This document shows positions 1 through 64,000 of a stretch of 64,000 nt of DNA, piece after piece. Numbering within the stretch: position 1 is the first letter of the stretch; every line of letters starts with the position of its first letter. Where the stretch lies: contig JACQAM010000026.1 in assembly GCA_016194975.1 (NCBI GenBank), positions 62,001 to 126,000 of the forward strand, written 5' to 3'. The DNA comes from Bacteroidota bacterium. GTDB taxonomy: Bacteria; Bacteroidota; Bacteroidia; Palsa-965. Under the pieces are notes generated by a model. That model saw nothing but the letters and a program-made list of their open reading frames with translations. It was not told where the DNA came from and ran no database searches. The position numbers were made by a program, and so were the translations under genes.

Positions 1-817
1 AGAAATAAAAGCTGAAAAAGAAAAAGCAACTGAAAAAAATATTCCTGTTGAAAAAAATCCATCAGCTGCTGACGAGATCAATACGCTGCTTTACGTGCTC
101 GTTGAACCGGGCGAGAGTGAAGATATAGGAACCACGACGGATGAAATTGCGGAACCAGATACTTCGTGGGAAATAAAAACGCTGGATACTATTGCGGAAG
201 AAAGTGAAAAAGATAATCCCATCCCGCAGGATCCTGTTCAACAGGAAATAATCCGCGAAGCCATTACCTCTTCTATCGAACTCGAAGTGGATGATTCACT
301 TCCTTCACTCGAAGAAATTACAGGGAAAAGTAAAACCATTGATGAGGACGCAGAAGAGATTCCGGTTTTCGTACATAAAAAGAAAACTCCTTTCATTATT
401 CCATCTGAAAAAAATGCGGAGAAGCCGCCCGTGAACGAAGAAAAGAAAGAAGAGGAAATTTTGCCTGCCGGTGAATTCACTTTCGGCAACTGGCTTCACC
501 AGTTGAATGCAGAAAAAATTTCTGTCCCCGAAGAAAAAACAGCGGAACACGATGAGCAACTCATTGAGAAATTCATTCAGAACCAGCCCAAAATAAAAGC
601 GAAGAAAAATGAGTTTTATAACCCGGTGAATTATGCAAGGAAAAGTGTGCAGGACAGCGATGAATTCCTTACCGAGACCCTCGCGCGCATCTATGCGAAA
701 CAGGGGAACATTCCTAAAGCCATCAGGGCTTACCAGAAGCTGAGTTTGAAATATCCGGAAAAAACCGTTTACTTTGCAGCCCTTATTGAAGAACTGAAAC
801 GAACACCATCACCATAA
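1..817 (+). CDS. TPR-type protein, C-terminal part (5' end outside window)
   Basis: The reading frame is open from base 2, so the gene starts before the window; the GTG at 95 is only an internal codon. The visible 271 residues are mostly acidic and Lys/Glu-rich, low-complexity and probably disordered. The last 65 residues (from YNPVNYARKSVQ) form a helical pair with the pattern ARIYAKQGNIPKAIRAYQKL, followed by LKYPEKTVYFAALIEEL, which is a TPR-like unit. It ends 12 nt before secG, so the two are probably cotranscribed. A TPR protein before secG fits my recollection of Bacteroidota gene order. Its function is unknown; it may be a scaffold. Confidence 0.8.
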   Translation, partial: EIKAEKEKATEKNIPVEKNPSAADEINTLLYVLVEPGESEDIGTTTDEIAEPDTSWEIKTLDTIAEESEKDNPIPQDPVQQEIIREAITSSIELEVDDSLPSLEEITGKSKTIDEDAEEIPVFVHKKKTPFIIPSEKNAEKPPVNEEKKEEEILPAGEFTFGNWLHQLNAEKISVPEEKTAEHDEQLIEKFIQNQPKIKAKKNEFYNPVNYARKSVQDSDEFLTETLARIYAKQGNIPKAIRAYQKLSLKYPEKTVYFAALIEELKRTPSP

Positions 818-829
818 ATCTTTTTTAAA

Positions 830-1213
830 ATGGATGCCGTCATTAGTGTACTGATTATTCTCTGTTGCATCATGCTCGTGCTTGCTGTACTGATCCAGAA
901 TCCGAAAGGCGGCGGGCTTGCTGCAGGATTCACTGCCGGATCGCAGGTAATGGGCGTTCGGCGCACTGCAGATTTTCTTGAAAAAGCAAGCTGGTATCTC
1001 GCTATTTTCCTTTTTGTACTCAGCGTTTACTCAACAGTTCGGTTGAAAAAAGCAGCGAGTGGCGGAAACAACGTCAATGAAACTTCAACCACAAAAGACC
1101 GCGCCGGTGATTTCGACAATATGAATAAAGGCGGCGGCGCTACTGCAAATCCATTCGGTGGCGGTAACGGCGGTGCAGCTAAACCGGTTGCAAAACCAGG
1201 AGGAGGAAAATAA
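830..1213 (+). CDS. secG: Preprotein translocase subunit SecG
   Basis: SecG is the small accessory subunit of the SecYEG channel in the inner membrane. The 127-residue product has the expected two membrane segments (about residues 2-21 and 56-75), separated by the conserved loop QNPKGGGLAAGF and the GVRRTADFLEKASW stretch. The C-terminal tail from about residue 82 is rich in Gly and Asn (GGGATANPFGGGNGG), an extension seen in Bacteroidota SecG and not needed for the fold. ATG at 830 lies 12 nt after the preceding stop. The identification is secure. Confidence 0.95.
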   Translation: MDAVISVLIILCCIMLVLAVLIQNPKGGGLAAGFTAGSQVMGVRRTADFLEKASWYLAIFLFVLSVYSTVRLKKAASGGNNVNETSTTKDRAGDFDNMNKGGGATANPFGGGNGGAAKPVAKPGGGK

Positions 1214-1226
1214 AATTTTAAAATTT

Positions 1227-1262
1227 AAAATGTCAGGATGTCATTTCCGGCATTTTCTTTTT
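1227..1262 (+). terminator. Probable Rho-independent terminator after secG
   Basis: AAAATGTC at 1227-1234 pairs with GGCATTTT at 1249-1256 (one T-G pair), loop of 14 nt, followed by a run of T on the plus strand. It lies just after the secG stop. The stem is AU-rich, so its strength is uncertain. Confidence 0.45.
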
Positions 1263-1395
1263 TAATACTTCTGAAATTTTGTCTTTGTTCGAATGATTTT
1301 TTTTCAATGGCATAATTTTCGTTCAACCAGATTCGCTGATCGGAAAAATTCCTTTCACATTCAATTCATGTCAAACCAATAAACACGAAGTAAAA

Positions 1396-1674
1396 ATGGC
1401 TAACCCGAAGATCAAACCTTTGGCCGACCGCGTGGTCGTAGAAGCTGCTGCCGCTGAAGAAAAAACTGCCGGCGGAATTATCATTCCCGATACTGCAAAA
1501 GAAAAACCGCAACGCGGAAAAATTGTTGCAGTAGGAAACGGAAAAAAAGATGAACCCATGACCGTTAAGGTCGGTGATTCTGTTCTCTATGGAAAATATT
1601 CCGGAACAGAAGTACAGATCGATGGTAAGGATTATCTCATTATGCGCGAATCAGACATATTCGCCGTCATTTAA
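1396..1674 (+). CDS. groES: Co-chaperonin GroES (10 kDa)
   Basis: GroES forms the heptameric lid of the GroEL folding chamber in the cytoplasm. The 92-residue length is typical. Visible hallmarks are [33 protein letters not shown], which contains the mobile loop (TAGGIIIPD), then [25 protein letters not shown] and the terminal [14 protein letters not shown]. It is followed by groEL after 32 nt, so this is the usual groESL operon. I see no CIRCE inverted repeat upstream; the 180-nt gap after secG probably holds the promoter, but no clear -7 box could be fixed. Confidence 0.97.
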
Positions 1675-1703
1675 TTTCACACACAATTCTAAAAACACTT
1701 TGA

Positions 1704-3335
<1,632 letters not shown>

Positions 3336-3358
3336 GGAAATTCTGAAAATCAAATTTC

Positions 3359-3398
3359 AAATCCCAAAGTCATTTAACCGGCTTTGGGATTTGTTTTT
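3359..3398 (+). terminator. Rho-independent terminator of groESL
   Basis: AAATCCCAAAG at 3359-3369 is a perfect inverted repeat of CTTTGGGATTT at 3382-3392, loop of 12 nt, followed by GTTTTTTC. It sits 23 nt after the groEL stop. Confidence 0.85.
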
Positions 3399-3424
3399 TC
3401 GATTTTTTTCGATTTTTTTCCTGC

Positions 3425-3432
3425 TATCTTTG
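3425..3432 (+). promoter_or_regulatory. Bacteroidota -7 box (TATCTTTG), leaderless
   Basis: An exact match to TAnnTTTG ends 4 nt before the ATG at 3437. At that distance transcription would start at or next to the start codon. Confidence 0.6.
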
Positions 3433-3436
3433 ATTC

Positions 3437-3631
3437 ATGTCGAAGATGAGAAAAATAGCACTGATCGGAATTGCATCGGCCGCAGCACTCACCGTGGTCG
3501 CTGTTATTTTCGGTTATCCTCCGGCAGTGGCAGGCGTGCACGCTTTACCTTTCTGCCTGTTGTTGCTCCTCGACAGCTCCAGGAACAGGAAAAAAAATTC
3601 AGGAAACGAAAACACATCTGCGCAATCCTAA
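3437..3631 (+). CDS. Small hydrophobic protein, unknown function
   Basis: A 64-residue product that I do not recognise. It has two hydrophobic stretches (about residues 6-24 and 30-45) and a polar, basic tail (SSRNRKKNSGNENTSAQS), so a small inner-membrane protein is likely. Support for a real gene is the perfect -7 box 4 nt upstream of the ATG and the short 10-nt gap to the next gene in the same direction. It could still be a chance frame, since its length is modest. Confidence 0.5.
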   Translation: MSKMRKIALIGIASAAALTVVAVIFGYPPAVAGVHALPFCLLLLLDSSRNRKKNSGNENTSAQS

Positions 3632-3641
3632 ATAATCACCC

Positions 3642-3953
3642 ATGAAAATTTACGCCATTGATAAGATCCTTCCTTCCGCTACTGAAGAAAATATCCGTGG
3701 CGTGGTGGTGAAGGAAGCACTTCACATCTGGATGCTTTATGCAAAAGATCTCGTGCGCGAAGTTTATTTCCGAAAAGACCGCCCGGGCGTGATGCTTGTT
3801 CTTGAATGCGAAAATGCAACAGAAGCCAAGAGAATCCTTTCTACTTTTCCAATGGTAAAAGCAGGTGTCATTGATTTCGAAATTATTCCCGTCGGACATT
3901 TTGTTCCGTTCGGTACCCTGCTCGACCAGGAACTTCTCAAGAATTACCAGTGA
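3642..3953 (+). CDS. Muconolactone-isomerase-like / dimeric alpha-beta barrel protein
   Basis: A 103-residue cytoplasmic protein. The pattern ALHIWMLYAKDLVREVYFRKDRPGVML, then ECENATEAKRILSTFPMV and IDFEIIPVGHFVPF, fits the small ferredoxin-like dimeric fold of muconolactone isomerase and YCII-type proteins: a strand, a helix of the form NATEAKRILSTFP, and a closing strand that ends in a Pro-rich segment. There is no aromatic-degradation gene nearby, so isomerase activity cannot be assumed. It follows the small membrane protein by 10 nt and probably shares its promoter. Confidence 0.65.
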   Translation: MKIYAIDKILPSATEENIRGVVVKEALHIWMLYAKDLVREVYFRKDRPGVMLVLECENATEAKRILSTFPMVKAGVIDFEIIPVGHFVPFGTLLDQELLKNYQ

Positions 3954-4045
3954 TCTGAACATTTCCTTGTGATTAATTTCGCGCAGGGAATTTTCAGGAA
4001 TCACCGGAAAGAGTTATTTTTATTACACCAACCAAAACCGACCAC

Positions 4046-4639
4046 ATGAAAAAAATCTACTTTCTTTTTTCGCTTCTCTCGATCGGATTCTTCGTCCGCT
4101 CGAATGCCCAGTGCACCATCACTTCCGGACCAACTGTTACTCCGAATGGTTTATCCATTTCTGTTACGGGTACCGGAACCGGAGCCGCAATTCCACAATA
4201 CGTTTACGATTGGGGTGATGCAACAAGTCCGGGAACAAGTCAGACTTCTACGCATACCTACGCAAGCGCCGGAACATACGCACTCTGTATGTACTACGTG
4301 GATGTGTCGAACTCCAGTTGTGTCGATACTAACTGCACTTCAGTCACTGTTACTGCAACCGGCATCAACACAGCCGACGCGATCAGCCGGTCATTCAAAT
4401 GTGTTCCTAATCCTGTAAGTTCTTCTACACAGATCGATTATGCGCTTTCCATGAGCGCATCTGTGAACATACGCGTGTACGATGTACTCGGCAATGAAGT
4501 GGCTGTGCTCGAGAATGGAACTGTTGCTGCAGGACAGCACATCATCAACTGGAATACCGACGGACTTTCGAAAGGAGTTTATTTCATTCGAATGCAGGCG
4601 GGAGATATTTCTACGACGATCAAAGTGGTGAAACAATAA
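4046..4639 (+). CDS. Secreted PKD-domain protein with T9SS type A sorting domain
   Basis: A 197-residue protein with a signal peptide (MKKIYFLFSLLSIGFFVRSNAQ, cleavage after NAQ). Residues about 25-100 resemble a PKD-like Ig fold (VYDWGDATSPGTSQTSTHTYASAGTYALCMYYVD). Residues about 112-197 are a T9SS C-terminal domain: FKCVPNPVSSSTQIDYALS, VNIRVYDVLGNEV, AGQHIINWNTDGLSKGVYFIRM and the terminal IKVVKQ. It would cross the outer membrane by T9SS and be cell-surface attached or released. It is unusually small for this class, with only one Ig unit. A strong terminator follows. Confidence 0.88.
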   Translation: MKKIYFLFSLLSIGFFVRSNAQCTITSGPTVTPNGLSISVTGTGTGAAIPQYVYDWGDATSPGTSQTSTHTYASAGTYALCMYYVDVSNSSCVDTNCTSVTVTATGINTADAISRSFKCVPNPVSSSTQIDYALSMSASVNIRVYDVLGNEVAVLENGTVAAGQHIINWNTDGLSKGVYFIRMQAGDISTTIKVVKQ

Positions 4640-4660
4640 AATATTTTTTTTCAATAAAAT

Positions 4661-4690
4661 AAAAGCCGGTCAGATCTGATCGGCTTTTTT
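4661..4690 (+). terminator. Rho-independent terminator after T9SS cargo gene
   Basis: AAAAGCCG at 4661-4668 pairs with CGGCTTTT at 4681-4688; the enclosed GTCAGATCTGAT is nearly palindromic too, giving an almost perfect 26-nt hairpin. A T-run follows on the plus strand. Confidence 0.85.
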
Positions 4691-4724
4691 TGTGAATGAA
4701 AAGATGAGGACGGAATTTTTTAGC

Positions 4725-4827
4725 CCGGATGCAGTGCTTTTACCCCGCCTGCTCTTTGTCTTTTCGATTTCGAAATTTTTCGGAACGCACCCTGACAAAG
4801 AGCAGGCGTGTAATGCGCTGCAGCCGG
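4725..4827. other. Long imperfect hairpin, possible structured RNA or small repeat element
   Basis: A perfect 15-bp inverted repeat (4746-4760 with 4794-4808, arm CGCCTGCTCTTTGTC) is extended outwards by GC, a T-G pair, TGCAG/CTGCA and CCGG/CCGG, reaching 4725 and 4827. The loop is 33 nt. No T-run follows on either strand, so it is not a simple terminator. It lies in the gene-free stretch 4640-5044. It may be a non-coding RNA or a palindromic repeat; the strand is not known. Confidence 0.5.
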
Positions 4828-4918
4828 ACAGGAGAAAATAAGAAGTGATGCAGCCGCCGCTCCTGAACAAGATTGTGCTATAATACAACCTTGAAAAATG
4901 GACCGTTTCTCTTCCCTT

Positions 4919-4952
4919 CCGCGTGTAGGCGTACACGCACACCTGCACGCGG
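4919..4952. other. Second hairpin with two alternative pairings
   Basis: CCGCGTG at 4919-4925 pairs with CACGCGG at 4946-4952. Alternatively GCGTGTA at 4921-4927 pairs with TACACGC at 4932-4938. The two foldings are mutually exclusive, which is a pattern seen in regulatory RNAs, but chance is not excluded. Confidence 0.35.
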
Positions 4953-4961
4953 AGAAAAAAG

Positions 4962-4989
4962 AAAACCCGGTCACACACTACCGGGTTTT
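4962..4989 (-). terminator. Rho-independent terminator for the minus-strand YqeY/dcw end
   Basis: AAAACCCGGT (4962-4971) and ACCGGGTTTT (4980-4989) form a 10-bp stem with an 8-nt loop. Read on the minus strand it is followed by a T-rich run (CTTTTTTC), so it fits termination of the gene ending at 5045. Confidence 0.75.
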
Positions 4990-5044
4990 CAAACACACAA
5001 ACACAATTAAACAACACACTTAATCTTGCGCAGTCACCGTTTTA

Positions 5045-5494
5045 TTATTGCGGAGTTGCGAGCAGTTCTTTCACAATGGATGAGATCATTTTTCCATCGG
5101 CTTGTCCTGCGAATTTTTTTGTTGCTGCGCCCATTACTTTTCCCATATCTGCGGGCGATGATGCACCCACTTCTTTTATCAATTGAGCAAGTGCAGCCCG
5201 AAGATCTGCTTCGCTCATTTGTTTCGGTAAATATTGTTCGATGATCCCTGCCTGGAAAATTTCAACATCAGTGAGATCTTTCCTGTTCTGCTGATTATAA
5301 ATTTCTGCGGTCTCTCTCCTCTTCTTCACTTCTTTCTGCAGCGCTTTCATTGCTGCGTCTTCTGTTAATCCTTCCGGTGACGTTTTGAGAATAATGACCA
5401 CCGATTTGATCGCGCGCAATGCTTCGAGTTTTCCCTGCTCTTTAGCAAGCATTGCTGTTTTGATATCAGCATTTATTTTTTCTTCAATTCCCAT
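5045..5494 (-). CDS. GatB/YqeY domain protein
   Basis: A 149-residue helical protein of the YqeY family, related to the tail domain of the amidotransferase subunit GatB that binds tRNA. Typical features are the N-terminal EEKINADIKTAMLAKEQGKLEALRAIKSVV, the central KKRRETAEIYNQQNRKDLTDVEIFQAGIIEQYLPKQMSE and the C-terminal GKVMGAATKKFAGQADGKMISSIVKELL. The biochemical role of free-standing YqeY proteins is not settled. It lies downstream of ftsZ on the same strand, separated by about 100 nt with a probable terminator, so it may have its own transcript. Confidence 0.9.
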   Translation of the reverse strand: MGIEEKINADIKTAMLAKEQGKLEALRAIKSVVIILKTSPEGLTEDAAMKALQKEVKKRRETAEIYNQQNRKDLTDVEIFQAGIIEQYLPKQMSEADLRAALAQLIKEVGASSPADMGKVMGAATKKFAGQADGKMISSIVKELLATPQ

Positions 5495-5521
5495 CTTAAT
5501 AAAATCTCAAACAAAAAATCT

Positions 5522-5570
5522 CAAATCTCAAAAAAACTTATTCCGAAACGTATTCTCTATTTGGGATTTG
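5522..5570 (-). terminator. Probable terminator after ftsZ
   Basis: On the minus strand CAAATCCCAAA (5570-5560) pairs with TTTGAGATTTG (5532-5522) with one G-T pair, and T-rich sequence follows. It lies 23 nt past the ftsZ stop. The loop of 27 nt is long. Confidence 0.5.
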
Positions 5571-5592
5571 TTTTTTTCTTTTTGTTTTTTAT

Positions 5593-7995
5593 TTAGTCAA
5601 CGTTATCGTGCAGGAAAGAATTATTCGGGCGGATCTCGATCTTTTTATCTTCGTTCTCCGTCAGTGTAAAACGTGAGATCTGCGATTCAGATGAGTGCGG
5701 AACATTCTCGAGCGTGATGTTTCTGCGTTTGTAAGCCGGCTCCTTTTCCATTTCATTGAGCGCTTGCGGAGTTTTCAGTTTCATGCTCAGTTCCTTCAAA
5801 CGCTGGATACGCTCCTGCGCTTTTTTCTCCTGCTCAATGATCTTGATGCGGCGTGCTTCTTCTTCCGCGTCGATGGTTTCCTGCGATGGAGTTTCAGCAA
5901 CCGGCTCTTCTTTTGTAATGAGCACCGGTTCATTCACTGAAGAAATTTCAGCAACAGGTTCACTCACTGAAGCGATCTCTTCCTGTTTTTCCATCACCAC
6001 TTCCGGTGTTTCAGTCGTTTCTGCCTGGATCTCCGGAACAACTTCCGTAGAAGCAGAAATATTATTTTCCGCGTCCGACTGTGTCATCCGGGCGGGCAAT
6101 TCTGCTGTTACTTCTTTTTCTGTTTCATTCACCAATGAAGAATCATTCCACACCGGCTCATTATTCCACTCCACCGCTTTTTCTTCGCCGGATGAATTGA
6201 GATTTGTGATCTCGAATTCAACCTCGGTATTCATAACAGGTTCTGGTTGCTCTTCGGCGGTTACTGTTTCTTCGCTGGTTGTGCTCAGCGTGAACTCCGG
6301 CATGGAAGAAATTTCTTCCGTAGTATTTTCGGGTGTTGTTGTTTCTGCAACGGGTTCAGAAGAAACTTCCGTAATGATCTCCGGTGTAGCTTCGCTTACA
6401 ACCACCTCTTCTGTTTTTTCTTCCTGCACTTCTGCAACAGGTTCGCTTGAAATTTCACTTACAGTCTCCGCAGTATTTGCAACAAGAAACGGTTCGAGCG
6501 GATTTGTCACTTCAGCAGAAACAGTTTCTGAAATAATTTCTTCCGTTGATTCTGATTTCAGGAATGGTTCAAGCGGGTTCGCTCTTTCTTCGGTTTTTTC
6601 TTCAACAATTTCTTCTGCTTTTATTTCAGGTTGCGGATCGGGCTGTTTGTGAATGAGAAATGGTTCGAGTGGATTTGCAAGTTCCACTTTCGGTTCTTCT
6701 TTTTTCTCTTCTACAATTTCCGGTTCTACCAGTGAACGTACAATTTTCTGTTCGGCAGTTTTGCGCGTGTACTCGTATCCTGCAGAATTATTCTGATTGA
6801 ATCCTGTAGCAATGATGGTCACATTCACCGCATCTCCATAGGAAGGTTCTACTCCGTAACCTTTGATGATCTCTGCTGTTTGCCCGGCTGCTTCCTGTAT
6901 GTAATCGGTGATCTCCCCGAGTTCATCCATCGTGATCTCATTCGCACCGGAGATGATGTTGAGCAGTACATAGCGCGCACCGATGATGTTGTTATCATTG
7001 AGCAGCGGAGAATTAAGCGAAGTTTCAACTGCACGTATAGCGCGATTCTCGCCCGACGCCATTGCAGATCCCATGATAGCCACTCCACTGTTCTTCATCA
7101 CGGTGCATACATCTGCAAAATCAACATTGATCTGCTGCGTGAGACTGATGACTTCCGCAATACTTTTTGCAGCTATCGTCAACACATCGTCTGCATGGGA
7201 GAATGCATCGCTGAGTTTCAGATTACCATACATCTCACGCAATTTATCATTGCAGATCACAAGCAGCGTATCCACATTCTGCTTGAGTTGTTCTATTCCG
7301 TCTTCCGCTTGTGCGCGGCGTTTTTTTCCTTCAAACAGAAATGGAACCGTAACAATTGCCACTGTAAGAATTCCCATTTCCTTCGCAATTCCCGCAATGA
7401 TGGGAGCAGCCCCTGTTCCTGTTCCACCTCCCATTCCCGCTGTGATGAAAACCATTTTTGTATTGTTCGCAAGAATCGTGCGTATGTCTTCGATATTTTC
7501 GATCGCAGCATTTCTTCCGACTTCCGGAATGGATCCAGCGCCACGCCCTTCGGTGAGTGTAGTACCAAGCACGACTTTGAACGGAACAGGGCTCATGTCG
7601 AGCGCCTGCTTGTCGGTATTGCAGACAACAAAGTCGACACCTTTTATTCCTGCGCGGTACATGTGGTTGACCGCGTTGCTGCCGCCGCCGCCTACGCCGA
7701 TCACCTTGATGATCGAGGATTGTTCTGGAAGATCGAATTTCATGTTTTCTTTCGTGTTAGTCCGATCAGATTCGCCGGAGTTAGTGAGAGCTGGGGTTGT
7801 GTTCAAATTATTTTTTATTTCTGAATTTTCTTTTTGTGCGTTTTCTGTTTGTGCATTTTCTCCGAAAGCAAGTGGTTCTTCACTCACAAACGTTTCTTCC
7901 GTCTCTTCCCACCGATCCGAAGGCGTTTCCTTGTTATGATCACCGGCGTGCCGATCATTTTCATTTGATTCATTGAACATCTTGTATTGGTCCAT
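5593..7995 (-). CDS. ftsZ: Cell division protein FtsZ, unusually long
   Basis: FtsZ is the tubulin-like GTPase that forms the division ring. The GTPase core begins at about residue 85 (MKFDLPEQSSIIKVIGVGGGGSNAVNHM) and contains the tubulin signature GGGTGTGAAP. It is followed by a very long Glu/Val/Thr-rich linker (about residues 400-725) that holds the motif NPLEPFL three times. The conserved end follows: RIQRLKELSMKLKTP, EPAYKRRNITLENV and the final LHDNVD. With 800 residues it is much longer than most FtsZ. The first 84 residues are acidic and unlike the family; either the start is ATG at 7995 (chosen because the frame is open and of similar composition) or ATG at 7743. The linker also contains a dispersed palindrome at 6072-6098. 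Last gene of the dcw cluster. Confidence 0.95.
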   Translation of the reverse strand: MDQYKMFNESNENDRHAGDHNKETPSDRWEETEETFVSEEPLAFGENAQTENAQKENSEIKNNLNTTPALTNSGESDRTNTKENMKFDLPEQSSIIKVIGVGGGGSNAVNHMYRAGIKGVDFVVCNTDKQALDMSPVPFKVVLGTTLTEGRGAGSIPEVGRNAAIENIEDIRTILANNTKMVFITAGMGGGTGTGAAPIIAGIAKEMGILTVAIVTVPFLFEGKKRRAQAEDGIEQLKQNVDTLLVICNDKLREMYGNLKLSDAFSHADDVLTIAAKSIAEVISLTQQINVDFADVCTVMKNSGVAIMGSAMASGENRAIRAVETSLNSPLLNDNNIIGARYVLLNIISGANEITMDELGEITDYIQEAAGQTAEIIKGYGVEPSYGDAVNVTIIATGFNQNNSAGYEYTRKTAEQKIVRSLVEPEIVEEKKEEPKVELANPLEPFLIHKQPDPQPEIKAEEIVEEKTEERANPLEPFLKSESTEEIISETVSAEVTNPLEPFLVANTAETVSEISSEPVAEVQEEKTEEVVVSEATPEIITEVSSEPVAETTTPENTTEEISSMPEFTLSTTSEETVTAEEQPEPVMNTEVEFEITNLNSSGEEKAVEWNNEPVWNDSSLVNETEKEVTAELPARMTQSDAENNISASTEVVPEIQAETTETPEVVMEKQEEIASVSEPVAEISSVNEPVLITKEEPVAETPSQETIDAEEEARRIKIIEQEKKAQERIQRLKELSMKLKTPQALNEMEKEPAYKRRNITLENVPHSSESQISRFTLTENEDKKIEIRPNNSFLHDNVD
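6072..6098 (-). repeat. 27-bp GC-rich palindromic element inside ftsZ linker
   Basis: 24 of 27 positions match the segment at 34705-34731 inside an SDR gene. Both copies can form the same hairpin (arm CGTCCG with CGGGCG here, CCGCCCG with CGGGCGG there). It codes for LPARMTQSD in FtsZ. Confidence 0.6.
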
Positions 7996-8102
7996 TGATT
8001 TGCACGGATAAAAAATCGTTGAAAATTAGTTTACCGAGAAAAAAGCCGGACGTAACACACGCATAACTTACTAACGTGTAATTGTTCATTTCAGCATTTT
8101 TT

Positions 8103-9389
8103 TCAATGTGAATTATCATCTTCAAACCACTGTTTTCCCTTCGAGAAAATCTGGTCAAACCAATTGCCTTTCGTTTTCTGCGAATGATTCTGCACTTTAT
8201 TTGTTTTTGCTTCCGCAGCTTTTTGTTTCTGGTGTTTCAATAATCCGCGAAGCACTAATCCTACCCCTGTTGCGTAAGTAGGGCTCGTAATCTCTTCTGA
8301 ACTTGCACCGAGATGTTCATTTGGAAAACCAACGCGCGTATCCATTCCTGTTACGTATTCGATGAGTTGTGTAATGTGTTTCAACTGGCTTCCTCCACCG
8401 GTGACCACGATACCAGCGATGAGTTTTTTCTCAAACCCGGAATTTTTTATTTCATAGTACACGTGTTCGATGATCTCTTCCATGCGCGCCTGGATGATGT
8501 GTGCGAGATTCTTCACTGAAATTTCTTTGTGCGGGCGCCCGCGCAAACCGGGAATGGATACAATTTCATTTTCCTGATTCTCGCTCGCAAGCGCCGATCC
8601 GAATTTTATTTTCAGCAACTCTGCCTGCGTTTTTATAATGCTGCATCCTTCTTTGATGTCTTCCGTGATAATATTTCCACCGAATGGAATTACGGCAGTG
8701 TGGCGGATAATGCCATCGTGAAAAACTGCAACATCAGTTGTTCCGCCACCGATATCCACGAGCACCACACCTGCTTCTTTTTCTTCTTCACTCAACACTG
8801 CATCGGCAGACGCGAGTGGTTCGAGTGTAAGATCGGCCACCTCGAGCCCGGCTTTCGCAACACATTTGTAAATATTTTTTGCTGCCGCAACCTGCCCGGT
8901 GATGATGTGAAAATTCGCTTCGAGCCGTGTGCCTGCCATCCCGATCGGATTTTTAATTCCCACTTCATTGTCCACGATATATTCCTGCGGAATAACGTGA
9001 ATGATCTCTTCGCCCGGTTGCATGGCGAGACGATACATGTCTTCGATGAGTTCGTCAATATCTTTTTGCGAAATTTCATCTTCAATGCTTCGGCGCGTTC
9101 GCATACCGCGATGCTGCAAAGATTTGATGTGCTGTCCGGCAATGCCGACATTCACGACTTTGATGTTGACGTTCGCTTTGTTGGAAGCTTCGTCCACCGC
9201 CTGCCTTATGGCGCGGACCGTTTCATCAATATTCAGAACAACACCGCGGGCAACACCGAGTGATTCTGCTTTTCCAATACCGAGGATCTGGATCTTTCCG
9301 TGTTCGTTGCGACTGCCTACGAGAACGGCGATCTTGGTTGTACCTATATCAAGTCCAACGACGAGATCATTTAAATTTTCTGATGCCAT
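8103..9389 (-). CDS. ftsA: Cell division protein FtsA
   Basis: FtsA is the actin-like ATPase that tethers FtsZ filaments to the inner membrane. The 428-residue product shows VVGLDIGTTKIAVLVG at the N-terminus (phosphate 1), the SHS2 region with VNVGIAGQHIKS, VLVDIGGGTTDVAVF (phosphate 2) and the adenosine motif GIVVTGGGSQLKHI. The tail ends GNWFDQIFSKGKQWFEDDNSH, a plausible C-terminal amphipathic membrane helix. It sits between ftsQ (9 nt upstream) and ftsZ (107 nt downstream), the standard order. Confidence 0.97.
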   Translation of the reverse strand: MASENLNDLVVGLDIGTTKIAVLVGSRNEHGKIQILGIGKAESLGVARGVVLNIDETVRAIRQAVDEASNKANVNIKVVNVGIAGQHIKSLQHRGMRTRRSIEDEISQKDIDELIEDMYRLAMQPGEEIIHVIPQEYIVDNEVGIKNPIGMAGTRLEANFHIITGQVAAAKNIYKCVAKAGLEVADLTLEPLASADAVLSEEEKEAGVVLVDIGGGTTDVAVFHDGIIRHTAVIPFGGNIITEDIKEGCSIIKTQAELLKIKFGSALASENQENEIVSIPGLRGRPHKEISVKNLAHIIQARMEEIIEHVYYEIKNSGFEKKLIAGIVVTGGGSQLKHITQLIEYVTGMDTRVGFPNEHLGASSEEITSPTYATGVGLVLRGLLKHQKQKAAEAKTNKVQNHSQKTKGNWFDQIFSKGKQWFEDDNSH

Positions 9390-9398
9390 GATGAGAGT

Positions 9399-10196
9399 TT
9401 ATTTTTTTGTACAGACTACCTGGTTTTTATATTCGAGATTAATGACACTGTATTCATTCCATTTGCCGGTGCGCACCATTCCTTCGCGATAAAATACATC
9501 CAGCTTCTTCAGCTTCTCTCCGAGTTCATTTACATCGCCGAGAATGATGATCTGTTTCCCGATGCGCGGCACGAGTTCAAATCCTTTTTCATTGGTAAAA
9601 TACACCTGCACGATCTGCGACCTGAGTAAAGAATCTTCCTGCAGTTTTTTCGTGATCTGCCAGATGTCGTCGAGTTTCGTTGGCGTTTCAAAAACAGAAT
9701 CGGGATCTGATTTATCAAAAGGAGTTTCATAAGCGGAAGCATACGTGTCGTTGAAATTTCCATTGAACAACAGAACAGGCGCGGTGCATTCATCCGACAA
9801 CGGCATGAGAAAACCACGATCATCGAAATAATAGGATTCGCCGGAAGAAGTGAGGATGCGAGCAACTGCTTTCCGCTGGTGAAGATGAATGTTGAGTGTT
9901 CCATCCACATCCATGAAAACTTCTCCCGATTCAACAGCCGGATGATTCAGCATTAATTTTTCAATAGCAGGAACATCAATATCGGCGATCTGTTTTCCAA
10001 CCGGGTTGGCGTGATGATCGGAAAGTAATTTCAGCACATGATCTTCATCGAGAAAAATATCAGAACATTTCCTGTCGATGACAATATTTACTTTCGGACA
10101 AACACGATGCAGGTGTGCCTTTCCTGCAAATGTCATTGCGGTGATAAGCCCGATTCCAAGCAATGACCAGAGTGAAATGATGAGTATTTTTTTCAT
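9399..10196 (-). CDS. ftsQ: Cell division protein FtsQ
   Basis: FtsQ is the bitopic inner-membrane protein linking early and late divisome proteins. The 265 residues show one N-terminal membrane helix (about 3-23, ILIISLWSLLGIGLITAMTFA) and a periplasmic part with a POTRA-like segment (DIDVPAIEKLMLNHPAVESGEVFMDVDGTLNIHLHQRKAVARIL), then the beta domain with YYFDDRGFLMPLSDE. Sequence conservation of FtsQ is low, so the call relies on the helix, the POTRA pattern and the place between murC and ftsA. The start overlaps the murC stop by 4 nt. Confidence 0.9.
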   Translation of the reverse strand: MKKILIISLWSLLGIGLITAMTFAGKAHLHRVCPKVNIVIDRKCSDIFLDEDHVLKLLSDHHANPVGKQIADIDVPAIEKLMLNHPAVESGEVFMDVDGTLNIHLHQRKAVARILTSSGESYYFDDRGFLMPLSDECTAPVLLFNGNFNDTYASAYETPFDKSDPDSVFETPTKLDDIWQITKKLQEDSLLRSQIVQVYFTNEKGFELVPRIGKQIIILGDVNELGEKLKKLDVFYREGMVRTGKWNEYSVINLEYKNQVVCTKK

Positions 10197-11632
10197 TTTG
10201 TATTCTCCTTTCTGCTTGTCGCTTCGGTATTGAATTTTCTTCGCAATGCATTCTCAAATGGTTCAACAAAACGATCGATGTCGCCCGCTCCCATGGTGAT
10301 GAGCACATCAAAATCATGCTGCATTGTTTTTTCCACGAGTTCTTCTTTTGTATAGAGATTTTTCTTTTTCGTTTTTATCAATGACAACAGGAAAGAAGAA
10401 TTGATCCCCGCGATCGGTTTTTCTCTTGCCGGATAAATTTCGAGAAGGATCACATCGTCAAGTTTGCTGAGCGCCGAAGCAAATTCACCGGCGAAATCTT
10501 TTGTGCGTGAAAAAAGATGCGGCTGAAAAACTGCAGTAATCTTTTTCCCGGGAAATAATTCCTGCGCCGATGAAATGCACGCTTCCAGTTCGGCCGGGTG
10601 ATGGCCGTAATCGTCAATGTAAACTACTTTTTCATTTACAAAACGATAATCAAAACGCCGCGCAACTCCTTTGAAAGAAGAAAGCGCTTCACGCACCGCT
10701 TCATTTTTCACACCAGCCTGTTTCGCCGCTGAAACTGCAGCTACCGCATTCTCCACGTTATGCCTCCCGGGCAAACCGAGACTCAGATCTTCGAGACGAT
10801 CTCCGCAGCAATTCATATCGAAATAATATTTTCCATTCCTGATCCGGATATTCTCCGCGTAAGAATCCGTTGCATTGGAATCGAGTGAATAGCTCAGGAC
10901 TTTTGTTTTCACGAGCCCGAGTTTTTCAATCACTGTTTTTTTCGCGATCACTTTCTCCTTCACTTGTCCTGCAAATTGCCTGTAGGAATCATACATCGCA
11001 GAAGCATCGTTATAAATATCGAGATGATCGGCATCAACCGAAGTGATGATGGCGACTGCGGGATGCAGCCATAAAAATGAACGGTCGAATTCGTCTGCTT
11101 CTGCAACAACAATTTTTTCTATCGCGGGAATTTTTTCATCGGAAATATTTTTTCCAAGAAGAAGATTGGTATGATAATTCCCGGAAACACCACCGAGAAA
11201 AGCGGAACAGTCGATGCCCCCGGTACGCAACAAATGCGCAGTGAGTGTAGTCGTCGTCGTTTTTCCGTGCGTGCCCGCGATCGCGATCGTGTGCGCGTCG
11301 TCCGTGATGAGCCCGAGCACCTGCGCGCGCTTCATGAGTTTGTAATTTTCGGAACGAAACCAATTGAGTTCATGGTGATCTTCCGGAACAGCCGGCGTCC
11401 ACACCACGAGTACACCTTCCGTACTTTTCCTGATCTCTTCCGGAATATTTTTCACTTCGTCATCAAAATGAATTACTGCTCCTTCTTTCTGCAATTCATC
11501 CGTAATCGCAGAAGGAGTTTTGTCGTAACCGGAAACTTTTTTTCCTGAAGCAAGAAAGAAACGGGCAAGCGCACTCATTCCGATACCGCCGATACCGATG
11601 AAATAAATATTATGCAGATGATGTGTCTTCAT
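10193..11632 (-). CDS. murC: UDP-N-acetylmuramate--L-alanine ligase MurC
   Basis: MurC adds L-alanine to UDP-MurNAc in the cytoplasm using ATP. The 479-residue protein starts HNIYFIGIGGIGMSALARFF (nucleotide-binding N-terminal domain), carries the ATP P-loop AIAGTHGKTTTTTLTAHLL at about residue 117, VVAEADEFDRSFLWLHP, the HHPAELEA helix and the C-terminal domain FQPHLFSRTKDF. It overlaps murG upstream (stop of murG at 11629 and start at 11632) and ftsQ downstream by 4 nt, so translation is coupled. Confidence 0.97.
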   Translation of the reverse strand: MKTHHLHNIYFIGIGGIGMSALARFFLASGKKVSGYDKTPSAITDELQKEGAVIHFDDEVKNIPEEIRKSTEGVLVVWTPAVPEDHHELNWFRSENYKLMKRAQVLGLITDDAHTIAIAGTHGKTTTTTLTAHLLRTGGIDCSAFLGGVSGNYHTNLLLGKNISDEKIPAIEKIVVAEADEFDRSFLWLHPAVAIITSVDADHLDIYNDASAMYDSYRQFAGQVKEKVIAKKTVIEKLGLVKTKVLSYSLDSNATDSYAENIRIRNGKYYFDMNCCGDRLEDLSLGLPGRHNVENAVAAVSAAKQAGVKNEAVREALSSFKGVARRFDYRFVNEKVVYIDDYGHHPAELEACISSAQELFPGKKITAVFQPHLFSRTKDFAGEFASALSKLDDVILLEIYPAREKPIAGINSSFLLSLIKTKKKNLYTKEELVEKTMQHDFDVLITMGAGDIDRFVEPFENALRRKFNTEATSRKENTK

Positions 11633-12747
11633 CCTGTTTTCTTTTTTCCGATCAGTTCAAGCACTTCATTCGCTATGAGCTCTGCTGAATTTTTCACAGC
11701 GAGTGTGCTGATGTTCGCAGAAAGTTTTTCCTGCATCAATTTATCGTTCAATAAATCAATGATCCTTGCAGGAAGTTTTTCCTTTGCCTCCGCATCTTTC
11801 ACGAGTAATGCCGCTTCTTTTCTCACCAGCGACATCGCATTTTTAGACTGGTGATCTTCCGCCACATTCGGTGAAGGCACGAGAATGGCTGGTTTCTTTA
11901 CCAGGCATAATTCCGATACGGAACTTGCTCCCGCGCGCGACACGATCACATCGGCGGCAGCATACGCGAGATCCATTTTTGAAATGAAATCAAAAACTTT
12001 CATTCCGCGCTGGTCATTTTTCACTGCTTCTTCTGCTTCGCGGAAATAATTTTTCCCCGTTTGCCAGATGAGTTGAATATTATTTTCACGCAGTTGTTGC
12101 AGACATTGCTTTATCGTTTCGTTGATTGTTCTTGCCCCGAGGCTTCCTCCGATGACCAGCACTATTTTTTTATCCGCAGCAAGGCCGAAGATGCCCAATG
12201 CCTGTTTTCTTTTTCCTTCCAGTTCAAGAATATCACTGCGAACAGGGTTTCCTGTAAAAACAATTTTTTCTTTCGGAAAATATTTTTCCATTCCTTCATA
12301 AGCCACGCAGATGCGATTTGCTTTCTTCGAGAGAATTTTATTCGTGATGCCGGGAAATGAATTCTGTTCCTGTATGAGTGTAGGAATTCCTGCATTGGAC
12401 GCAACACGCAGCATGGGACCACTTGCATAACCTCCTGTTCCAATAGCTGCATCAGGGCGAAAACGTTTCAGTATTTTTTTCGCGCGCATGATGCTGCCGA
12501 GTAATTTGAAAGGAAAAGAAAAATTACTCAGCGTGAGTTTGCGTTGCAATCCGGCGATCTTCAATCCTTCGATACGGAATCCTGCAGCGGGAACCTTTTC
12601 CATTTCCATTCTTCCTTCCGCTCCCACAAAAAGAAAATCTGCATCCGGAACGCGGAGTTTGAGTGCATTTGCAATAGCGATGGCCGGAAAAATATGTCCG
12701 CCTGTACCGCCGCCGCTGATGATGAATTTAAGCTGTGGCAACTTCAC
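11629..12747 (-). CDS. murG: UDP-N-acetylglucosamine transferase MurG
   Basis: MurG converts lipid I to lipid II at the inner face of the membrane. Signature segments are FIISGGGTGGHIFPAIAIANAL (first G loop), GTGGYASGPMLRVA, LIQEQNSFPGITNKIL and the UDP-GlcNAc site VIGGSLGARTIN followed by SRAGASSVSELCLVKKPAILVPSP and EDHQSKNA. I place the start at GTG 12747 or TTG 12741, which lies just behind a purine-rich GGAGG sequence. The ATG at 12795 in the same frame would add 16 basic residues and overlap ftsW by 68 nt, which is less likely. Confidence 0.95.
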   Translation of the reverse strand: MKLPQLKFIISGGGTGGHIFPAIAIANALKLRVPDADFLFVGAEGRMEMEKVPAAGFRIEGLKIAGLQRKLTLSNFSFPFKLLGSIMRAKKILKRFRPDAAIGTGGYASGPMLRVASNAGIPTLIQEQNSFPGITNKILSKKANRICVAYEGMEKYFPKEKIVFTGNPVRSDILELEGKRKQALGIFGLAADKKIVLVIGGSLGARTINETIKQCLQQLRENNIQLIWQTGKNYFREAEEAVKNDQRGMKVFDFISKMDLAYAAADVIVSRAGASSVSELCLVKKPAILVPSPNVAEDHQSKNAMSLVRKEAALLVKDAEAKEKLPARIIDLLNDKLMQEKLSANISTLAVKNSAELIANEVLELIGKKKTG

Positions 12748-13948
12748 CTCCTCTCTGTATTCCTTCCGTTTTATTTTCCGCTTCAATATCCTCACCCGAT
12801 TCTGTTTCGCGGCTTACACTGAGAATAATTCCAATTGCGATGCTGGAGAATAACAATGAAGTTCCTCCCATGCTCAGGAAAGGAAGCGACTGGCCGGTGA
12901 CCGGAAATAAATTCACGGCGACCGCCATATTGATAAGTGCCTGGAAAATGAGACTGAATGAAAGTCCGAATGCAAGAAGCGTCCCGAATGTTTTCTGGCT
13001 TTTTGTTGCGACGCGCACACCGCGGTACAAAAGGATCATGTAGAGAAGAGTAATTCCGATGCCGCCGAAAATAGATCCGTATTCTTCGATGATGATCGCA
13101 TAAATAAAATCGGAATACGCTTCGGGAAGAAAATTCCGCTGCGTGGAATTGCCCGCGCCTTTACCCGTGATGCCTCCTGTTGCCACTGCGATCTTCGCGA
13201 GTTTTGCCTGGAGACTTTTGTCCGGATCTTTTTCTTCTTCTCCTTTGAAAAATTCAACGATACGTTGTTCCCACACGTGAACGCGCGGAAGTGCTTTCGG
13301 GAAAAAATATCCCATCATGATGAGCATGGAAAATCCTGCGATGGCAATGCCCAGCACTTTAACGATGGACTTGAACGGAACACGGCCGATGAACATGAGG
13401 ATAAGACACGTGGTGAAGAGTAATGCAGCAGTAGAAAAATTCGCGGGAAGGATCAATCCGCAAATGAGAAAAACAGGAAGCATGATGGATCTGAAAACCT
13501 GTTTGAAATCATTGAGCTGATCCTGCTTCTGCGTGAGCACGCGTGCGACATACATAATGAGCGCGAGCTTTGCAAAATCTGAAGACTGAAAAGTAAGGCC
13601 GACTCCCGGTATAGCGATCCAGCGTGATGCATCATTCACACTCGCACCATGAATAAGTGTATAGAGCAGAAGCGGCACAGAAATAAAAAGCATGATCTGT
13701 GAGACGCGCGAAAAATAAACGTAGCGGATGCGGTGCGTGATGTACATGAGTGCAAACCCGAGCAGGATGAGACGCGCATGTTTGAAAAGATAAAATTCAG
13801 TTTGCCCGTCATGATGTTTGTAAGCAAGAGCAACAATGGAACTGTAAACTGCAAGCAAGGAAAGCAAAGAAAGCAGCACAACGATCACCCAGACCACTTT
13901 GTCGCCTTTGAGAAATCCGAATAATTTTATCCTGTTCTCAGTTGCCAT
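12728..13948 (-). CDS. ftsW: Lipid II polymerase FtsW (SEDS family)
   Basis: FtsW is the polytopic SEDS glycosyltransferase that polymerises septal peptidoglycan with its partner FtsI. The 406 residues show about ten membrane segments, the loop NFSTAALLFTTCLILMFIGR, the GNSTQRNFLPEAYSDFIYAIIIEEYG motif and the end MAVAVNLFPVTGQSLPFLSMGGTSLL, all SEDS hallmarks. The large periplasmic loop contains the acidic stretch EEEKDPDKS. Its start overlaps the end of the MurD-like gene by 11 nt. RodA is a related alternative, but the dcw context supports FtsW. Confidence 0.96.
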   Translation of the reverse strand: MATENRIKLFGFLKGDKVVWVIVVLLSLLSLLAVYSSIVALAYKHHDGQTEFYLFKHARLILLGFALMYITHRIRYVYFSRVSQIMLFISVPLLLYTLIHGASVNDASRWIAIPGVGLTFQSSDFAKLALIMYVARVLTQKQDQLNDFKQVFRSIMLPVFLICGLILPANFSTAALLFTTCLILMFIGRVPFKSIVKVLGIAIAGFSMLIMMGYFFPKALPRVHVWEQRIVEFFKGEEEKDPDKSLQAKLAKIAVATGGITGKGAGNSTQRNFLPEAYSDFIYAIIIEEYGSIFGGIGITLLYMILLYRGVRVATKSQKTFGTLLAFGLSFSLIFQALINMAVAVNLFPVTGQSLPFLSMGGTSLLFSSIAIGIILSVSRETESGEDIEAENKTEGIQRGGEVATA

Positions 13949-14447
13949 GATGAAGTTTTTTCACGAGTTCGCGGAACCGGTCACCGCGATTCCTGTAATT
14001 ATCGAATGCATCATAACTCGGGCAGGAAGGAGAAAAAAGAATTGTTTTTATTTTTTCATCCGAGTACAACGCAGCAAGCGCTATCGCATCATGCAGGTTC
14101 TCTGCCTTCAATATTGTTTTTGTTTTTCCTTCGAACGCATTGAAATATTTCCATGGTGTGGATCCGAGCGCGATCACCACTTGCACTTTTTCACTGACGA
14201 ATTGAATAAGTTTATGATGATCATCGGCACGATCCGTTCCGCCGATGATCAGCGTAACGGGGCCGGGAATATCACGCAATGCAAACCAGGTCATATCCAC
14301 CGAAGTTGCAATGGAATGATTTACCCATTGCATGCCATTATGTTCGAGAACTGTTTCCAGGTAATGCGAATCATCGCCTTGTATTTTCAGGCGCGCATCA
14401 ACCAGTTCACGATAATGATCTTTTCCGGTGACAGGATTGCTTTTCAT
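13938..14447 (-). CDS. Stand-alone MurD C-terminal-domain paralogue
   Basis: A 169-residue protein directly downstream of murD (10 nt after its stop) that aligns with the C-terminal domain of the MurD encoded next to it. Shared landmarks are TWFAL after the substrate motif, GGTDRADDHHKL against GGVDKGNDYASL, ILFSPSCPSYDAFDNY against VLLSPACASFDLFENY, and RG..F. The DSKATN motif of MurD is changed to HSIATS (Asp, Lys and Asn lost), and the Lys of GGVDKGND is Arg. The N-terminal UDP-binding domain and the central P-loop domain are absent, so ligase activity is not expected. Start ATG at 14447; a longer open frame up to 14570 only overlaps murD. It looks like a tandem partial duplication that has diverged but kept an intact frame. 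Confidence 0.88.
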   Translation of the reverse strand: MKSNPVTGKDHYRELVDARLKIQGDDSHYLETVLEHNGMQWVNHSIATSVDMTWFALRDIPGPVTLIIGGTDRADDHHKLIQFVSEKVQVVIALGSTPWKYFNAFEGKTKTILKAENLHDAIALAALYSDEKIKTILFSPSCPSYDAFDNYRNRGDRFRELVKKLHHGN

Positions 14448-14457
14448 TTTATTTTTT

Positions 14458-15792
14458 TTAAAGTGCGCGAACAGCATTTTTGAACTGGCGGCCGCGGTCT
14501 TCATAATTCTCGAAAAGATCGAAGCTTGCGCAGGCAGGAGAAAGAAGAACGGTGTCTCCTTTTGTTGCAAAACGCGAGGACAACGTTACAGCTTGCTGTG
14601 CAGTTTTCGCTTCAGAAATATTTTTCACTACGCTGCCGAATATCTTTTTGATCTTCGCATTCTCGGTGCCGAGGATCACGATCGCTTTCACTTTGGTTTT
14701 CACCAGTTCGACAAGCGATGCGTAATCATTCCCTTTATCGACACCGCCAACGATCCACACAACAGGAGTGGTCATACTTTCGAGTGCAAACCACGTGGAA
14801 TTCACATTGGTTGCTTTCGAATCGTTGATGAAGTCGATGTTGTTCACGCGCGCAACGAATTCCATCCGGTGTTCTATATTCTGAACATCAGCGAGTGATT
14901 CGCGCACGGTTTCTTTTCTTACTTCCAGCAAGCGGGAGGCGATGCCGGCTGCCATGGAATTATAAATGTTGTGCTTGCCCTGGAGTGCGAGTTCTTCGAT
15001 CGTCATAGAGAATTGATTATGGTTTGTATTTATTATTATTTCATTTCCGTTGAGCCATGCACCTTCTTCCACTTTATTTTTCTGTGTGAAAGGATACAAG
15101 TGCGCCGCTGTTTTTCTTTTTTTCATTTCCTGCATCGTGATCTCATCGTCCATGCAGAAAATAAATGCGTCTTCCGGCTGCTGGTTCTGCGTGATGCGGA
15201 ATTTTGAAGCCGAATAATTTTCCATTTTGTGATCGTACCGGTCGAGGTGATCGGGAGTGATGTTGGTGAGCACGGCGATGTTTGCGCGGAAGTCGTACAT
15301 GTCATCGAGCTGAAAACTGCTCAGTTCGATCACGAAATAATCGTACTCCTTCTCTGCAACAAGAGCGGCAAAACTTTTTCCGACATTACCTCCCATCGCT
15401 ACATTCATTCCTGCTTTTTTCAGAATGTGATGAATGATGTGTGTCGTCGTTGTTTTTCCGTTGCTCCCCGTTATGCAGATCATTTTCGCATTGGTAAATC
15501 GCGCTGCGAATTCAATCTCGCTGATCACCGGTATTCCTTTTTTTCGCAATGCAACAATGAGCGGCGCAGTTCCCGGTATGCCCGGGCTCCTGATCACTTC
15601 ATCGGCACTGAGAATTTTTTTCTCCGTGTGATTTCCCTCTTCCCATTCGATCCCAAGATTTGAAAGAACGTCCTTGTACTTTTGTTTGATGATGTTTTTA
15701 TCTGTGACAAAAACATCCATTCCTTTTTTTTTCGCCAGCATTGCTGCGCCGGTTCCGCTTTCTCCTGCGCCGATGATCACGATGCGTTTCAT
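14458..15792 (-). CDS. murD: UDP-N-acetylmuramoylalanine--D-glutamate ligase MurD
   Basis: MurD adds D-glutamate to UDP-MurNAc-L-Ala. The 444-residue product has the N-terminal Rossmann domain (RIVIIGAGESGTGAAML), the P-loop CITGSNGKTTTTHIIHH, the DHLDRYDHKMENYSASKFRI motif, NDSKATNVNSTWFAL (substrate-binding DSKATN), GGVDKGND and SPACASFDLFENYEDRG. All the expected catalytic positions are present, in contrast to the diverged domain copy that follows it. The start is 7 nt after the mraY stop. Confidence 0.97.
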   Translation of the reverse strand: MKRIVIIGAGESGTGAAMLAKKKGMDVFVTDKNIIKQKYKDVLSNLGIEWEEGNHTEKKILSADEVIRSPGIPGTAPLIVALRKKGIPVISEIEFAARFTNAKMICITGSNGKTTTTHIIHHILKKAGMNVAMGGNVGKSFAALVAEKEYDYFVIELSSFQLDDMYDFRANIAVLTNITPDHLDRYDHKMENYSASKFRITQNQQPEDAFIFCMDDEITMQEMKKRKTAAHLYPFTQKNKVEEGAWLNGNEIIINTNHNQFSMTIEELALQGKHNIYNSMAAGIASRLLEVRKETVRESLADVQNIEHRMEFVARVNNIDFINDSKATNVNSTWFALESMTTPVVWIVGGVDKGNDYASLVELVKTKVKAIVILGTENAKIKKIFGSVVKNISEAKTAQQAVTLSSRFATKGDTVLLSPACASFDLFENYEDRGRQFKNAVRAL

Positions 15793-15799
15793 CCTGTGA

Positions 15800-17068
15800 T
15801 CAACGCAGTTTAAGAGTTGCTATAGCGAGAATTCCGAGCATGATGGCTATGATGAGGAATCGAAAAACAATTTTCGATTCGTGCATTCCTTTTTTCTGGT
15901 AATGATGATGCAAAGGCGACATCAGGAAAAGACGATGCGATCTTGCATAATCGAGACCGAATTTTTTCTTGCGGAACCTGAATACTGTGACCTGAAGTAT
16001 GACAGAGAATATCTCGACGAAAAAAGTTCCGCAGAGAATGGGAATGAGCAATTCTTTCCTGATCGCGATCGCAAACACCGCAATGATCCCACCGAGCGCG
16101 AGACTTCCGGTATCTCCCATGAAAACCTGCGCGGGATATGAATTGTACCAGAGAAATCCTACGCACGCACCAATGAATGCGCCGATGAACACCACAAGTT
16201 CTCCCGTGTCGGGGATATACATGATGTTCAGGTAATCGGCGAAGATGGTATTGCCCGAAACGTAAGCGAGAATTCCCAGCACGACACCGATCACTGCAGA
16301 AGTTCCGGATGCAAGTCCGTCAATTCCGTCGGTAACATTTGCACTGTTCGAAACAGCAGTGATGATGAAGATGACAATGGGAATGAAAATGAGCCACGCC
16401 CAGTCTTTCGCCTTATCACCGAGGAACCATAATAATTTTGAATAATCGAATTCATTATTTTTTACGAATGGAATTGTTGTTTTCAGTGAATGCGTTTCCT
16501 CACTTGCGTAAATCGGGAGATGCGCCGAAGGAGCTGAAGACTGTTCAGTGGTCATCGTGATGAGATCATTGTTCGCCGCAGAAATTTTTTCTTTCACACC
16601 TACATTATGATTGAAATAAAGAACAGACCCGACGAGTAACCCGAGCCCCACCTGTCCCATGATCTTGAATTTTCCGTGCAGTCCCTGTTTATCTTTTTTA
16701 AAAACCTTGATGTAATCGTCAATGAAACCGATGATGCCGAGCCACACTGTTGAGATGAGCATGAGCATGATGTAAACGTTCGCGAGTTTTGCAAACAACA
16801 AGGTGGGAATGACGATCGCTGCAAGAATGATGAGTCCGCCCATCGTAGGCGTTCCTTCTTTTTCTTTTTGTCCGTGCAGTCCCAGATCACGCACCATTTC
16901 GCCTACTTGTTTTTTCTTGATAAAAGTGATGATGCGTTTTCCGAAAACCATCGAGATGAGCAACGAAACGAATACCGCCATCGCCGCGCGGAAGGAGATG
17001 TACCGGAATACTCCCGCTCCCGGAAAATTGTGCACCTTATGCAACCACATGAAGAGATAGTAGAGCAT
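15800..17068 (-). CDS. mraY: Phospho-N-acetylmuramoyl-pentapeptide transferase MraY
   Basis: MraY transfers phospho-MurNAc-pentapeptide to undecaprenyl phosphate, making lipid I at the inner membrane. Motifs are [15 protein letters not shown], the catalytic Asp motif [39 protein letters not shown], the Mg-binding [13 protein letters not shown] and the final [11 protein letters not shown]-type motif (here [18 protein letters not shown]). The 422 residues exceed the usual 320-360 because of an insertion at about residues 155-215 in a loop ([20 protein letters not shown] onward), as commonly seen in Bacteroidota. Confidence 0.97.
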
Positions 17069-17071
17069 CGT

Positions 17072-18535
17072 TCAGGCTTTGGCGTTTTTTAAATTCTCAC
17101 TGAGTATTTCCATATCATCGAAAGGAAATTTTTCTCCTTTTATTTCCTGGTATTTTTCATGTCCTTTTCCCGCAACGAGCACGATGTCGCCCGGGCGTGC
17201 GAGCGCGACCGCGGTGCGTATCGCTTCTCTCCGGTCGGTGATCGAAATAGTGTTGCGCGAATTTTTTTCATCCACACCTTCCTGCATTTCGCGGATTATC
17301 GCAGCCGGATCTTCACTTCTCGGATTATCAGAAGTGAGAATAACACGATCGCTCAGCGTACACGCGATCTTTGCCATGAGCGGACGTTTTGTTCTGTCGC
17401 GATCACCGCCACAACCGATCACGGTGATCACCTGTTCATTTCCTCCTTTGATATCCTGAATCGTTCTCAGAACATTTTCGAGCGCGTCAGGTGTGTGTGC
17501 GTAATCGATGATCCCGGTAACACCACTTTCATTGCGCAGGTACTGGAATCTTCCTTCCACGGGGCCGAGTATGCTGAGTGTAGTGAGCACATTCAGTTTT
17601 TCCTGTCCGAGAAGAACAGCAGTTGCGTAAACAGCGAGAAGGTTGTATGCATTGAAACTACCAATGAGTTTGCTCCACATTTCTGTATTGTCGATGCTGA
17701 GATGTAAACCTGAAAACTGGTTCTCGATGATCCTGCATTTGAAATCACCAAGACTTTTTACCGAATAGGATCGGCGTAATGCGCGCGTGTTCTGCACCAT
17801 CACTGCACCGTTCGCATCATCTTTATTCACAAGCGCAAATGCTTCTTCACTGAGCTGATCGAAGAATTCTTTTTTTGCTTTCAGGTAGGCGTCGAAAGTT
17901 TTGTGATAGTCGAGATGATCGTGCGTGATGTTGGTGAAAACTCCACCGGCAAATTGCAATCCTGAAATTCTGTTCTGTACCACTGCATGCGAACTCACTT
18001 CCATGAAAACATATTTGCATCCGGCATCAACCATTTTGCGCAACAGGTGATTCAACCCGATAGCATCCGGCGTGGTATGCGTGGATGGAATTTCTTCTGT
18101 GTTGATCATGTTGCGCACCGTGGTGAACATTCCTGTTTTGATCCCGAGCGCGCGGAATAAATGATAGAGTAATGTGACTGTTGTAGTTTTCCCGTTTGTG
18201 CCGGTCACGCCAATGAGTTTCATCGAAGAAGAAGGGTCATCATAAAAATTCGAAGCCATGATACCGAGCGAGGCAGAACTGTCTGCAACTTTCACATAGG
18301 TGATCTTTTCACTCATCACTTCAGGAAATTCTTCACACACAATTGCAACAACACCAAGTTCTTCAGCTTTTGAAATAAAATCGTGACCGTCCGCAACCGT
18401 GCCTCGCACTGCGATGAACAATCCGTCCTTCTCTGCTTTGCGCGAATCAAACGTCATAGATACGACCGCAACATTCGTCGATCCCCTCACTTCGAGAAGC
18501 CTGCTTTTATAAAGTATGTCGCGCAATAATTTCAT
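17072..18535 (-). CDS. murE: UDP-MurNAc-tripeptide ligase MurE (meso-diaminopimelate type)
   Basis: MurE adds the third stem-peptide residue. The 487-residue protein has TFDSRKAEKDGLFIAVRGTVADGHDF in the N-terminal domain, the P-loop GVTGTNGKTTTVTLLYHLF, HTTPDAIGLNHLL, the DHLDYHKTFDAYLKAKKEFF motif and GCGGDRDRTKRPLMA. The amino-acid selectivity motif reads DNPRSEDP, the form of meso-diaminopimelate-adding enzymes, so the peptidoglycan is predicted to be DAP-type. It overlaps ftsI by 4 nt. Confidence 0.97.
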   Translation of the reverse strand: MKLLRDILYKSRLLEVRGSTNVAVVSMTFDSRKAEKDGLFIAVRGTVADGHDFISKAEELGVVAIVCEEFPEVMSEKITYVKVADSSASLGIMASNFYDDPSSSMKLIGVTGTNGKTTTVTLLYHLFRALGIKTGMFTTVRNMINTEEIPSTHTTPDAIGLNHLLRKMVDAGCKYVFMEVSSHAVVQNRISGLQFAGGVFTNITHDHLDYHKTFDAYLKAKKEFFDQLSEEAFALVNKDDANGAVMVQNTRALRRSYSVKSLGDFKCRIIENQFSGLHLSIDNTEMWSKLIGSFNAYNLLAVYATAVLLGQEKLNVLTTLSILGPVEGRFQYLRNESGVTGIIDYAHTPDALENVLRTIQDIKGGNEQVITVIGCGGDRDRTKRPLMAKIACTLSDRVILTSDNPRSEDPAAIIREMQEGVDEKNSRNTISITDRREAIRTAVALARPGDIVLVAGKGHEKYQEIKGEKFPFDDMEILSENLKNAKA

Positions 18536-20667
18536 ATCGACAGATCGATGATGATCTCTTTATCCTTTGTTATTTTTTGTCCGGGTGAAACAGATTGCGA
18601 ATGCACAGCTCCTGCACCGTTGAGCCGCACGCGATATCCTCTTTTCTCGAGGAGATAAAGTGCATCCGCTCCGGCCATTCCTATGAGATCAGGCATCCAA
18701 CCTTCACTCAACCTGAGTTCGGCATCACTCGATGAAAGTGTGATGAAATTATTATTCACATTTGTTTTTGCGAATTCATCAGTGCCTGCATCATTCTTCA
18801 GATCGATCTGCAGGATATTTGCAGCGTTCATTGTTTGCACATTCAACCCGTTCATGATCTGCGGAATTTCATTGGCATTATCAGCAAGTGAATTCACGGC
18901 GGAATGCAGATCAAGATCTGTTTCATAAACACGATCGGCGATCTGTTTGAAGATCGGACCGGCAACCACTCCGCCATAATACACATCGCCCGAAGGAGCG
19001 TTAACGATAACGATGCAGGAATACTTCGGTTTGTCGGCAGGAAAATAACCAACGAAGGATGCCTGGTAAGTAACGTTGTTCTTGTCTTTTCCATACCCGC
19101 TTCCTTTTGCGATCTGCGCTGTTCCTGTTTTTCCTGCAATGGGATAAGCAGAATTTTTCAGGTTGCGTGCTGTTCCGAATTGCACAACTCCTTCAAGAAG
19201 TTGTTTTGCTTTTTTAATTGTTTCCGGTTTTGCAACTGAATCATTGATGATCTCCGGTGTGAACGTGCGGATCGTTTTTCCTTTTTCACGGATCTCTTTC
19301 ACGAACATCGGTTTCACCATCACGCCGTTATTGGCAACAGCATTATAAAGAGTAAGCGTTTGCAGCGGAGTGATCAACGATTCGTAACCAATGGAGATCC
19401 ACGGAAGAGAAATTCCGGACCAGTCATTTTCTCCTGCATTTTTTATGAATGACTCTCCTTCTCCTTTTATAGGAAGGCCCAGTTTCATTCCGAATTTCAG
19501 GCGATGCAATCCGTCGGTAAATTTTTTCGGATCTCTTCCGTATGCTGCATAAATTGTTTTGGAAATTCCTACGTTGGAAGATTCATAGAATGCATCTGCA
19601 ACAGTCACCGAATTTTCTTTGGGTGTGTGCGAATCATTCATCACATCTTTCGAAGTGTAAGCATGATGGCCGCCTTCGAGATCTACTTTATCGGTGAGAT
19701 CAACCCGGCCATCATCCATTGCAACGAGCAGTGATGCCAATTTGAAAGTAGAACCGGGTTCGCGCGCGTCTGCGATCGCGTAATTATAATCTTCAACGTA
19801 CACGCCGGAATCCTGCCTTGAAAGATTGGCGATCGCGCGGATCTCTCCTGTAGAAACTTCCATGAGTACCACGCAACCATATTTCGCATCGTGTGCAGCG
19901 AGTGAATTCATCAGTGCATTTTCCGCAACATCCTGGATGTTGACATTGATCGTTGTTAAAATGTCTTTTCCCTGCTGTGGTTCAATTTCATTTTCGTTAT
20001 TGATCGGCATCCACACACCTCCGGCAATTTTCCGCATCAGTCTTTTGCCGCTGATCCCGGTGAGAACAGAATCATATGCATCTTCAAGTCCGACTTTGAA
20101 CTGGCCACTATCGCCATGCACATAACCGATGGTTCGTTCTGCCAATGAACCGAAAAGTCTTTTCCTTTGATTATGCTGCATGTAAATGAATCCGCCTTTG
20201 AATCGCCCTGAGCGGAAGAGGGGCAATGCACTTATTTCCTGTAATTGTTTGTGAGAAATATTTTTCGCAACCTGCTGATAACGCAATCCTGCAGAGCGTG
20301 CATTGATGAGCAGATGGTAATAATCGGCAGAAGAAATTTCGGGGAACATATTCGACAACCCTTTCGCGAGTGCCTGCGCGCTATCATCAAATTCTGCATC
20401 ATCGATAAAAGCATTCGCGTGCGGATCAATTCCAACATCATAATAAGGAAGTGAAGTAGCGAGCAATGATCCATCGACGGCGAAAATATTTCCGCGCACT
20501 GCTTCAATGTCGAATTCTTTCTCGGTGAAATTTTTCGCTTCGAGTTCCCATTTTTTTCCCTGTGCAAATTGAAGGAAGAACACGCGCGCAATGATCGCGA
20601 GCGCAAACACGCCGCACAGAATGTACACGAGGTACACGCGCTTGAGTATGATCTTTCTTTCTTCCAC
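18532..20667 (-). CDS. ftsI: Penicillin-binding protein FtsI/PBP3-type transpeptidase with PASTA domain
   Basis: Septal D,D-transpeptidase, partner of FtsW. A single N-terminal membrane segment (about residues 9-29) is followed by the dimerisation domain (NFTEKEFDIEAVRGNIFAVDGSLLATSLP) and the transpeptidase domain with the SxxK motif in EPGSTFKLASLL, the SxN region SSNVGIS and the KTG motif AGKTGTAQIA. A PASTA domain ends the protein (WMPDLIGMAGADALYLLEKRGYRVR to the stop). The 711 residues match Bacteroidota FtsI with PASTA. The start is GTG at 20667; no better ATG is near. Confidence 0.96.
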   Translation of the reverse strand: MEERKIILKRVYLVYILCGVFALAIIARVFFLQFAQGKKWELEAKNFTEKEFDIEAVRGNIFAVDGSLLATSLPYYDVGIDPHANAFIDDAEFDDSAQALAKGLSNMFPEISSADYYHLLINARSAGLRYQQVAKNISHKQLQEISALPLFRSGRFKGGFIYMQHNQRKRLFGSLAERTIGYVHGDSGQFKVGLEDAYDSVLTGISGKRLMRKIAGGVWMPINNENEIEPQQGKDILTTINVNIQDVAENALMNSLAAHDAKYGCVVLMEVSTGEIRAIANLSRQDSGVYVEDYNYAIADAREPGSTFKLASLLVAMDDGRVDLTDKVDLEGGHHAYTSKDVMNDSHTPKENSVTVADAFYESSNVGISKTIYAAYGRDPKKFTDGLHRLKFGMKLGLPIKGEGESFIKNAGENDWSGISLPWISIGYESLITPLQTLTLYNAVANNGVMVKPMFVKEIREKGKTIRTFTPEIINDSVAKPETIKKAKQLLEGVVQFGTARNLKNSAYPIAGKTGTAQIAKGSGYGKDKNNVTYQASFVGYFPADKPKYSCIVIVNAPSGDVYYGGVVAGPIFKQIADRVYETDLDLHSAVNSLADNANEIPQIMNGLNVQTMNAANILQIDLKNDAGTDEFAKTNVNNNFITLSSSDAELRLSEGWMPDLIGMAGADALYLLEKRGYRVRLNGAGAVHSQSVSPGQKITKDKEIIIDLSI

Positions 20668-20669
20668 TT

Positions 20670-21104
20670 TTAATTTTCAGTTTTTGGTGCGGGCAATACT
20701 TTGACTTCGATCTTCAGAAGTGATCCGACTGAATCTTTTAATCCGAGTGCCTGTGCGCGTGCTACGATCGGTGATCGCTGGCTTGCACAACTCAGGTCGG
20801 ATTTTGAATCGATGTATTCCGATCGTAATTCTTTGATATCGTTGGTAAGTGTGTTGAGTTTGCGGATCTGCTCTTCGGCGTAATAACCGTTCGCGATGTA
20901 GAGCAGTGCGATGAACGTGAGGAAAAAAATGAATGGAAGAGTACGCAATGTACTTTCGCGGGAGAGGAAGGCTCCGCTCATCACTGATCCTACGGTACGG
21001 GTGACGATGTTTGCTCCGCTGCTTTTCTGCTTCGGCTTCTGTTCTTCGGGAGGAGTTTCCTTAATTGTGTTTTTGGTCATATTCCGCTTTAGCGGCCGCG
21101 GCAT
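20670..21104 (-). CDS. FtsL-like division protein
   Basis: A 144-residue bitopic protein between rsmH and ftsI, the usual place of ftsL. The N-terminal half is cytoplasmic, basic and Pro/Lys-rich; one membrane segment follows (about residues 55-72, TLPFIFFLTFIALLYIANGYY), then a heptad-like coiled coil (EEQIRKLNTLTNDIKELRSEYIDSKSDL) and a short tail with the pattern IVARAQALGLKDSV, a common FtsL feature. The start is either ATG 21104 (overlap with rsmH 44 nt) or ATG 21080. FtsL sequences diverge fast, so the call rests on topology and context. Confidence 0.85.
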   Translation of the reverse strand: MPRPLKRNMTKNTIKETPPEEQKPKQKSSGANIVTRTVGSVMSGAFLSRESTLRTLPFIFFLTFIALLYIANGYYAEEQIRKLNTLTNDIKELRSEYIDSKSDLSCASQRSPIVARAQALGLKDSVGSLLKIEVKVLPAPKTEN

Positions 21105-22008
21105 TCGCGGATCTTTTTGCTATTCTTAGTTTCGCACTTCTTGCGCGATTATTCATTTCAATTTCTTTTTCGCCCGGTGTGATCGGTTTCCTGTTCACGG
21201 GTTCGAACGGACGGATAATATTTCCGTAAATGTCTTTTTCCAGTTCTCCTTCAAAATTTCCGGAGCGGAAAAAATTTTTCACCAATCGGTCCTCAAGCGA
21301 GTGGTAAGCGATGACCGCTATTCTTCCGCCCGGTTTGAGCACATCGGCCGATTGCCGGAGAAGAAGTTTCAGCGCTTCGAGTTCCTGGTTCACTTCAATG
21401 CGGAGCGCCTGAAAAACGCGGGCGAGATAACTGTTCTCTTTCCCTTTCGGTGTGCAGGAAGTAATCGAAGTTTTCAGATCGGAGATCGTGGAAATGTTTT
21501 TCTCTTCGCGCGCATGCACGATGATCCGCGAAAGTTTCCCGGCATTTTCCACTTCACCATAGAGCGAGAACATCTGCTTCAGTTCCTTTTCACTTTTTTC
21601 ATTCAGCACATCAGCAGCTGTCTTTTTCATTCTCTGATCCATGCGCATATCCAGCGGCCCTTCGAAACGTGTCGAGAATCCGCGGGATGCTTCATCGATC
21701 TGGTGAGAGGAAATTCCGAGGTCGGCGAGAATTCCATCAACGGGAAAATGATTGTGTTTCACGAGGAAATCTTTCATCGCGGTGAAATTCTGCTGAACGA
21801 AAATGAACCTTTTATCATCGGGAACATTTGCTGCAGCATCTTCATCACGGTCGAAAGCGATGAGCATTCCATCAGTGCCGAGTTTTTCAAGAATTGCTCC
21901 TGAATGTCCGCCGCCGCCGAATGTCACATCCACATATTTTCCGTCACGCCTGATCTGTAATCCTTCCAGGCATTCATGTAAAAGAACGGGATTATGGTAG
22001 GTCAACAT
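21061..22008 (-). CDS. rsmH: 16S rRNA m4C1402 methyltransferase RsmH
   Basis: RsmH (MraW) methylates N4 of C1402 in 16S rRNA with S-adenosylmethionine. The 315-residue product begins YHNPVLLHECLEGLQIRRDGKYVDVTFGGGGHSGAIL (SAM site), then GILADLGISSHQIDEASRGFSTRFEGPLDMRM, the helical insertion, and GGRIAVIAYHSLEDRLVKNFFR. Its start overlaps the end of mraZ by 17 nt. It is the second gene of the dcw operon. Confidence 0.97.
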   Translation of the reverse strand: MLTYHNPVLLHECLEGLQIRRDGKYVDVTFGGGGHSGAILEKLGTDGMLIAFDRDEDAAANVPDDKRFIFVQQNFTAMKDFLVKHNHFPVDGILADLGISSHQIDEASRGFSTRFEGPLDMRMDQRMKKTAADVLNEKSEKELKQMFSLYGEVENAGKLSRIIVHAREEKNISTISDLKTSITSCTPKGKENSYLARVFQALRIEVNQELEALKLLLRQSADVLKPGGRIAVIAYHSLEDRLVKNFFRSGNFEGELEKDIYGNIIRPFEPVNRKPITPGEKEIEMNNRARSAKLRIAKRSANAAAAKAEYDQKHN

Positions 22009-22471
22009 CTTCCGCTTTATTACCCATGCTTCCCATTACATCTTCAGCAAGTGCACCGAAATCGATCGAAGGATCATTGATCGCTTGTTCATACTGATCC
22101 TTGTCCCATATCTCGATCATGTTCACTGCTGCCGACATAACGATGTTTCTGGAAATACCACTGAAACGGATGAGATCTTTCGGTAAAAGAACACGCCCGG
22201 TTCCGTCGAGTTCCACCGGTTTTACGCCGGCGTTGAACATGCGGATGAAGTCAACATTTTTCTTTTTGAACCGGTTCAGTTTATTCACATCCTTCACCAG
22301 TGCTTCCCATTCTTTCATCGGGTAGAGTTCAAGGCATTTCCTGAAGACACTGCGCTTGATGACAAAACCTTTTTTCAGAACGGATTGCAGCTGTTTTTTA
22401 AATGCAACGGGAACGAGCAAACGTCCTTTTGCATCCATACTGCATTCGTAAACACCAATGAGGCTATTCAT
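21992..22471 (-). CDS. mraZ: Transcriptional regulator MraZ
   Basis: MraZ is a DNA-binding AbrB-fold protein that in other bacteria represses its own dcw operon. The 159 residues contain the two AbrB-like repeats: GVYECSMDAKGRLLVPVAFKKQL and VELDGTGRVLLPKDLIRFSGI, each with the conserved D-x-(K/T)-G-R-(L/V) core. It is first in the dcw transcript. The repeats at 22510-22554 upstream match the phased GTGGG sites that MraZ binds, so autoregulation is likely conserved. Confidence 0.96.
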   Translation of the reverse strand: MNSLIGVYECSMDAKGRLLVPVAFKKQLQSVLKKGFVIKRSVFRKCLELYPMKEWEALVKDVNKLNRFKKKNVDFIRMFNAGVKPVELDGTGRVLLPKDLIRFSGISRNIVMSAAVNMIEIWDKDQYEQAINDPSIDFGALAEDVMGSMGNKAEDVDLP

Positions 22472-22489
22472 GATCCGGATTCTGAGGGG

Positions 22490-22497
22490 TAAAAGTA
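22490..22497 (-). promoter_or_regulatory. Candidate -7 box of the dcw operon (TACTTTTA)
   Basis: On the minus strand TACTTTTA matches TAnnTTTG except for the last base and lies 18 nt before the mraZ ATG. The MraZ-type repeats begin 12 nt further upstream, across the expected -33 region. Confidence 0.4.
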
Positions 22498-22509
22498 AAT
22501 ATTAATTCA

Positions 22510-22554
22510 CCACTTTTTCCCACTTTTTCCCACTTTTGTTAATAACTTCCCCAC
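22510..22554 (-). promoter_or_regulatory. MraZ-type operator: phased GTGGG repeats
   Basis: On the minus strand GTGGG occurs at 22554-22550, then GTGGG at 22533-22529 and 22523-22519, and GTGG at 22513-22510. The last three share the spacing GTGGGAAAAA with an exact 10-bp period (one helix turn); the first is 21 bp away. MraZ is known to bind three or four TGGG-type direct repeats with 10-bp period upstream of mraZ. Confidence 0.75.
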
Positions 22555-22901
22555 TTTAACCTATTTCACGATGAATAATCTTTTATGAGCGGCCCGGAAG
22601 CCCTGTTTTCATTGGCGTTCAGCTCAGCGATGCGCGGAATAGAATAAAAAGGGTAATCAACATTTGAATGTTTCACGAATGAGATCACGCGTTCATTTTT
22701 ACTTCCGGATAGAAGGATTTGAAAAAAAATCCGAAAAAATTATTGAGCCGGGACCGAAGGGTTCATTAATAAAGAAGCGGCAGTCCGCAAAGGGCTTTTT
22801 TTAACCGGATCAATTGTTGTAAATCTGAAAAAGTAAGAGATCATTGAGATTTCAATTAATTCCGGATAATACGATCAACGTCTCATTTTCAAAAAGGGAA
22901 T
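22555..22901. other. Intergenic stretch between divergent mraZ and acyltransferase genes
   Basis: No coding frame is convincing here. A GCGG-CAGT-CCGC mini-hairpin at about 22777-22788 is followed by AAAGGGCTTTTTTT on the plus strand, which could be a weak terminator or part of a small RNA. The rest is AT-rich and probably holds the divergent promoters. Confidence 0.4.
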
Positions 22902-22909
22902 TACTTTTG
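22902..22909 (+). promoter_or_regulatory. Bacteroidota -7 box (TACTTTTG), leaderless
   Basis: An exact TAnnTTTG match ends 4 nt before the GTG start at 22914. Confidence 0.6.
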
Positions 22910-22913
22910 CGCA

Positions 22914-23747
22914 GTGAGTGCTGAGAAATTAATAGATATAGAAAAGATCATAGCGGCGAAAAACCCGAAGCTTCTGAAATGGCTTCCCGGGTTTGTTCTC
23001 CGTTACATCAAAAAGATCTTGCACGAAAATGAAGTGAACGATTTTTTTGAACGCAATAGTCACTTGCGGAATATGGATTTTGTGAATCAAGTGCTGAGCG
23101 AATTCAATACAACGGTCATTGGAAAGAATACGGAGAATATTCCGCGACAAGGCGGATTCATTCTTGCTTCTAATCACCCGCTCGGCGGTTTCGATGGTCT
23201 TGCTCTTATGAAAGCTGTTTCACCACAGCGTCCCGACATCCGGTTCCTGGTCAATGATATTCTGCTTTTCCTGAAAACAATGGATGATCTTTTTGTGCCG
23301 GTGAATAAACACGGATCCCAGACAGCGATCACCAGGATCGAAGAAACTTATAGCTCCGATAACGCTATACTTATTTTTCCTGCGGGGCTGGTGTCAAGAA
23401 AACAGAAAGGAAAAGTGCAGGATCTCGAATGGAAAAAAAGTTTTATCGCCAAAGCCATCCAGTATAAAAAGCCGGTTGTTCCCTGTTTTATTGACGGAAA
23501 AAATTCTTCGCGATTCTATAATTTTGCGTTGTGGAGAAAACGCTTCGGAATAAAGTCGAATATTGAAATGTTTTATCTGGCTGACGAGATGTTTCTCCAG
23601 CGGAATAAAACAATAACTATTACCTTTGATAAACCGATCGACGCGGAAATTTTCGATCGATCGCATTCACACCGCGAGTGGGCACAACTGATGAAGGAAC
23701 ATGTTTACGCGATTGGTGAAGGAAGAAAAGGCCCGTTTCATGAATAA
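22914..23747 (+). CDS. Lysophospholipid-type acyltransferase (PlsC family, GlsA/OlsA-like)
   Basis: A 277-residue membrane-associated O-acyltransferase. The catalytic HX4D motif is present as NHPLGGFD at about residue 87, with block III as LIFPAGLVSRK (usual form FPEG changed to FPAG) and VVPCFIDGKNS. The next gene encodes a GNAT-like N-acyltransferase of the OlsB class. Adjacent OlsA/OlsB-type genes make ornithine lipids in proteobacteria, and glycine lipids in Bacteroides (glsA/glsB), so this enzyme would add the second, ester-linked acyl chain. The start is GTG at 22914, directly after the -7 box. Confidence 0.85.
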   Translation: MSAEKLIDIEKIIAAKNPKLLKWLPGFVLRYIKKILHENEVNDFFERNSHLRNMDFVNQVLSEFNTTVIGKNTENIPRQGGFILASNHPLGGFDGLALMKAVSPQRPDIRFLVNDILLFLKTMDDLFVPVNKHGSQTAITRIEETYSSDNAILIFPAGLVSRKQKGKVQDLEWKKSFIAKAIQYKKPVVPCFIDGKNSSRFYNFALWRKRFGIKSNIEMFYLADEMFLQRNKTITITFDKPIDAEIFDRSHSHREWAQLMKEHVYAIGEGRKGPFHE

Positions 23748-24698
23748 GTGAAGAAACACGATCCTATGAAGCCAGTAATTGCTCCCGTGAAGAAAGAGTT
23801 TCTCGAAAAAGAGCTGAATGAAAATACGTTCGTCCGGCAAGCGAATAACGGTGACAACTGTATTTACATCGTTAACATTCACAATTCCCCGAACACACTC
23901 TCAGAGATTGGCCGGCTGCGTGAAGTGAGTTTCCGCGCTGCAGGCGGTGGCACCGGCAAAGACTGTGATCTTGATGATTTCGATACCTGTGAAAATTGTT
24001 ACGAACAACTCATTGTATGGAATCCCGGTGACAAAGAAATCGTGGGAGGGTATCGTTTCATACGTTGTATTCAAGCACAACTGCCCGATGGCGAGTATCA
24101 TCTGGCTACTACAGAGCTTTTTTCTTTCAGTGAGAATTTCAAAAAGAATTTCCTTCCTTATACCATTGAACTCGGGCGATCATTCATTCAACCCGCTTAC
24201 CAGCCATCGGTGAATAACCGTAAAGGATTATTTTCCCTTGATAACCTGTGGGACGGACTTGGCGCGTTGGTGATGGATAACCCCGACGTAAAATATTTTT
24301 TCGGCAAAGTCACCACCTATCGTCATTTCAATATTGTTGCGCGCGATTACATTCTTCATTTCATGGAACATTATTTTCCGGATAAAGATCATCTTGTTGT
24401 TCCCCTTCACGAAGTGATCATTAAAACTGATATTTCTGATTTTGAAAAAGAACTCGGGAACAATCCTTACAAGGAAGGCCATCGCATTCTCAATCATCGC
24501 GTGCGTGCGCTCGGAGAAAATATTCCTCCACTCGTAAATTCATATATGAACCTCAGCGCAACGATGAGAAATTTCGGCTGCGCTGTGAATACTGAATTCG
24601 GCGATGTGGATGAAACCGGCATCATGGTCTCCATCAGCGATATTTACCCGACGAAAAAAGAACGGCACATCAGCTCTTACAAAGGCCGGAAAAAATAA
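23748..24698 (+). CDS. N-acyltransferase of the OlsB/GlsB type (GNAT fold)
   Basis: A 316-residue protein of the hemolysin-like/OlsB acyltransferase family. Landmarks are IGRLREVSFRAAGGGTGKDCDLDDFD, QLIVWNPGDKEIVGGYRFI, TIELGRSFIQPAYQ and FFGKVTTYRHFN, which fit the acyl-ACP-dependent N-acyltransferase that makes the mono-acylated amino acid (glycine or ornithine lipid precursor). It abuts the preceding acyltransferase stop exactly if GTG 23748 is used; ATG 23766 is an equally plausible start. The head-group amino acid cannot be read from the sequence. Confidence 0.85.
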   Translation: MKKHDPMKPVIAPVKKEFLEKELNENTFVRQANNGDNCIYIVNIHNSPNTLSEIGRLREVSFRAAGGGTGKDCDLDDFDTCENCYEQLIVWNPGDKEIVGGYRFIRCIQAQLPDGEYHLATTELFSFSENFKKNFLPYTIELGRSFIQPAYQPSVNNRKGLFSLDNLWDGLGALVMDNPDVKYFFGKVTTYRHFNIVARDYILHFMEHYFPDKDHLVVPLHEVIIKTDISDFEKELGNNPYKEGHRILNHRVRALGENIPPLVNSYMNLSATMRNFGCAVNTEFGDVDETGIMVSISDIYPTKKERHISSYKGRKK

Positions 24699-24717
24699 TT
24701 CAACACTTGATTTTTTT

Positions 24718-25320
24718 GTGAAGATCACTTCGGCTACTTACATCACCAGCAGCACAAAACTTCTGCAATGCCCGAAGCCGGACAAACCGGAGTATGCATT
24801 CATCGGCCGTTCGAATGTCGGTAAGTCCTCGCTCATCAATATGCTCACGGGCGTACGAGGGCTCGCACGTATATCTTCAAGCCCGGGAAAGACGCAACTC
24901 ATCAATCATTTTCTCATCAATGAAAAATGGATGCTGGTCGATCTTCCGGGATATGGTTATGCGAAAGTTTCGAAAGAAAAAAGAAATGAGTTCGGAAAGA
25001 TGATCAGGAATTATGTTAGCGGAAGGGAAAATCTCATGTGCTTATTCGTACTCCTCGATTCACGTCTCCCGCCACAAAAACCGGATCTTGAATTCATGAC
25101 TGAACTCGCGGAATTACAAATAGCGTTCTGCATGGTCTTTACAAAATGCGATAAAGTGGCCGCGTCTCAATTGCCGAAGAATATTGCAGCTTACAAAAAA
25201 ATCATGAGTGAAGAATGGGAAGCGCTTCCAAAATATTTTCTCACGTCATCCAACACCGCAAAAGGAAAAGAAGAACTGCTGAAGTTCATTGATGATTCAA
25301 ATAAATATTTCGAAAAATAA
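24718..25320 (+). CDS. engB: Ribosome biogenesis GTPase EngB/YsxC
   Basis: EngB is a small GTPase needed for 50S ribosome assembly. The 200 residues from GTG 24718 contain all G motifs: GRSNVGKSSLIN (G1), SSPGKTQLINHF (G2), LVDLPGYGYAKVSKE (G3, DxxG), FTKCDK (G4) and SSNTAKG (G5). The frame is open further upstream but would run into the preceding gene. It follows the N-acyltransferase by 19 nt, and the three genes may form one transcript. Confidence 0.95.
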   Translation: MKITSATYITSSTKLLQCPKPDKPEYAFIGRSNVGKSSLINMLTGVRGLARISSSPGKTQLINHFLINEKWMLVDLPGYGYAKVSKEKRNEFGKMIRNYVSGRENLMCLFVLLDSRLPPQKPDLEFMTELAELQIAFCMVFTKCDKVAASQLPKNIAAYKKIMSEEWEALPKYFLTSSNTAKGKEELLKFIDDSNKYFEK

Positions 25321-25325
25321 TTTTT

Positions 25326-25934
25326 TCAGAATTTCAATCTTTTCTTTCTGACTGCATGCCCCGGCTTGCTGAATGTATCGAACTCGATTCCCGCACACAT
25401 GAAAAGATTTCCGTTCCAGTACTGGAATTCCATGAAATAATTCTCGTCCGTTTTTACCGAATGGCCATCCTTCAAATATCCTGCGCGGAACCAGTTTTCT
25501 CCATATAAGATTCCGAACCCGCTTTCATCCCCGTCATCATCCGACCAACCGAAAAGCATCGCATTCACCCCGTAAGAAAAATCGAATCCGTACTTTGAAT
25601 ATTGACGCGGGCGATCGTATATCCGTAACTCAAACGATGCACTACCTCCGAAACCTACCGTTGCTTTTTTAATTGCATTACCGCGAATACATGCATCGGC
25701 AAGCAGGAAGAACTGATTGTGTAAGTTGATGACGGGGAATCCATACCCGAGTTCCAATGTTGGCCCTCCGCTCACGCCATATTGATTTCCGTACGCACTG
25801 AATCCATTCGATTCACTAATGAAATGCTGATGTTGCCCGTTGTTACGGTAGAAACGAGCGTGATCAAAACCTCTTTGCGCACTTGAAGTTAAAATGGCCA
25901 ATGAGAAAATAATGAAGAGCGTAATTTTTTTCAT
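25326..25934 (-). CDS. Secreted beta-rich protein, unknown function
   Basis: A 202-residue product with a clear signal peptide (MKKITLFIIFSLAILTSSAQ). The mature part is rich in aromatic and Gly residues with alternating strands (LELGYGFPVINLHNQFFLLADACIR, GFGGSASFELRIYD, FDFSYGVNAMLFGW) and ends with a strand (FMCAGIEFDTF) before a basic tail. This suits an outer-membrane beta-barrel or a periplasmic beta protein. No family is recognised. It is convergent with engB with only 5 nt between the stops. Confidence 0.75.
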   Translation of the reverse strand: MKKITLFIIFSLAILTSSAQRGFDHARFYRNNGQHQHFISESNGFSAYGNQYGVSGGPTLELGYGFPVINLHNQFFLLADACIRGNAIKKATVGFGGSASFELRIYDRPRQYSKYGFDFSYGVNAMLFGWSDDDGDESGFGILYGENWFRAGYLKDGHSVKTDENYFMEFQYWNGNLFMCAGIEFDTFSKPGHAVRKKRLKF

Positions 25935-26026
25935 GCAGAAAATTTACAGAAGCAAATTACAAAACCGCAACGGAACAATTCTGAATGAATTCTGAAGAAG
26001 ATTGTTCGGGAATTTTTCTTCACAAA

Positions 26027-26056
26027 AAAAGCCGCAACATTTCTGATGCGGCTTTT
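26027..26056 (-). terminator. Rho-independent terminator of the T9SS type B gene
   Basis: AAAAGCCGCA (26027-26036) and TGCGGCTTTT (26047-26056) form a 10-bp stem with a 10-nt loop; on the minus strand the stem is followed by a T-run. It lies 17 nt past the stop at 26074. Confidence 0.85.
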
Positions 26057-26073
26057 GAAAAATATTTTTTTAT

Positions 26074-27894
26074 TTATTGCTTCTTCGATCCTATGAGTGT
26101 GAGGAATCCCGTCTGGCTGTAATCCTTGGTATTTGTAAGGGCATGCAGTATGTAATAATAAGTTCCATCGGTGCATGGCAAACCGGAAGTAGAACGGCCA
26201 TCCCAATGAATTTCTGCTGATTCACTTTCAAAAACTTTCACACCCCAGCGATCATAAATTTCAATTTTATATTCTTTGAATCCGCTGCTCGGAATATAGA
26301 ATTCATCGTTATTACCATCACCGTTCGGCGAGAATACATTCGGAATGAGAACTCCTTCGAGTACAGTTACAATTTGAGTCATCGTATCTAAACAACCCTG
26401 TCCGGAAGTTGCGATCAAAGTAACCGTGTAAGTTCCGGAACTTGAATACCCGTGTGATGGACTTTCCTGCGTGGAAGTATTTCCATCGCCGAAGTTCCAG
26501 CTCCATGTTGAAGTGTTTGTAGAAAGATCATTGAATGAATAGGTGTTCAACCAGGGCCCCGAAGAAGTGGTATCAAAGTTTGCAAACGGAGAGGGCAATA
26601 AAGTAGGTTGGCAACTATCAGCAAGTGAAGGACAGTTGGTAGTTGGATCAAGAATATATACACTCACATATCCGCTTCCACTTGTCCAGTTCACAGAGAG
26701 CGAATCTGTTCCTTGTCCGGAAACAATAGTTCCATTTCCGGGAACTGACCAAACATAATTTCCTGTTCCGGAAGTTGTAGCAGTAAAAATATTATTCGCA
26801 GAATTCTGGCAGACTGAAGGGCAAACGATAGAAGGTGCCGTTGGATGAACAGCAGTGAGAACGTATGGAAAACCAGCGGTTGCAAATAACCAGTTCGTTC
26901 TTGTCATTGTGGTGAATACCCCGGAAGCGCCGAATGAAACTGTACTCATGTCATTCCAGTTCGTAGATGCATTTCTCCAGTGAGACATTCCACTCCAGTT
27001 TCCATCGGAAGCAGGAATGTAATGCAATGTGATCGTTGCAGGATCGGCACCGGCAGCGCGATCTATCGCGTGATAAAAAGTATCATTCGCAAGACAGATC
27101 AATCCATCATTTTGAGAACGGAGGAATCCATCATTATCAGGATTCCAGTTGATGAATCTGACGTGATATTCATCTGTGGTAACAGCAGCAGTATTATCAA
27201 GTATCACCGGGCGATAACGTGTGAGAACAACACTTGATCCTGTTGGGAAATAATAAGAACCTCCACCGACAGCAGTTGCTCTTGAAAAAGTTCCGGGGTT
27301 TAAACTGCTTACAAATCCTTCGGAACCGGGAGTCTGGTTATTCTGAACAGAAGTTGTAGCTGTGTTCTGAACGAAGAAAATATTCGTTTGCGTTTCAAGT
27401 TCACGATCATTGAGTGAATCAACACCTGTCGGGCCGGAGATCGCATTCACCAATTGCAAAGTTTTTTTCCTGTTATTGCCAACACCATTTCCGAGTAACG
27501 TAAGATTATTGAAAGAAGTGACTGTATTATTCACACTGGTAATGAACTGCTGTGTATTGCCGAACATACGCACCGTACTATTGTTCCCGACGAAAGTGGC
27601 GTTATTAATCCAGTCCTGTTCTACCTGGTAAGTTCCGTTTCCCTGTGAAGAGGAAGAGTTATTTATCGTAAATGTTCCTGGAAGAAGAAATGTTGAATTC
27701 TTTGTAGTGGTTATCGAACCGTTGTTGGTAAGTGCAGTGGTATTGTCAAGAGTAATTCCTCCATTGCAATACAGAACACCACCCGGTGTTACGGCAACGG
27801 TTGCGCCATTGGAATAAAAAATTTGTGAACGCAGAGACGTTGTTCCTGATAAGGCAATTAACAAACAGAACAACAGGGGGTATTTTTGCTTCAT
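26074..27894 (-). CDS. Secreted PKD protein with T9SS type B (gliding-associated) sorting domain
   Basis: A 606-residue cell-surface protein. The signal peptide is KYPLLFCLLIALSGTTSLRSQ, and a beta-helix-like N-terminal part follows (ITLDNTTALTNNGSITTTKNSTFLLPGTFTINN). A PKD domain lies near residue 450 (FNDLSTNTSTWSWNFGDGNTSTQESPSHGYSSSGTYTVTLIA). The end is the CHU_C/T9SS type B domain: IPNVFSPNGDGNNDEFYIPSSG, YKIEIYDRWGVKVFES, WDGRSTSGLPCTDGTYYYIL. The start is ATG 27894, six bases inside a longer frame that begins with TTG. Proteins with this domain usually need a PorP/SprF-like partner. Confidence 0.92.
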   Translation of the reverse strand: MKQKYPLLFCLLIALSGTTSLRSQIFYSNGATVAVTPGGVLYCNGGITLDNTTALTNNGSITTTKNSTFLLPGTFTINNSSSSQGNGTYQVEQDWINNATFVGNNSTVRMFGNTQQFITSVNNTVTSFNNLTLLGNGVGNNRKKTLQLVNAISGPTGVDSLNDRELETQTNIFFVQNTATTSVQNNQTPGSEGFVSSLNPGTFSRATAVGGGSYYFPTGSSVVLTRYRPVILDNTAAVTTDEYHVRFINWNPDNDGFLRSQNDGLICLANDTFYHAIDRAAGADPATITLHYIPASDGNWSGMSHWRNASTNWNDMSTVSFGASGVFTTMTRTNWLFATAGFPYVLTAVHPTAPSIVCPSVCQNSANNIFTATTSGTGNYVWSVPGNGTIVSGQGTDSLSVNWTSGSGYVSVYILDPTTNCPSLADSCQPTLLPSPFANFDTTSSGPWLNTYSFNDLSTNTSTWSWNFGDGNTSTQESPSHGYSSSGTYTVTLIATSGQGCLDTMTQIVTVLEGVLIPNVFSPNGDGNNDEFYIPSSGFKEYKIEIYDRWGVKVFESESAEIHWDGRSTSGLPCTDGTYYYILHALTNTKDYSQTGFLTLIGSKKQ

Positions 27895-27957
27895 GGTCAA
27901 TTCGGTTTAAGCCAGACTGATAACAAATAAACAAAAAAAAACGCACAAAAAAAAGTG

Positions 27958-28311
27958 TTATTTATTGGTATTTCCGGCATTTCCTTCTCCTTCAACCAGG
28001 TTCATTTTTTCAGCAAAATATTGACAAAAATCGCGTAAGTCTCCTGCCATTTTTTCTTCTCCGGTAGCGCGGGTAAAAGTATCAGACATCGTAAGCAGGT
28101 TCTGATGGAAAAATTGTTTCATTTCATCCACAATTAAGTGTTTGGTCCACAGGTCAATGCGCATGGTGGATTGTTCTTTTTCATCCCACATGGCGAGCAT
28201 AATGGCTTTACATTTTCCTCCCTCGTTTGAATCGCTGGCTTTCCATTCAATGGAATCGGGCAGGTTATTCTCATCCAGAGTCACCGAAAAATTGATCGTC
28301 GCTTTTTTCAT
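27958..28311 (-). CDS. gldC: Gliding motility protein GldC
   Basis: GldC is a soluble protein that supports Bacteroidota gliding and T9SS; in Flavobacterium johnsoniae it lies beside gldB, as here. The 117 residues (KKATINFSVTLDENNLPDSIEWKASDSNEGG, CKAIMLAMWD, TMRIDLWTKHLIVDEMKQFFHQNLLTMSDTFTRATG) match the family by pattern and length. It has its own TAACTTTG box 4 nt before the ATG, even though gldB lies 35 nt upstream on the same strand. Confidence 0.92.
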   Translation of the reverse strand: MKKATINFSVTLDENNLPDSIEWKASDSNEGGKCKAIMLAMWDEKEQSTMRIDLWTKHLIVDEMKQFFHQNLLTMSDTFTRATGEEKMAGDLRDFCQYFAEKMNLVEGEGNAGNTNK

Positions 28312-28315
28312 GGAA

Positions 28316-28323
28316 CAAAGTTA
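28316..28323 (-). promoter_or_regulatory. Bacteroidota -7 box (TAACTTTG) for gldC, leaderless
   Basis: An exact TAnnTTTG match on the minus strand ends 4 nt before the gldC ATG at 28311. Confidence 0.55.
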
Positions 28324-28346
28324 GCAGTAAACGTATGTCTTCCGGA

Positions 28347-29369
28347 TCAGAATTTCGGTTTGTATTTCGCACGGTTAAGAATGGACTGCGCATCTTTAAT
28401 ATTCATCAATTCATCGAGAGAAACACCCGGATTTTTATTCATGAATGATTCCACGATCCGCAATCCTATCCAATTGCCCACCTTACCGGGCGACTCGCGT
28501 GGGAAATCGGGTGTGAATGGTGCATCTTCAGTGTAATGCTGCAGATCATCATCATTCTCTGAATATAATTTTTGTTTATCAATCAGTGAACTGTACATCA
28601 TTGCTTCATTGGCCAGACACCATTCGATCTGCTTTTGAGAATAACCAAGAATAATACTGTCGGGTGAATTTCTCATCAATGCTTTTTCGAGGTAAAGAAT
28701 TTTTCCTTCGTACACCATTTTATTCAGCACATCATTCTTCGGTGGATCATAAGGAAATTCGCAAAGCATCCATCCTTCCACAATATTCGAAAGCATATAT
28801 TCTTTTGTGCAATGTATTTTTTTATAGGCCGGCCATTCCAGTTCTTCATAAGCTGCATTCTGCGGACCGAGATAATATTCAAGACCGATACCAATGTAAC
28901 CTCCCTCTATATAAAGAACATTGTAATCGACACCGCTCATATCCGTATAAACGCCCTGGGGCAATTTTCTTTTCGGAAAATGATATTTAAAATGTGCGAA
29001 TGCATCGGTCAATTGACTTTCAAGATCTGAAAATCCGTTTTTGAAAAGTTCATTCGTCTGTTTGTAAAGATCACGATAGGCATAATCCGAAAGAAAAAAA
29101 CGCAGATCCTTATCATGGTCCACAGAATCGGGACCGGAACGATAGATCACATTATTAATAAAACCATCGCTGAACACACCATACTTATTGTGTAAAGCAG
29201 CAAGGCCTGTTTGTAAATGTGCAGTATCAAGACTGAAAAACTCTTTTTCGTAACGGATAATTTTTACCGGTGGCACTTTTATTGCTGATACGTCGACGTC
29301 CAGCCGGTCGCTTCCGCACGACATGATCACTGCTGCGATGATCACCAGGAATGGAATAAGTTTTCTCAT
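28347..29369 (-). CDS. gldB: Gliding motility lipoprotein GldB
   Basis: GldB is an essential lipoprotein of gliding and T9SS function. The 340-residue product starts MRKLIPFLVIIAAVIMSCGSD with a lipobox (IMSC, lipidated Cys at 18). The mature region VKIIRYEKEFFSLDTAHLQTGLAALHNKYG, NVLYIEGGYIGIGLEYYLG and GNWIGLRIVESFMNKNPGVSLDELM is characteristic of the family, which has a zincin-like fold described as lacking proven protease activity. It is divergent from the outer-membrane protein gene at 29427, and nadE lies about 1.7 kb away, echoing the gldB-gldC-nadE neighbourhood of flavobacteria. Confidence 0.93.
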   Translation of the reverse strand: MRKLIPFLVIIAAVIMSCGSDRLDVDVSAIKVPPVKIIRYEKEFFSLDTAHLQTGLAALHNKYGVFSDGFINNVIYRSGPDSVDHDKDLRFFLSDYAYRDLYKQTNELFKNGFSDLESQLTDAFAHFKYHFPKRKLPQGVYTDMSGVDYNVLYIEGGYIGIGLEYYLGPQNAAYEELEWPAYKKIHCTKEYMLSNIVEGWMLCEFPYDPPKNDVLNKMVYEGKILYLEKALMRNSPDSIILGYSQKQIEWCLANEAMMYSSLIDKQKLYSENDDDLQHYTEDAPFTPDFPRESPGKVGNWIGLRIVESFMNKNPGVSLDELMNIKDAQSILNRAKYKPKF

Positions 29370-29426
29370 AATATGAAATTCAAAATTATCGTATTATTGC
29401 ACAACGTAAACCCGAACAAAAAAATT

Positions 29427-30230
29427 ATGAAAAAGATACTCTTCATTTTTCTTGCATTCACTTTCGGAAGCAAGTACGCATTTACACAGGACAGCGGTGA
29501 AAACGACCTCAAGAATTTCCGCTTCGGACTCAAAGCTGCCGGAATGCTCACCTGGTACAAACCCGACGATGTAAAAAAATATACCAGCGGCGGCGTTTCT
29601 GCAAGAGGCGGATACGGACTCATCACCGATTTCCGTTTGAATAAAGTGGCTTGTTTCGAAACCGGCCTTCAGGTTGACTATGATCGCGGAAAACTGAATT
29701 TCCTCACTGAAAAAGATACCAACTTTTATTACCTCGATAAAGACGGAGCGCTCATCGCAAAAAGTGATTCTGCAGCGGGAACGATCAAGTACCGCGTGAA
29801 CATGCGCGATTATCACACCACTTATCTCACCATTCCTATTACACTAAAACTGAAAACGCCTGAGATCGGTTCCATTACTTATTTCGGCCAATTCGGACTC
29901 AATGCTTCTTTCCGCCTCAAGAGCAGAACAACGGATGATGTGAATTCTGTTTCGGGACTTGTGATCGGCGGGCATTCGACACAAACCGATCTGCTCAATA
30001 CAAAAGACATGAACATGTTCCGCCTCCAGTTGAATATAGGCGGTGGTGCAGAATGGAGCCTGGCCGGATCTACCTCCATGGTTTTCGGACTCAATTGGTA
30101 CAATGGATTTTCAAACGTATTGAAATTAGATTCTGAATATTTATTCAGAACACCCAGCAATGGTGGTGTTGCAAGCAAGCAAAATGCAAAATCAAGTTGC
30201 ATTGCGCTGACGATCGGTGTTCTTTTTTAA
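29427..30230 (+). CDS. Outer-membrane beta-barrel protein (PorT-like family)
   Basis: A 267-residue product with a signal peptide (MKKILFIFLAFTFGSKYAFTQ). It shows the PorT/OMP_b-brl_2 pattern: FRFGLKAAGMLTWYKPD, GGYGLITDFRLNKVACFETGLQVDYDRG, YLTIPITLKLKTPEIGSITYFGQFGLNASF, and the closing strand SCIALTIGVLF with a terminal Phe, the usual barrel-insertion signal. The upstream in-frame ATG at 29373 would place 18 residues before a normal signal peptide, so ATG 29427 is taken. The exact role is unknown. Confidence 0.85.
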   Translation: MKKILFIFLAFTFGSKYAFTQDSGENDLKNFRFGLKAAGMLTWYKPDDVKKYTSGGVSARGGYGLITDFRLNKVACFETGLQVDYDRGKLNFLTEKDTNFYYLDKDGALIAKSDSAAGTIKYRVNMRDYHTTYLTIPITLKLKTPEIGSITYFGQFGLNASFRLKSRTTDDVNSVSGLVIGGHSTQTDLLNTKDMNMFRLQLNIGGGAEWSLAGSTSMVFGLNWYNGFSNVLKLDSEYLFRTPSNGGVASKQNAKSSCIALTIGVLF

Positions 30231-30252
30231 AATGAAAAAAATATTCCTCCTG

Positions 30253-30285
30253 AAGGTCGCTCTTAACAGCGGCCTTTTCTTTTTA
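30253..30285 (+). terminator. Terminator after beta-barrel gene
   Basis: AAGGTCGCT (30253-30261) pairs with AGCGGCCTT (30267-30275) with one G-T pair, loop of 5 nt, then TTCTTTTT. Confidence 0.75.
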
Positions 30286-30288
30286 CGG

Positions 30289-31044
30289 ATGAAACATATT
30301 TTTATTTTTTTTCTTTTTCTTTTCTCCGGGATTTTTTCCCGTGCGCAGGTGCTCAATGTGGAGTCGATGCGTTTTTACAATGATAGCAATGGGTGGATTG
30401 GCCGCGTGAACCTTGGATTTTCTGCGCGACAGAATGTGAATTCCATTTATGCATTCGATAACACCATTCACGTTCAGTATAAAAAAGGAAGAAGCCGGAT
30501 TATTTTTCTGAATGATCTTGATTTTACAAAAGCGAACGGAGAAAATTTTGAGAACACCGGTTTTCAGCATGTGCGTTATAATTATCGTCTTGGCGACAGC
30601 ACGCGATGGATCGCAGAAAGTTTTATCCAGTCGCAATACAATAAACCGATGAAGATCAATTTCCGTGGCGTTACCGGGGCAGGAATACGTTTTCAGTTGC
30701 TCGCGAAAAAATCAATTCATCTTTACGTTGCATCACTCTACATGTTCGAGCACGAAATAGATGAAGGCGGAAAAATTTATGATGACAACCGAATCAGTTC
30801 TTATTTCACTTTCTCTGTCAATCTTTCTGATAAAGCGGAAGTCAACAACACGATCTATTACCAGCCGGCCTTTATAAATTTCCGCACCGACTACCGCATT
30901 TCCGAAAGTCTGACTTGCATTTTCGACATTTCAAAACATCTCGGCATCTCTTCGAATTTTGAAATGGCCTACGATACGAAACAACCGCCGGGGATTCCGA
31001 ATCTCTACTGGAATCTCGAATCAGGACTCTCCTTCAGATTCTGA
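30289..31044 (+). CDS. DUF481-type outer-membrane protein
   Basis: A 251-residue secreted protein with a signal peptide (MKHIFIFFLFLFSGIFSRAQ). The mature protein follows the DUF481/YdiY pattern: VNLGFSARQNVNSIYAFDNTIHVQYKKGRSRIIFLNDLDFTKANGENFENTGFQHVRYNYRL, FIQSQYNKPMKINFRGVTGAGIRF, and a last strand LYWNLESGLSFRF with terminal Phe. It is a predicted 10-12-stranded barrel of unknown substrate. ATG 30289 is chosen because the longer frame from 30217 runs through the preceding terminator. Confidence 0.82.
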   Translation: MKHIFIFFLFLFSGIFSRAQVLNVESMRFYNDSNGWIGRVNLGFSARQNVNSIYAFDNTIHVQYKKGRSRIIFLNDLDFTKANGENFENTGFQHVRYNYRLGDSTRWIAESFIQSQYNKPMKINFRGVTGAGIRFQLLAKKSIHLYVASLYMFEHEIDEGGKIYDDNRISSYFTFSVNLSDKAEVNNTIYYQPAFINFRTDYRISESLTCIFDISKHLGISSNFEMAYDTKQPPGIPNLYWNLESGLSFRF

Positions 31045-31067
31045 ATCTCCCCTGCAGAATTTCACGT

Positions 31068-31075
31068 TAACTTTG
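31068..31075 (+). promoter_or_regulatory. Bacteroidota -7 box (TAACTTTG) for nadE, leaderless
   Basis: An exact TAnnTTTG match ends 5 nt before the nadE ATG at 31081. Confidence 0.6.
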
Positions 31076-31080
31076 TAACG

Positions 31081-32709
31081 ATGAAGATCGCGCTTGCACA
31101 GTTGAATTACCATGTCGGGAATTTTTCTTCCAATACGGAAAAGATCATCGCGAATATTCAACGCGCAAAAAAAGAAGGCGCTTCTCTTGTTGTTTTTTCC
31201 GAATTGTGCGTGTGTGGTTATCCGCCGAAAGATTTCCTGGAGTTCCGTGATTTTATTTCGCGTTGTGAAAATTCGGTGAACGAGATCGCGCATGCATGCA
31301 CAGGCATCGCGGCGATCGTAGGTGCGCCCGCACGTAATCCGCGCGTGGAAGGAAAAGATCTTTTCAATGCGGCTTATGTTCTCGCTGATGGCAAAATAAA
31401 AAGCGTTCATCACAAAGGACTTCTTCCGAATTACGATGTGTTTGATGAATACCGCTATTTCGAACCGGCAAAAGAATTTCATTGCGCGCTGATCAATAAC
31501 AAAAAAATTGCGATCACGCTCTGCGAAGATCTCTGGGATGTGGAAGACGACCTGATGTACACGCAATGGCCGATGGAAGAACTCATCAAAGAGAAACCCG
31601 ATCTCATGATCAACATTGCCGCTTCACCTTTCAGTTATGATCATGCAGAAATGAGAAGGGTTGTGCTAAAACGCAACGTTGAAAAATACAAAGTCCCGCT
31701 CCTTTACCTGCAACACGTGGGTGCACAAACGGAACTGATCTTCGACGGCGGATCGATGGTGCTGAGTTCCAAGGGTGACATTATTCATGAGATGAAATAT
31801 TTTGAGGAAGATTTCAAAATCATCGACCTCACCCAAAACCCAAAACCCAAAATCCAAAATCCAAAATCTTCGGAAGAATTAATTCATGAAGCACTTCTTC
31901 TCGGGATAAAAGATTATTTCCTGAAAATGAATTTCTCTAAAGCGGTTCTCGGACTCTCGGGGGGAATTGATTCTGCACTCGTACTTGTGCTGGCAGCGTG
32001 CGCGCTCGGGAAAGAAAATGTTCTGCCCGTGCTGATGCCTTCTGAATTTTCTTCGCAACATTCCATTGACGATTCGATCGCGCTTTGCAAAAACCTGGAT
32101 TGTAAATATGAAATCATCCCGGTCAAAAGCAGCTATGATGAAATACTGAAAATGCTTTCCCCTGTTTTTAAAAACACGGCATTCAACGTAGCGGAAGAAA
32201 ACATACAGGCGCGCCTGCGTGCGATCACACTTATGGGCATCGCGAATAAATTCGGGTACATTTTACTGAACACGACGAATAAAAGTGAAGCAGCCGTTGG
32301 TTACGGAACGTTGTACGGCGATATGTGCGGTGGAATTTCGGTGATAGGCGATGTGTACAAAACGCAGGTGTATGAGCTTTGTAAATTCATCAATTCTTCA
32401 GCGAAAATTATTCCTGAAAATATTTTGAGCAAAGCTCCTTCTGCAGAATTACGTCACGGACAAAAAGATTCTGATTCGCTTCCGGATTATTCCATTCTCG
32501 ATAAAATTCTTTTTGAATACATCGAGAAACGACAAGGGCCGAAAGAACTGGTTGAAATGGGATTTGAAAAAGAACTTATAGAAAGAATTCTGAAAATGGT
32601 GAATAGCAGTGAATGGAAGAGGGCACAACTTGCACCGGTACTCCGGGTTTCTCAGAAAGCATTCGGCAGCGGAAGACGATTGCCGATCGTGGGAAAATAT
32701 CTCGGGTGA
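31081..32709 (+). CDS. nadE: Glutamine-hydrolysing NAD+ synthase
   Basis: The last step of NAD synthesis: amidation of nicotinic acid adenine dinucleotide using glutamine. The N-terminal nitrilase-type glutaminase has the Glu in VVFSELCVCGYPPKDFL, the Lys in HHKGLLPNYDVFDEYRYF and the catalytic Cys in ITLCEDLWD. The C-terminal synthase has the ATP pyrophosphatase loop LGLSGGIDSALVLVLA and LNTTNKSEAAVGYGTLYGDMCGG. The 542 residues fit the family. The linker (about residues 251-262) is encoded by a 7-nt tandem repeat at 31832-31866, whose copy number would change the frame. Confidence 0.96.
   Translation: MKIALAQLNYHVGNFSSNTEKIIANIQRAKKEGASLVVFSELCVCGYPPKDFLEFRDFISRCENSVNEIAHACTGIAAIVGAPARNPRVEGKDLFNAAYVLADGKIKSVHHKGLLPNYDVFDEYRYFEPAKEFHCALINNKKIAITLCEDLWDVEDDLMYTQWPMEELIKEKPDLMINIAASPFSYDHAEMRRVVLKRNVEKYKVPLLYLQHVGAQTELIFDGGSMVLSSKGDIIHEMKYFEEDFKIIDLTQNPKPKIQNPKSSEELIHEALLLGIKDYFLKMNFSKAVLGLSGGIDSALVLVLAACALGKENVLPVLMPSEFSSQHSIDDSIALCKNLDCKYEIIPVKSSYDEILKMLSPVFKNTAFNVAEENIQARLRAITLMGIANKFGYILLNTTNKSEAAVGYGTLYGDMCGGISVIGDVYKTQVYELCKFINSSAKIIPENILSKAPSAELRHGQKDSDSLPDYSILDKILFEYIEKRQGPKELVEMGFEKELIERILKMVNSSEWKRAQLAPVLRVSQKAFGSGRRLPIVGKYLG
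31832..31866 (+). repeat. Heptanucleotide tandem repeat inside nadE
   Basis: Five units of (C/T)CCAAAA in direct succession: three CCCAAAA, then two TCCAAAA. The unit length is not a multiple of three. The encoded linker reads TQNPKPKIQNPKSS. Confidence 0.85.
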
Positions 32710-32783
32710 TTACAAATAGATCGATTACAGATAGATTTGAAATTTATCGGAAGATCGCGGAGCATAATTTAAATACCGGTCCT

Positions 32784-33284
32784 TCATCTCTTCAATTCGC
32801 GGATCAGTTCCTTTCCGGTCAATTCATCCTGCGCAAAATAAATCAACCGCTGATCTTCATCGTAAATGTGAATGGAAGGCGTGTAGTGCGCGATCGTGAA
32901 CGTGTAATACAACAGATCTTTATCCCAGAGCACAGTGATGAATTTACTGCTGTCGAGATGGTAATCCGAGGCAAACTTTTTTAAAGACACACTGTCCGCG
33001 CGGGAAACAAAAATGAATTGTGTTTTCGGGAAATATTTGATGCTGTCTGAAATGAGTTGAGCTTCCTGCTGGCAATGTTCGCATTTAGGATTGAAATAGA
33101 TCTCCACAGTTTTCATATTACTTTTCAAACTGTCAATGGTAAAATATTTTCCGTCGAGCGTGTAATACAGGAACGGCGGCATTACTTTAAGCGAATCATA
33201 AAGACTTAGGGTTGGAGTTTGCCCGAATGAAAACAAACAACTGATCATGATAAAAAAAAGGCAACCCGCTTTTTTCATTCTCAA
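32784..33284 (-). CDS. Secreted thioredoxin-like protein (CEHC motif)
   Basis: A 166-residue periplasmic redoxin. A signal peptide (MKKAGCLFFIMISCLFSFGQ from Met 33278) is followed by a thioredoxin-fold region: YTLDGKYFTIDSLKSNMKTVEIYFNPKCEHCQQEAQLISDSI with active-site Cys-Glu-His-Cys, then FVSRADSVSLKKFASDYHL and YTPSIHIYDEDQRL with the cis-Pro (TPS). This resembles TlpA/ResA-type oxidoreductases and AhpC/TSA-like proteins of Bacteroidota. The physiological partner is unknown. Confidence 0.85.
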   Translation of the reverse strand: MRMKKAGCLFFIMISCLFSFGQTPTLSLYDSLKVMPPFLYYTLDGKYFTIDSLKSNMKTVEIYFNPKCEHCQQEAQLISDSIKYFPKTQFIFVSRADSVSLKKFASDYHLDSSKFITVLWDKDLLYYTFTIAHYTPSIHIYDEDQRLIYFAQDELTGKELIRELKR

Positions 33285-33364
33285 ATTTAATTAAAACCGA
33301 AGGCAGATGCAATTCAAATCGTTGGGAAGATTTGGTGCACTGCTGAATATAGAATGAAGAATTT

Positions 33365-33976
33365 TCACTTATTCTTCGAGATCGAAAGCACCGGGTGAAT
33401 TTCAATTCCCGTAGGCGCAACACCGAGTTGTCCGTGAACTTTATCGTAGAATGCAATTCCTGTAATGGAATAAACCGCATTGGTATCGATCTCCTGCGAA
33501 GCGGATAATGTATTCTGAAAATCCTTTCGCGCCTGCACGTACTGCGAAAGATGTGAACTGAGTTTGACAGAAGCGCACCATGGATCAGGAATTTCGCCGA
33601 TCATTGTTTTGGATGGATCATTCAGATCTACGAGCACGAGATGAAAATCTCCATCATCACTCAATTTGTATTCGCGGATGCGGCACTGAATCGAATACGA
33701 ATTGAACTCTATTCCGAAACGCGAAGTGCTGTCGCCTGAAATTTTTTGCGGCAGAATGGTGATGAGTGATGCGACCGTTGAATTCTGCGCCGTGTAATTT
33801 ATTTTTTTCTCACCAGTGTCAGTAAGCGTTTTTATATTCCAGCGGTCTCTTCCTGTGCAATTCGGATCTTTTTCATCGGGTTGGAGATAAAAATAAACAA
33901 GCGCAAAAACCGCGACCGCGGTCACCAGCAGGATCAGGAAAAGATAAATGAAGAATTTTTTATTGGGCAGTTTCAT
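33365..33976 (-). CDS. Membrane-anchored protein of unknown function (HGQ...PTGIEIHPV family)
   Basis: A 203-residue protein with one N-terminal membrane helix (about 9-31, FIYLFLILLVTAVAVFALVYFYL) and an extracytoplasmic domain. Notable segments are YKLSDDGDFHLVLVDLNDPSKTMIGEIPDPWCASV and the terminal VYSITGIAFYDKVHGQLGVAPTGIEIHPVLSI. I have seen this C-terminal pattern in many uncharacterised bacterial proteins, some with an OB-like fold; a function is not established. It lies 80 nt upstream of the thioredoxin-like gene on the same strand. Confidence 0.7.
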   Translation of the reverse strand: MKLPNKKFFIYLFLILLVTAVAVFALVYFYLQPDEKDPNCTGRDRWNIKTLTDTGEKKINYTAQNSTVASLITILPQKISGDSTSRFGIEFNSYSIQCRIREYKLSDDGDFHLVLVDLNDPSKTMIGEIPDPWCASVKLSSHLSQYVQARKDFQNTLSASQEIDTNAVYSITGIAFYDKVHGQLGVAPTGIEIHPVLSISKNK

Positions 33977-34070
33977 TTTTTTGAATTTTGATCCTTATTG
34001 TGAAAGTGAATGTATTTCCTTTTGTTCTTCTTCTTGGTTTTTTGGGATTGGGAATTGGGAATTTGTTATT

Positions 34071-34907
34071 TTACAAAAAGATATCGTTCATCAATTCTCC
34101 TCCCGGCGTAACTGCATATTTTTCAAGATCTGTAATTCCATTCTTAGCAAGAACTTCTTCGTCAATGAAAAAATTTCCGGTATCGCGCGAATTGAAAATA
34201 AAATAAGCGGTGTCAGCAAGAATTTCCGGCTTACGCGATTTACGCATCAGTTCTTCTCCTCCTAAAATATTTTTCACCGCCGCCGTTGCAATGGTGGTGC
34301 GCGGCCACAATGAATTCACGCAGATATTATCTTTTTTCAATTCCTCCGCCATTCCCATCGTGAGCATACTCATTCCGAATTTGGAAATAGTATATGGCGC
34401 AAAATGTGAGAACCATTGTTTGTCGATGTGAATGGGTGGAGATAAAGTGAGAATGTGCGCCGATGATGATTTTTTCAGATGGGGAATGCAGTGCCGCGAT
34501 ACGAGATAAGTTCCGCGCGTGTTGATGTCCATCATGAGATCATATTGTTTCGCCGGTAAAATGGAAACGGGAGAAAGATTGATGGCGCTCGCATTATTTA
34601 CCAGAATATCTATGCCGCCGAATTTTTCCACGGCCGCTGCCACAGCCGCTGTCACCTGTTCTTCTTCGCGGATATCGCATTTCACGGGCAAACATTTTCC
34701 GCCCCGCCCGACTGCGTCATGCGGGCGGGCAGCTTTTTCAATTTCAGCAGCTGCCGAAAAAATTGTTCCGCCGAGTTTCGGATTTTCTTCAGTTGATTTT
34801 GCAGCGATCACAATGTTCGCGCCCTCGCGCGCCATGCGCAACGCGATAGCTTTTCCAATTCCGCGACTGCCGCCTGTGATGAAAATAGTTTTGCCTGTAA
34901 ATGTCAT
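34071..34907 (-). CDS. Short-chain dehydrogenase/reductase (HSDL2-like)
   Basis: A 278-residue NAD(P)-dependent oxidoreductase. The Rossmann motif is FITGGSRGIGKAIALRMA, followed by NIVIAAKSTEENPKLGGTIFSAAAEIEKA, the NNASAINLSP motif and the HILTLSPPI region. At the usual YxxxK site the sequence is FAPYTISKFGMSMLTMG, so Tyr and Lys are present. The substrate is unknown. The segment AARPHDAVGR before GGKCLPVKCDI is an insertion coded by a dispersed palindrome (34705-34731). A TAACTTTA box lies 4 nt before the ATG. Confidence 0.9.
   Translation of the reverse strand: MTFTGKTIFITGGSRGIGKAIALRMAREGANIVIAAKSTEENPKLGGTIFSAAAEIEKAARPHDAVGRGGKCLPVKCDIREEEQVTAAVAAAVEKFGGIDILVNNASAINLSPVSILPAKQYDLMMDINTRGTYLVSRHCIPHLKKSSSAHILTLSPPIHIDKQWFSHFAPYTISKFGMSMLTMGMAEELKKDNICVNSLWPRTTIATAAVKNILGGEELMRKSRKPEILADTAYFIFNSRDTGNFFIDEEVLAKNGITDLEKYAVTPGGELMNDIFL
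34705..34731 (-). repeat. 27-bp GC-rich palindromic element inside SDR gene
   Basis: Second copy of the element found at 6072-6098 in ftsZ (24 of 27 identical). The arms CCGCCCG (34704-34710) and CGGGCGG (34722-34728) form a 7-bp stem with an 11-nt loop. It is read in a different codon frame from the ftsZ copy. Confidence 0.65.
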
Positions 34908-34911
34908 TCGC

Positions 34912-34919
34912 TAAAGTTA
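34912..34919 (-). promoter_or_regulatory. -7-like box (TAACTTTA) for the SDR gene
   Basis: The minus strand matches TAnnTTTG except for the last base and ends 4 nt before the ATG at 34907. Confidence 0.45.
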
Positions 34920-34950
34920 GCCACAGATTTCACAGATTCACGCAGATTTT
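34919..34950. repeat. Intergenic repeat (CCACAGATTTCACAGATTCA type)
   Basis: The sequence from 34919 contains CACAGATT twice in tandem followed by CACGCAGATT. I have seen such cacagatt arrays scattered between genes in many Bacteroidota genomes; only one copy is in this window. Confidence 0.4.
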
Positions 34951-34986
34951 TTTCAATCTCATGTCTCACGTCTCACCACTCACATC

Positions 34987-34994
34987 TATATTTG
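34987..34994 (+). promoter_or_regulatory. Bacteroidota -7 box (TATATTTG)
   Basis: An exact TAnnTTTG match 37 nt before the ATG at 35032, leaving a short leader of about 30 nt. Confidence 0.55.
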
Positions 34995-35031
34995 CAGACA
35001 ATTTATCATTCATCATTTATCATTCAACATT

Positions 35032-36081
35032 ATGGTCATCTCCGGCATCCAGCAAATAGGAATAGGAATTCCAGATGTTCACGCCGCATTCAAATGGTAT
35101 CGTCAGCATTTCGGAATGGACGTTCCGGTTTTTGAAGAAGCGGCCGAAGCAAATCTCATGCTGCCTTACACCGGCGGAAAAGGCCATTCGCGTCATGCCA
35201 TTCTCGCCGTGAATATGAAAGGCGGCGGCGGATTTGAAATATGGCAATACACTTCGCGCAAACCGGTTCCTGTTCCTTTCGAAATTCAACTCGGAGATAT
35301 CGGACATTTTGTAACGAGAATGAAATCGGATGATGTGAATGCATCGTATAAATTTCTGAAAAGTAAAAACGCTGATATTTTAAGTGAAGTAAAAAAATCT
35401 CCTGACGGGCAACCCAATTTTTTTGTTCGCGATCCGTGGGGAAATATCTTTGAAATTGTTCCGGGAACAGATTGGTTCGGAAAAGGAAAACAACATACAG
35501 GCGGGCCTGCGGGCGCGTTACTCGGTGTGACAGACATTGAACGTTCAAAAAAATTCTACGGAGAAATTCTTGGATACGATACTGTGGTTTATGACAAGAG
35601 TGGAAAATTCGATGATCTGAAAAATCTTCCCGGTGGAGATGTGGAATGCAGAAGAGTTTTACTGAAACATTCGAAACCGCGCGCGGGTGCGTTCTCGCGA
35701 TTGCTCGGTTCATCACAAATAGAATTAATTCAAGTCGCCGGAAAAACAAGAAAAATTTTCGAGGGAAGATGGTGGGGCGACCGCGGATTCATTCATTTGT
35801 GTTTCGACATTGTGGGAATGAATGAAATGAAAAAATTATGCGAAGAGAAAGATCATCCGTTCACTGTTGACTCAGCAAACAGTTTCGACATGGGGGAAGC
35901 GGCCGGGCATTTTTCATACATAGAAGATCCGGATGGAACACTCATTGAATTTGTGGAAACGCACAAAGTTCCCGTGCTGAAAAAACTCGGCTGGTATTTG
36001 AATTTAAAAAATCGTCCTGCAGAAAAACCACTGGCGGATTGGATGGTGAAGAGTATGGGATTGAACCGGGTGAAGGATTGA
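35032..36081 (+). CDS. VOC-superfamily protein with two glyoxalase-like domains
   Basis: A 349-residue cytoplasmic protein with two VOC (glyoxalase/dioxygenase fold) units. The first (about 1-150) begins ISGIQQIGIGIPDVHAAFKWYRQHFGMDVPVFEE and ends NFFVRDPWGNIFEIVPGTDWF; the second (about 160-310) begins GALLGVTDIERSKKFYGEILGYD and ends FSYIEDPDGTLIEFVETHKVPVL. The paired DPxGxxxE motifs carry the usual Glu metal ligand. Metal and substrate are unknown; it might be a dioxygenase, an isomerase or a resistance-type protein. Confidence 0.85.
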   Translation: MVISGIQQIGIGIPDVHAAFKWYRQHFGMDVPVFEEAAEANLMLPYTGGKGHSRHAILAVNMKGGGGFEIWQYTSRKPVPVPFEIQLGDIGHFVTRMKSDDVNASYKFLKSKNADILSEVKKSPDGQPNFFVRDPWGNIFEIVPGTDWFGKGKQHTGGPAGALLGVTDIERSKKFYGEILGYDTVVYDKSGKFDDLKNLPGGDVECRRVLLKHSKPRAGAFSRLLGSSQIELIQVAGKTRKIFEGRWWGDRGFIHLCFDIVGMNEMKKLCEEKDHPFTVDSANSFDMGEAAGHFSYIEDPDGTLIEFVETHKVPVLKKLGWYLNLKNRPAEKPLADWMVKSMGLNRVKD

Positions 36082-36084
36082 TTA

Positions 36085-36118
36085 CAGCCTTCGACAAGCT
36101 CAGTCTGACAATTATGGA
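36085..36118. repeat. Intergenic repeat of the TTCGACAAGCTCAGTCTGAC type
   Basis: The sequence CTTCGACAAGCTCAGTCTGA just after the VOC gene is a motif I remember as widely dispersed between genes in Bacteroidota, usually in inverted pairs. Only one copy is seen in this window. Confidence 0.4.
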
Positions 36119-36202
36119 ATGACAAATTACAGATTGAAAAACTCCTGAGATGGTCATTATTCGTCTTTCAATCGGAAATTTGGATTTCTGTAAAATTTGT
36201 CA

Positions 36203-37315
36203 TTACTCCTTACACTTCTTCCTTGTAACAGGTATAGAATACCCGAAACCGAATTCGAAAAAATCGGCATGCGCCCAGCGTGTTCTTAATGTAAGACTGG
36301 CAACAAAATGATCATTGATCTGGTAACGCAATCCAATGCGATGAAAAAAATGATACGGCACTCTGCTATAAGCGTAATAACCCATTTCAACCGGCATAGA
36401 TAATCGTCCTACGACCAAAGCAAATCCGGCTTTTACTCCCACTTGCACATTCTGAACAGGATTTGCAAGCCCGATGATCGTATCGCTTTTGTAACGTTCG
36501 TACAACGATCCGTCATACAATACTTCTGCCCCGGCATTCCATTTTATTTTTTTTCCATTGAACGTTTCATAATTAATTGAAACAACTCCGGCAGTATATT
36601 TTTTACTATCGCCGCGTGTGAGCGCAGCCCATCCGACAGAAGCATAAGTGACCACATGAAAAGTTCTTACCCTGCAGATGACAGTATCCGGCATTTGCAT
36701 TTTATTGTTTTCACCGAAATGATATCCGAGCCCGAGATTGAACGACACCATATTTATTCCGAGGTTCGGCAGTTTCATCGCTCCATTCGAAAAATGGGTC
36801 ATCCCTATTCCTGTTTCTATCCGCCATTTTTCCGACAACCGGATCTGCGCATTGAGACGGAGATTCACAAATCCATTCATGTTCGATCCGATCATAATGT
36901 TAGTCGGATTGTCCTCGCCATATTTTTTTGTGACATATCCGAGCGATGTGCCGACTTTGAATTTCAATGCAATTATTTTTCCCTGCGCAATATTGAAATT
37001 AATGAACGGGTAAAATGAAAAGCCATTCCCGAGAACTGCAGGATTTGCAAACTGAACGCCGACGAACGTTACACCAACTTCCGGGCAATGATAAATGCAA
37101 TGCCATATTTTTTTTCCGCAGACCGGCCGCGAAAAATTGACTTCTATCGCTGTTGAATTTCCGCCCACCATATCGCGGATATAATTATGCTGGGCGAGAA
37201 TCATTCCATCATGCGCATTTATGGAAAAATAAAAACCGGAATTATTGTTCTGAGAAAACGAAAAGGAAGAAACCATGATCTGCACACCGGTCAGAAAAAT
37301 GCAAGCCCGCTTCAT
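36203..37315 (-). CDS. Acyloxyacyl hydrolase / PagL-like lipid A deacylase
   Basis: A 370-residue predicted outer-membrane enzyme with a signal peptide (MKRACIFLTGVQIMVSSFSFSQ from ATG 37315). The region WRIETGIGMTHFSNGAMKLPNLGINMVSFNLGLGYHFG resembles the PagL catalytic segment, in which His and Ser of the H-x-S motif (here HFS) form the active site. The C-terminal half (VVTYASVGWAALTRGDSKKYTAGVVSINYET, GLRYQINDHFVASLTLRTRWAHADFFEFGFGYSIPV) is strand-rich. Removal of an acyl chain from lipid A is a family-based guess. It overlaps no neighbour; the Ntox23-like gene is upstream on the same strand. Confidence 0.75.
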   Translation of the reverse strand: MKRACIFLTGVQIMVSSFSFSQNNNSGFYFSINAHDGMILAQHNYIRDMVGGNSTAIEVNFSRPVCGKKIWHCIYHCPEVGVTFVGVQFANPAVLGNGFSFYPFINFNIAQGKIIALKFKVGTSLGYVTKKYGEDNPTNIMIGSNMNGFVNLRLNAQIRLSEKWRIETGIGMTHFSNGAMKLPNLGINMVSFNLGLGYHFGENNKMQMPDTVICRVRTFHVVTYASVGWAALTRGDSKKYTAGVVSINYETFNGKKIKWNAGAEVLYDGSLYERYKSDTIIGLANPVQNVQVGVKAGFALVVGRLSMPVEMGYYAYSRVPYHFFHRIGLRYQINDHFVASLTLRTRWAHADFFEFGFGYSIPVTRKKCKE

Positions 37316-37440
37316 GGAAATATCAAACATCTTTTTTTTCTGAATAAATATACAAATAGAAAATGTCCTGCATTTGTGATCTGGAAAAAATATTGCGCCC
37401 CAATTAAAAACTATCATAGAACAGTGTTTTGAAATCACTG

Positions 37441-38349
37441 CTAATAAAAAACACCCGGATCAAGGAAAGCATTATAATAAAAACGTGCAGGCCTTATCTT
37501 TTGCCCTTTGTGGTACAAATACGGAAGCCCATAAGTGTCGAGCATAGGAATTGGCGCATTTTTATTTCTGAATACATCGTGAATAAAACGATTCTGAATT
37601 GCATCGCGCACCTGCTCGGCATCAACACCTGCATTCACCTGAGCAAATTGAGAATAAGGAAGAACAACTTTCAACTGCGCGCTGAGTAATCCGTGAGAAT
37701 AATTCGGGTAAACGCCACCCGTGGTATCCATATATCCGTACGGCAAATGAGCCGAAGAATCGGCAACGCGGTTTCCCATCTGACCGGTCCACAGTGTAGA
37801 ATTAATTCCGTACTGAAATTGTTTGTCCTGGTATTGCAGCAGTACAGCGCCCGTGCGGAAACGATCGAAACGTGGCCGCGCAAAAATATCATTCTCGATG
37901 AGTAAACTGAAATGATCGTACTGCAATCCCACGATGCCCGTTTGTTGCGTGGTTTTTATTTTATTGAAATAACAGTTGTAAGAATAAGCGAAACTGTTTT
38001 TGTAATGCGTTTGATTGCTTACGGAACTTAAAAATAAATTCGTGTCGCTGTTCATTTTTCCGAAACCAAACACCACACCCAATGAAGCGACTGCCTCTCC
38101 GTATTTTTTTTGTGGTCCCAGGTTGCGGAAATTAAAATAATACCGCAGATCGGAATTCATCTGGAAAAAATTTTCTGAATAATACGCGCTCACACTTATT
38201 CCAACCCTGTCGAAACGATTGCCAAGCGCAAACACCACTCCCGCATTTACCCCGACATTTTTTTGTGTGTACAATTGCGCATCCGAGTTCTGAAACAGGA
38301 AAAGAAAACAGAATATTAAAATCAATTTTATGGGCATTGCTGTTTTCAT
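37441..38349 (-). CDS. Polymorphic toxin type 23-like secreted protein
   Basis: A 302-residue product with a signal peptide (MPIKLILIFCFLFLFQNSDAQ). The segment LQYDHFSLLIENDIFARPRFDRFRTGAVLLQYQDKQFQYGINSTLWTGQM, then LLSAQLKVVLPYSQFAQVNAGVDAEQVRDAIQNRFIHD and the end IRPARFYYNAFLDPGVFY match the Bacteroidota group that is annotated as 'polymorphic toxin type 23'. The sequence is beta-rich with a terminal aromatic residue and no toxin-delivery domain, so it may be a plain outer-membrane protein mis-named by similarity. No immunity-like gene is adjacent. Confidence 0.6.
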   Translation of the reverse strand: MKTAMPIKLILIFCFLFLFQNSDAQLYTQKNVGVNAGVVFALGNRFDRVGISVSAYYSENFFQMNSDLRYYFNFRNLGPQKKYGEAVASLGVVFGFGKMNSDTNLFLSSVSNQTHYKNSFAYSYNCYFNKIKTTQQTGIVGLQYDHFSLLIENDIFARPRFDRFRTGAVLLQYQDKQFQYGINSTLWTGQMGNRVADSSAHLPYGYMDTTGGVYPNYSHGLLSAQLKVVLPYSQFAQVNAGVDAEQVRDAIQNRFIHDVFRNKNAPIPMLDTYGLPYLYHKGQKIRPARFYYNAFLDPGVFY

Positions 38350-38422
38350 CAGTGAATATCCGGGAAGTTTTTTTTCCAGACACAGAATACTTCCCTGTTT
38401 ATTTTAAATTTTTGATTCGCTA

Positions 38423-39772
38423 TCAATTCAATTCTTCAAAGCGCGAGAGAATTCCGGTTCTCATTCGCATTAATTTATTTCCCTCTTCTTTCCCGGTCAT
38501 CCACCATCTCAGGCTTCCCGAAAATCTTTTCACGTACACCCAGTACGCCTGCGCGTGCAATCCGCTCACGGGCACGAGCAGCATGAATGCTAAGAGCAAA
38601 TACCAGTTGCGGAAGATGAGCGCCACCGCCAGTGATTGCAACAACCACCATATCTGCCAGAAATAAACGCCGATCGTTCCATTCACCGAAGCGCTCCACT
38701 CAATCTGCTTCACCACTTTTTTCTGAATGAGCCAGGGAATTTTATAAGGAATGTAATTTGTGATCACACCGAAAATGTGCAAAGGCAACCCGGTGATAAA
38801 AAATAAAATGTAAAATAATACTTTCGAATCCGTCACACGGCGATGGTCATATTCGTTCAGTACACGGTCGCGGAGTTTTTTCTTTTTTAATTCTTCGAAA
38901 TAAGTTTTCACTTCGTGGCGGAATTCTTTGGACTGGTGCGGTGATCTTTTTTCAAATGCATTTATTTTTTCCGCGATCGCGCACGAGACCGCGTATGTAT
39001 GCGCGGGATTGGAAACATCCAGATTTTTTTCCTGCGCTTGTTTCGCAAAGAGCATTTCCTCGAGATGAGCCACCACCTCATCATTTTTATCTTCTTCTAT
39101 TACCACCACCAGCTTCTTCATTTTCTCCTCGAGATCCTTCGTAAACTGGTTGATCGCTCTCGGTTTATCTTTCCGGTAAATTTCTTCGTAATCCTTCACG
39201 TCGAATGGTTCGCCATAGCGAATGGAAACGCGGCTGCGGAATTTCCACGGCGTTGCCGAATAATTCACACCCACCGGCACAATTTTCAATCCGAGTTTGA
39301 AATCGTGTTTCTCTTCTGTGCCGAGCGCAATCCGCGCTGTTCCCTTTTTCAGCTTGCGCAAACGGCGTTCCTGCACACACAATCCTTCTGAAAAAATGAT
39401 GATCGCTTTTTCTTCTCCCAGCAGCAGCGAACATTTGTCGAACGTATCGTCATTCTTCGCGAGATTTTCCACGCCTTCCTGCAAACGATAAATGGGAACG
39501 ATGCCAATGAAGGAAAGAAATTTTGCCAGCGTTTTTTTCCGGAACACATCCGACCGCGCGAGGAACCAGCTTCGTCTCCAGTAAGTACTGCCCACCAGGA
39601 TCGGATCCATAAAAGCATTCGTGTGATTGGAACAGAAAATGACCGCCCCCTTCGCAGGAATATTTTCTTTTCCCACTGCATGCTTCCACCGGTTGTAACG
39701 ATAGAAATAAAACATGAGGGTATTGAACGAGATCCACATGTACCGGTAAAATATTGCACCGATTATTTTCAC
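38423..39772 (-). CDS. 1-acyl-sn-glycerol-3-phosphate acyltransferase (PlsC-like), large form
   Basis: A 449-residue membrane protein. The N-terminal acyltransferase domain has the HX4D motif FCSNHTNAFMDPILVG, the block FLARSDVFRK, block III IIIFSEGLCVQERRLRKLKKGTARIA (Glu in SEG) and VPVGVNYS. The C-terminal third has two or more membrane segments (VLFYILFFITGLPLHIFGVITNY and LAVALIFRNWYLLLAFMLLVPVSGL). The GTG at 39772 is taken as the start, because a TATCTTTA box lies 4 nt upstream of it and the longer frame is coded by low-complexity intergenic repeats. Confidence 0.85.
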   Translation of the reverse strand: MKIIGAIFYRYMWISFNTLMFYFYRYNRWKHAVGKENIPAKGAVIFCSNHTNAFMDPILVGSTYWRRSWFLARSDVFRKKTLAKFLSFIGIVPIYRLQEGVENLAKNDDTFDKCSLLLGEEKAIIIFSEGLCVQERRLRKLKKGTARIALGTEEKHDFKLGLKIVPVGVNYSATPWKFRSRVSIRYGEPFDVKDYEEIYRKDKPRAINQFTKDLEEKMKKLVVVIEEDKNDEVVAHLEEMLFAKQAQEKNLDVSNPAHTYAVSCAIAEKINAFEKRSPHQSKEFRHEVKTYFEELKKKKLRDRVLNEYDHRRVTDSKVLFYILFFITGLPLHIFGVITNYIPYKIPWLIQKKVVKQIEWSASVNGTIGVYFWQIWWLLQSLAVALIFRNWYLLLAFMLLVPVSGLHAQAYWVYVKRFSGSLRWWMTGKEEGNKLMRMRTGILSRFEELN

Positions 39773-39776
39773 GACG

Positions 39777-39784
39777 TAAAGATA
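39777..39784 (-). promoter_or_regulatory. -7-like box (TATCTTTA) for the PlsC-like gene
   Basis: It matches TAnnTTTG except for the last base on the minus strand, 4 nt before the GTG at 39772. Confidence 0.45.
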
Positions 39785-39785
39785 G

Positions 39786-39842
39786 TGTGAGAACGGAGAA
39801 CTGAGAAGTGAGAACTGAGAGCGGAGAACTGAGAAGTGAGAT
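39786..39842. repeat. Low-complexity repeat (GAGAACTGAGAAGTGAGAAC type)
   Basis: GAACTGAGA and GAAGTGAGA alternate through about 57 nt; GGAGAACTGAGAAGTGAGA occurs twice. This is a typical non-coding Bacteroidota repeat. Together with the flanking AT-rich sequence it lies between the two divergent genes. Confidence 0.6.
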
Positions 39843-39939
39843 TTGTGGTGTGGCAATTTTTTTACTGTTCTATTAACGATGTTCTCTTCTTTATCTAAAT
39901 TCTAAGTACTAAGCTCTAAGTTCTCATACTATTTTCCAT

Positions 39940-39947
39940 TAAATTTG
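39940..39947 (+). promoter_or_regulatory. Bacteroidota -7 box (TAAATTTG)
   Basis: An exact TAnnTTTG match 23 nt before the ATG at 39971. Confidence 0.5.
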
Positions 39948-39970
39948 ATCTGCTCAATACTTCCCTCCTC

Positions 39971-42649
39971 ATGAAAAAAATATTTTTCTTCACCGCCATC
40001 TTCCTCGTACAGTTTTTATCGGCGCAAAAATTCATTCATCCGAAAACGGATTCTGCACTTACGCTCACCGATATGCAAAAACAATTCGGCGAATACAAGG
40101 AAACGCATAACCTGAAAAAAGAAAAGGGCTGGAAATATTTCAAGCGGTTTGAAATGGATGAACAAATGCATACCAATGGCCGCGGTGAGGTGTGCGATCC
40201 TACGGATTATATCCGTGCAGCGATCGATGTTGCTGAACAGAAACAAGCGGAGAATAATTCCACTGCGTTGATGAATGCGTGGTATCCTGTGGGGCCGAAT
40301 GTTTTGCCGAATAACATTACCGGCTATATGGAAAATGGTATCGGCAGAATAAATTGCATTGCTTTTCACCCAACGAATGCTTCCACTTATTTTGTAGGAG
40401 TCGCGCAGGGAGGAATGTGGAAAACAACGAACGACGGAGGAAGCTGGACTCCGCTCACTGATAATCTTCCCATCACGCGAATCAGTGATATTGCCATCGA
40501 TCCGAATGATCCGGATAACACGATGTATATTTCTGTTTGTGATTTTGAATACATCGGTTTTGGTTTGTATCTGAACGGAAGAAAAAGAAATACACATTAC
40601 GGACTCGGCGTTTACAAAACAACAGATGGAGGAGCGACGTGGAATCCAACCGGACTTACATTTCAACTCACACAAGGCGATGCTTCACTCATTCGAAGAG
40701 TGATCGTTGATCCTGCCAACAGTAATATCATTGTTGCGTGCGGCGTTTCGGGAATGTATCGTTCCATTGACGCGGGCGTAACATGGACCACCATCAACAC
40801 CGGATTATTCTGGGATCTGCAGAAAGATCCTGTGTCGTCAAATATTTTATATGCAGCAACAGGATGGGTAATGAATTCAAATGATGGCGCATGTTCCATT
40901 ATGAAATCGACTGACTTCGGTTTGACATGGACCACTTTGAATACAGGAATTCCGGCAACGGGAACTGTGCAGCGAATAAAATTAGCGATCGCTCCTTCCG
41001 ATCCGAATTATGTTTACGCGATCACGTGCGATACACAATTCGGTTTGTACGGAATTTATAAATCTACCAATGCGGGAACCTCGTGGAGTTACATTGCACC
41101 AACTACGAATGTACTCGAAGCCGGCGACGGAACTTCTCCCGGCGGACAAGGAACTTATGATCTCGCCATTATGGTGAATGCAACGAACAGAAATATTATT
41201 TACACCGGCGGAGTGAATCTTTACGGATCAAGCGATGGAGGAAATACTTTTGATCCTGCAAGTCACTGGACACTTGGTTACGGCCCTACTATTCACGGCG
41301 ACATCCATTTCATTGACAGAAATCCGGTGAACGGAAATATTTTCGTTTGTTCCGATGGTGGAGTTTATCGCACCACAAATATTATTACGCAAACATGGGC
41401 ATCGGCCAACAGCGGAAATAACTGGCCAACCGTTTGGAACACGATCGGATCGAATCTGCAGATCACTTCTTTCTACCGGATTTCTTCTTCGCGCAACGCG
41501 GCCGATCGCTTGTGTGCGGGCGCGCAGGACAACGCAACTTTTTATTTAAAGAACAGTGCGTGGTTCACGATCTTCGGCGGCGATGGAATGGATACGTATC
41601 TCGATCCGCTGAATAATTCGAATGTGATCGGATCGAGCCAGTACGGATCTTTTTATAATTCGCAGAACGATGGATTCTCCGATATGGGAACGAATCCGAA
41701 TATGAATGGAGAAAATGCAGAATGGACTTCGCCGCTCACTGCTGATTATAATAATCCCGGAACCATGTACGCCGGTTTCCAGAACGTTTACAAATCGACG
41801 GACAATGGATTCAACTGGACACAAATTTCGAATTTCACCGAACCCACTTACGGAACAGAAATTTCTGCGATTGCAGTTTCAAATACCAATGCAAATACAA
41901 TTTATGTGACCAAGCGTGTACGTTATGAATACAATGAGAACGGGAAAATTTATAAAACCACCAATGGAGGCGGAACGTGGACGAACATCACTGCAAATGT
42001 TCCCGACACACTTTATTACACGAGTGTAGAAATTTCAGAAACAGATCCGCTCTCTGCGTGGGTCACACTCGCCGGATTCGCCGCGGGGCAAAAAGTTTAT
42101 CGCACAACGAATGGAGGAACTTCGTGGGCCAATGTTTCATACAATCTTCCGAACATTCCGGTGAACTGCGTAAAATATATTCCGGGAACAGGAAATGTAA
42201 TGATCGCCACAGATCTCGGCGTTTATCTTTTTGATGCCGTAAATAATCAATGGGTTTTGCGCAGCATCGGTTTGCCCAATGTAATCTGTTCCGATCTCGA
42301 AGTGAATGTGAATACGAATAAAATTTATGTATGCACATTCGGCCGCGGCATCTGGGCAACTGATCTCGATGTGTTCACGAATCTGCAACCAACAATTTCT
42401 TCTTCTTTGCAAATGAATTTATTTCCTTCGCCCAATAACGGAACATTTACGATTTCGCTCACCGGCGAAAATTCTTCTTCACAGGAACTTTCGCTCGACG
42501 TGATCGACGTGATGGGACGCGTGGTGCATTCCGAAAAATTGATTGGTAAAAATTCGTACGAAATAAAACTCGATGTTCTTCCCGGAATGTATTTCGCGCA
42601 CGTGAGCGGAACGGGCGTGAAAGGCGTGAAGAGTTTTGTGGTAGAGTAG
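39971..42649 (+). CDS. BNR-repeat beta-propeller protein with T9SS type A sorting domain
   Basis: A secreted 892-residue protein. A signal peptide (MKKIFFFTAIFLVQFLSAQ) is followed by about nine sialidase-type BNR/Asp-box units such as TTNDGGSWTPL, TTDGGATWNPTG, STDFGLTWTTLN, STNAGTSWSYI, STDNGFNWTQI, TTNGGGTWTNI and TTNGGTSWANV, each giving an Asp-Gly-Gly-x-Thr-Trp turn of a seven- to ten-bladed propeller. The last 85 residues are a T9SS C-terminal domain (MNLFPSPNNGTFTISLTG to VKSFVVE). Such proteins often bind or cut polysaccharides, but no catalytic motif is visible. Its 3' end is repeated 2.3 kb downstream. Confidence 0.9.
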   Translation: MKKIFFFTAIFLVQFLSAQKFIHPKTDSALTLTDMQKQFGEYKETHNLKKEKGWKYFKRFEMDEQMHTNGRGEVCDPTDYIRAAIDVAEQKQAENNSTALMNAWYPVGPNVLPNNITGYMENGIGRINCIAFHPTNASTYFVGVAQGGMWKTTNDGGSWTPLTDNLPITRISDIAIDPNDPDNTMYISVCDFEYIGFGLYLNGRKRNTHYGLGVYKTTDGGATWNPTGLTFQLTQGDASLIRRVIVDPANSNIIVACGVSGMYRSIDAGVTWTTINTGLFWDLQKDPVSSNILYAATGWVMNSNDGACSIMKSTDFGLTWTTLNTGIPATGTVQRIKLAIAPSDPNYVYAITCDTQFGLYGIYKSTNAGTSWSYIAPTTNVLEAGDGTSPGGQGTYDLAIMVNATNRNIIYTGGVNLYGSSDGGNTFDPASHWTLGYGPTIHGDIHFIDRNPVNGNIFVCSDGGVYRTTNIITQTWASANSGNNWPTVWNTIGSNLQITSFYRISSSRNAADRLCAGAQDNATFYLKNSAWFTIFGGDGMDTYLDPLNNSNVIGSSQYGSFYNSQNDGFSDMGTNPNMNGENAEWTSPLTADYNNPGTMYAGFQNVYKSTDNGFNWTQISNFTEPTYGTEISAIAVSNTNANTIYVTKRVRYEYNENGKIYKTTNGGGTWTNITANVPDTLYYTSVEISETDPLSAWVTLAGFAAGQKVYRTTNGGTSWANVSYNLPNIPVNCVKYIPGTGNVMIATDLGVYLFDAVNNQWVLRSIGLPNVICSDLEVNVNTNKIYVCTFGRGIWATDLDVFTNLQPTISSSLQMNLFPSPNNGTFTISLTGENSSSQELSLDVIDVMGRVVHSEKLIGKNSYEIKLDVLPGMYFAHVSGTGVKGVKSFVVE
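42595..42647 (+). repeat. 53-nt flanking repeat, left copy (T9SS gene 3' end)
   Basis: CGCGCA at 42595-42600, then 15 diverged bases, then 32 identical bases 42616-42647 (first 20: CGTGAAAGGCGTGAAGAGTT). The partner is 44943-44995, in the same orientation and with the same spacing. Here it encodes the end of the BNR protein. Confidence 0.85.
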
Positions 42650-42776
42650 AGACAATCAATTTCTCGTTCTGAACTGAAACATTGATAGATTTCACCGTTA
42701 ATATTTTTATGAAAACTAAGTCGGCTTTGCCTAAATGCTAACTCTGCTTTGTATTACTTTGTCTAAAATATTTCTC

Positions 42777-43619
42777 ATGAAAGTTGATCCAATCGAAACC
42801 AAGAATTACTCCCAATACAATATTCCCGTGAATCAAATTTTGAACGAGGATTGCGTTCTTGGATTAAGAGAATTTCCGAATGATTGTATTGACTTAGTTG
42901 TCACTTCTCCACCATACGACAATATCCGCGACTACCATGGATTTGCTATTGATTTGTCTCAACTTGGTAAAGAATTATTTCGGGTGTTAAAGCCGGGAGG
43001 AGTAGTTGCGCTGGTTATGCAGGATCAGACGAAAAATTTTGCGAAATCACTTACATCTTTTCGAACGATTATTGATTGGTGTGATAACGGAGGGTTCAAA
43101 TTGTTTGAATGTGTCATTTATAAAAAATTTGGGATGGATGCTGCCTGGTGGAGACAACGATTTAGAATGGACCATGAATACATGCCAATATTTTTTAAAG
43201 GAGAACGTCCTCAGTATTTTAATAAAGAACCATTAAAAATTCCGTCAAAACACGGAAACAAAACCATGACCGGGGGAGCCAACAGAAAAACAAATGGCTC
43301 GACCATGAAATCTGAAACATTTGTAATCAATCCGATGAAATGCAGAGGAACGATTTGGGAGTATCTTAATGCAGGAGACAAAGATGTTACAAAAAGAAAA
43401 CATCCAGCACCTTTCCCGGATAAAATCCCTTATGATTTTATTAATTGTTTCTGCCCTCCTGATGGTATCGTTTTAGACCCCATGATGGGAAGTGGTTCAA
43501 CTGCGGTCTCAGCACTCAAACTGAATCGGAATTTCGTTGGATTTGAGATCTCTAAGGAGTATTGTAAAATTGCAAATGAAAGAATTGCTCAAACACAGAG
43601 TTTAGCATTCCCTGCTTAG
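42777..43619 (+). CDS. DNA adenine-N6/cytosine-N4 methyltransferase (beta class)
   Basis: A 280-residue DNA methyltransferase. Catalytic motif IV is DLVVTSPPYDNIRDYHG near the N-terminus, and the SAM-binding motif I is GIVLDPMMGSGSTAVSALKL near the C-terminus, followed by NFVGFEISKEYCKIANERI. Motif IV before motif I is the beta-class order. The middle (about residues 120-220) would be the target-recognition part. The start ATG 42777 begins MKVDPIETK; an upstream frame from 42735 adds 14 residues of poor quality. Its stop overlaps that of the convergent DHH-like gene by 2 nt. It looks AT-richer than the neighbours, suggesting transfer. Confidence 0.92.
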   Translation: MKVDPIETKNYSQYNIPVNQILNEDCVLGLREFPNDCIDLVVTSPPYDNIRDYHGFAIDLSQLGKELFRVLKPGGVVALVMQDQTKNFAKSLTSFRTIIDWCDNGGFKLFECVIYKKFGMDAAWWRQRFRMDHEYMPIFFKGERPQYFNKEPLKIPSKHGNKTMTGGANRKTNGSTMKSETFVINPMKCRGTIWEYLNAGDKDVTKRKHPAPFPDKIPYDFINCFCPPDGIVLDPMMGSGSTAVSALKLNRNFVGFEISKEYCKIANERIAQTQSLAFPA

Positions 43620-44647
43620 ATCATTCTTGAAGGTTCTTCAATAGTATATTCAATATTATCTCCGCTTGTCATTGCCCATGATAAAGGGTTTTTCTTTAAA
43701 AACTCTTCAAAATTCCGGCCATTTAATCTTTTCCCATCTCCTTTAAAATCTCCTTTAGAGAATTTGTAATAAGAAAATTTATTCCAAGACCATGAATCTG
43801 CTTTGTATAACCATCCGGTAGATTCCGAAAGTAATTTAATGAACTTTATTGCTCTGTCTTTAGCTTCTTCGTTAATCTTTTTAGTTCCGTCATCATCTGA
43901 TTCAATATTGAAAGATTCACCATTCTTCTCCGATATCCTTAATCGATCTCCCCTTTGTTTGCTAATACTAATTTCATCTCTTTTTCTAAAAAAGTGATCC
44001 ATCGCTCGCATTAACGTAATCGTTGAATACTTATCGTTCTCAAACAAGTAATGCAGTGCCGATTGTATTTCATTTGCTTTTAGATATTTTAACCAATCCA
44101 AAACGTTTTCGGGATATGAAAAAAGGACATTAAAAGTCCCATCTGTAAAAAACAGTGGACAGATTGCGCTTTCCTTCAGCACAACTTTCTTGAAAGTATT
44201 ATCCAAAATACCAATCAGTAAATGCACTGTGGCAAGAGGATATTTCAATCGAAATGTTTTTGCATCATAATTTCGCATCAAGTTCGGCTGGATACAATTG
44301 GTAAACTGGTCTTTGACTAATGGGAAATATTTTTTATTGAACATCAACATGTGGTGTCCAATACTTCGAATTTCCTTTCTGCAAATCTCCATATCAAGAA
44401 AGACGACATCTTGTGCAACTTGCTTTGTATCCAACAACATTACTTTTCCATCATAATAGCCAACTATCTCCCAGTTTAGATAATGAGACATCAACAACCC
44501 GCAAAGCAAGCCATCACTATCAGGACTTAAAACACATTTCAGGTTTGGTTGAATAATCCACGGATGATCCTCAACAATTCTATCAAAGTCAATTGTTCCG
44601 TAATCAACGCCAGGTTCTAAAGCAAGAAGTGATTGAATTTTTGACAT
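43616..44647 (-). CDS. DHH/RecJ-like phosphoesterase, candidate restriction partner
   Basis: I do not recognise a named family at full length, but the first 165 residues follow the DHH phosphoesterase order. Motif I is CVLSPDSDGLLCGLL (D-x-D-G), motif II is VVFLDMEICRKEI, motif III is SIGHHML (GHH in place of DHH), and then CIQPNLMRNYDAKTFRLKYPLATVHLLIGIL, which resembles the RecJ segment with I-N-P-N and an Ala-Gly helix. The C-terminal half (from about 200) is Lys-rich and may bind DNA. It is cotranscribed with the Xre gene (3 nt between them) and convergent with the methyltransferase, the layout of a restriction-modification pair. The lost Asp of DHH makes catalysis uncertain. Confidence 0.7.
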   Translation of the reverse strand: MSKIQSLLALEPGVDYGTIDFDRIVEDHPWIIQPNLKCVLSPDSDGLLCGLLMSHYLNWEIVGYYDGKVMLLDTKQVAQDVVFLDMEICRKEIRSIGHHMLMFNKKYFPLVKDQFTNCIQPNLMRNYDAKTFRLKYPLATVHLLIGILDNTFKKVVLKESAICPLFFTDGTFNVLFSYPENVLDWLKYLKANEIQSALHYLFENDKYSTITLMRAMDHFFRKRDEISISKQRGDRLRISEKNGESFNIESDDDGTKKINEEAKDRAIKFIKLLSESTGWLYKADSWSWNKFSYYKFSKGDFKGDGKRLNGRNFEEFLKKNPLSWAMTSGDNIEYTIEEPSRMI

Positions 44648-44650
44648 GAA

Positions 44651-44875
44651 CTACTCAGCGATAAAATACCCGATTGGTTTTTTCAATATTTTCATCATTA
44701 AAGTCAACGTATGCAAATCAATTTTTATATCCCCACTTTCTACTTTTGAAACATAGGACTGTGTTTTGCCAATTTTTGCAGCAACCTCGTTTTGCTCCAA
44801 ACCACAATCTAATCTGGCTTGTAGAATTTTGGCTCCTAGTTTCCTGTGAAATTTCATTTGATCCAGACTTGCCAT
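44651..44875 (-). CDS. Xre-family helix-turn-helix regulator (controller-like)
   Basis: A 74-residue DNA-binding protein. The HTH reads LGAKILQARLDCGLEQNEVAAKIGKTQSYVSKVESGDIKIDLHTLTLMMKILKKPIGYFIAE, an Xre/lambda-repressor pattern with the recognition helix TQSYVSKVE. It begins MASLDQMKFHRK. Its position directly before the DHH-like gene, with the methyltransferase divergently oriented on the far side, is that of the controller proteins of restriction-modification systems that delay nuclease expression. Its operator was not identified. Confidence 0.88.
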   Translation of the reverse strand: MASLDQMKFHRKLGAKILQARLDCGLEQNEVAAKIGKTQSYVSKVESGDIKIDLHTLTLMMKILKKPIGYFIAE

Positions 44876-44942
44876 TTGAGTGCAAACTTAAAAGGAAGAA
44901 GTCCGTATTCCATTTAGGAATATGTCATACTGGAAAATCACT

Positions 44943-44995
44943 CGCGCACATGACGGGCGAGCACGTGAAAGGCGTGAAGAGTTTTGTGGTAGAGT
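44943..44995 (+). repeat. 53-nt flanking repeat, right copy (T9SS 3'-end remnant)
   Basis: The same pattern as 42595-42647: CGCGCA, 15 bases, then the identical 32 bases at 44964-44995. The remnant still reads AHMTGEHVKGVKSFVVE and a stop, matching AHVSGTGVKGVKSFVVE of the intact gene. The sequence before CGCGCA is unrelated. Confidence 0.85.
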
Positions 44996-45019
44996 GAGAA
45001 CTAATATTTCTTCCCTTCT

Positions 45020-45112
45020 TTTTTTGGGCGTGTCGGTAAAGCAGAACTTCGTTCGCTTTACCGTCGGGCTATCCGGTCGGCGGGCTCCCTTCTATCCCTC
45101 ACGCAATATTCA
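45020..45112. repeat. Structured intergenic element with GGGCTATCCG core
   Basis: CGGTAAAGC (45034-45042) and GCTTTACCG (45055-45063) form a hairpin, flanked by TTGGGCGTG before and by TCGGGCTATCCGGTCGGCGG and TATCCCTCACGC after. I remember a similar GGGCGT...GGGCTATCCG...CCCT(A/C)ACGC element in many Bacteroidota genomes. It follows the right-hand T9SS remnant. Confidence 0.5.
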
Positions 45113-45242
45113 GTCCGTCCATAGTTCATTAAATTTTACAAGAACTTTTTCCTGACCGGTCATTTTCTATTCCTATTCGCCACATCGGGGCGAACTTTAA
45201 TTTATCATTGTATCTTTTCTCATTCATTCCATTATACCAACA

Positions 45243-45791
45243 ATGAAAACAAAATTTACGCTCGCAATTTTTTTTCTTCATTTCACTTCCCTGTTTTCTC
45301 AAACAGATAGTTCGGTTGCAATCTATTCTTCGCTCGACACATTAAAATATTATGACGTTGAATTGGTTTCGGGGCCCGGCAAGAGTTGTCATGAATTGGA
45401 TTTCCGGTTGAAAAAAATAAAATATTGGGTTGACTGCAAAGAAGTCTCTGAAAAAGAATACATGAAATATTATGTGCCCAATGATCAGCTCGGAGATTGC
45501 AAACCCTGTTACCTGGAAACGCTTGACAAGAACGATCATCTGCTTACTGCGGGAGTGCAATACACCGATTGCCCTGTTGGAGATTGGTTTGAATATTATC
45601 CGGATGGAAAAATAAAAGTGAACGGGCATTACAAAGAAAATCTCACTGGCAATTGGGATGATCTTTATGCGAGAGGATATTGCGCCATTAAAAACGGAAC
45701 GTGGACTTATTATGCCGAAGACGGAAGTGTGACGAAAAAAGAAATTTACAAAGACGGGGTTCTTGTACAAGAAAAAACAGCAGATGGATGA
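45243..45791 (+). CDS. Secreted MORN-repeat protein
   Basis: A 182-residue product with a signal peptide (MKTKFTLAIFFLHFTSLFSQ). The C-terminal half has MORN-type units: GDWFEYYPDGKIKVNGHYKENLTGNWDDLYARG and KNGTWTYYAEDGSVTKKEIYKDGVLVQEK, as in the proteins named 'YwqK-family antitoxin', a name without support here since no toxin is adjacent. The middle has several Cys (CKPCY, CPVGDW), suggesting disulfides. It is 245 nt after the T9SS remnant. Confidence 0.75.
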   Translation: MKTKFTLAIFFLHFTSLFSQTDSSVAIYSSLDTLKYYDVELVSGPGKSCHELDFRLKKIKYWVDCKEVSEKEYMKYYVPNDQLGDCKPCYLETLDKNDHLLTAGVQYTDCPVGDWFEYYPDGKIKVNGHYKENLTGNWDDLYARGYCAIKNGTWTYYAEDGSVTKKEIYKDGVLVQEKTADG

Positions 45792-45998
45792 AATTTAAAA
45801 CAGCTTCATACCAATAAATTAATCCGTTGCGTGCGATTTCAATCTGAAAATTTTGCAATCATTTACAAACGTTTATGTGTGTTTAATAATATATATTTCG
45901 TTTTCTTTGTGGAAAATTCGAACTAAGTTTTAGCAATTTCATTTTGCGACATTCTAGTTAGAAAAGATTCTATAGTATCATAAAATACTTTTTGAAAC

Positions 45999-46991
45999 TT
46001 GACCTCAAATAAATTAGAGCGAACCGGCCCAAGCGAGTACAGAGAACGTTGGAAAACCCCAGAAGGAAAAAGGTTTAAATCCGAAGTGATTGCTTTTATT
46101 TCTGATAATATGGAAAGCAAAATTGTCAATTTTTCTTTGATACCAACTAACCAAATATTTAAATTAATTCAGGGAAGGTTGGATTTAATAGGAATTGATC
46201 TCGATAAAACTCAATTCGATTCTTGTACAATTAAAAATGCGGTTTTTGATGATGCAACCTTTTTAGGGGCGGAATTTTCTGATGTAAAATTGTCAAATAT
46301 AAGTTTTAGCTCTTCTGATTTCCGCGGGGCAACTATTTTTGATGTCGAAGTTTTGGATAATGTCACATTAGACAACTGCGATTTTAGGAATGCTCAGATT
46401 ACCAATTTGAAGGGATTGAATGATGAATCTGTACATGTTCCATTCAAATATACTGCTCCGAATTATTTTAGAATTCTTGCAGCAACAATTTCAAATTTTT
46501 TTCGCGGCGGATATAATGCCGGGAAGCATACTATTTTCGAAAATGTAGATACAAAAAACCTCACAGATTCTTTCACAAAAGAATTAAAAGAGTATATTAA
46601 TTGGTACCAACATCTAATGACGCAAATAAATCGCCTTAATGAACGAAGTATTTGGAACAGAATAAGCCTTTTTCTAGGAATACTGTTAACGAAATATTGG
46701 AGTTCGTTTTGGGTGCTTTCATTTTGGGCGCTTTCGGCAAACGCGATAGTTGCTACTGTGATTTCCATCTATCCTCAATTTTATGTATTCAAGCATGGTA
46801 ATCTTGTCTCTTGGAACTGGTTTGATGCTTTTTATTACTGTATTGTGACTTTTACGACTTTGGGATATGGAGACGTTACACCTTCAAGTATTCCCGCGCA
46901 ATGTGCTGCTGGCGTGGTTGCAATCGCGGGTTACGTTACACTTGGAATTTTGATTTATCTTATTGCTAGGAAAGTTGACCGCAAATTCTGA
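45999..46991 (+). CDS. Pentapeptide-repeat potassium-channel-like protein
   Basis: A 330-residue protein. Residues about 60-125 are pentapeptide repeats of the A(D/N)Lxx type (FDSCTIKNAVFDDATFLGAEFSDVKLSNISFSSSDFRGATIF, NVTLDNCDFRNAQI). The C-terminal part has two membrane helices (about 230-256 and 300-322) around the selectivity filter TFTTLGYGDVTP, the KcsA-type signature TxGYGD. The start is TTG at 45999, the first possible after an in-frame stop; ATG 46110 would remove 37 residues. The missing ATG suggests a truncated N-terminus. It appears AT-rich. A role in defence or ion sensing is not proven. Confidence 0.85.
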   Translation: MTSNKLERTGPSEYRERWKTPEGKRFKSEVIAFISDNMESKIVNFSLIPTNQIFKLIQGRLDLIGIDLDKTQFDSCTIKNAVFDDATFLGAEFSDVKLSNISFSSSDFRGATIFDVEVLDNVTLDNCDFRNAQITNLKGLNDESVHVPFKYTAPNYFRILAATISNFFRGGYNAGKHTIFENVDTKNLTDSFTKELKEYINWYQHLMTQINRLNERSIWNRISLFLGILLTKYWSSFWVLSFWALSANAIVATVISIYPQFYVFKHGNLVSWNWFDAFYYCIVTFTTLGYGDVTPSSIPAQCAAGVVAIAGYVTLGILIYLIARKVDRKF

Positions 46992-47039
46992 GTAATTAAT
47001 GTTTTGTATCCTTTTTCGTACATTTATAAATAAGAAATC

Positions 47040-47474
47040 ATGATTCAAATTGCGCCAATAAAGAAATTCAGGTTTGAGGTTGTCCATAATTCCGAGTTAA
47101 ACACCCCGGAAAATCAGACAAACTTTGCTTTGAACCATTATAGTTTCCCTATTCAACCAACTAGATTAAATGAGATTAGAATCAAACTGACCTATGGTAG
47201 TTACTCTAGTGTTCCTGAATTCATTCGTGTGTATTTTTTTAGATTTTCCTCCATGCAAAGTGAAGTGGTGCCAATTAACATTGATTCCAATGTATTTGAG
47301 TTTACATCTAGAGAAGATGCGGATTTTTGGCAACAGAAACCTTTTATAGTTGATAAGATTGCTTTTGTTCAGGAACCCAATTTCCTGAAATCTGATTTCG
47401 AATTAAAAATTCAGACTTTCAGAATGGAACAAAGTTTCATTCAATTTATTACCGGAAGTAATTTTAATCATTAA
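47040..47474 (+). CDS. Unrecognised 144-residue protein downstream of the channel
   Basis: A soluble, beta-rich protein without a signal peptide (MIQIAPIKKFRFEVVHNSELN). Segments EIRIKLTYGSYSSVPEFIRVYFFRFSSMQSEVVPINI and DFELKIQTFRMEQSFIQFI show alternating hydrophobic residues. I do not recognise the family. It lies 48 nt after the channel gene on the same strand and has the same AT-rich character, so the two may act together, but this is inference. A convergent gene lies beyond. Confidence 0.65.
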   Translation: MIQIAPIKKFRFEVVHNSELNTPENQTNFALNHYSFPIQPTRLNEIRIKLTYGSYSSVPEFIRVYFFRFSSMQSEVVPINIDSNVFEFTSREDADFWQQKPFIVDKIAFVQEPNFLKSDFELKIQTFRMEQSFIQFITGSNFNH

Positions 47475-47554
47475 GTCATCCTTTTTCTCTCCTGTAAAGA
47501 ATAATTCGCGAACAAGTCTCTTCGAACTCTAATGGTATTGAGGGGGATAAAACA

Positions 47555-47588
47555 AAAATCCCCCCGAATTACCAGGAGGATTTTTTAT
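47555..47588 (-). terminator. Probable terminator of the 48-kb T9SS gene
   Basis: On the minus strand AAATCCTCC pairs with GGGGGATTT (one mismatch) and is followed by a T-run. It sits 18 nt beyond the stop at 47606. Confidence 0.55.
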
Positions 47589-47605
47589 TTTCTGAAAAAT
47601 ATTTT

Positions 47606-50452
47606 CTACTTCAATATCACTAATTTCTGCGTTACTGAATTTCCTTCGGAAGAGAAACGTATGTAGAACGTTCCGTTCGCAAGTGAAGACACATCAATTG
47701 TTTTCCGGTATCCCATTGTAATTCCGTCGAGCAATTCAGAATACACGAGTCGTCCTTCGAGGTCGTAGATATCTACATTCATCGTGCGGATATTATCTGA
47801 CGCCACATTCACATTGAAAGTTCCGTCATTCGGATTCGGATAAAAATCAACGCCACTCATTCCGCTCAATTCCTGCACACCCACGCACGCGCTCACCGTG
47901 ATCGTGAACGTGGCCGTGTTCGTGCATCCGTTCGCATCTGTGTAAGTGTACGTAACCGTGTGCGGGCCTACGCCTGCGGATGACGGAGAAAATAAACTTC
48001 CTGCAACTCCGGGCCCGGAGAATGTTCCGCCCGACGGAACTCCGGTGAGGAATACGCTTGCATCAGCAGTGCATGCATTCGTAACAGCGCCGTATGCAAT
48101 TACATTCGGAGGAGTTGCAACTGCAACGTTGAACATTGTACTTCCATTGCAACCTGCAGCATCTGTTCCGGTAATCGTGTACGTAGTGGAAGAAGATGGA
48201 GTGACGGTTACACTCGCACCGCTAAGACTTCCCGGATTCCAGTTGTAACTTGTTGCGCCGCTCGCATTGAGCGTTGCACTATTTCCGGTGCAGATAATTG
48301 CAGGGCCGCTGACAGAAATATTCGGAGCAGGATTTACTGTGAGTGTGTACGTGGTATCTCCGGTGCAACCATTCGCTCCGGTTCCTGTAACTGTGTAAAC
48401 TGTTGTTGAATTCGGATTTACCGTTACTGAAGATCCCGCCATATTTCCCGGCGACCACGAATAAGAATTTGCACCCGATGCAGTGAGAACAGAATTCGTT
48501 CCGCCGCAAACAGGATTCGTTGGCGTTGTCACTGTTACTACCGGCGCAGGTAAAACTGTAAGCTGAACAGAATCCGTTCGCACACATCCGTTCGAATAAG
48601 TTCCGGTGAGAACATAATACGTAGTTGAAGTTGGATAAACAGTGACGGATGAAGTGGTCATATTACCGGGCGTCCACAAATAACTCTGCGCACCACCGGA
48701 AGCAAAAAGAACTGATCCTCCTCCGGGACAAATGGTATTTACAGAAGCAGTTGGAGTAACAGGAGGAGCCCACAGTACACTCACACGCGCCGTATCTGTA
48801 TTCGAACAACCATTTGCATCTGTTCCTGTAACGGAATAAGTGGTTGTTGTATTCGGAAAAGTTGTATCAGGATTTGTTGTGTTACCATCACTCCACACGT
48901 AAGAGATTCCACCTGATCCATTGAGATAAGCCGCAGAGCCAAGACACACGGAATAATTTGTTGCACTCGCAACAATATTCGGAAGCGGATTCACAACAAG
49001 ATTCAATGTATCGCGATTCACACAACCCTGCGCATCTGTTCCGGTGAGAACATAACTTGTAGTTGTAGTGGGAGCAACGTTGATGCTCGTCGCAGTAGAG
49101 CCCGTTGGATTCCACGAATAAGTTGATGCGCCAGATGCATTCAGTGTGGTGAATCCTCCAATGCAAATAGAATCTGACAATGGAGTGATCGTTACATTCG
49201 GAAGTGGCTGAGCAATTACAGTAACGGTTGCTGTATTGGTGCAACCCTGCACAGATGTTCCGGTAACAGTATAAGTTGTTGTAGTCATCGGGCTCACTGT
49301 AACAGAACTTCCACTGAGTGATCCCGGCATCCATGTGTAAGTGGAAGCTCCATTAGCAGTGAGTGTAGAATTTCCTCCGCCGCAAATTACTCCCGGACTC
49401 GCACTTGTTGTTACAGTAGGAATCGTGTTGACTGTGATTGTTGAAGTAGCGAAAGCCGGACATCCTGTTCCTGCATCAGTAACTGCTACAGTATAAGTGG
49501 TAGTTACAGTTGGCGATGCAATTACGTTGGCGCCAACAGTTGTATTTAATCCTGCTGCCGGCCCCCAGTTATAAATTGTATATCCGCTCGCTGTTATATT
49601 CACACTTCCTGATCCGCAATACGAAGCGGATGTAGGAGTGACGACGGGATTGACAACAAAATTTTCCGACATCGTGAGTGTGAAATTTCCGTTTGCTCCT
49701 GCATTACCATACACAAGAATGTAATATGGAAATCCGGAGAACGTACAAAAAGTTATTTGTGATTGAGGCCCGCAGAAATCATCATTACCTGCAACGCAAT
49801 TGAGCGAACCGCAACTTCCTGTGAATGCACGAATGCGTGTATCGAATGTGGAACCGCAGAGTGAAGCAACAATTTGATTTCCGTCGCCGGTGAAAGTGTA
49901 CCACACTCCGCCGCTCGGATCATCACCTACTGTGCACGAAGGAGCAACATCTGTATTGGCGAGTGAAGTGGATCCGGCTATACTTCCGGAAAGTGCAATA
50001 GACAATGCACCGGAGCAATTATCATTTGCAGGAGGAAGAATTTTATAAGCAAGTGTTGCCGCAGATCCGCCGTTAAGATTGCAATAATATCTGGCGACCA
50101 ACACGCGATACACTCCGCTTGACGGACAGGTCCATTGTAAAAAAGATTGCAGTCCGCACCAGTCGTCGTTGTAACCGCCGGCATAAGCGCCGGTGTTATC
50201 GAGCATCGTGAGTTGTGTATCGTAACTCGCCGAACCTCCATCTGCAGCGCAGAATGAGAATTGGTAAACTGCTCCGCCAATGCCATTGAACGTATAATAC
50301 AATCCTGCATTCGGAACGGCGACGGTTTGTGTGGCAGCAGTTGGAGTGATGTTGGACTGAAACGAGCCACCGGAACATTGAGCGTTGGAGCGCGTTTGAA
50401 AAAAAGTAAGTCCAAGGATCAGGGCGGGGATAATTCGTAGAGTTGATCTCAT
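47606..50452 (-). CDS. Repeat-rich surface protein with T9SS type A sorting domain
   Basis: A 948-residue secreted protein. A signal peptide (MRSTLRIIPALILGLTFFQTRSNAQ) precedes an N-terminal domain with five or more Cys, followed by seven tandem Ig-like units of about 72-78 residues. Each has the pattern ICxGxxxTLxASGAxSYxWxPG, SVTVxPxxTTTYTVTGTxAxGC and VNPxPN. A distinct Ig-like unit (ADASVFLTGVPSGGTFSGPGV) and the T9SS domain (VDFYPNPNDGTFNVNVASD to QKLVILK) end it. Repeat number may vary between strains because the units are similar. The start is ATG 50452; the longer frame up to 50503 lacks a signal peptide at its front. Confidence 0.9.
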   Translation of the reverse strand: MRSTLRIIPALILGLTFFQTRSNAQCSGGSFQSNITPTAATQTVAVPNAGLYYTFNGIGGAVYQFSFCAADGGSASYDTQLTMLDNTGAYAGGYNDDWCGLQSFLQWTCPSSGVYRVLVARYYCNLNGGSAATLAYKILPPANDNCSGALSIALSGSIAGSTSLANTDVAPSCTVGDDPSGGVWYTFTGDGNQIVASLCGSTFDTRIRAFTGSCGSLNCVAGNDDFCGPQSQITFCTFSGFPYYILVYGNAGANGNFTLTMSENFVVNPVVTPTSASYCGSGSVNITASGYTIYNWGPAAGLNTTVGANVIASPTVTTTYTVAVTDAGTGCPAFATSTITVNTIPTVTTSASPGVICGGGNSTLTANGASTYTWMPGSLSGSSVTVSPMTTTTYTVTGTSVQGCTNTATVTVIAQPLPNVTITPLSDSICIGGFTTLNASGASTYSWNPTGSTATSINVAPTTTTSYVLTGTDAQGCVNRDTLNLVVNPLPNIVASATNYSVCLGSAAYLNGSGGISYVWSDGNTTNPDTTFPNTTTTYSVTGTDANGCSNTDTARVSVLWAPPVTPTASVNTICPGGGSVLFASGGAQSYLWTPGNMTTSSVTVYPTSTTYYVLTGTYSNGCVRTDSVQLTVLPAPVVTVTTPTNPVCGGTNSVLTASGANSYSWSPGNMAGSSVTVNPNSTTVYTVTGTGANGCTGDTTYTLTVNPAPNISVSGPAIICTGNSATLNASGATSYNWNPGSLSGASVTVTPSSSTTYTITGTDAAGCNGSTMFNVAVATPPNVIAYGAVTNACTADASVFLTGVPSGGTFSGPGVAGSLFSPSSAGVGPHTVTYTYTDANGCTNTATFTITVSACVGVQELSGMSGVDFYPNPNDGTFNVNVASDNIRTMNVDIYDLEGRLVYSELLDGITMGYRKTIDVSSLANGTFYIRFSSEGNSVTQKLVILK

Positions 50453-50542
50453 GATTGTTTTTTTGATTCGAACAAATATCAATAAACGGGCAATGAGATG
50501 CAATAGTATTTGAAAAATAAATGGGGATTGTGGAGAGAATTA

Positions 50543-51880
50543 TCAGAACGGGCCGAATCTCATTCTCATCCCCTTCTTCGTTTCATTGAATTTACCTTCG
50601 TCATAAACAAGATTTCCATTCACAAAAGTCTTCATCACTTTCGAATGGAAGGTCACGCCTTCAAATGGCGACCAGCCACATTTGTAGAGAATATTTTCCT
50701 TCGAAACTTTCCATTCCGCATTCAGATCCACAAGTACAAGGTCGGCGTAAAAACCCTCGTGGAGGTAACCCCGTTTTTCTATTCTGAAAAGATCAGCGGG
50801 AGCGTGACTCATTTTTTCAACGACACGTTCTATAGTTATTTTTTTCGCGCGTGATTTTTCCAGCATGGCTACGAGTGAATGCTGCACAAGTGGTCCGCCG
50901 GATGGAACCTGCAGGTAGGATTGCGATTTTTCTTCCAGCGTATGCGGAGCGTGATCCGTTGCGACGACATCAATTTTATTTTCGAGCAACGCGGCCCACA
51001 GTGCTTCGCGGTCATTCGCAGACTTCACGGCCGGATTCCATTTGATGAGATTGCCTTTCGTTTTATAATCTTCGTCGGAAAACCAGAGATGATGCACGCA
51101 CGCCTCTGCAGTAATTCTTTTTTCTTTCAGAGGGGTTGTGTTGGAGAACAACCCTGTTTCTTCTGCAGTGGAGATATGAAAGACGTGAAGACGTGTTCCG
51201 TATTTTTTTGCGCGCTCAATGGCTTTCTTCGTGGAGTTATAGCATGCTTCCCTGCTGCGGATGAGCGGATGCATTTCTACCGGGATATTTTCCCCGTATT
51301 GCGCTTTGTACTTTTCAAGATTCTGTTTGATGAGCAGGTCATCTTCGGAATGAACAGCGATCAGCATTTTCACTTCACGGAAAATATCGTCGAGATGTTT
51401 TTCATTATCCACCAATAAATTTCCTGTCGATGATCCGAGAAAAACTTTCAGCCCGCAAACATTTGACGAATCCACTTTTCTTATTTCATCGAGATTCGAA
51501 TTCGACGTGCCCATGAAAAAAGAATAATTCGCCAATGAAACTTCCGCAGCACGTTTGTATTTTTCTTCCAGCAATTCAACGGTCGTCGCCGGCGGAATTG
51601 TATTCGGCTGTTCCATGAAAGAAGTGACGCCGCCCGCAACAGCAGCACACGATTCGGAATGAATGTCTCCTTTGTGTGTGAGTCCCGGTTCGCGGAAATG
51701 AACCTGGTCGTCTATGATCCCGGGAAGAAGATGTAATCCTTTCGCATCGATCACCTTCGTGTTTTCATCAGCGGAAATTTCTTTTTTTATTGCGGCGATC
51801 TTATCATCAACGATCAGCAAATCGGAAGAAAATATTTTCCCTTCGTTGACGAGCGTGGCATTCCGGATGATGGTTCTCAA
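50543..51880 (-). CDS. pyrC: Dihydroorotase
   Basis: PyrC forms dihydroorotate from carbamoyl aspartate in pyrimidine synthesis. The 445 residues contain the metal site GIIDDQVHFREPGLTHKGDI, the Lys that is usually carbamylated in CGLKVFLGSSTGNLLVD, AVHSEDD, LHVFHISTAEE and the catalytic VVATDHAPHTLEEK. This is the type I, cyclic amidohydrolase form. The start codon appears to be TTG at 51880 (LRTIIRNATLV); a dispersed repeat and a MITE-like element lie immediately upstream, so the original promoter or start may have been altered. Confidence 0.92.
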   Translation of the reverse strand: MRTIIRNATLVNEGKIFSSDLLIVDDKIAAIKKEISADENTKVIDAKGLHLLPGIIDDQVHFREPGLTHKGDIHSESCAAVAGGVTSFMEQPNTIPPATTVELLEEKYKRAAEVSLANYSFFMGTSNSNLDEIRKVDSSNVCGLKVFLGSSTGNLLVDNEKHLDDIFREVKMLIAVHSEDDLLIKQNLEKYKAQYGENIPVEMHPLIRSREACYNSTKKAIERAKKYGTRLHVFHISTAEETGLFSNTTPLKEKRITAEACVHHLWFSDEDYKTKGNLIKWNPAVKSANDREALWAALLENKIDVVATDHAPHTLEEKSQSYLQVPSGGPLVQHSLVAMLEKSRAKKITIERVVEKMSHAPADLFRIEKRGYLHEGFYADLVLVDLNAEWKVSKENILYKCGWSPFEGVTFHSKVMKTFVNGNLVYDEGKFNETKKGMRMRFGPF

Positions 51881-51884
51881 TTTT

Positions 51885-51912
51885 TACCGCTAAGGCGCTA
51901 AGACGCAAAGCG
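51885..51912. repeat. Short intergenic repeat (ACCGCTAAGGCGCTAAGACG type)
   Basis: CCGCTAAGGCGCTAAGACGCAAAG lies directly before the pyrC start. A related CCGCGAAGGCGCAAAGACGC sequence is at 59589-59609, and an inverted AACGCCTTAGCGG at 59550-59562. This family is widespread in Bacteroidota. Confidence 0.55.
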
Positions 51913-51925
51913 GGAACAAAGATAA

Positions 51926-52048
51926 GGGCATCTCTAAAAACACAGAAATGCAAGGCGGGCAAGTCCGAAAAACCGGAATTTACTATTCGTAAATGAGGAT
52001 TTTGAGGACGTAGCCCAACGCAGCAGTTCGAAGTTATTAGAGATGCCC
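51926..52048. mobile_element. 123-bp MITE-like element with 12-bp terminal inverted repeats
   Basis: GGGCATCTCTAA (51926-51937) is exactly the reverse complement of TTAGAGATGCCC (52037-52048). Both sides are bordered by ATAA (51922-51925 and 52049-52052), a possible 4-bp target duplication. The interior has hairpin potential (TCCGAAAAACCGGA, TTTAC...GTAAA) and no coding frame. It sits between the pyrC start and the M28-peptidase stop. I recall similar elements with TTTTTAGAGATGCCC ends in other Bacteroidota. Confidence 0.75.
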
Positions 52049-52053
52049 ATAAT

Positions 52054-53280
52054 TCAGAATGTGACGTTGAGCGTGAGTTCCTGGTCGCCGCGTTTCACTT
52101 TCACTTTAGTGGAATCTCCGACTTTGAAATTGCCGAGCGCTTTCATATAATCGTTCACACTGCCTACTGGAAAATCGCCGATCTGTGTAATGATATCTCC
52201 CTGTTTCAGCCCGGCGATCGCCGCTGGTTTTCCATCTGTCACTCCATCCACACGCATGCCTGCGCCCTCGAACGTGTAGTCGGGCATCACGCCCATGCGC
52301 ACCTTGTACGTGTGCGTGCCTGTGTCCGGATTTTTCGTTGTGAGAAATTGCAGCTTGCCGAGTTTTTCTGTTTGAATGATGATGTTGATGATGTATTCCA
52401 GAACCATTTTTTCTCCTTCGAAATTTATTTTGTCCACATCATCGGAAGGTTTGTGATAATCGGCGTGCTGCCCGGTGAAGAAATGTAACACCGGAATATT
52501 TTTCAGGTAGAAAGAAGTCTGATCAGAGGGCCCGATTCCGGCCGAATCTTTTTTCACATGAAAGGTGGTGTGCATCTGGTCCATGATGGGAACCCAATTG
52601 GGCGCGGTGCCCACTCCATAAACAATTATTGTTTTTGTAGAATCGTTATAGCGGCCGATCATATCCATGTTGATCATGTAATCTACTTTCGCAAGATCAA
52701 TGGTCGGACTTTCGCAGAATTTTTTCGAACCATACAATCCGAGTTCCTCACCCGAAAAACAAATGAAAAGAAAATTGAAAGGTTCCTTTTCATTATTCTG
52801 CGAAAAATATCGCGCGAGTTCCATTACACCCGCAGCGCCCGAAGCATTATCATCAGCGCCATTATGAATTTTTCCCTGCGGATTCGGATCCAGTGAATTA
52901 TGATCGTAACCCAAACCCAGATGATCATAATGTCCTCCAATGATCACGGTGAGATCGGCGCCATTGTCGAGATAACCCACCACATCTTTTCCATGACGTT
53001 CCTCCATTGGAGAAGCGCTGTCCTGCGGATTTGTTTTGTGTTTGAATTCAAATGGAAAATAAAATCCGTCTGTTCCTTTTGGAGTGAGGCCGGCAGCTTT
53101 GAATTGTGTGGCAATATATTTTGCGGCCATCTTCTCCCCTTTCGATCCGGTGCCGCGTCCTTTCAATTTATCGGAAGCGAGATACGTAATGTCTTTTTTA
53201 ATTCTCTCCGTACTGATCTCCTGCGCAATTATGGAGAAAGAAAATACGAGCGTTGCAAGAAGCGTAATTATTTTTTTCAT
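52054..53280 (-). CDS. M28-family metallopeptidase with PDZ domain
   Basis: A 408-residue exported aminopeptidase-type enzyme. The signal peptide is MKKIITLLATLVFSFSIIAQ. The zinc-site motifs are GGHYDHLGLG (His), HNGADDNASGAAGVME (Asp), CFSGEELGLYGSKKF (catalytic Glu and ligand Glu), NMDMIGR (Asp) and ADYHKPSDDVDKIN (His). Residues about 325-408 form a PDZ domain (GMRVDGVTDGKPAAIAGLKQGDIITQIGDFPVGSVNDYM). It probably releases N-terminal amino acids from peptides outside the cytoplasm. A TAAATTTG box lies upstream at 53303-53310. Confidence 0.93.
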   Translation of the reverse strand: MKKIITLLATLVFSFSIIAQEISTERIKKDITYLASDKLKGRGTGSKGEKMAAKYIATQFKAAGLTPKGTDGFYFPFEFKHKTNPQDSASPMEERHGKDVVGYLDNGADLTVIIGGHYDHLGLGYDHNSLDPNPQGKIHNGADDNASGAAGVMELARYFSQNNEKEPFNFLFICFSGEELGLYGSKKFCESPTIDLAKVDYMINMDMIGRYNDSTKTIIVYGVGTAPNWVPIMDQMHTTFHVKKDSAGIGPSDQTSFYLKNIPVLHFFTGQHADYHKPSDDVDKINFEGEKMVLEYIINIIIQTEKLGKLQFLTTKNPDTGTHTYKVRMGVMPDYTFEGAGMRVDGVTDGKPAAIAGLKQGDIITQIGDFPVGSVNDYMKALGNFKVGDSTKVKVKRGDQELTLNVTF

Positions 53281-53302
53281 GCCTGTGGTTTTATGTGCGG
53301 GG

Positions 53303-53310
53303 CAAATTTA
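53303..53310 (-). promoter_or_regulatory. Bacteroidota -7 box (TAAATTTG) for the M28 gene
   Basis: An exact TAnnTTTG match on the minus strand, 22 nt before the ATG at 53280. Confidence 0.5.
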
Positions 53311-53634
53311 ATCACAGAAAAGAAATGCAAATGCAAAGAATTGTTTCAGCAATCACAAAAAAATAAAAATTATTTCCTGAGCAACGGAAATAAAATCCGT
53401 TAATGAGATTTTTCTGCGTGTGCATGGAAAAATGACTGTACCGAAAAAGTTTCAGTCTGCTGAAAAAAAATTTCTTTCACAAGGAGATATAAAGACAGAG
53501 GCTACTCAACCGGTTGGAAAAAGTTTGCATTCCCAACTATCTATGGTTCATAACCATTCGTCGATAATCAACAGATCATTGCAACTTATGTAAGATTGGA
53601 ACGTAATATTCATCATGTACTAAAACTACCCGAA
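53311..53634. other. Intergenic stretch before the 54-kb T9SS gene
   Basis: No convincing coding frame or hairpin was found. It contains purine-rich AAGGAGATATAAAG near 53480 but no suitable start codon just after it. The promoter of the following giant gene must lie here, but I could not fix a -7 box. Confidence 0.4.
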
Positions 53635-56600
53635 ATGTGTTGCCGGAGAGAAGATACTATAACCCCGCAAGTATCGCTCAAAAATGAGAAGGAGATTTAT
53701 GTCAAAAAAAATAAGGGGGCTGGTGGAAGAATATTGCCTCTTTTTTTCCTGCTTTCGTTTTTATTCTTTTTCAATTCTTTTGCACACGCGCAAAATCCAA
53801 TATGCGGAGCCGGTACGCCCACGTTCAACGTAAATCTTTCGAGCAGCGTAAATACTTTTTACATCAGTCCGAATGTAGTGCGTAATGACACTTGCTGCGG
53901 GGCATCGAATCCGGATGTGTGCGTGCATTTCATCATCACACTGAATCCTGCTGCAACAGGAATTATTTTCAATATTTATTCGGGCGCCGTTCCCCCGGGC
54001 GCTCTTTATTATCAAATCAATTGCGGGCCGCCAGTTCCGGTTGGCCAGCCCATCTGTCTCACCGGTCCCGGTCCGTATGATCTTACTTTTTGCAAACCTG
54101 GAAATAATCCGAACCAATTCATCATTACTTCTATTCCGAATATTTCTGTTTCAAATAATATCACGGTGGATGATGGTTGCAGCGGAACAATTTTCGCAAC
54201 CGGTTATGATGTCACAACAATAACATGGACTTCTGTTTATCCTTCAACACAAGGCGCATATAATTCCTATCTCAGTTGCACATCAGGATGCGATACGGTG
54301 CAGGTAACTGGTGCGCCGGGAATGCCATCGTATGTTGATTATATGGTTTGTGGTTTGCCCGCAGGAGGATGTGATACAGTTCCTTATTGTGATACCGTCC
54401 GTGTTTATTTTGATCCTACACTTGCTGTGAATATCACACCTTTAAATCCTACGGTGTGTTTTGGAAATACCGGAACAACAATTACTGCTAATGGAACGGG
54501 TGGCGCTCCACCGTACACTTATCTCTGGAGCACAGGAGCAGTAACGCAATCTATTTTTGTCGGCGCAGGCACTTACTCTGTTACAATTAGTGATACTACA
54601 AATTGTCCTGCTGCAACTGCAACAGTTACTGTTACTGCTTTCAATGCTGTGATCACAGCGAATGCCGGAGCTGATATTATGATCTGTGCAAGCAGCCCTG
54701 TTGCGAATCTCAACGGAAGTGTTACCGGTGTAACCACAGGAGTCTGGTCCGGCGGAACGGGAATTTTTTCTCCGTCAAATACATCACTCAATGCCACCTA
54801 CTCTCCATCGGCAAACGAAATTACAAATGGAGTTGTTACACTTACACTCACGACTACCAATAACGGAACTTGTCCGCCGGATAGTGATGCAGTAACAATT
54901 TTCATCAACGACTTTACTGCGATCATTGATCCGATGACGTCGAATGTTACGTGCAATGGATTCAACAATGGCAGTGCAACTGTAAATATTTCCGGCGGCT
55001 CTCCTCCATTCACTTATTCGTGGAGCACAGTGCCGATACAAACAACTTCAACTGCAATAAATCTATCTCCCGGAACTTATACTTGTACAATTACTGATGC
55101 ACATGGCTGTACAGGAACTGCAACAGTGCAGATCACACAACCTCCTCCTATAGTTCTCAACGCAGCAGGATTTGCAACAACATGTTACAACACGTGCAAC
55201 GGGCAGGCCGTTGTAATTCCGTCAGGAGGATCGGGTGGATTTTCTTATGTGTGGTTGCCGGGAAATATTACGACAGCAGCTGCGACAAATCTTTGCCCGG
55301 GAACTTATACGGTGACAGTTACGGATATCAATGGTTGTAATATTTCTGATACTGCAATAGTAGGGCAACCACCGCAATTAATTATAACATCTATTACATC
55401 AGGCCCTGCGTATTGCAATCATGCAAGCGGAACAACTTCCGTCACTGCAACAGGCGGATCGGGGTCGTATAGTTATTTATGGAATCCCACTTCGCAAACA
55501 ACAAATAATGCAACATCACTTTTCCCGGGATCCTATTCTGTAACAGTGACAGATGGAAACGGATGTACTGCAAGTGCATCAATAACTGTAACTAATACTC
55601 CGGGTGTAACACTTTCTGTGACTTCTGTTAATTCACCATTGTGTAACGCTTCATGCAACGGTTCTGCTACAGTAAATGCTTCCGGAGGATATCCGAATTA
55701 CCAGTACACATGGTCAACCAATCCTGTTCAGAATTCTTTTACTGCAAACAATCTTTGCGCCGGTACTTACAACGTGATCGTAACTGATTCGTACAACTGT
55801 TCGGATTCTCTCACCGTGCAGCTGACATCTCCGCCGCCACTCACTCTTTCTACCGGTGCAGCTCCGATAATTTGCATCGGTCAATCGTATACTATGACTG
55901 CTGCTGCAAGCGGAGGAACACCGGGATATAATTATTCCTGGTCACCAAACGGCCCGACTGTTTCACCTTCCGTTACCACAACTTATACCGTTGTTGCAAC
56001 TGATGCTAACGGTTGCCAGTCATCACCACAGCAAATTACCGTGCAGGTTTATCCTGCTGTTACCGCTGCAATTTCAGGTAACCAGGTTGTTTGTAATAAC
56101 ACCACTGCAAATCTTACTGCTTCTGCTGCGGGAGGAATTGGCGGGCCCTACACTTACACCTGGCAGCCCGGTAACCTCAACGGAATTTCAATCCAGGTTC
56201 ATCCGGTATCAACGATCACTTACACCGTTACGGTTTCCGATGGATGTTCTCCATCTGCAACTGCCACATTCACGATCACTGTTCCTCCTGCGCCGGTTGC
56301 ATCATTTTCCTATAACGACACTGCAGGTTGCGGACAAGTGTGCGCCGATTTTATTAATACAACTCCGAATCTTCAGTCGAGTTTGTGGTTGTACGGTGAC
56401 GGAAATACTTCCACTGTAAATAATCCTACGCATTGTTTCCTTTCAGGAACATGGCCGGTTACGCTTATTTCTACTGACAACAACGGATGCAGGGACACTG
56501 TTACGATTCCGAATGCAATAATTGTACACAGTAATCCTACAGCAGATTTCATTCTTGGCCCGCAACCAACTACAATTCTCGAACCGAATATTTGTTTCAC

Positions 56601-57075
56601 TGATCAGTCTTCTTCAGATGTTATTTCCTGGTATTGGAATTTCGATGATCCGAATGACCAGGCAACAAGTACTGATCAGAATACGTGTCACGTTTATTCT
56701 GATACGGGAACTTATTGCGCTTCACTCATTGTCACCAACCAGTACGGTTGCTGGAGTACGGAAATGAATTGTCTTATGATCAAACCTTATTATTCTATTT
56801 ACGTTCCGAATGCGTTTACGCCGAATGGCGATGGAATGAATGATATTTTTCTTCCGGTGGGAAATGATGTTGATCCCGATTATTATGAGCTTACAATTTA
56901 TGACCGTTGGGGAAATCTTCTTTTCAAAACCAATTCATGGGGAGAAGGATGGAATGGCACAGTGAAAGGCGGAAGTAAAATTGCACAGATCGATACGTAT
57001 GTGTGGAAAATCAACTGCAAAGACCGCGAAGGCCAGCGTCACAATCTCATTGGAAAAGTTTCAATAATAAAATAA
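53635..57075 (+). CDS. Giant SprB-repeat/PKD surface protein with T9SS type B sorting domain; start disturbed by an A8 tract
   Basis: A cell-surface protein of about 1,145 residues. After a hydrophobic signal (ILPLFFLLSFLFFFNSFAHAQ) come an N-terminal Cys-rich domain, five SprB-type repeats (for example GGSPPFTYSWSTVP, LSPGTYTCTITDAHGCTGTATVQI), two further Ig-like units, two PKD domains (SLWLYGDGNTSTVNNPTHCF; WYWNFDDPNDQATSTDQNTC) and a CHU_C domain (YVPNAFTPNGDGMNDIFLPVG, YELTIYDRWGNLLFKT). The in-frame start (ATG 53635) gives 22 odd residues before the signal. A much better start, AAGGAGATTT then ATG at 53699, is one base out of frame because of an A8 run; with A9 it would read MSKKNKGAGG directly into the signal peptide. 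Confidence 0.88.
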   Translation: MCCRREDTITPQVSLKNEKEIYVKKNKGAGGRILPLFFLLSFLFFFNSFAHAQNPICGAGTPTFNVNLSSSVNTFYISPNVVRNDTCCGASNPDVCVHFIITLNPAATGIIFNIYSGAVPPGALYYQINCGPPVPVGQPICLTGPGPYDLTFCKPGNNPNQFIITSIPNISVSNNITVDDGCSGTIFATGYDVTTITWTSVYPSTQGAYNSYLSCTSGCDTVQVTGAPGMPSYVDYMVCGLPAGGCDTVPYCDTVRVYFDPTLAVNITPLNPTVCFGNTGTTITANGTGGAPPYTYLWSTGAVTQSIFVGAGTYSVTISDTTNCPAATATVTVTAFNAVITANAGADIMICASSPVANLNGSVTGVTTGVWSGGTGIFSPSNTSLNATYSPSANEITNGVVTLTLTTTNNGTCPPDSDAVTIFINDFTAIIDPMTSNVTCNGFNNGSATVNISGGSPPFTYSWSTVPIQTTSTAINLSPGTYTCTITDAHGCTGTATVQITQPPPIVLNAAGFATTCYNTCNGQAVVIPSGGSGGFSYVWLPGNITTAAATNLCPGTYTVTVTDINGCNISDTAIVGQPPQLIITSITSGPAYCNHASGTTSVTATGGSGSYSYLWNPTSQTTNNATSLFPGSYSVTVTDGNGCTASASITVTNTPGVTLSVTSVNSPLCNASCNGSATVNASGGYPNYQYTWSTNPVQNSFTANNLCAGTYNVIVTDSYNCSDSLTVQLTSPPPLTLSTGAAPIICIGQSYTMTAAASGGTPGYNYSWSPNGPTVSPSVTTTYTVVATDANGCQSSPQQITVQVYPAVTAAISGNQVVCNNTTANLTASAAGGIGGPYTYTWQPGNLNGISIQVHPVSTITYTVTVSDGCSPSATATFTITVPPAPVASFSYNDTAGCGQVCADFINTTPNLQSSLWLYGDGNTSTVNNPTHCFLSGTWPVTLISTDNNGCRDTVTIPNAIIVHSNPTADFILGPQPTTILEPNICFTDQSSSDVISWYWNFDDPNDQATSTDQNTCHVYSDTGTYCASLIVTNQYGCWSTEMNCLMIKPYYSIYVPNAFTPNGDGMNDIFLPVGNDVDPDYYELTIYDRWGNLLFKTNSWGEGWNGTVKGGSKIAQIDTYVWKINCKDREGQRHNLIGKVSIIK

Positions 57076-57083
57076 GTTTAATT

Positions 57084-57136
57084 GGTTACGGATTACGAAA
57101 GATCCGTATATCAGTATTGATTCGTAATCCGTAACC
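57084..57136. terminator. Inverted repeat between convergent genes, bidirectional terminator or repeat
   Basis: GGTTACGGATTACGAA (57084-57099) is exactly the reverse complement of TTCGTAATCCGTAACC (57121-57136), loop of 21 nt. No long T-run follows on either strand. A further GTAACC copy follows at 57141-57146. Confidence 0.55.
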
Positions 57137-57145
57137 AGCCGTAAC

Positions 57146-58219
57146 CTATTCCACCCAATCAGCAACGAAAACATTCGTATCGTGCGTTCCTCCATTCAAA
57201 CGGTTTGAAGAAAATGCAATGCGTTTCCCGTCGGGAGAGAACATCGGGAATGAATTGAAATAACTTTCGTACGTCACTTGTTCCAATCCTGTTCCGTCGG
57301 TATTGATCATGAATAACTGGAAATCGAATCCTTTTGTGGATTGATGATTGGAAGAAAAAATAATTTTCTTTCCGTCATGCGTGTAGTAAGGAGCCCAGTT
57401 CGCTTTTCCCAGACTGGTAATTTGTTTCAGGTCGCTTCCGTCTACATTACAAGTGAAAATTTCCATTGCAACCGGCGCAACCAGTCCCTGCGCGAGAAGA
57501 TCCTTGTAATCTTTAATTTCTTCTTCTGTTTTCGGACGTGATGCGCGGAAAACAATTTTAGTTCCGTCGGGAGAAAAAAATCCGCCGCCGTCGTAACCGA
57601 GTTCGTGCGTTATCTGTTGCGGATTCGTTCCGTCGATATTCATGGTCCACAGATCGAGATCGCCCCCGCGCGTGGACGTGAAAAGAATTTTATCGCCCTT
57701 GGGTGAAACTACTGCTTCGGCATCGTAACCAAGTGTGTCTGTCAGTTGTGATGTAATATTTCCATTGAGATCGGCAACATAAATATCATACGAATTAAAA
57801 ACGGGCCAGAGGTATTTTCCGCCTTTGTGCAGATCACCGGTGGGCGGACAATCTTTCCCCGATTTAAAAGTGGATGCAAATAAAATATGTTTCCCGTCGG
57901 GCATGAAGTATGAGCACGTGGTGCGCCCGTCTCCGTTGCTGATGTGTGTGGGCATGTACGAAGAATCTTTCGCCTCTTTTATTTTCATCAGGAAGATCTG
58001 ATCGCAGGAGAGTCCCCACTTTTTATAATTCGACTGGAAGGTGAGTGATTTTCCATCGGGACTCCAGTAGGCTTCTGCATTATCGCCGCCAAAAGTAAGT
58101 TGACGCAAATTTTTTAAATGTTTTTCCTGCGCGTTGTCGATATTTTTTTGCGACGATTTTCCGAATGAAAAAATGACGATGCAGAAAAGAAAAATAAATA
58201 ACCGGAATAATTTTGTCAT
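57146..58219 (-). CDS. Exported PD40/TolB-like beta-propeller protein
   Basis: A 357-residue periplasmic protein with a signal peptide (MTKLFRLFIFLFCIVIFSFG from ATG 58219). It has at least six PD40/WD40-like units with the pattern (W/F)SPDGK: YWSPDGKSLTFQSNY, FMPDGKHILFAST, VVSPKGDKILFTSTR, GFFSPDGTKIVFRASR, YYTHDGKKIIFSSNH, MFSPDGKRIAFSSNR. This is the TolB/PD40 propeller; the ligand is unknown. The upstream ATG at 58267 lies at the -7-like TACTTTTA (58257-58264), so it cannot be the start if that promoter is used. Confidence 0.85.
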   Translation of the reverse strand: MTKLFRLFIFLFCIVIFSFGKSSQKNIDNAQEKHLKNLRQLTFGGDNAEAYWSPDGKSLTFQSNYKKWGLSCDQIFLMKIKEAKDSSYMPTHISNGDGRTTCSYFMPDGKHILFASTFKSGKDCPPTGDLHKGGKYLWPVFNSYDIYVADLNGNITSQLTDTLGYDAEAVVSPKGDKILFTSTRGGDLDLWTMNIDGTNPQQITHELGYDGGGFFSPDGTKIVFRASRPKTEEEIKDYKDLLAQGLVAPVAMEIFTCNVDGSDLKQITSLGKANWAPYYTHDGKKIIFSSNHQSTKGFDFQLFMINTDGTGLEQVTYESYFNSFPMFSPDGKRIAFSSNRLNGGTHDTNVFVADWVE

Positions 58220-58322
58220 TGCGTGCAGCACCTCTCTGGAGGAGAATTTTGTTCTGTAAAAGTACAAGTGATAATTCCCTGCGATGTCGGAGAATTGTCA
58301 GGCACAGCGCAACTGATGAGCG

Positions 58323-58664
58323 TCAGTATTTTTCTTCGCGGTAAATGCCCGCGTGAATGCTGAACGTAAATGGCAAATGATTCCCGGAATAATTTTCCAT
58401 ACGGCAGAAAACATTTGCAGTTGGAATGGAATACTGATAAGGGCGAATATTCATTGGTAAAAAAAATATTGCATTGAATTGATAAGAATGAAATTGAAAA
58501 TCACTGAACGCAAATAAAGAACCGATTCGTGGATGAAAATAATATTCTGTCCCATAGGGGCGCGCAGGAAGAAAATGAGGATTACGCGTACAACCCGCAC
58601 TACACGATTGAGCGTGCGTGTTGGTGAAAAATAAAATGGAGAAGATCAGGAGGAGTTTTCTCAT
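58323..58664 (-). CDS. Small secreted protein, unknown function
   Basis: A 113-residue product with a signal peptide (MRKLLLIFSILFFTNTHAQ) and Cys-rich start of the mature part (SCSAGCTRNP), then an aromatic, His/Tyr/Phe-rich segment (YFHPRIGSLFAFSDFQFHSYQFNAIFFLPMNI). No family is recognised. It lies 55 nt upstream of the propeller gene's extended frame and shares its strand, but cotranscription is uncertain. Confidence 0.55.
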   Translation of the reverse strand: MRKLLLIFSILFFTNTHAQSCSAGCTRNPHFLPARPYGTEYYFHPRIGSLFAFSDFQFHSYQFNAIFFLPMNIRPYQYSIPTANVFCRMENYSGNHLPFTFSIHAGIYREEKY

Positions 58665-58705
58665 GAAGGTTTTGCTTATTTACGTAAAAAGAACAGGAAT
58701 GGTTT

Positions 58706-59437
58706 TCACGAAGGCACTACCGCAGAAATTTTTTTGAATCTCATTTTCCAAACGCCCCAGAATGCTTCTTTGAAAATTCCGGAACTCATTTTGGAAACGC
58801 CTTCCGTGCGATCGGTGAAAACAATGGGAACTTCTTTTATTTTAAATCCGAGTTTCCATACGGTGTATTTCATTTCGATCTGGAAAGCATAACCCACAAA
58901 TTTTATTTTATCGAGATCGATGGTTTCTAAAACTTTTCTGCGGTAACATTTAAATCCTGCAGTCGTATCGTGCACACCAAACCAGAGCACCATGCGCACA
59001 TACAGCGAAGCGAAATAAGAAAGCAGCAAACGATTCATCGGCCAGTTCTGCACTTTTCCTCCTTTCACATAACGCGATCCCACCGCTACATCGCCACCCT
59101 GTTTTGCACACGCATCATGCAAACGGTTCAGATCATCGGGATTATGGGAAAAATCGCAATCCATTTCAAAAATAAAATCATATTTTTTTTGCATTGCCCA
59201 GCGGAAACCATGAATGTATGCAGTGCCGAGCCCGAGTTTACCTTTTCTTTCCTCAATGAAAACTCTTCCGGAAAATTCATTCATCAATTGCTTCACGATC
59301 GCTGCAGTACCATCGGGCGAACCATCATCCACAATGAGCAAATGATAATCGCCATTGAGCGACATCACTTTGCGGATCATCTTTTCGATGTTCTCTTTTT
59401 CGTTGTACGTTGGAATGATGACTACTTTCTCAGGCAT
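58706..59437 (-). CDS. Polyprenol monophosphomannose synthase-like glycosyltransferase (GT2)
   Basis: A 243-residue cytoplasmic GT2 enzyme that would transfer a sugar from a nucleotide donor to polyprenol phosphate. Motifs are VVIIPTYNEKENIEKMIRKVM, LLIVDDGSPDGTAAIVKQL, the DxD-like segment IFEMDCDFSHNPDDLNRLH, GSRYVKGGKVQNWPMNRLLLSYFAS and TTAGFKCYRRKVLETI. This is the dolichyl-phosphate-mannose-synthase type without a membrane tail. In Bacteroidota it is often near pyrC, as here, about 7 kb away. Donor sugar cannot be read from the sequence. Confidence 0.9.
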   Translation of the reverse strand: MPEKVVIIPTYNEKENIEKMIRKVMSLNGDYHLLIVDDGSPDGTAAIVKQLMNEFSGRVFIEERKGKLGLGTAYIHGFRWAMQKKYDFIFEMDCDFSHNPDDLNRLHDACAKQGGDVAVGSRYVKGGKVQNWPMNRLLLSYFASLYVRMVLWFGVHDTTAGFKCYRRKVLETIDLDKIKFVGYAFQIEMKYTVWKLGFKIKEVPIVFTDRTEGVSKMSSGIFKEAFWGVWKMRFKKISAVVPS

Positions 59438-59546
59438 GCGGGAGAATCAAAGACGAAGATAACCCTGTTGCGCGTATCTTACAATTGCGTTTGAAATAAT
59501 TGGCATATTTGTTTATCTATTGAGTTTGTTTGTTCTTTCTCGATTA

Positions 59547-59612
59547 CACTTAACGCCTTAGCGGTTCTCACTCGATTTTTCTATTTCACCGCGAAGGCGC
59601 AAAGACGCAAAG
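59547..59612. repeat. Inverted pair of short intergenic repeats
   Basis: TTAACGCCTTAGCGG (59548-59562) and CACCGCGAAGGCGCAAAGACG (from about 59587) are related to the ACCGCTAAGGCGC element at 51885 and face each other, giving a loose hairpin with a 30-nt loop between two genes. Confidence 0.45.
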
Positions 59613-59682
59613 AATTTTTAAACTTTCCCTTACCGTTTATTCATAATGCAGAATTATCAGTAAAGAGACTGTAACTTACGCC

Positions 59683-60189
59683 ATGCGTTGCCTGTTTTTT
59701 ATTTTTTTATTCCTGAGCCCGGTTTTACTTGCGGCTCAGCATGATTCTGTTTACGCAGCAGATTCGATCAATGTTTCTTCTAAAACTGATTCTGCAAAAG
59801 TTCTTCCTTCCGATTTTCACGAAGGAGAAAATACAAAACTCTTTTCGCAATATCCGCCCGACACCGGCATTGCAAGCTGGTACGGAAATAAATGGAACGG
59901 AAGAATGACGGCAAGTGGGCAGATCTTTCATCCGAATGAATTGACGGCAGCGCACAAAACACTTCCATTCGGTACGCTGGTAAAAGTGACAAACCTCTCG
60001 AATGATTCTGTAGTGATCGTGAAAATAACGGATCGTCTCCCAAAAAAATCTACTCGCTCCATTGATCTCACACCTGCAGCTGCAAAAAAACTTGGTTTTT
60101 ATTCGAAAGGATTGACAAAAGTGAAAATGGAAGTCGTCGGACAGGAACCGATCATTAAGTTCGAAAAGAAAAAGGTGAAGAAAAAGTGA
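59683..60189 (+). CDS. RlpA-family septal ring lytic transglycosylase-like protein
   Basis: A 168-residue exported protein with a signal peptide (CLFFIFLFLSPVLLAAQ). The double-psi beta-barrel reads GIASWYGNKWNGRMTASGQIFHPNELTAAHKTLPFGTLVKVTNLSNDSVVIVKITDRLPKKSTRSIDLTPAAAKKLGFYSKGLTKVKMEVVG, the full RlpA core with the Asp of the TDR motif. RlpA cleaves denuded glycan strands at the septum. Unlike E. coli RlpA there is no SPOR domain and no lipobox; the end is a Lys-rich tail. Confidence 0.9.
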   Translation: MRCLFFIFLFLSPVLLAAQHDSVYAADSINVSSKTDSAKVLPSDFHEGENTKLFSQYPPDTGIASWYGNKWNGRMTASGQIFHPNELTAAHKTLPFGTLVKVTNLSNDSVVIVKITDRLPKKSTRSIDLTPAAAKKLGFYSKGLTKVKMEVVGQEPIIKFEKKKVKKK

Positions 60190-60198
60190 TCGAATGGT

Positions 60199-60217
60199 GC
60201 CGGGTGTAACACCCGGC
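60199..60217 (+). terminator. Compact hairpin after rlpA-like gene
   Basis: GCCGGGTGT-A-ACACCCGGC is a perfect 9-bp stem with a 1-nt centre, 10 nt after the stop. No T-run follows, so it could be a repeat rather than a true terminator. Confidence 0.5.
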
Positions 60218-60376
60218 CTCTCTTTGTGTGAATTCCATTTAACCTTAAAATAAATTGAAACGTTAATAATGAGCATCGTCATTATCCTGAGCGCTTTTTA
60301 GCAGTAACTTCATCTTATTAATTTTAATCATTGATCATTCAAAAAAATAATATTTCATTTCCTTAAACTTATCGTC

Positions 60377-61723
60377 ATGAAAAAAATGTTTTTACTTTTC
60401 TCCACCGTCGCACTCACCTCTTTCGCACATGCGCAATGTGTAGCCGGATTTACATTCACCGTGAATTCCGCATCGGTAAGTTTCACCAATACTTCTTCGG
60501 GCGCCGCACTTCCTGTTTATAACTGGGATTTCGGCGATGCGGGTAATTCTTCATTGCAGAATCCGTCTCATTTTTATAATACGGCCGGCACGTACACCGT
60601 TTCGCTTACTATAACGGACAGTTTGAATCAAACCTGCACCAATACTTATTCTTCACCGGTTACAGTTACGGCAGGATGTAATAATCTTTCTGTTTCTGCA
60701 ACTTCCACTGCAGCGAGCGCATGCGCAACGTGTGATGGCACCATGAGCGGAAACGCGAGCGGAGGAAACGCCGGTTACACTTATCTCTGGTCAAATTCTG
60801 CAACTGCGCCAACACTCACTTCTGTTTGCGCAGGAGATTATTTACTTACAGTTACCGATGCGATCGGTTGTGCTGCAACGGCGAATGTGCACGTGGCATG
60901 CCCGGATTCCTGCGTGGCAAATTTTTCCTCGAATGTGAGTGGCCTTACCGTTTTTCTTAACAACACTTCCAATGACAGCGCGGCAAATGTAAATTTCCAA
61001 TGGGATTTCGGCGATAGCAATTCTTCCACGATGATCAATCCTGCTTCGCATAATTATGCAATCGCAGGCACCTACACGATCACACTTATTATGAATGATG
61101 TGGTGAATGCATGTACCGATACTGCGAGAACTGTAGTTAATCCGGGCGGGCCTGCATCATGCTATGCATCTTTCAATCTACAGCAGGATTCTTCCAATCT
61201 TCTGCAGTGGTATGCGTATGGGAATGCAAGCGGACAGCCGCCATTCACTTATCTCTGGGATTTCGGTGATACCACTACTTCCACCATTGCAACTCCTCAA
61301 CACAATTACGCTTACGCTTGTCACCATGTAATTTGTCTTACCGTAACAGATGCAAATGGTTGTGTAAGTATGTATTGTGATTCTTCTGCATCGCACCGGA
61401 TGAGTTCAGCAGCAGCTTCAACTTTAATGCAATATCTTACCGTGGTGAGTATGACCGAAACTGCTACCGGAATTATGGAGCATGATGTAGTGAAAATAAA
61501 AGTGTGGCCGAATCCGTCAGGCGATTTTATCAATATTTCATTGGGAGAAAATACCGAGGGAGTGCTGCGCATCACGGATCTTCCGGGGAATATTGTATTG
61601 CAGCAAAAAATAAATGCGAATGAATTCAGGCTTGATGTGAGTAATCTTCCTGCGGGATGTTACAATCTCAACATCAGTAATGCGAAGATGAATCAGAACC
61701 GGAAGATCGTGATTATCCGCTGA
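60377..61723 (+). CDS. PKD-domain protein with T9SS type A sorting domain
   Basis: A 448-residue secreted protein. After the signal peptide (MKKMFLLFSTVALTSFAHAQ) come three PKD domains, each with the typical core: VYNWDFGDAGNSSLQNPSHFYNTAGTYTVSLTI, FQWDFGDSNSSTMINPASHNYAIAGTYTITLIM, and YLWDFGDTTTSTIATPQHNYAYACHHVICLTV. A SprB-like unit (NASGGNAGYTYLWSNSATAPTLTSVCAGDYLLTVTDAIGC) lies between the first two. The T9SS domain covers about 370-448 (VKIKVWPNPSGDFINISLGENTEG to NRKIVIIR). Confidence 0.92.
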   Translation: MKKMFLLFSTVALTSFAHAQCVAGFTFTVNSASVSFTNTSSGAALPVYNWDFGDAGNSSLQNPSHFYNTAGTYTVSLTITDSLNQTCTNTYSSPVTVTAGCNNLSVSATSTAASACATCDGTMSGNASGGNAGYTYLWSNSATAPTLTSVCAGDYLLTVTDAIGCAATANVHVACPDSCVANFSSNVSGLTVFLNNTSNDSAANVNFQWDFGDSNSSTMINPASHNYAIAGTYTITLIMNDVVNACTDTARTVVNPGGPASCYASFNLQQDSSNLLQWYAYGNASGQPPFTYLWDFGDTTTSTIATPQHNYAYACHHVICLTVTDANGCVSMYCDSSASHRMSSAAASTLMQYLTVVSMTETATGIMEHDVVKIKVWPNPSGDFINISLGENTEGVLRITDLPGNIVLQQKINANEFRLDVSNLPAGCYNLNISNAKMNQNRKIVIIR

Positions 61724-61743
61724 TCAAAAATATTTTTTGTTAT

Positions 61744-62202
61744 TCACATTGCCACGGGCGAAACCATTCTTCGTAAATAATTTATCTGCCCGAGATGATA
61801 TTGAAAATGTGCAATAAGAATAAGTAAAACTTCGAGAGTTGTTTTCTTTCCGCCGAAAGTTTCGAGCGGATAATTTTTCTGCAGATCGTCATCTTTCATT
61901 CCATCAAAAACTTTTTCGGTCATCGCGTGCGTATCGCGGAGCATTTGAATTATTTTTTGTGGCGGAATGTTTTTTTCGCTGAATTCCTTTTCGCGCTCAC
62001 GCACGTAGCCCGTGTGCCCGAGTTGCGCACCCAGGAAATGATTCAGGTTACCGATGAGATGCAGCGCGAGATTGCCCGCTGAATTGGAAACATCGCCTGA
62101 AATTTTCCAGGGATCATTTTCATTATGGAATTTCGAAATTTCTTCTTCAAGCTTCGTGATGCCCGTGAGAAAACTGTTTTTGAAATGTGGAATGGAATTC
62201 AT
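61744..62202 (-). CDS. DinB-family protein
   Basis: A 152-residue four-helix-bundle protein with likely metal-binding His: ALHLIGNLNHFLGAQLG, DTHAMTEKVFDGMKDDDLQKNYPLETFGGKKTTLEVLLILIAHFQYHLGQINYLRRM. The three His positions (HLIGNLNHF, HFQYH) are those of the DinB/YfiT metal site. The start ATG 62202 (MNSIPHFKNSFL) is the usual one; the longer frame from 62274 lacks family features. Biochemical function in this subgroup is unclear. Confidence 0.85.
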   Translation of the reverse strand: MNSIPHFKNSFLTGITKLEEEISKFHNENDPWKISGDVSNSAGNLALHLIGNLNHFLGAQLGHTGYVREREKEFSEKNIPPQKIIQMLRDTHAMTEKVFDGMKDDDLQKNYPLETFGGKKTTLEVLLILIAHFQYHLGQINYLRRMVSPVAM

Positions 62203-62482
62203 GATGCGATTTTTTTCAATGATACTAAAATGCGCTGGATTGTACTCTTTATTCTTATTCACACTGTTCATCATCAGAACATTAGTATTAGTGCACTTCC
62301 GCTTGACAGGTTCTTCTTAAAGAATCTTTGCGAAAGCGCTTGACAGGATGGTGCCGGATTGATTTCCCCAATGAAAAAAGCAGTTTTTTCACCATAACTC
62401 CATCTTGATTGGTATAGAAATGAATTCCGGTGGTTTGATTCACGATCGCCGATGAAGTTTTTTTGTATCAAACAAAATCGCC

Positions 62483-64000
62483 ATGAAAAAGTTCATCTTC
62501 TTTTCCGCAATCATCCTCTCCTCCATGATCCGCCTGCCTGCCGATAATTATTATTGGGTGGGCGGCACCGGCAACTGGAGTGATTACGTAACGCACTGGG
62601 CCGTGTCGAGCGGCGGGCAACTGTACCACAATCATGTTCCGACTCCCAACGACACCGTAATATTCGATTCACTTTCTTTTTCGCAACCGAACGATACCGT
62701 TTATGCCGATTCTGCGATCGCGTATTGTTATACTATGAAATGGGAAAACGTCCAGGATTTTCCTGTGTTCATGAACCGCACACAGAATTCAAATGAAATT
62801 CTGAAGATCTATGGATCGCTGCAACTGGATTCCGGAATGACGTGGGCGTTCACGGGCGATCTTCGTTTCGAAGGAATGAATGCAGGAAATACCATACGGA
62901 CAGCAGGAAATTTTATTTCAGATATGGTTTTCGGAGGCGATACCGCTGCAAGCTGGGAACTCCTCGATTCACTTCACATTAATACGCTGAATTTTTCAAA
63001 CGGAACTTTCAGGACGAATGGTTTTCCCGTTTATGTAAATGAAATTTGTTTCTGGACAAACAATCATGCTATTGTCCGGCTCGATACTTCTTTTATTTCG
63101 ATGAATCATTTCAATTTCATTTCACCTCCATGGTCATTGGATCCCGACAGCGCAACCATTCTTTACACCGGCGGAGAATTTTACGGCGACAATCGTCATT
63201 ACAATAAAGTAACCTTTACATCGAACGTCGCTATTTACAACAGCAATCAATTTGAAGAAGCAATTTTCGATCGCGGATGCAGCATTGCTTCAAGCAACAC
63301 ATTCCGCCGTTTCTTTCTTATTAATCCCGGCACTTCAATAATTCTGAATTCCGGCATTCAACTTTCTATCATCGACACTATTTCAGCTTCGGGTTCCTGC
63401 TATTCGGTGAATTCAATTTTCGGCGGTGCAGGAAGTTCAGTTTACAAGTCCACCGGTTCATTGTATCTCGATGATGTTGTACTCGATGATGTTTCGGCGG
63501 CCGGCGGCGCAAATTTCATCGCCACTAATTGTTTTACCAATGGAAATTGTACAGGATGGACACTCCTCTCGCCGCTCGTATCAAGAAATCTTTTTTGGGT
63601 GAATGGAAGCGGGGCATGGAACGATACCGCACACTGGTCTTCGACGAGCGGTGGACAAGCGGGCGAATGTCCTCCAACTCCGGCTGATGATATTTTCTTC
63701 GATAATAATTCTGCTCTTTCTTCTTCAGATACAGTTTTCGCCACATTGCCTAATTCATTCTGCAATAATCTTCACTGGACAAATTCTCCGGGAATATTCG
63801 CGCACAGCGCAACGCGCCTGCATGCTTACAGGGATTTTTCTGTTTCAAATCTTGCGACAGAATTTCCAGGAGAAATATTTTTCCGCAGTGATTCTGTTGC
63901 TGCCGTTGATGTTCCGAATCATACTTACGGTAATCTTTATTTTGTGGGTGATGGAAGCTGGTCGCTCAACAGCGATCTTGTTTCTGTTGCATCGATTCTC
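62483..64000 (+). CDS. Secreted protein with WVGGTGNWSD repeats (3' end outside window)
   Basis: From ATG 62483 the frame stays open to the window end (506 codons). A signal peptide is plausible (MKKFIFFSAIILSSMIRLPA). The repeat unit YYWVGGTGNWSDYVTHWAVSSGG and then PTPNDTVIFDS recurs as LFWVNGSGAWNDTAHWSSTSGG with CPPTPADDIFFDNNS. This is the Bacteroidota surface-protein repeat with paired WVxGxGxWxDxxHW motifs, thought to be beta-helix or Ig-like. A T9SS sorting domain is expected beyond the window. The function is unknown. Confidence 0.85.
   Translation, partial: MKKFIFFSAIILSSMIRLPADNYYWVGGTGNWSDYVTHWAVSSGGQLYHNHVPTPNDTVIFDSLSFSQPNDTVYADSAIAYCYTMKWENVQDFPVFMNRTQNSNEILKIYGSLQLDSGMTWAFTGDLRFEGMNAGNTIRTAGNFISDMVFGGDTAASWELLDSLHINTLNFSNGTFRTNGFPVYVNEICFWTNNHAIVRLDTSFISMNHFNFISPPWSLDPDSATILYTGGEFYGDNRHYNKVTFTSNVAIYNSNQFEEAIFDRGCSIASSNTFRRFFLINPGTSIILNSGIQLSIIDTISASGSCYSVNSIFGGAGSSVYKSTGSLYLDDVVLDDVSAAGGANFIATNCFTNGNCTGWTLLSPLVSRNLFWVNGSGAWNDTAHWSSTSGGQAGECPPTPADDIFFDNNSALSSSDTVFATLPNSFCNNLHWTNSPGIFAHSATRLHAYRDFSVSNLATEFPGEIFFRSDSVAAVDVPNHTYGNLYFVGDGSWSLNSDLVSVASIL

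Follow-up and report, generated by a model that had tools for sequence, protein, structure and literature searches.

In the window (the whole stretch of 64,000 nucleotides that was analysed), a gene between murD and ftsW encodes the C-terminal domain (domain 3) of the D-glutamate ligase MurD alone. This stand-alone gene, for which we use the working name C2, is an old gene maintained by purifying selection. Its product may be a non-catalytic binding (docking) subunit of the Mur/Fts peptidoglycan-precursor machinery. Among the roles considered we place docking first, if tentatively, followed by regulation of MurD, which we regard as rather unlikely, and then by sensing of glutamate or precursor, which appears improbable.

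Identity and genomic position of C2

The cluster around C2, with gene names taken from sequence and locus comparison, reads ftsI-murE-mraY-murD-C2-ftsW-murG-murC-ftsQ-ftsA and lies entirely on the minus strand. The following features frame the gene:

15800..17068, minus: mraY, upstream of murD
14458..15792, minus: murD, complete three-domain D-glutamate ligase, 444 aa (TIGR01087 419.8 bits, above cut-off)
14448..14457, minus: 10-nt spacer from the murD stop to the C2 start
13938..14447, minus: C2, stand-alone MurD C-terminal-domain gene, 169 aa (profile match, predicted fold, same slot in relatives)
13938..13948, minus: 11-nt overlap of the C2 end with the ftsW start (ftsW ATG at 13948)
12728..13948, minus: ftsW, directly 3′ of C2 in the loci mapped at gene level

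The original prediction had placed C2 at the correct coordinates but without a strand, which is minus as for the whole cluster. It had described an intact gene of 169 residues after murD that copies the C-terminal domain alone, and the reading frame (ATG start, TGA stop), the profile match and the fold agree on this. The tight embedding it had noted, 10 nt after murD (whose stop codon ends at 14458) and overlapping ftsW, was likewise recovered, with an overlap of 11 nt. C2 matched the NCBIfam model TIGR01087 (murD) with E = 1.3e-29 and 103.6 bits over model positions 305-441 of 441 alone, a score below the curated whole-protein cut-off (211.95 bits) that defines a MurD ligase. The UDP-precursor-binding and ATP-binding domains are absent, and the 169 residues represent the domain-3 region alone. 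The match to Pfam Mur_ligase_C (PF02875; 22.6 bits, E = 2e-4) remained under the gathering cut-off of 28.4 bits; despite this score, the domain assignment is backed by TIGR01087 and by the fold. An AlphaFold2 model based on 11 natural C2 sequences (pLDDT 84, pTM 0.82) exhibited an N-terminal helix (residues 8-23), and its best PDB matches were MurD C-terminal domains (Foldseek E = 3e-11, query TM 0.68-0.76). C2 is thus predicted to adopt the domain-3 fold of a Mur ligase C-terminal domain. We define the C2 family by its slot between murD and ftsW, a length of about 155-210 aa and membership in one clade separate from MurD tails, and the window gene belongs to this family.

Distribution, ancestry and selection

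The same gene is found between murD and ftsW in relatives, including nearly all of the family and many other families. Each of the six other genus members had a short second MurD-tail match beside murD on the same contig, as did, in a first survey, four of five other family members; the exception (G011, 59% complete) gave no match whatever, MurD included. Fetched loci laid out gene by gene showed the order murD-C2-ftsW, a slot fixed in about 47 loci from some 20 families. About 50 loci outside family f73 were checked in this manner (f- and g- codes are our survey labels for families and genera), and the rule that ftsW lies downstream of C2 holds with the exception of a few distant extra copies. 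In an even draw, about 80 of 396 Bacteroidia genomes, from about 19 of 78 families, carried a solo MurD tail gene, as counted by hand from match tables with presence taken as two or more matches; most of the other genomes in this draw yielded a single match, MurD itself. Outside Bacteroidia, two matches occurred in only 2 of about 186 Bacteroidota genomes of a phylum-wide draw (match counts alone). Those surveyed genomes that carry a name are MAGs.

In genomes that lack C2, murD is directly followed by ftsW with a gap of up to about 160 nt, and no remnants of C2 were seen by eye in six such intergenic regions. Within genus g23 (family f21), 7 of 17 surveyed genomes carry C2, and a MurD + FtsW tree of 16 of its genomes, many of whose inner branches have low support, points to C2 having been gained or lost more than once. 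Many lineages, even within one genus, thus do without C2, indicating that it is not essential everywhere. In G052, a single MAG, the cluster is split, with mraY and murD on one contig and the tail gene together with ftsW on another.

Several unusual arrangements were observed as well. In G300 (family f74), murD and ftsW are separated by two solo MurD-tail genes in tandem (L159:2534-3638, +), and solo MurD-tail genes far from the dcw cluster are present in G052 (L156:5374-5991, -) and G347 (L157:4673-5287, -), the latter of which could be MAG contamination. An murC (L034:6807-8251) and an murD (L037:2459-3890) are each split over two overlapping frames, by a sequencing or assembly frameshift or by real disruption. 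Long open frames in family f9 had raised the possibility of a MurD-C2 fusion, which was rejected because the extra length sits upstream of MurD.

A first tree of 47 C2 sequences and 45 MurD tails from the same genomes separated the two groups by one branch (SH-aLRT 95). C2 remained one group after addition of the MurD tails of C2-less genomes and of distant outgroups, with a support of 89 in a quick tree and 94/88 in a mixture-model tree. Such a single clade fits a single old partial duplication of murD followed by many losses, and recurrent independent duplication in each lineage is not supported, since C2 forms one side of a single branch. The designation as a paralogue that had been proposed is therefore apt with regard to MurD-tail ancestry, but not in the sense of a recent copy of this genome's murD: C2 represents an old lineage and shares 36% identity with the tail of the adjacent MurD. 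The Mantel correlation of C2 distances with those of MurD, FtsW and MraY was weak (rho 0.20-0.33, p at most 0.018), and a degree of transfer or of variation in rate may have contributed. Rate covariation gave no partner signal for C2 but lacked power, as the two parts of MurD itself did not covary either (r = 0.09).

The suspected selection on the frame was borne out by pairwise omega values well below 1 (0.015-0.27 by Nei-Gojobori, where computable and with synonymous sites often near saturation), by about 47 copies with intact frames over very large divergence, and by the same slot across families. Neither absence from close relatives nor neutral dN/dS nor broken frames, which the original prediction had set against itself in advance, was encountered in these between-species comparisons. 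A recent local duplicate or pseudogene can be discarded in view of the old clade, the intact frames and the purifying selection. It is also very hard to believe that C2 has no protein function, be it as a duplicate in decay or as a spacer whose sole use is to couple translation to ftsW. The short spacers and overlaps and the patchy presence would fit this idea, yet the low omega values of C2 and of the f73 tail gene (0.06-0.36), the preservation of the frame over such divergence and the direct succession of murD and ftsW in many lineages without C2 all speak against it.

Residues kept and lost in C2

Residues are numbered after E. coli MurD via alignment. Three stretches of the window gene cover most of the diagnostic positions:

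14301..14318, minus: HSIATS, C2 residues 44-49, replacing MurD DSKATN (E. coli 317-322), from the alignment
14229..14231, minus: C2 Arg73, replacing MurD Lys348 (glutamate carboxylate contact, PMC3527612), from the alignment
13983..14039, minus: C2 residues 137-155, LFSPSCPSYDAFDNYRNRG, equivalents of Ser415, Phe422 and Arg425-Gly426, the best-conserved stretch of the family

The motif changes that had been read from the sequence were all reproduced: TWFAL, SPSCPSYDAF and NYRNRG are kept, DSKATN has become HSIATS and GGVDK has become GGTDR, with arginine in place of lysine. In terms of single residues, Asp317 corresponds to His44, Lys319 to Ile46 and Arg302 to Tyr29, while Thr321 (Thr48), His301, Glu304, Ser415 (Ser144) and Arg425-Gly426 are retained and Phe422 is replaced by Tyr151. 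With Tyr29, Ile46 and Arg73 at the positions of Arg302, Lys319 and Lys348, the window gene lacks the residue set of a MurD domain 3. Arg302 of MurD has been described as a handle for the rotation of domain 3 (PMC4816537). Lacking the UDP- and ATP-binding domains and, in the window copy, the hinge arginine and the glutamate-holding lysine, C2 cannot ligate on its own. The motif LFSPxCPSYDAFDNYKNRG hardly varies within the genus or within several further families, and it is consistently unlike LLSPACASFDLFENYEDRG of MurD.

The pattern extends to the family. In the 47 C2 sequences compared, the positions equivalent to His301, Glu304, Asn316, Pro411 and Gly426 are invariant, those equivalent to Ser318, Ser415, Phe419, Arg425 and Phe429 are conserved in 91-98% (Ser415 in 91%), position 422 is tyrosine in 89% and the equivalent of Thr321 is kept in 77%. 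In contrast, Arg302 is found in 45%, Lys319 in 51% and Lys348 in 15% of the C2 sequences, as compared to 98-100% of 65 MurD tails. Arg302 and Lys348 are thus mostly lost. C2 has often been deprived of the enzyme's hold on ATP and on the carboxylate of glutamate, but a large part of this face is kept. The best-kept residues, equivalents of His301, Glu304, Asn316, Ser318, Ser415, Tyr422, Arg425 and Gly426, include the glutamate-pocket and hinge side and speak in favour of a Mur ligase or glutamate as the contact; some of the conserved residues may be there for the fold alone.

Glutamate itself is one candidate ligand. Lys348, Thr321, Ser415 and Phe422 of MurD contact the carboxylates of glutamate-mimicking inhibitors (PMC3527612), and with Ser415, a tyrosine at 422 and Thr321 kept in most family members, C2 could sense or hold glutamate or the glutamate end of UDP-MurNAc-dipeptide. 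The window isoleucine at 319 and arginine at 348 would suit such binding; both recur in each of the six MurD2-type tails compared, which may reflect convergence or a common ligand preference. We nevertheless judge this small-molecule role improbable: Lys348 is gone from 85% of C2 sequences, the UDP-precursor site is absent from a lone domain 3, and the tail gene of family f73 (see below) persists despite a lost pocket.

In family f12 (L048, L059, L073 and L077) the solo tail retains all catalytic motifs, including NDSKATN and GGVDK, and its rate of evolution is lower than that of the tail within MurD (97% versus 83% identity between L048 and L073). These properties would be expected if C2 were a catalytic domain in trans, replacing MurD's own domain 3 under some condition. 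The catalytic residues are, however, lost in most other members, the window gene included, and MurD's own tail is intact in those C2 genomes outside f73 whose MurD was aligned; we give this reading very little credence. The full MurD of f12 is divergent (about 50% identity to the window MurD), and it is possible that murD was replaced in this family beside a retained native tail.

Family f73 and the proposed docking role

The f73 sample comprised 12 genera with 61 genomes searched. A MurD-tail match was obtained in 60 of these, in nearly all cases within an open reading frame some 180 aa long. Gene order was mapped in loci that partly overlap; where their contigs extend far enough, this tail gene is flanked by mraY and ftsW, and no MurD body was found between these two genes. 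The complete MurDs of f73 are encoded elsewhere. In all 21 MurD loci mapped, their match to a MurD2-type ligase of G272 by far surpassed that to the window MurD, and 14 of these loci have a MurL-like epimerase fused or adjacent to the MurD2-type ligase. The first such protein, of 885 aa and from G272, reached 288 bits with the MurD model and 258 bits with the MurL model (below the MurL cut-off of 700). Fusions of a MurL-like and a MurD2-type part, about 890-1050 aa in length, were observed in f73 at L165:4267-6921 (-) and at L218, L219, L220, L221, L222, L223, L224 and L225. A MurL match was present and a glutamate racemase (MurI) match absent in 10 of 10 f73 genomes checked; the corresponding figures for genomes outside f73 were 0 of 53 for MurL and 52 of 53 for the racemase. 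In the 395-genome draw, MurL was not found in Bacteroidia other than G272 of f73. As judged from these sequence matches, native MurD and glutamate racemase are replaced in f73 by a MurL/MurD2-type system encoded elsewhere. In a review on the MurL/MurD2 pathway, one passage names Gamma- and Alphaproteobacteria and rare actinobacteria, and the term 'Bacteroid' is absent from the main text (PMC8788868); measured against this review, the f73 system looks, by sequence, like an extension of the pathway to Bacteroidia. Participation of C2 in an L-glutamate pathway of the window genome was rejected, as MurI is present there and no MurL match was obtained.

Omega values of about 0.06-0.36 indicate purifying selection on the f73 tail gene, although its glutamate pocket is mostly lost. 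Its start corresponds to a methionine inside MurD domain 2, in many cases that of the stretch M-T/N-I-E-x-L-A-x-Q-G, which was not seen in the C2 copies aligned; both features favour a separate truncation. The tree grouped the f73 tails with MurD tails and not with C2, while an AU test did not reject a C2 + f73 clade (p = 0.49). The f73 gene would accordingly be either a truncated native murD or a relative of C2, and by either route the solo tail has outlasted native MurD. Its role in f73 cannot depend on native MurD. If it stems from MurD itself and not from C2, the functions of the two genes could differ.

These observations also bear on direct regulation of MurD. By mimicking domain 3, C2 could compete for, or stabilise, the N-terminal/central surface on which domain 3 closes, and so tune D-glutamate addition. 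C2 is co-encoded with murD and largely keeps the glutamate-pocket and hinge side while Arg302 is lost in about half and Lys348 in most copies; the pocket has decayed in f73, where native MurD is gone; and in another species the protein partner MigC inhibits MurD, albeit at residues 53-103 (PMC12208494). We still consider such a regulator rather doubtful, given that f73 keeps a MurD-tail gene without native MurD, that the tail gene is no longer beside murD in G052, and that many relatives have no C2.

The roles put forward by the original prediction, a regulator or a subunit of the Mur/Fts complex that binds a ligand or a partner, are plausible. A docking subunit is the reading that we tentatively prefer, on the grounds of the fixed slot, the single clade, the low omega, the catalytic loss, the persistence in f73 and the split cluster of G052. 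According to this model, an old partial duplication of murD within Bacteroidia would have given rise to C2, which would then have been retained for docking within the peptidoglycan-precursor machinery that the surrounding genes specify. C2 would work through contacts between proteins, and its most likely task would be to keep a Mur ligase, whether MurD or a different one, close to FtsW, MraY or MurG on the membrane side. The f73 and G052 cases argue against native MurD as an obligatory partner and direct attention to the part of the cluster near ftsW. The kept glutamate-pocket and hinge-side residues would suit pure scaffolding no better than binding of MurD or glutamate. A broader idea, to which we attach somewhat more doubt than to docking itself, is that, in the peptidoglycan assembly of Bacteroidia, domain 3 of MurD serves a second purpose that does not depend on the ligase. 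This purpose would have been split off by duplication as C2 and, separately, kept by f73, which truncated its native murD following the switch to the MurL/MurD2-type system.

No description of a stand-alone MurD tail was found in the full-text literature searched, a body of text that leaves out most subscription journals. C2 thus seems to be an undescribed gene of one of the best-studied bacterial clusters, present in about a fifth of sampled Bacteroidia. If it is a binding subunit, it would offer a small soluble handle on the long-debated matter of whether and how cytoplasmic Mur ligases assemble and reach the membrane enzymes, and f73, having exchanged the ligase but not the tail domain, amounts to a natural experiment.

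Among known systems, domain 3 of MurD (e.g., PDB 7ti7, 2jfg) is closest to C2, being alike in sequence (TIGR01087 305-441), fold and ancestry; C2 differs by the absence of domains 1 and 2, by its status as a separate gene and, in the window, by the replacement of Arg302, Asp317, Lys319 and Lys348. MurD2 of the L-Glu pathway (MurL/MurD2) shares with the window C2 the isoleucine at 319 and the arginine at 348, as seen in the f73 MurD2-type tails, but it is a complete ligase from a distant clade that acts with MurL, whereas C2 is domain 3 alone in a genome that has MurI and yielded no MurL match. MurT contains the central domain of Mur ligases and joins GatD in a two-protein amidotransferase complex, in contrast to the lone domain 3 of C2. 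Both are derived from Mur ligases, and MurT is redeployed outside stem-peptide ligation (PMC6085368, PMC6113224). In other bacteria, Mur ligases are reported to bind MurG, MreB or MraY (PMC6420597), and a C2-like adaptor would fit this known kind of assembly. The passages on the MurG/MreB-centred complexes of Bordetella, Thermotoga and Caulobacter describe no stand-alone Mur domain; these complexes are assemblies of a type to which C2 could belong.
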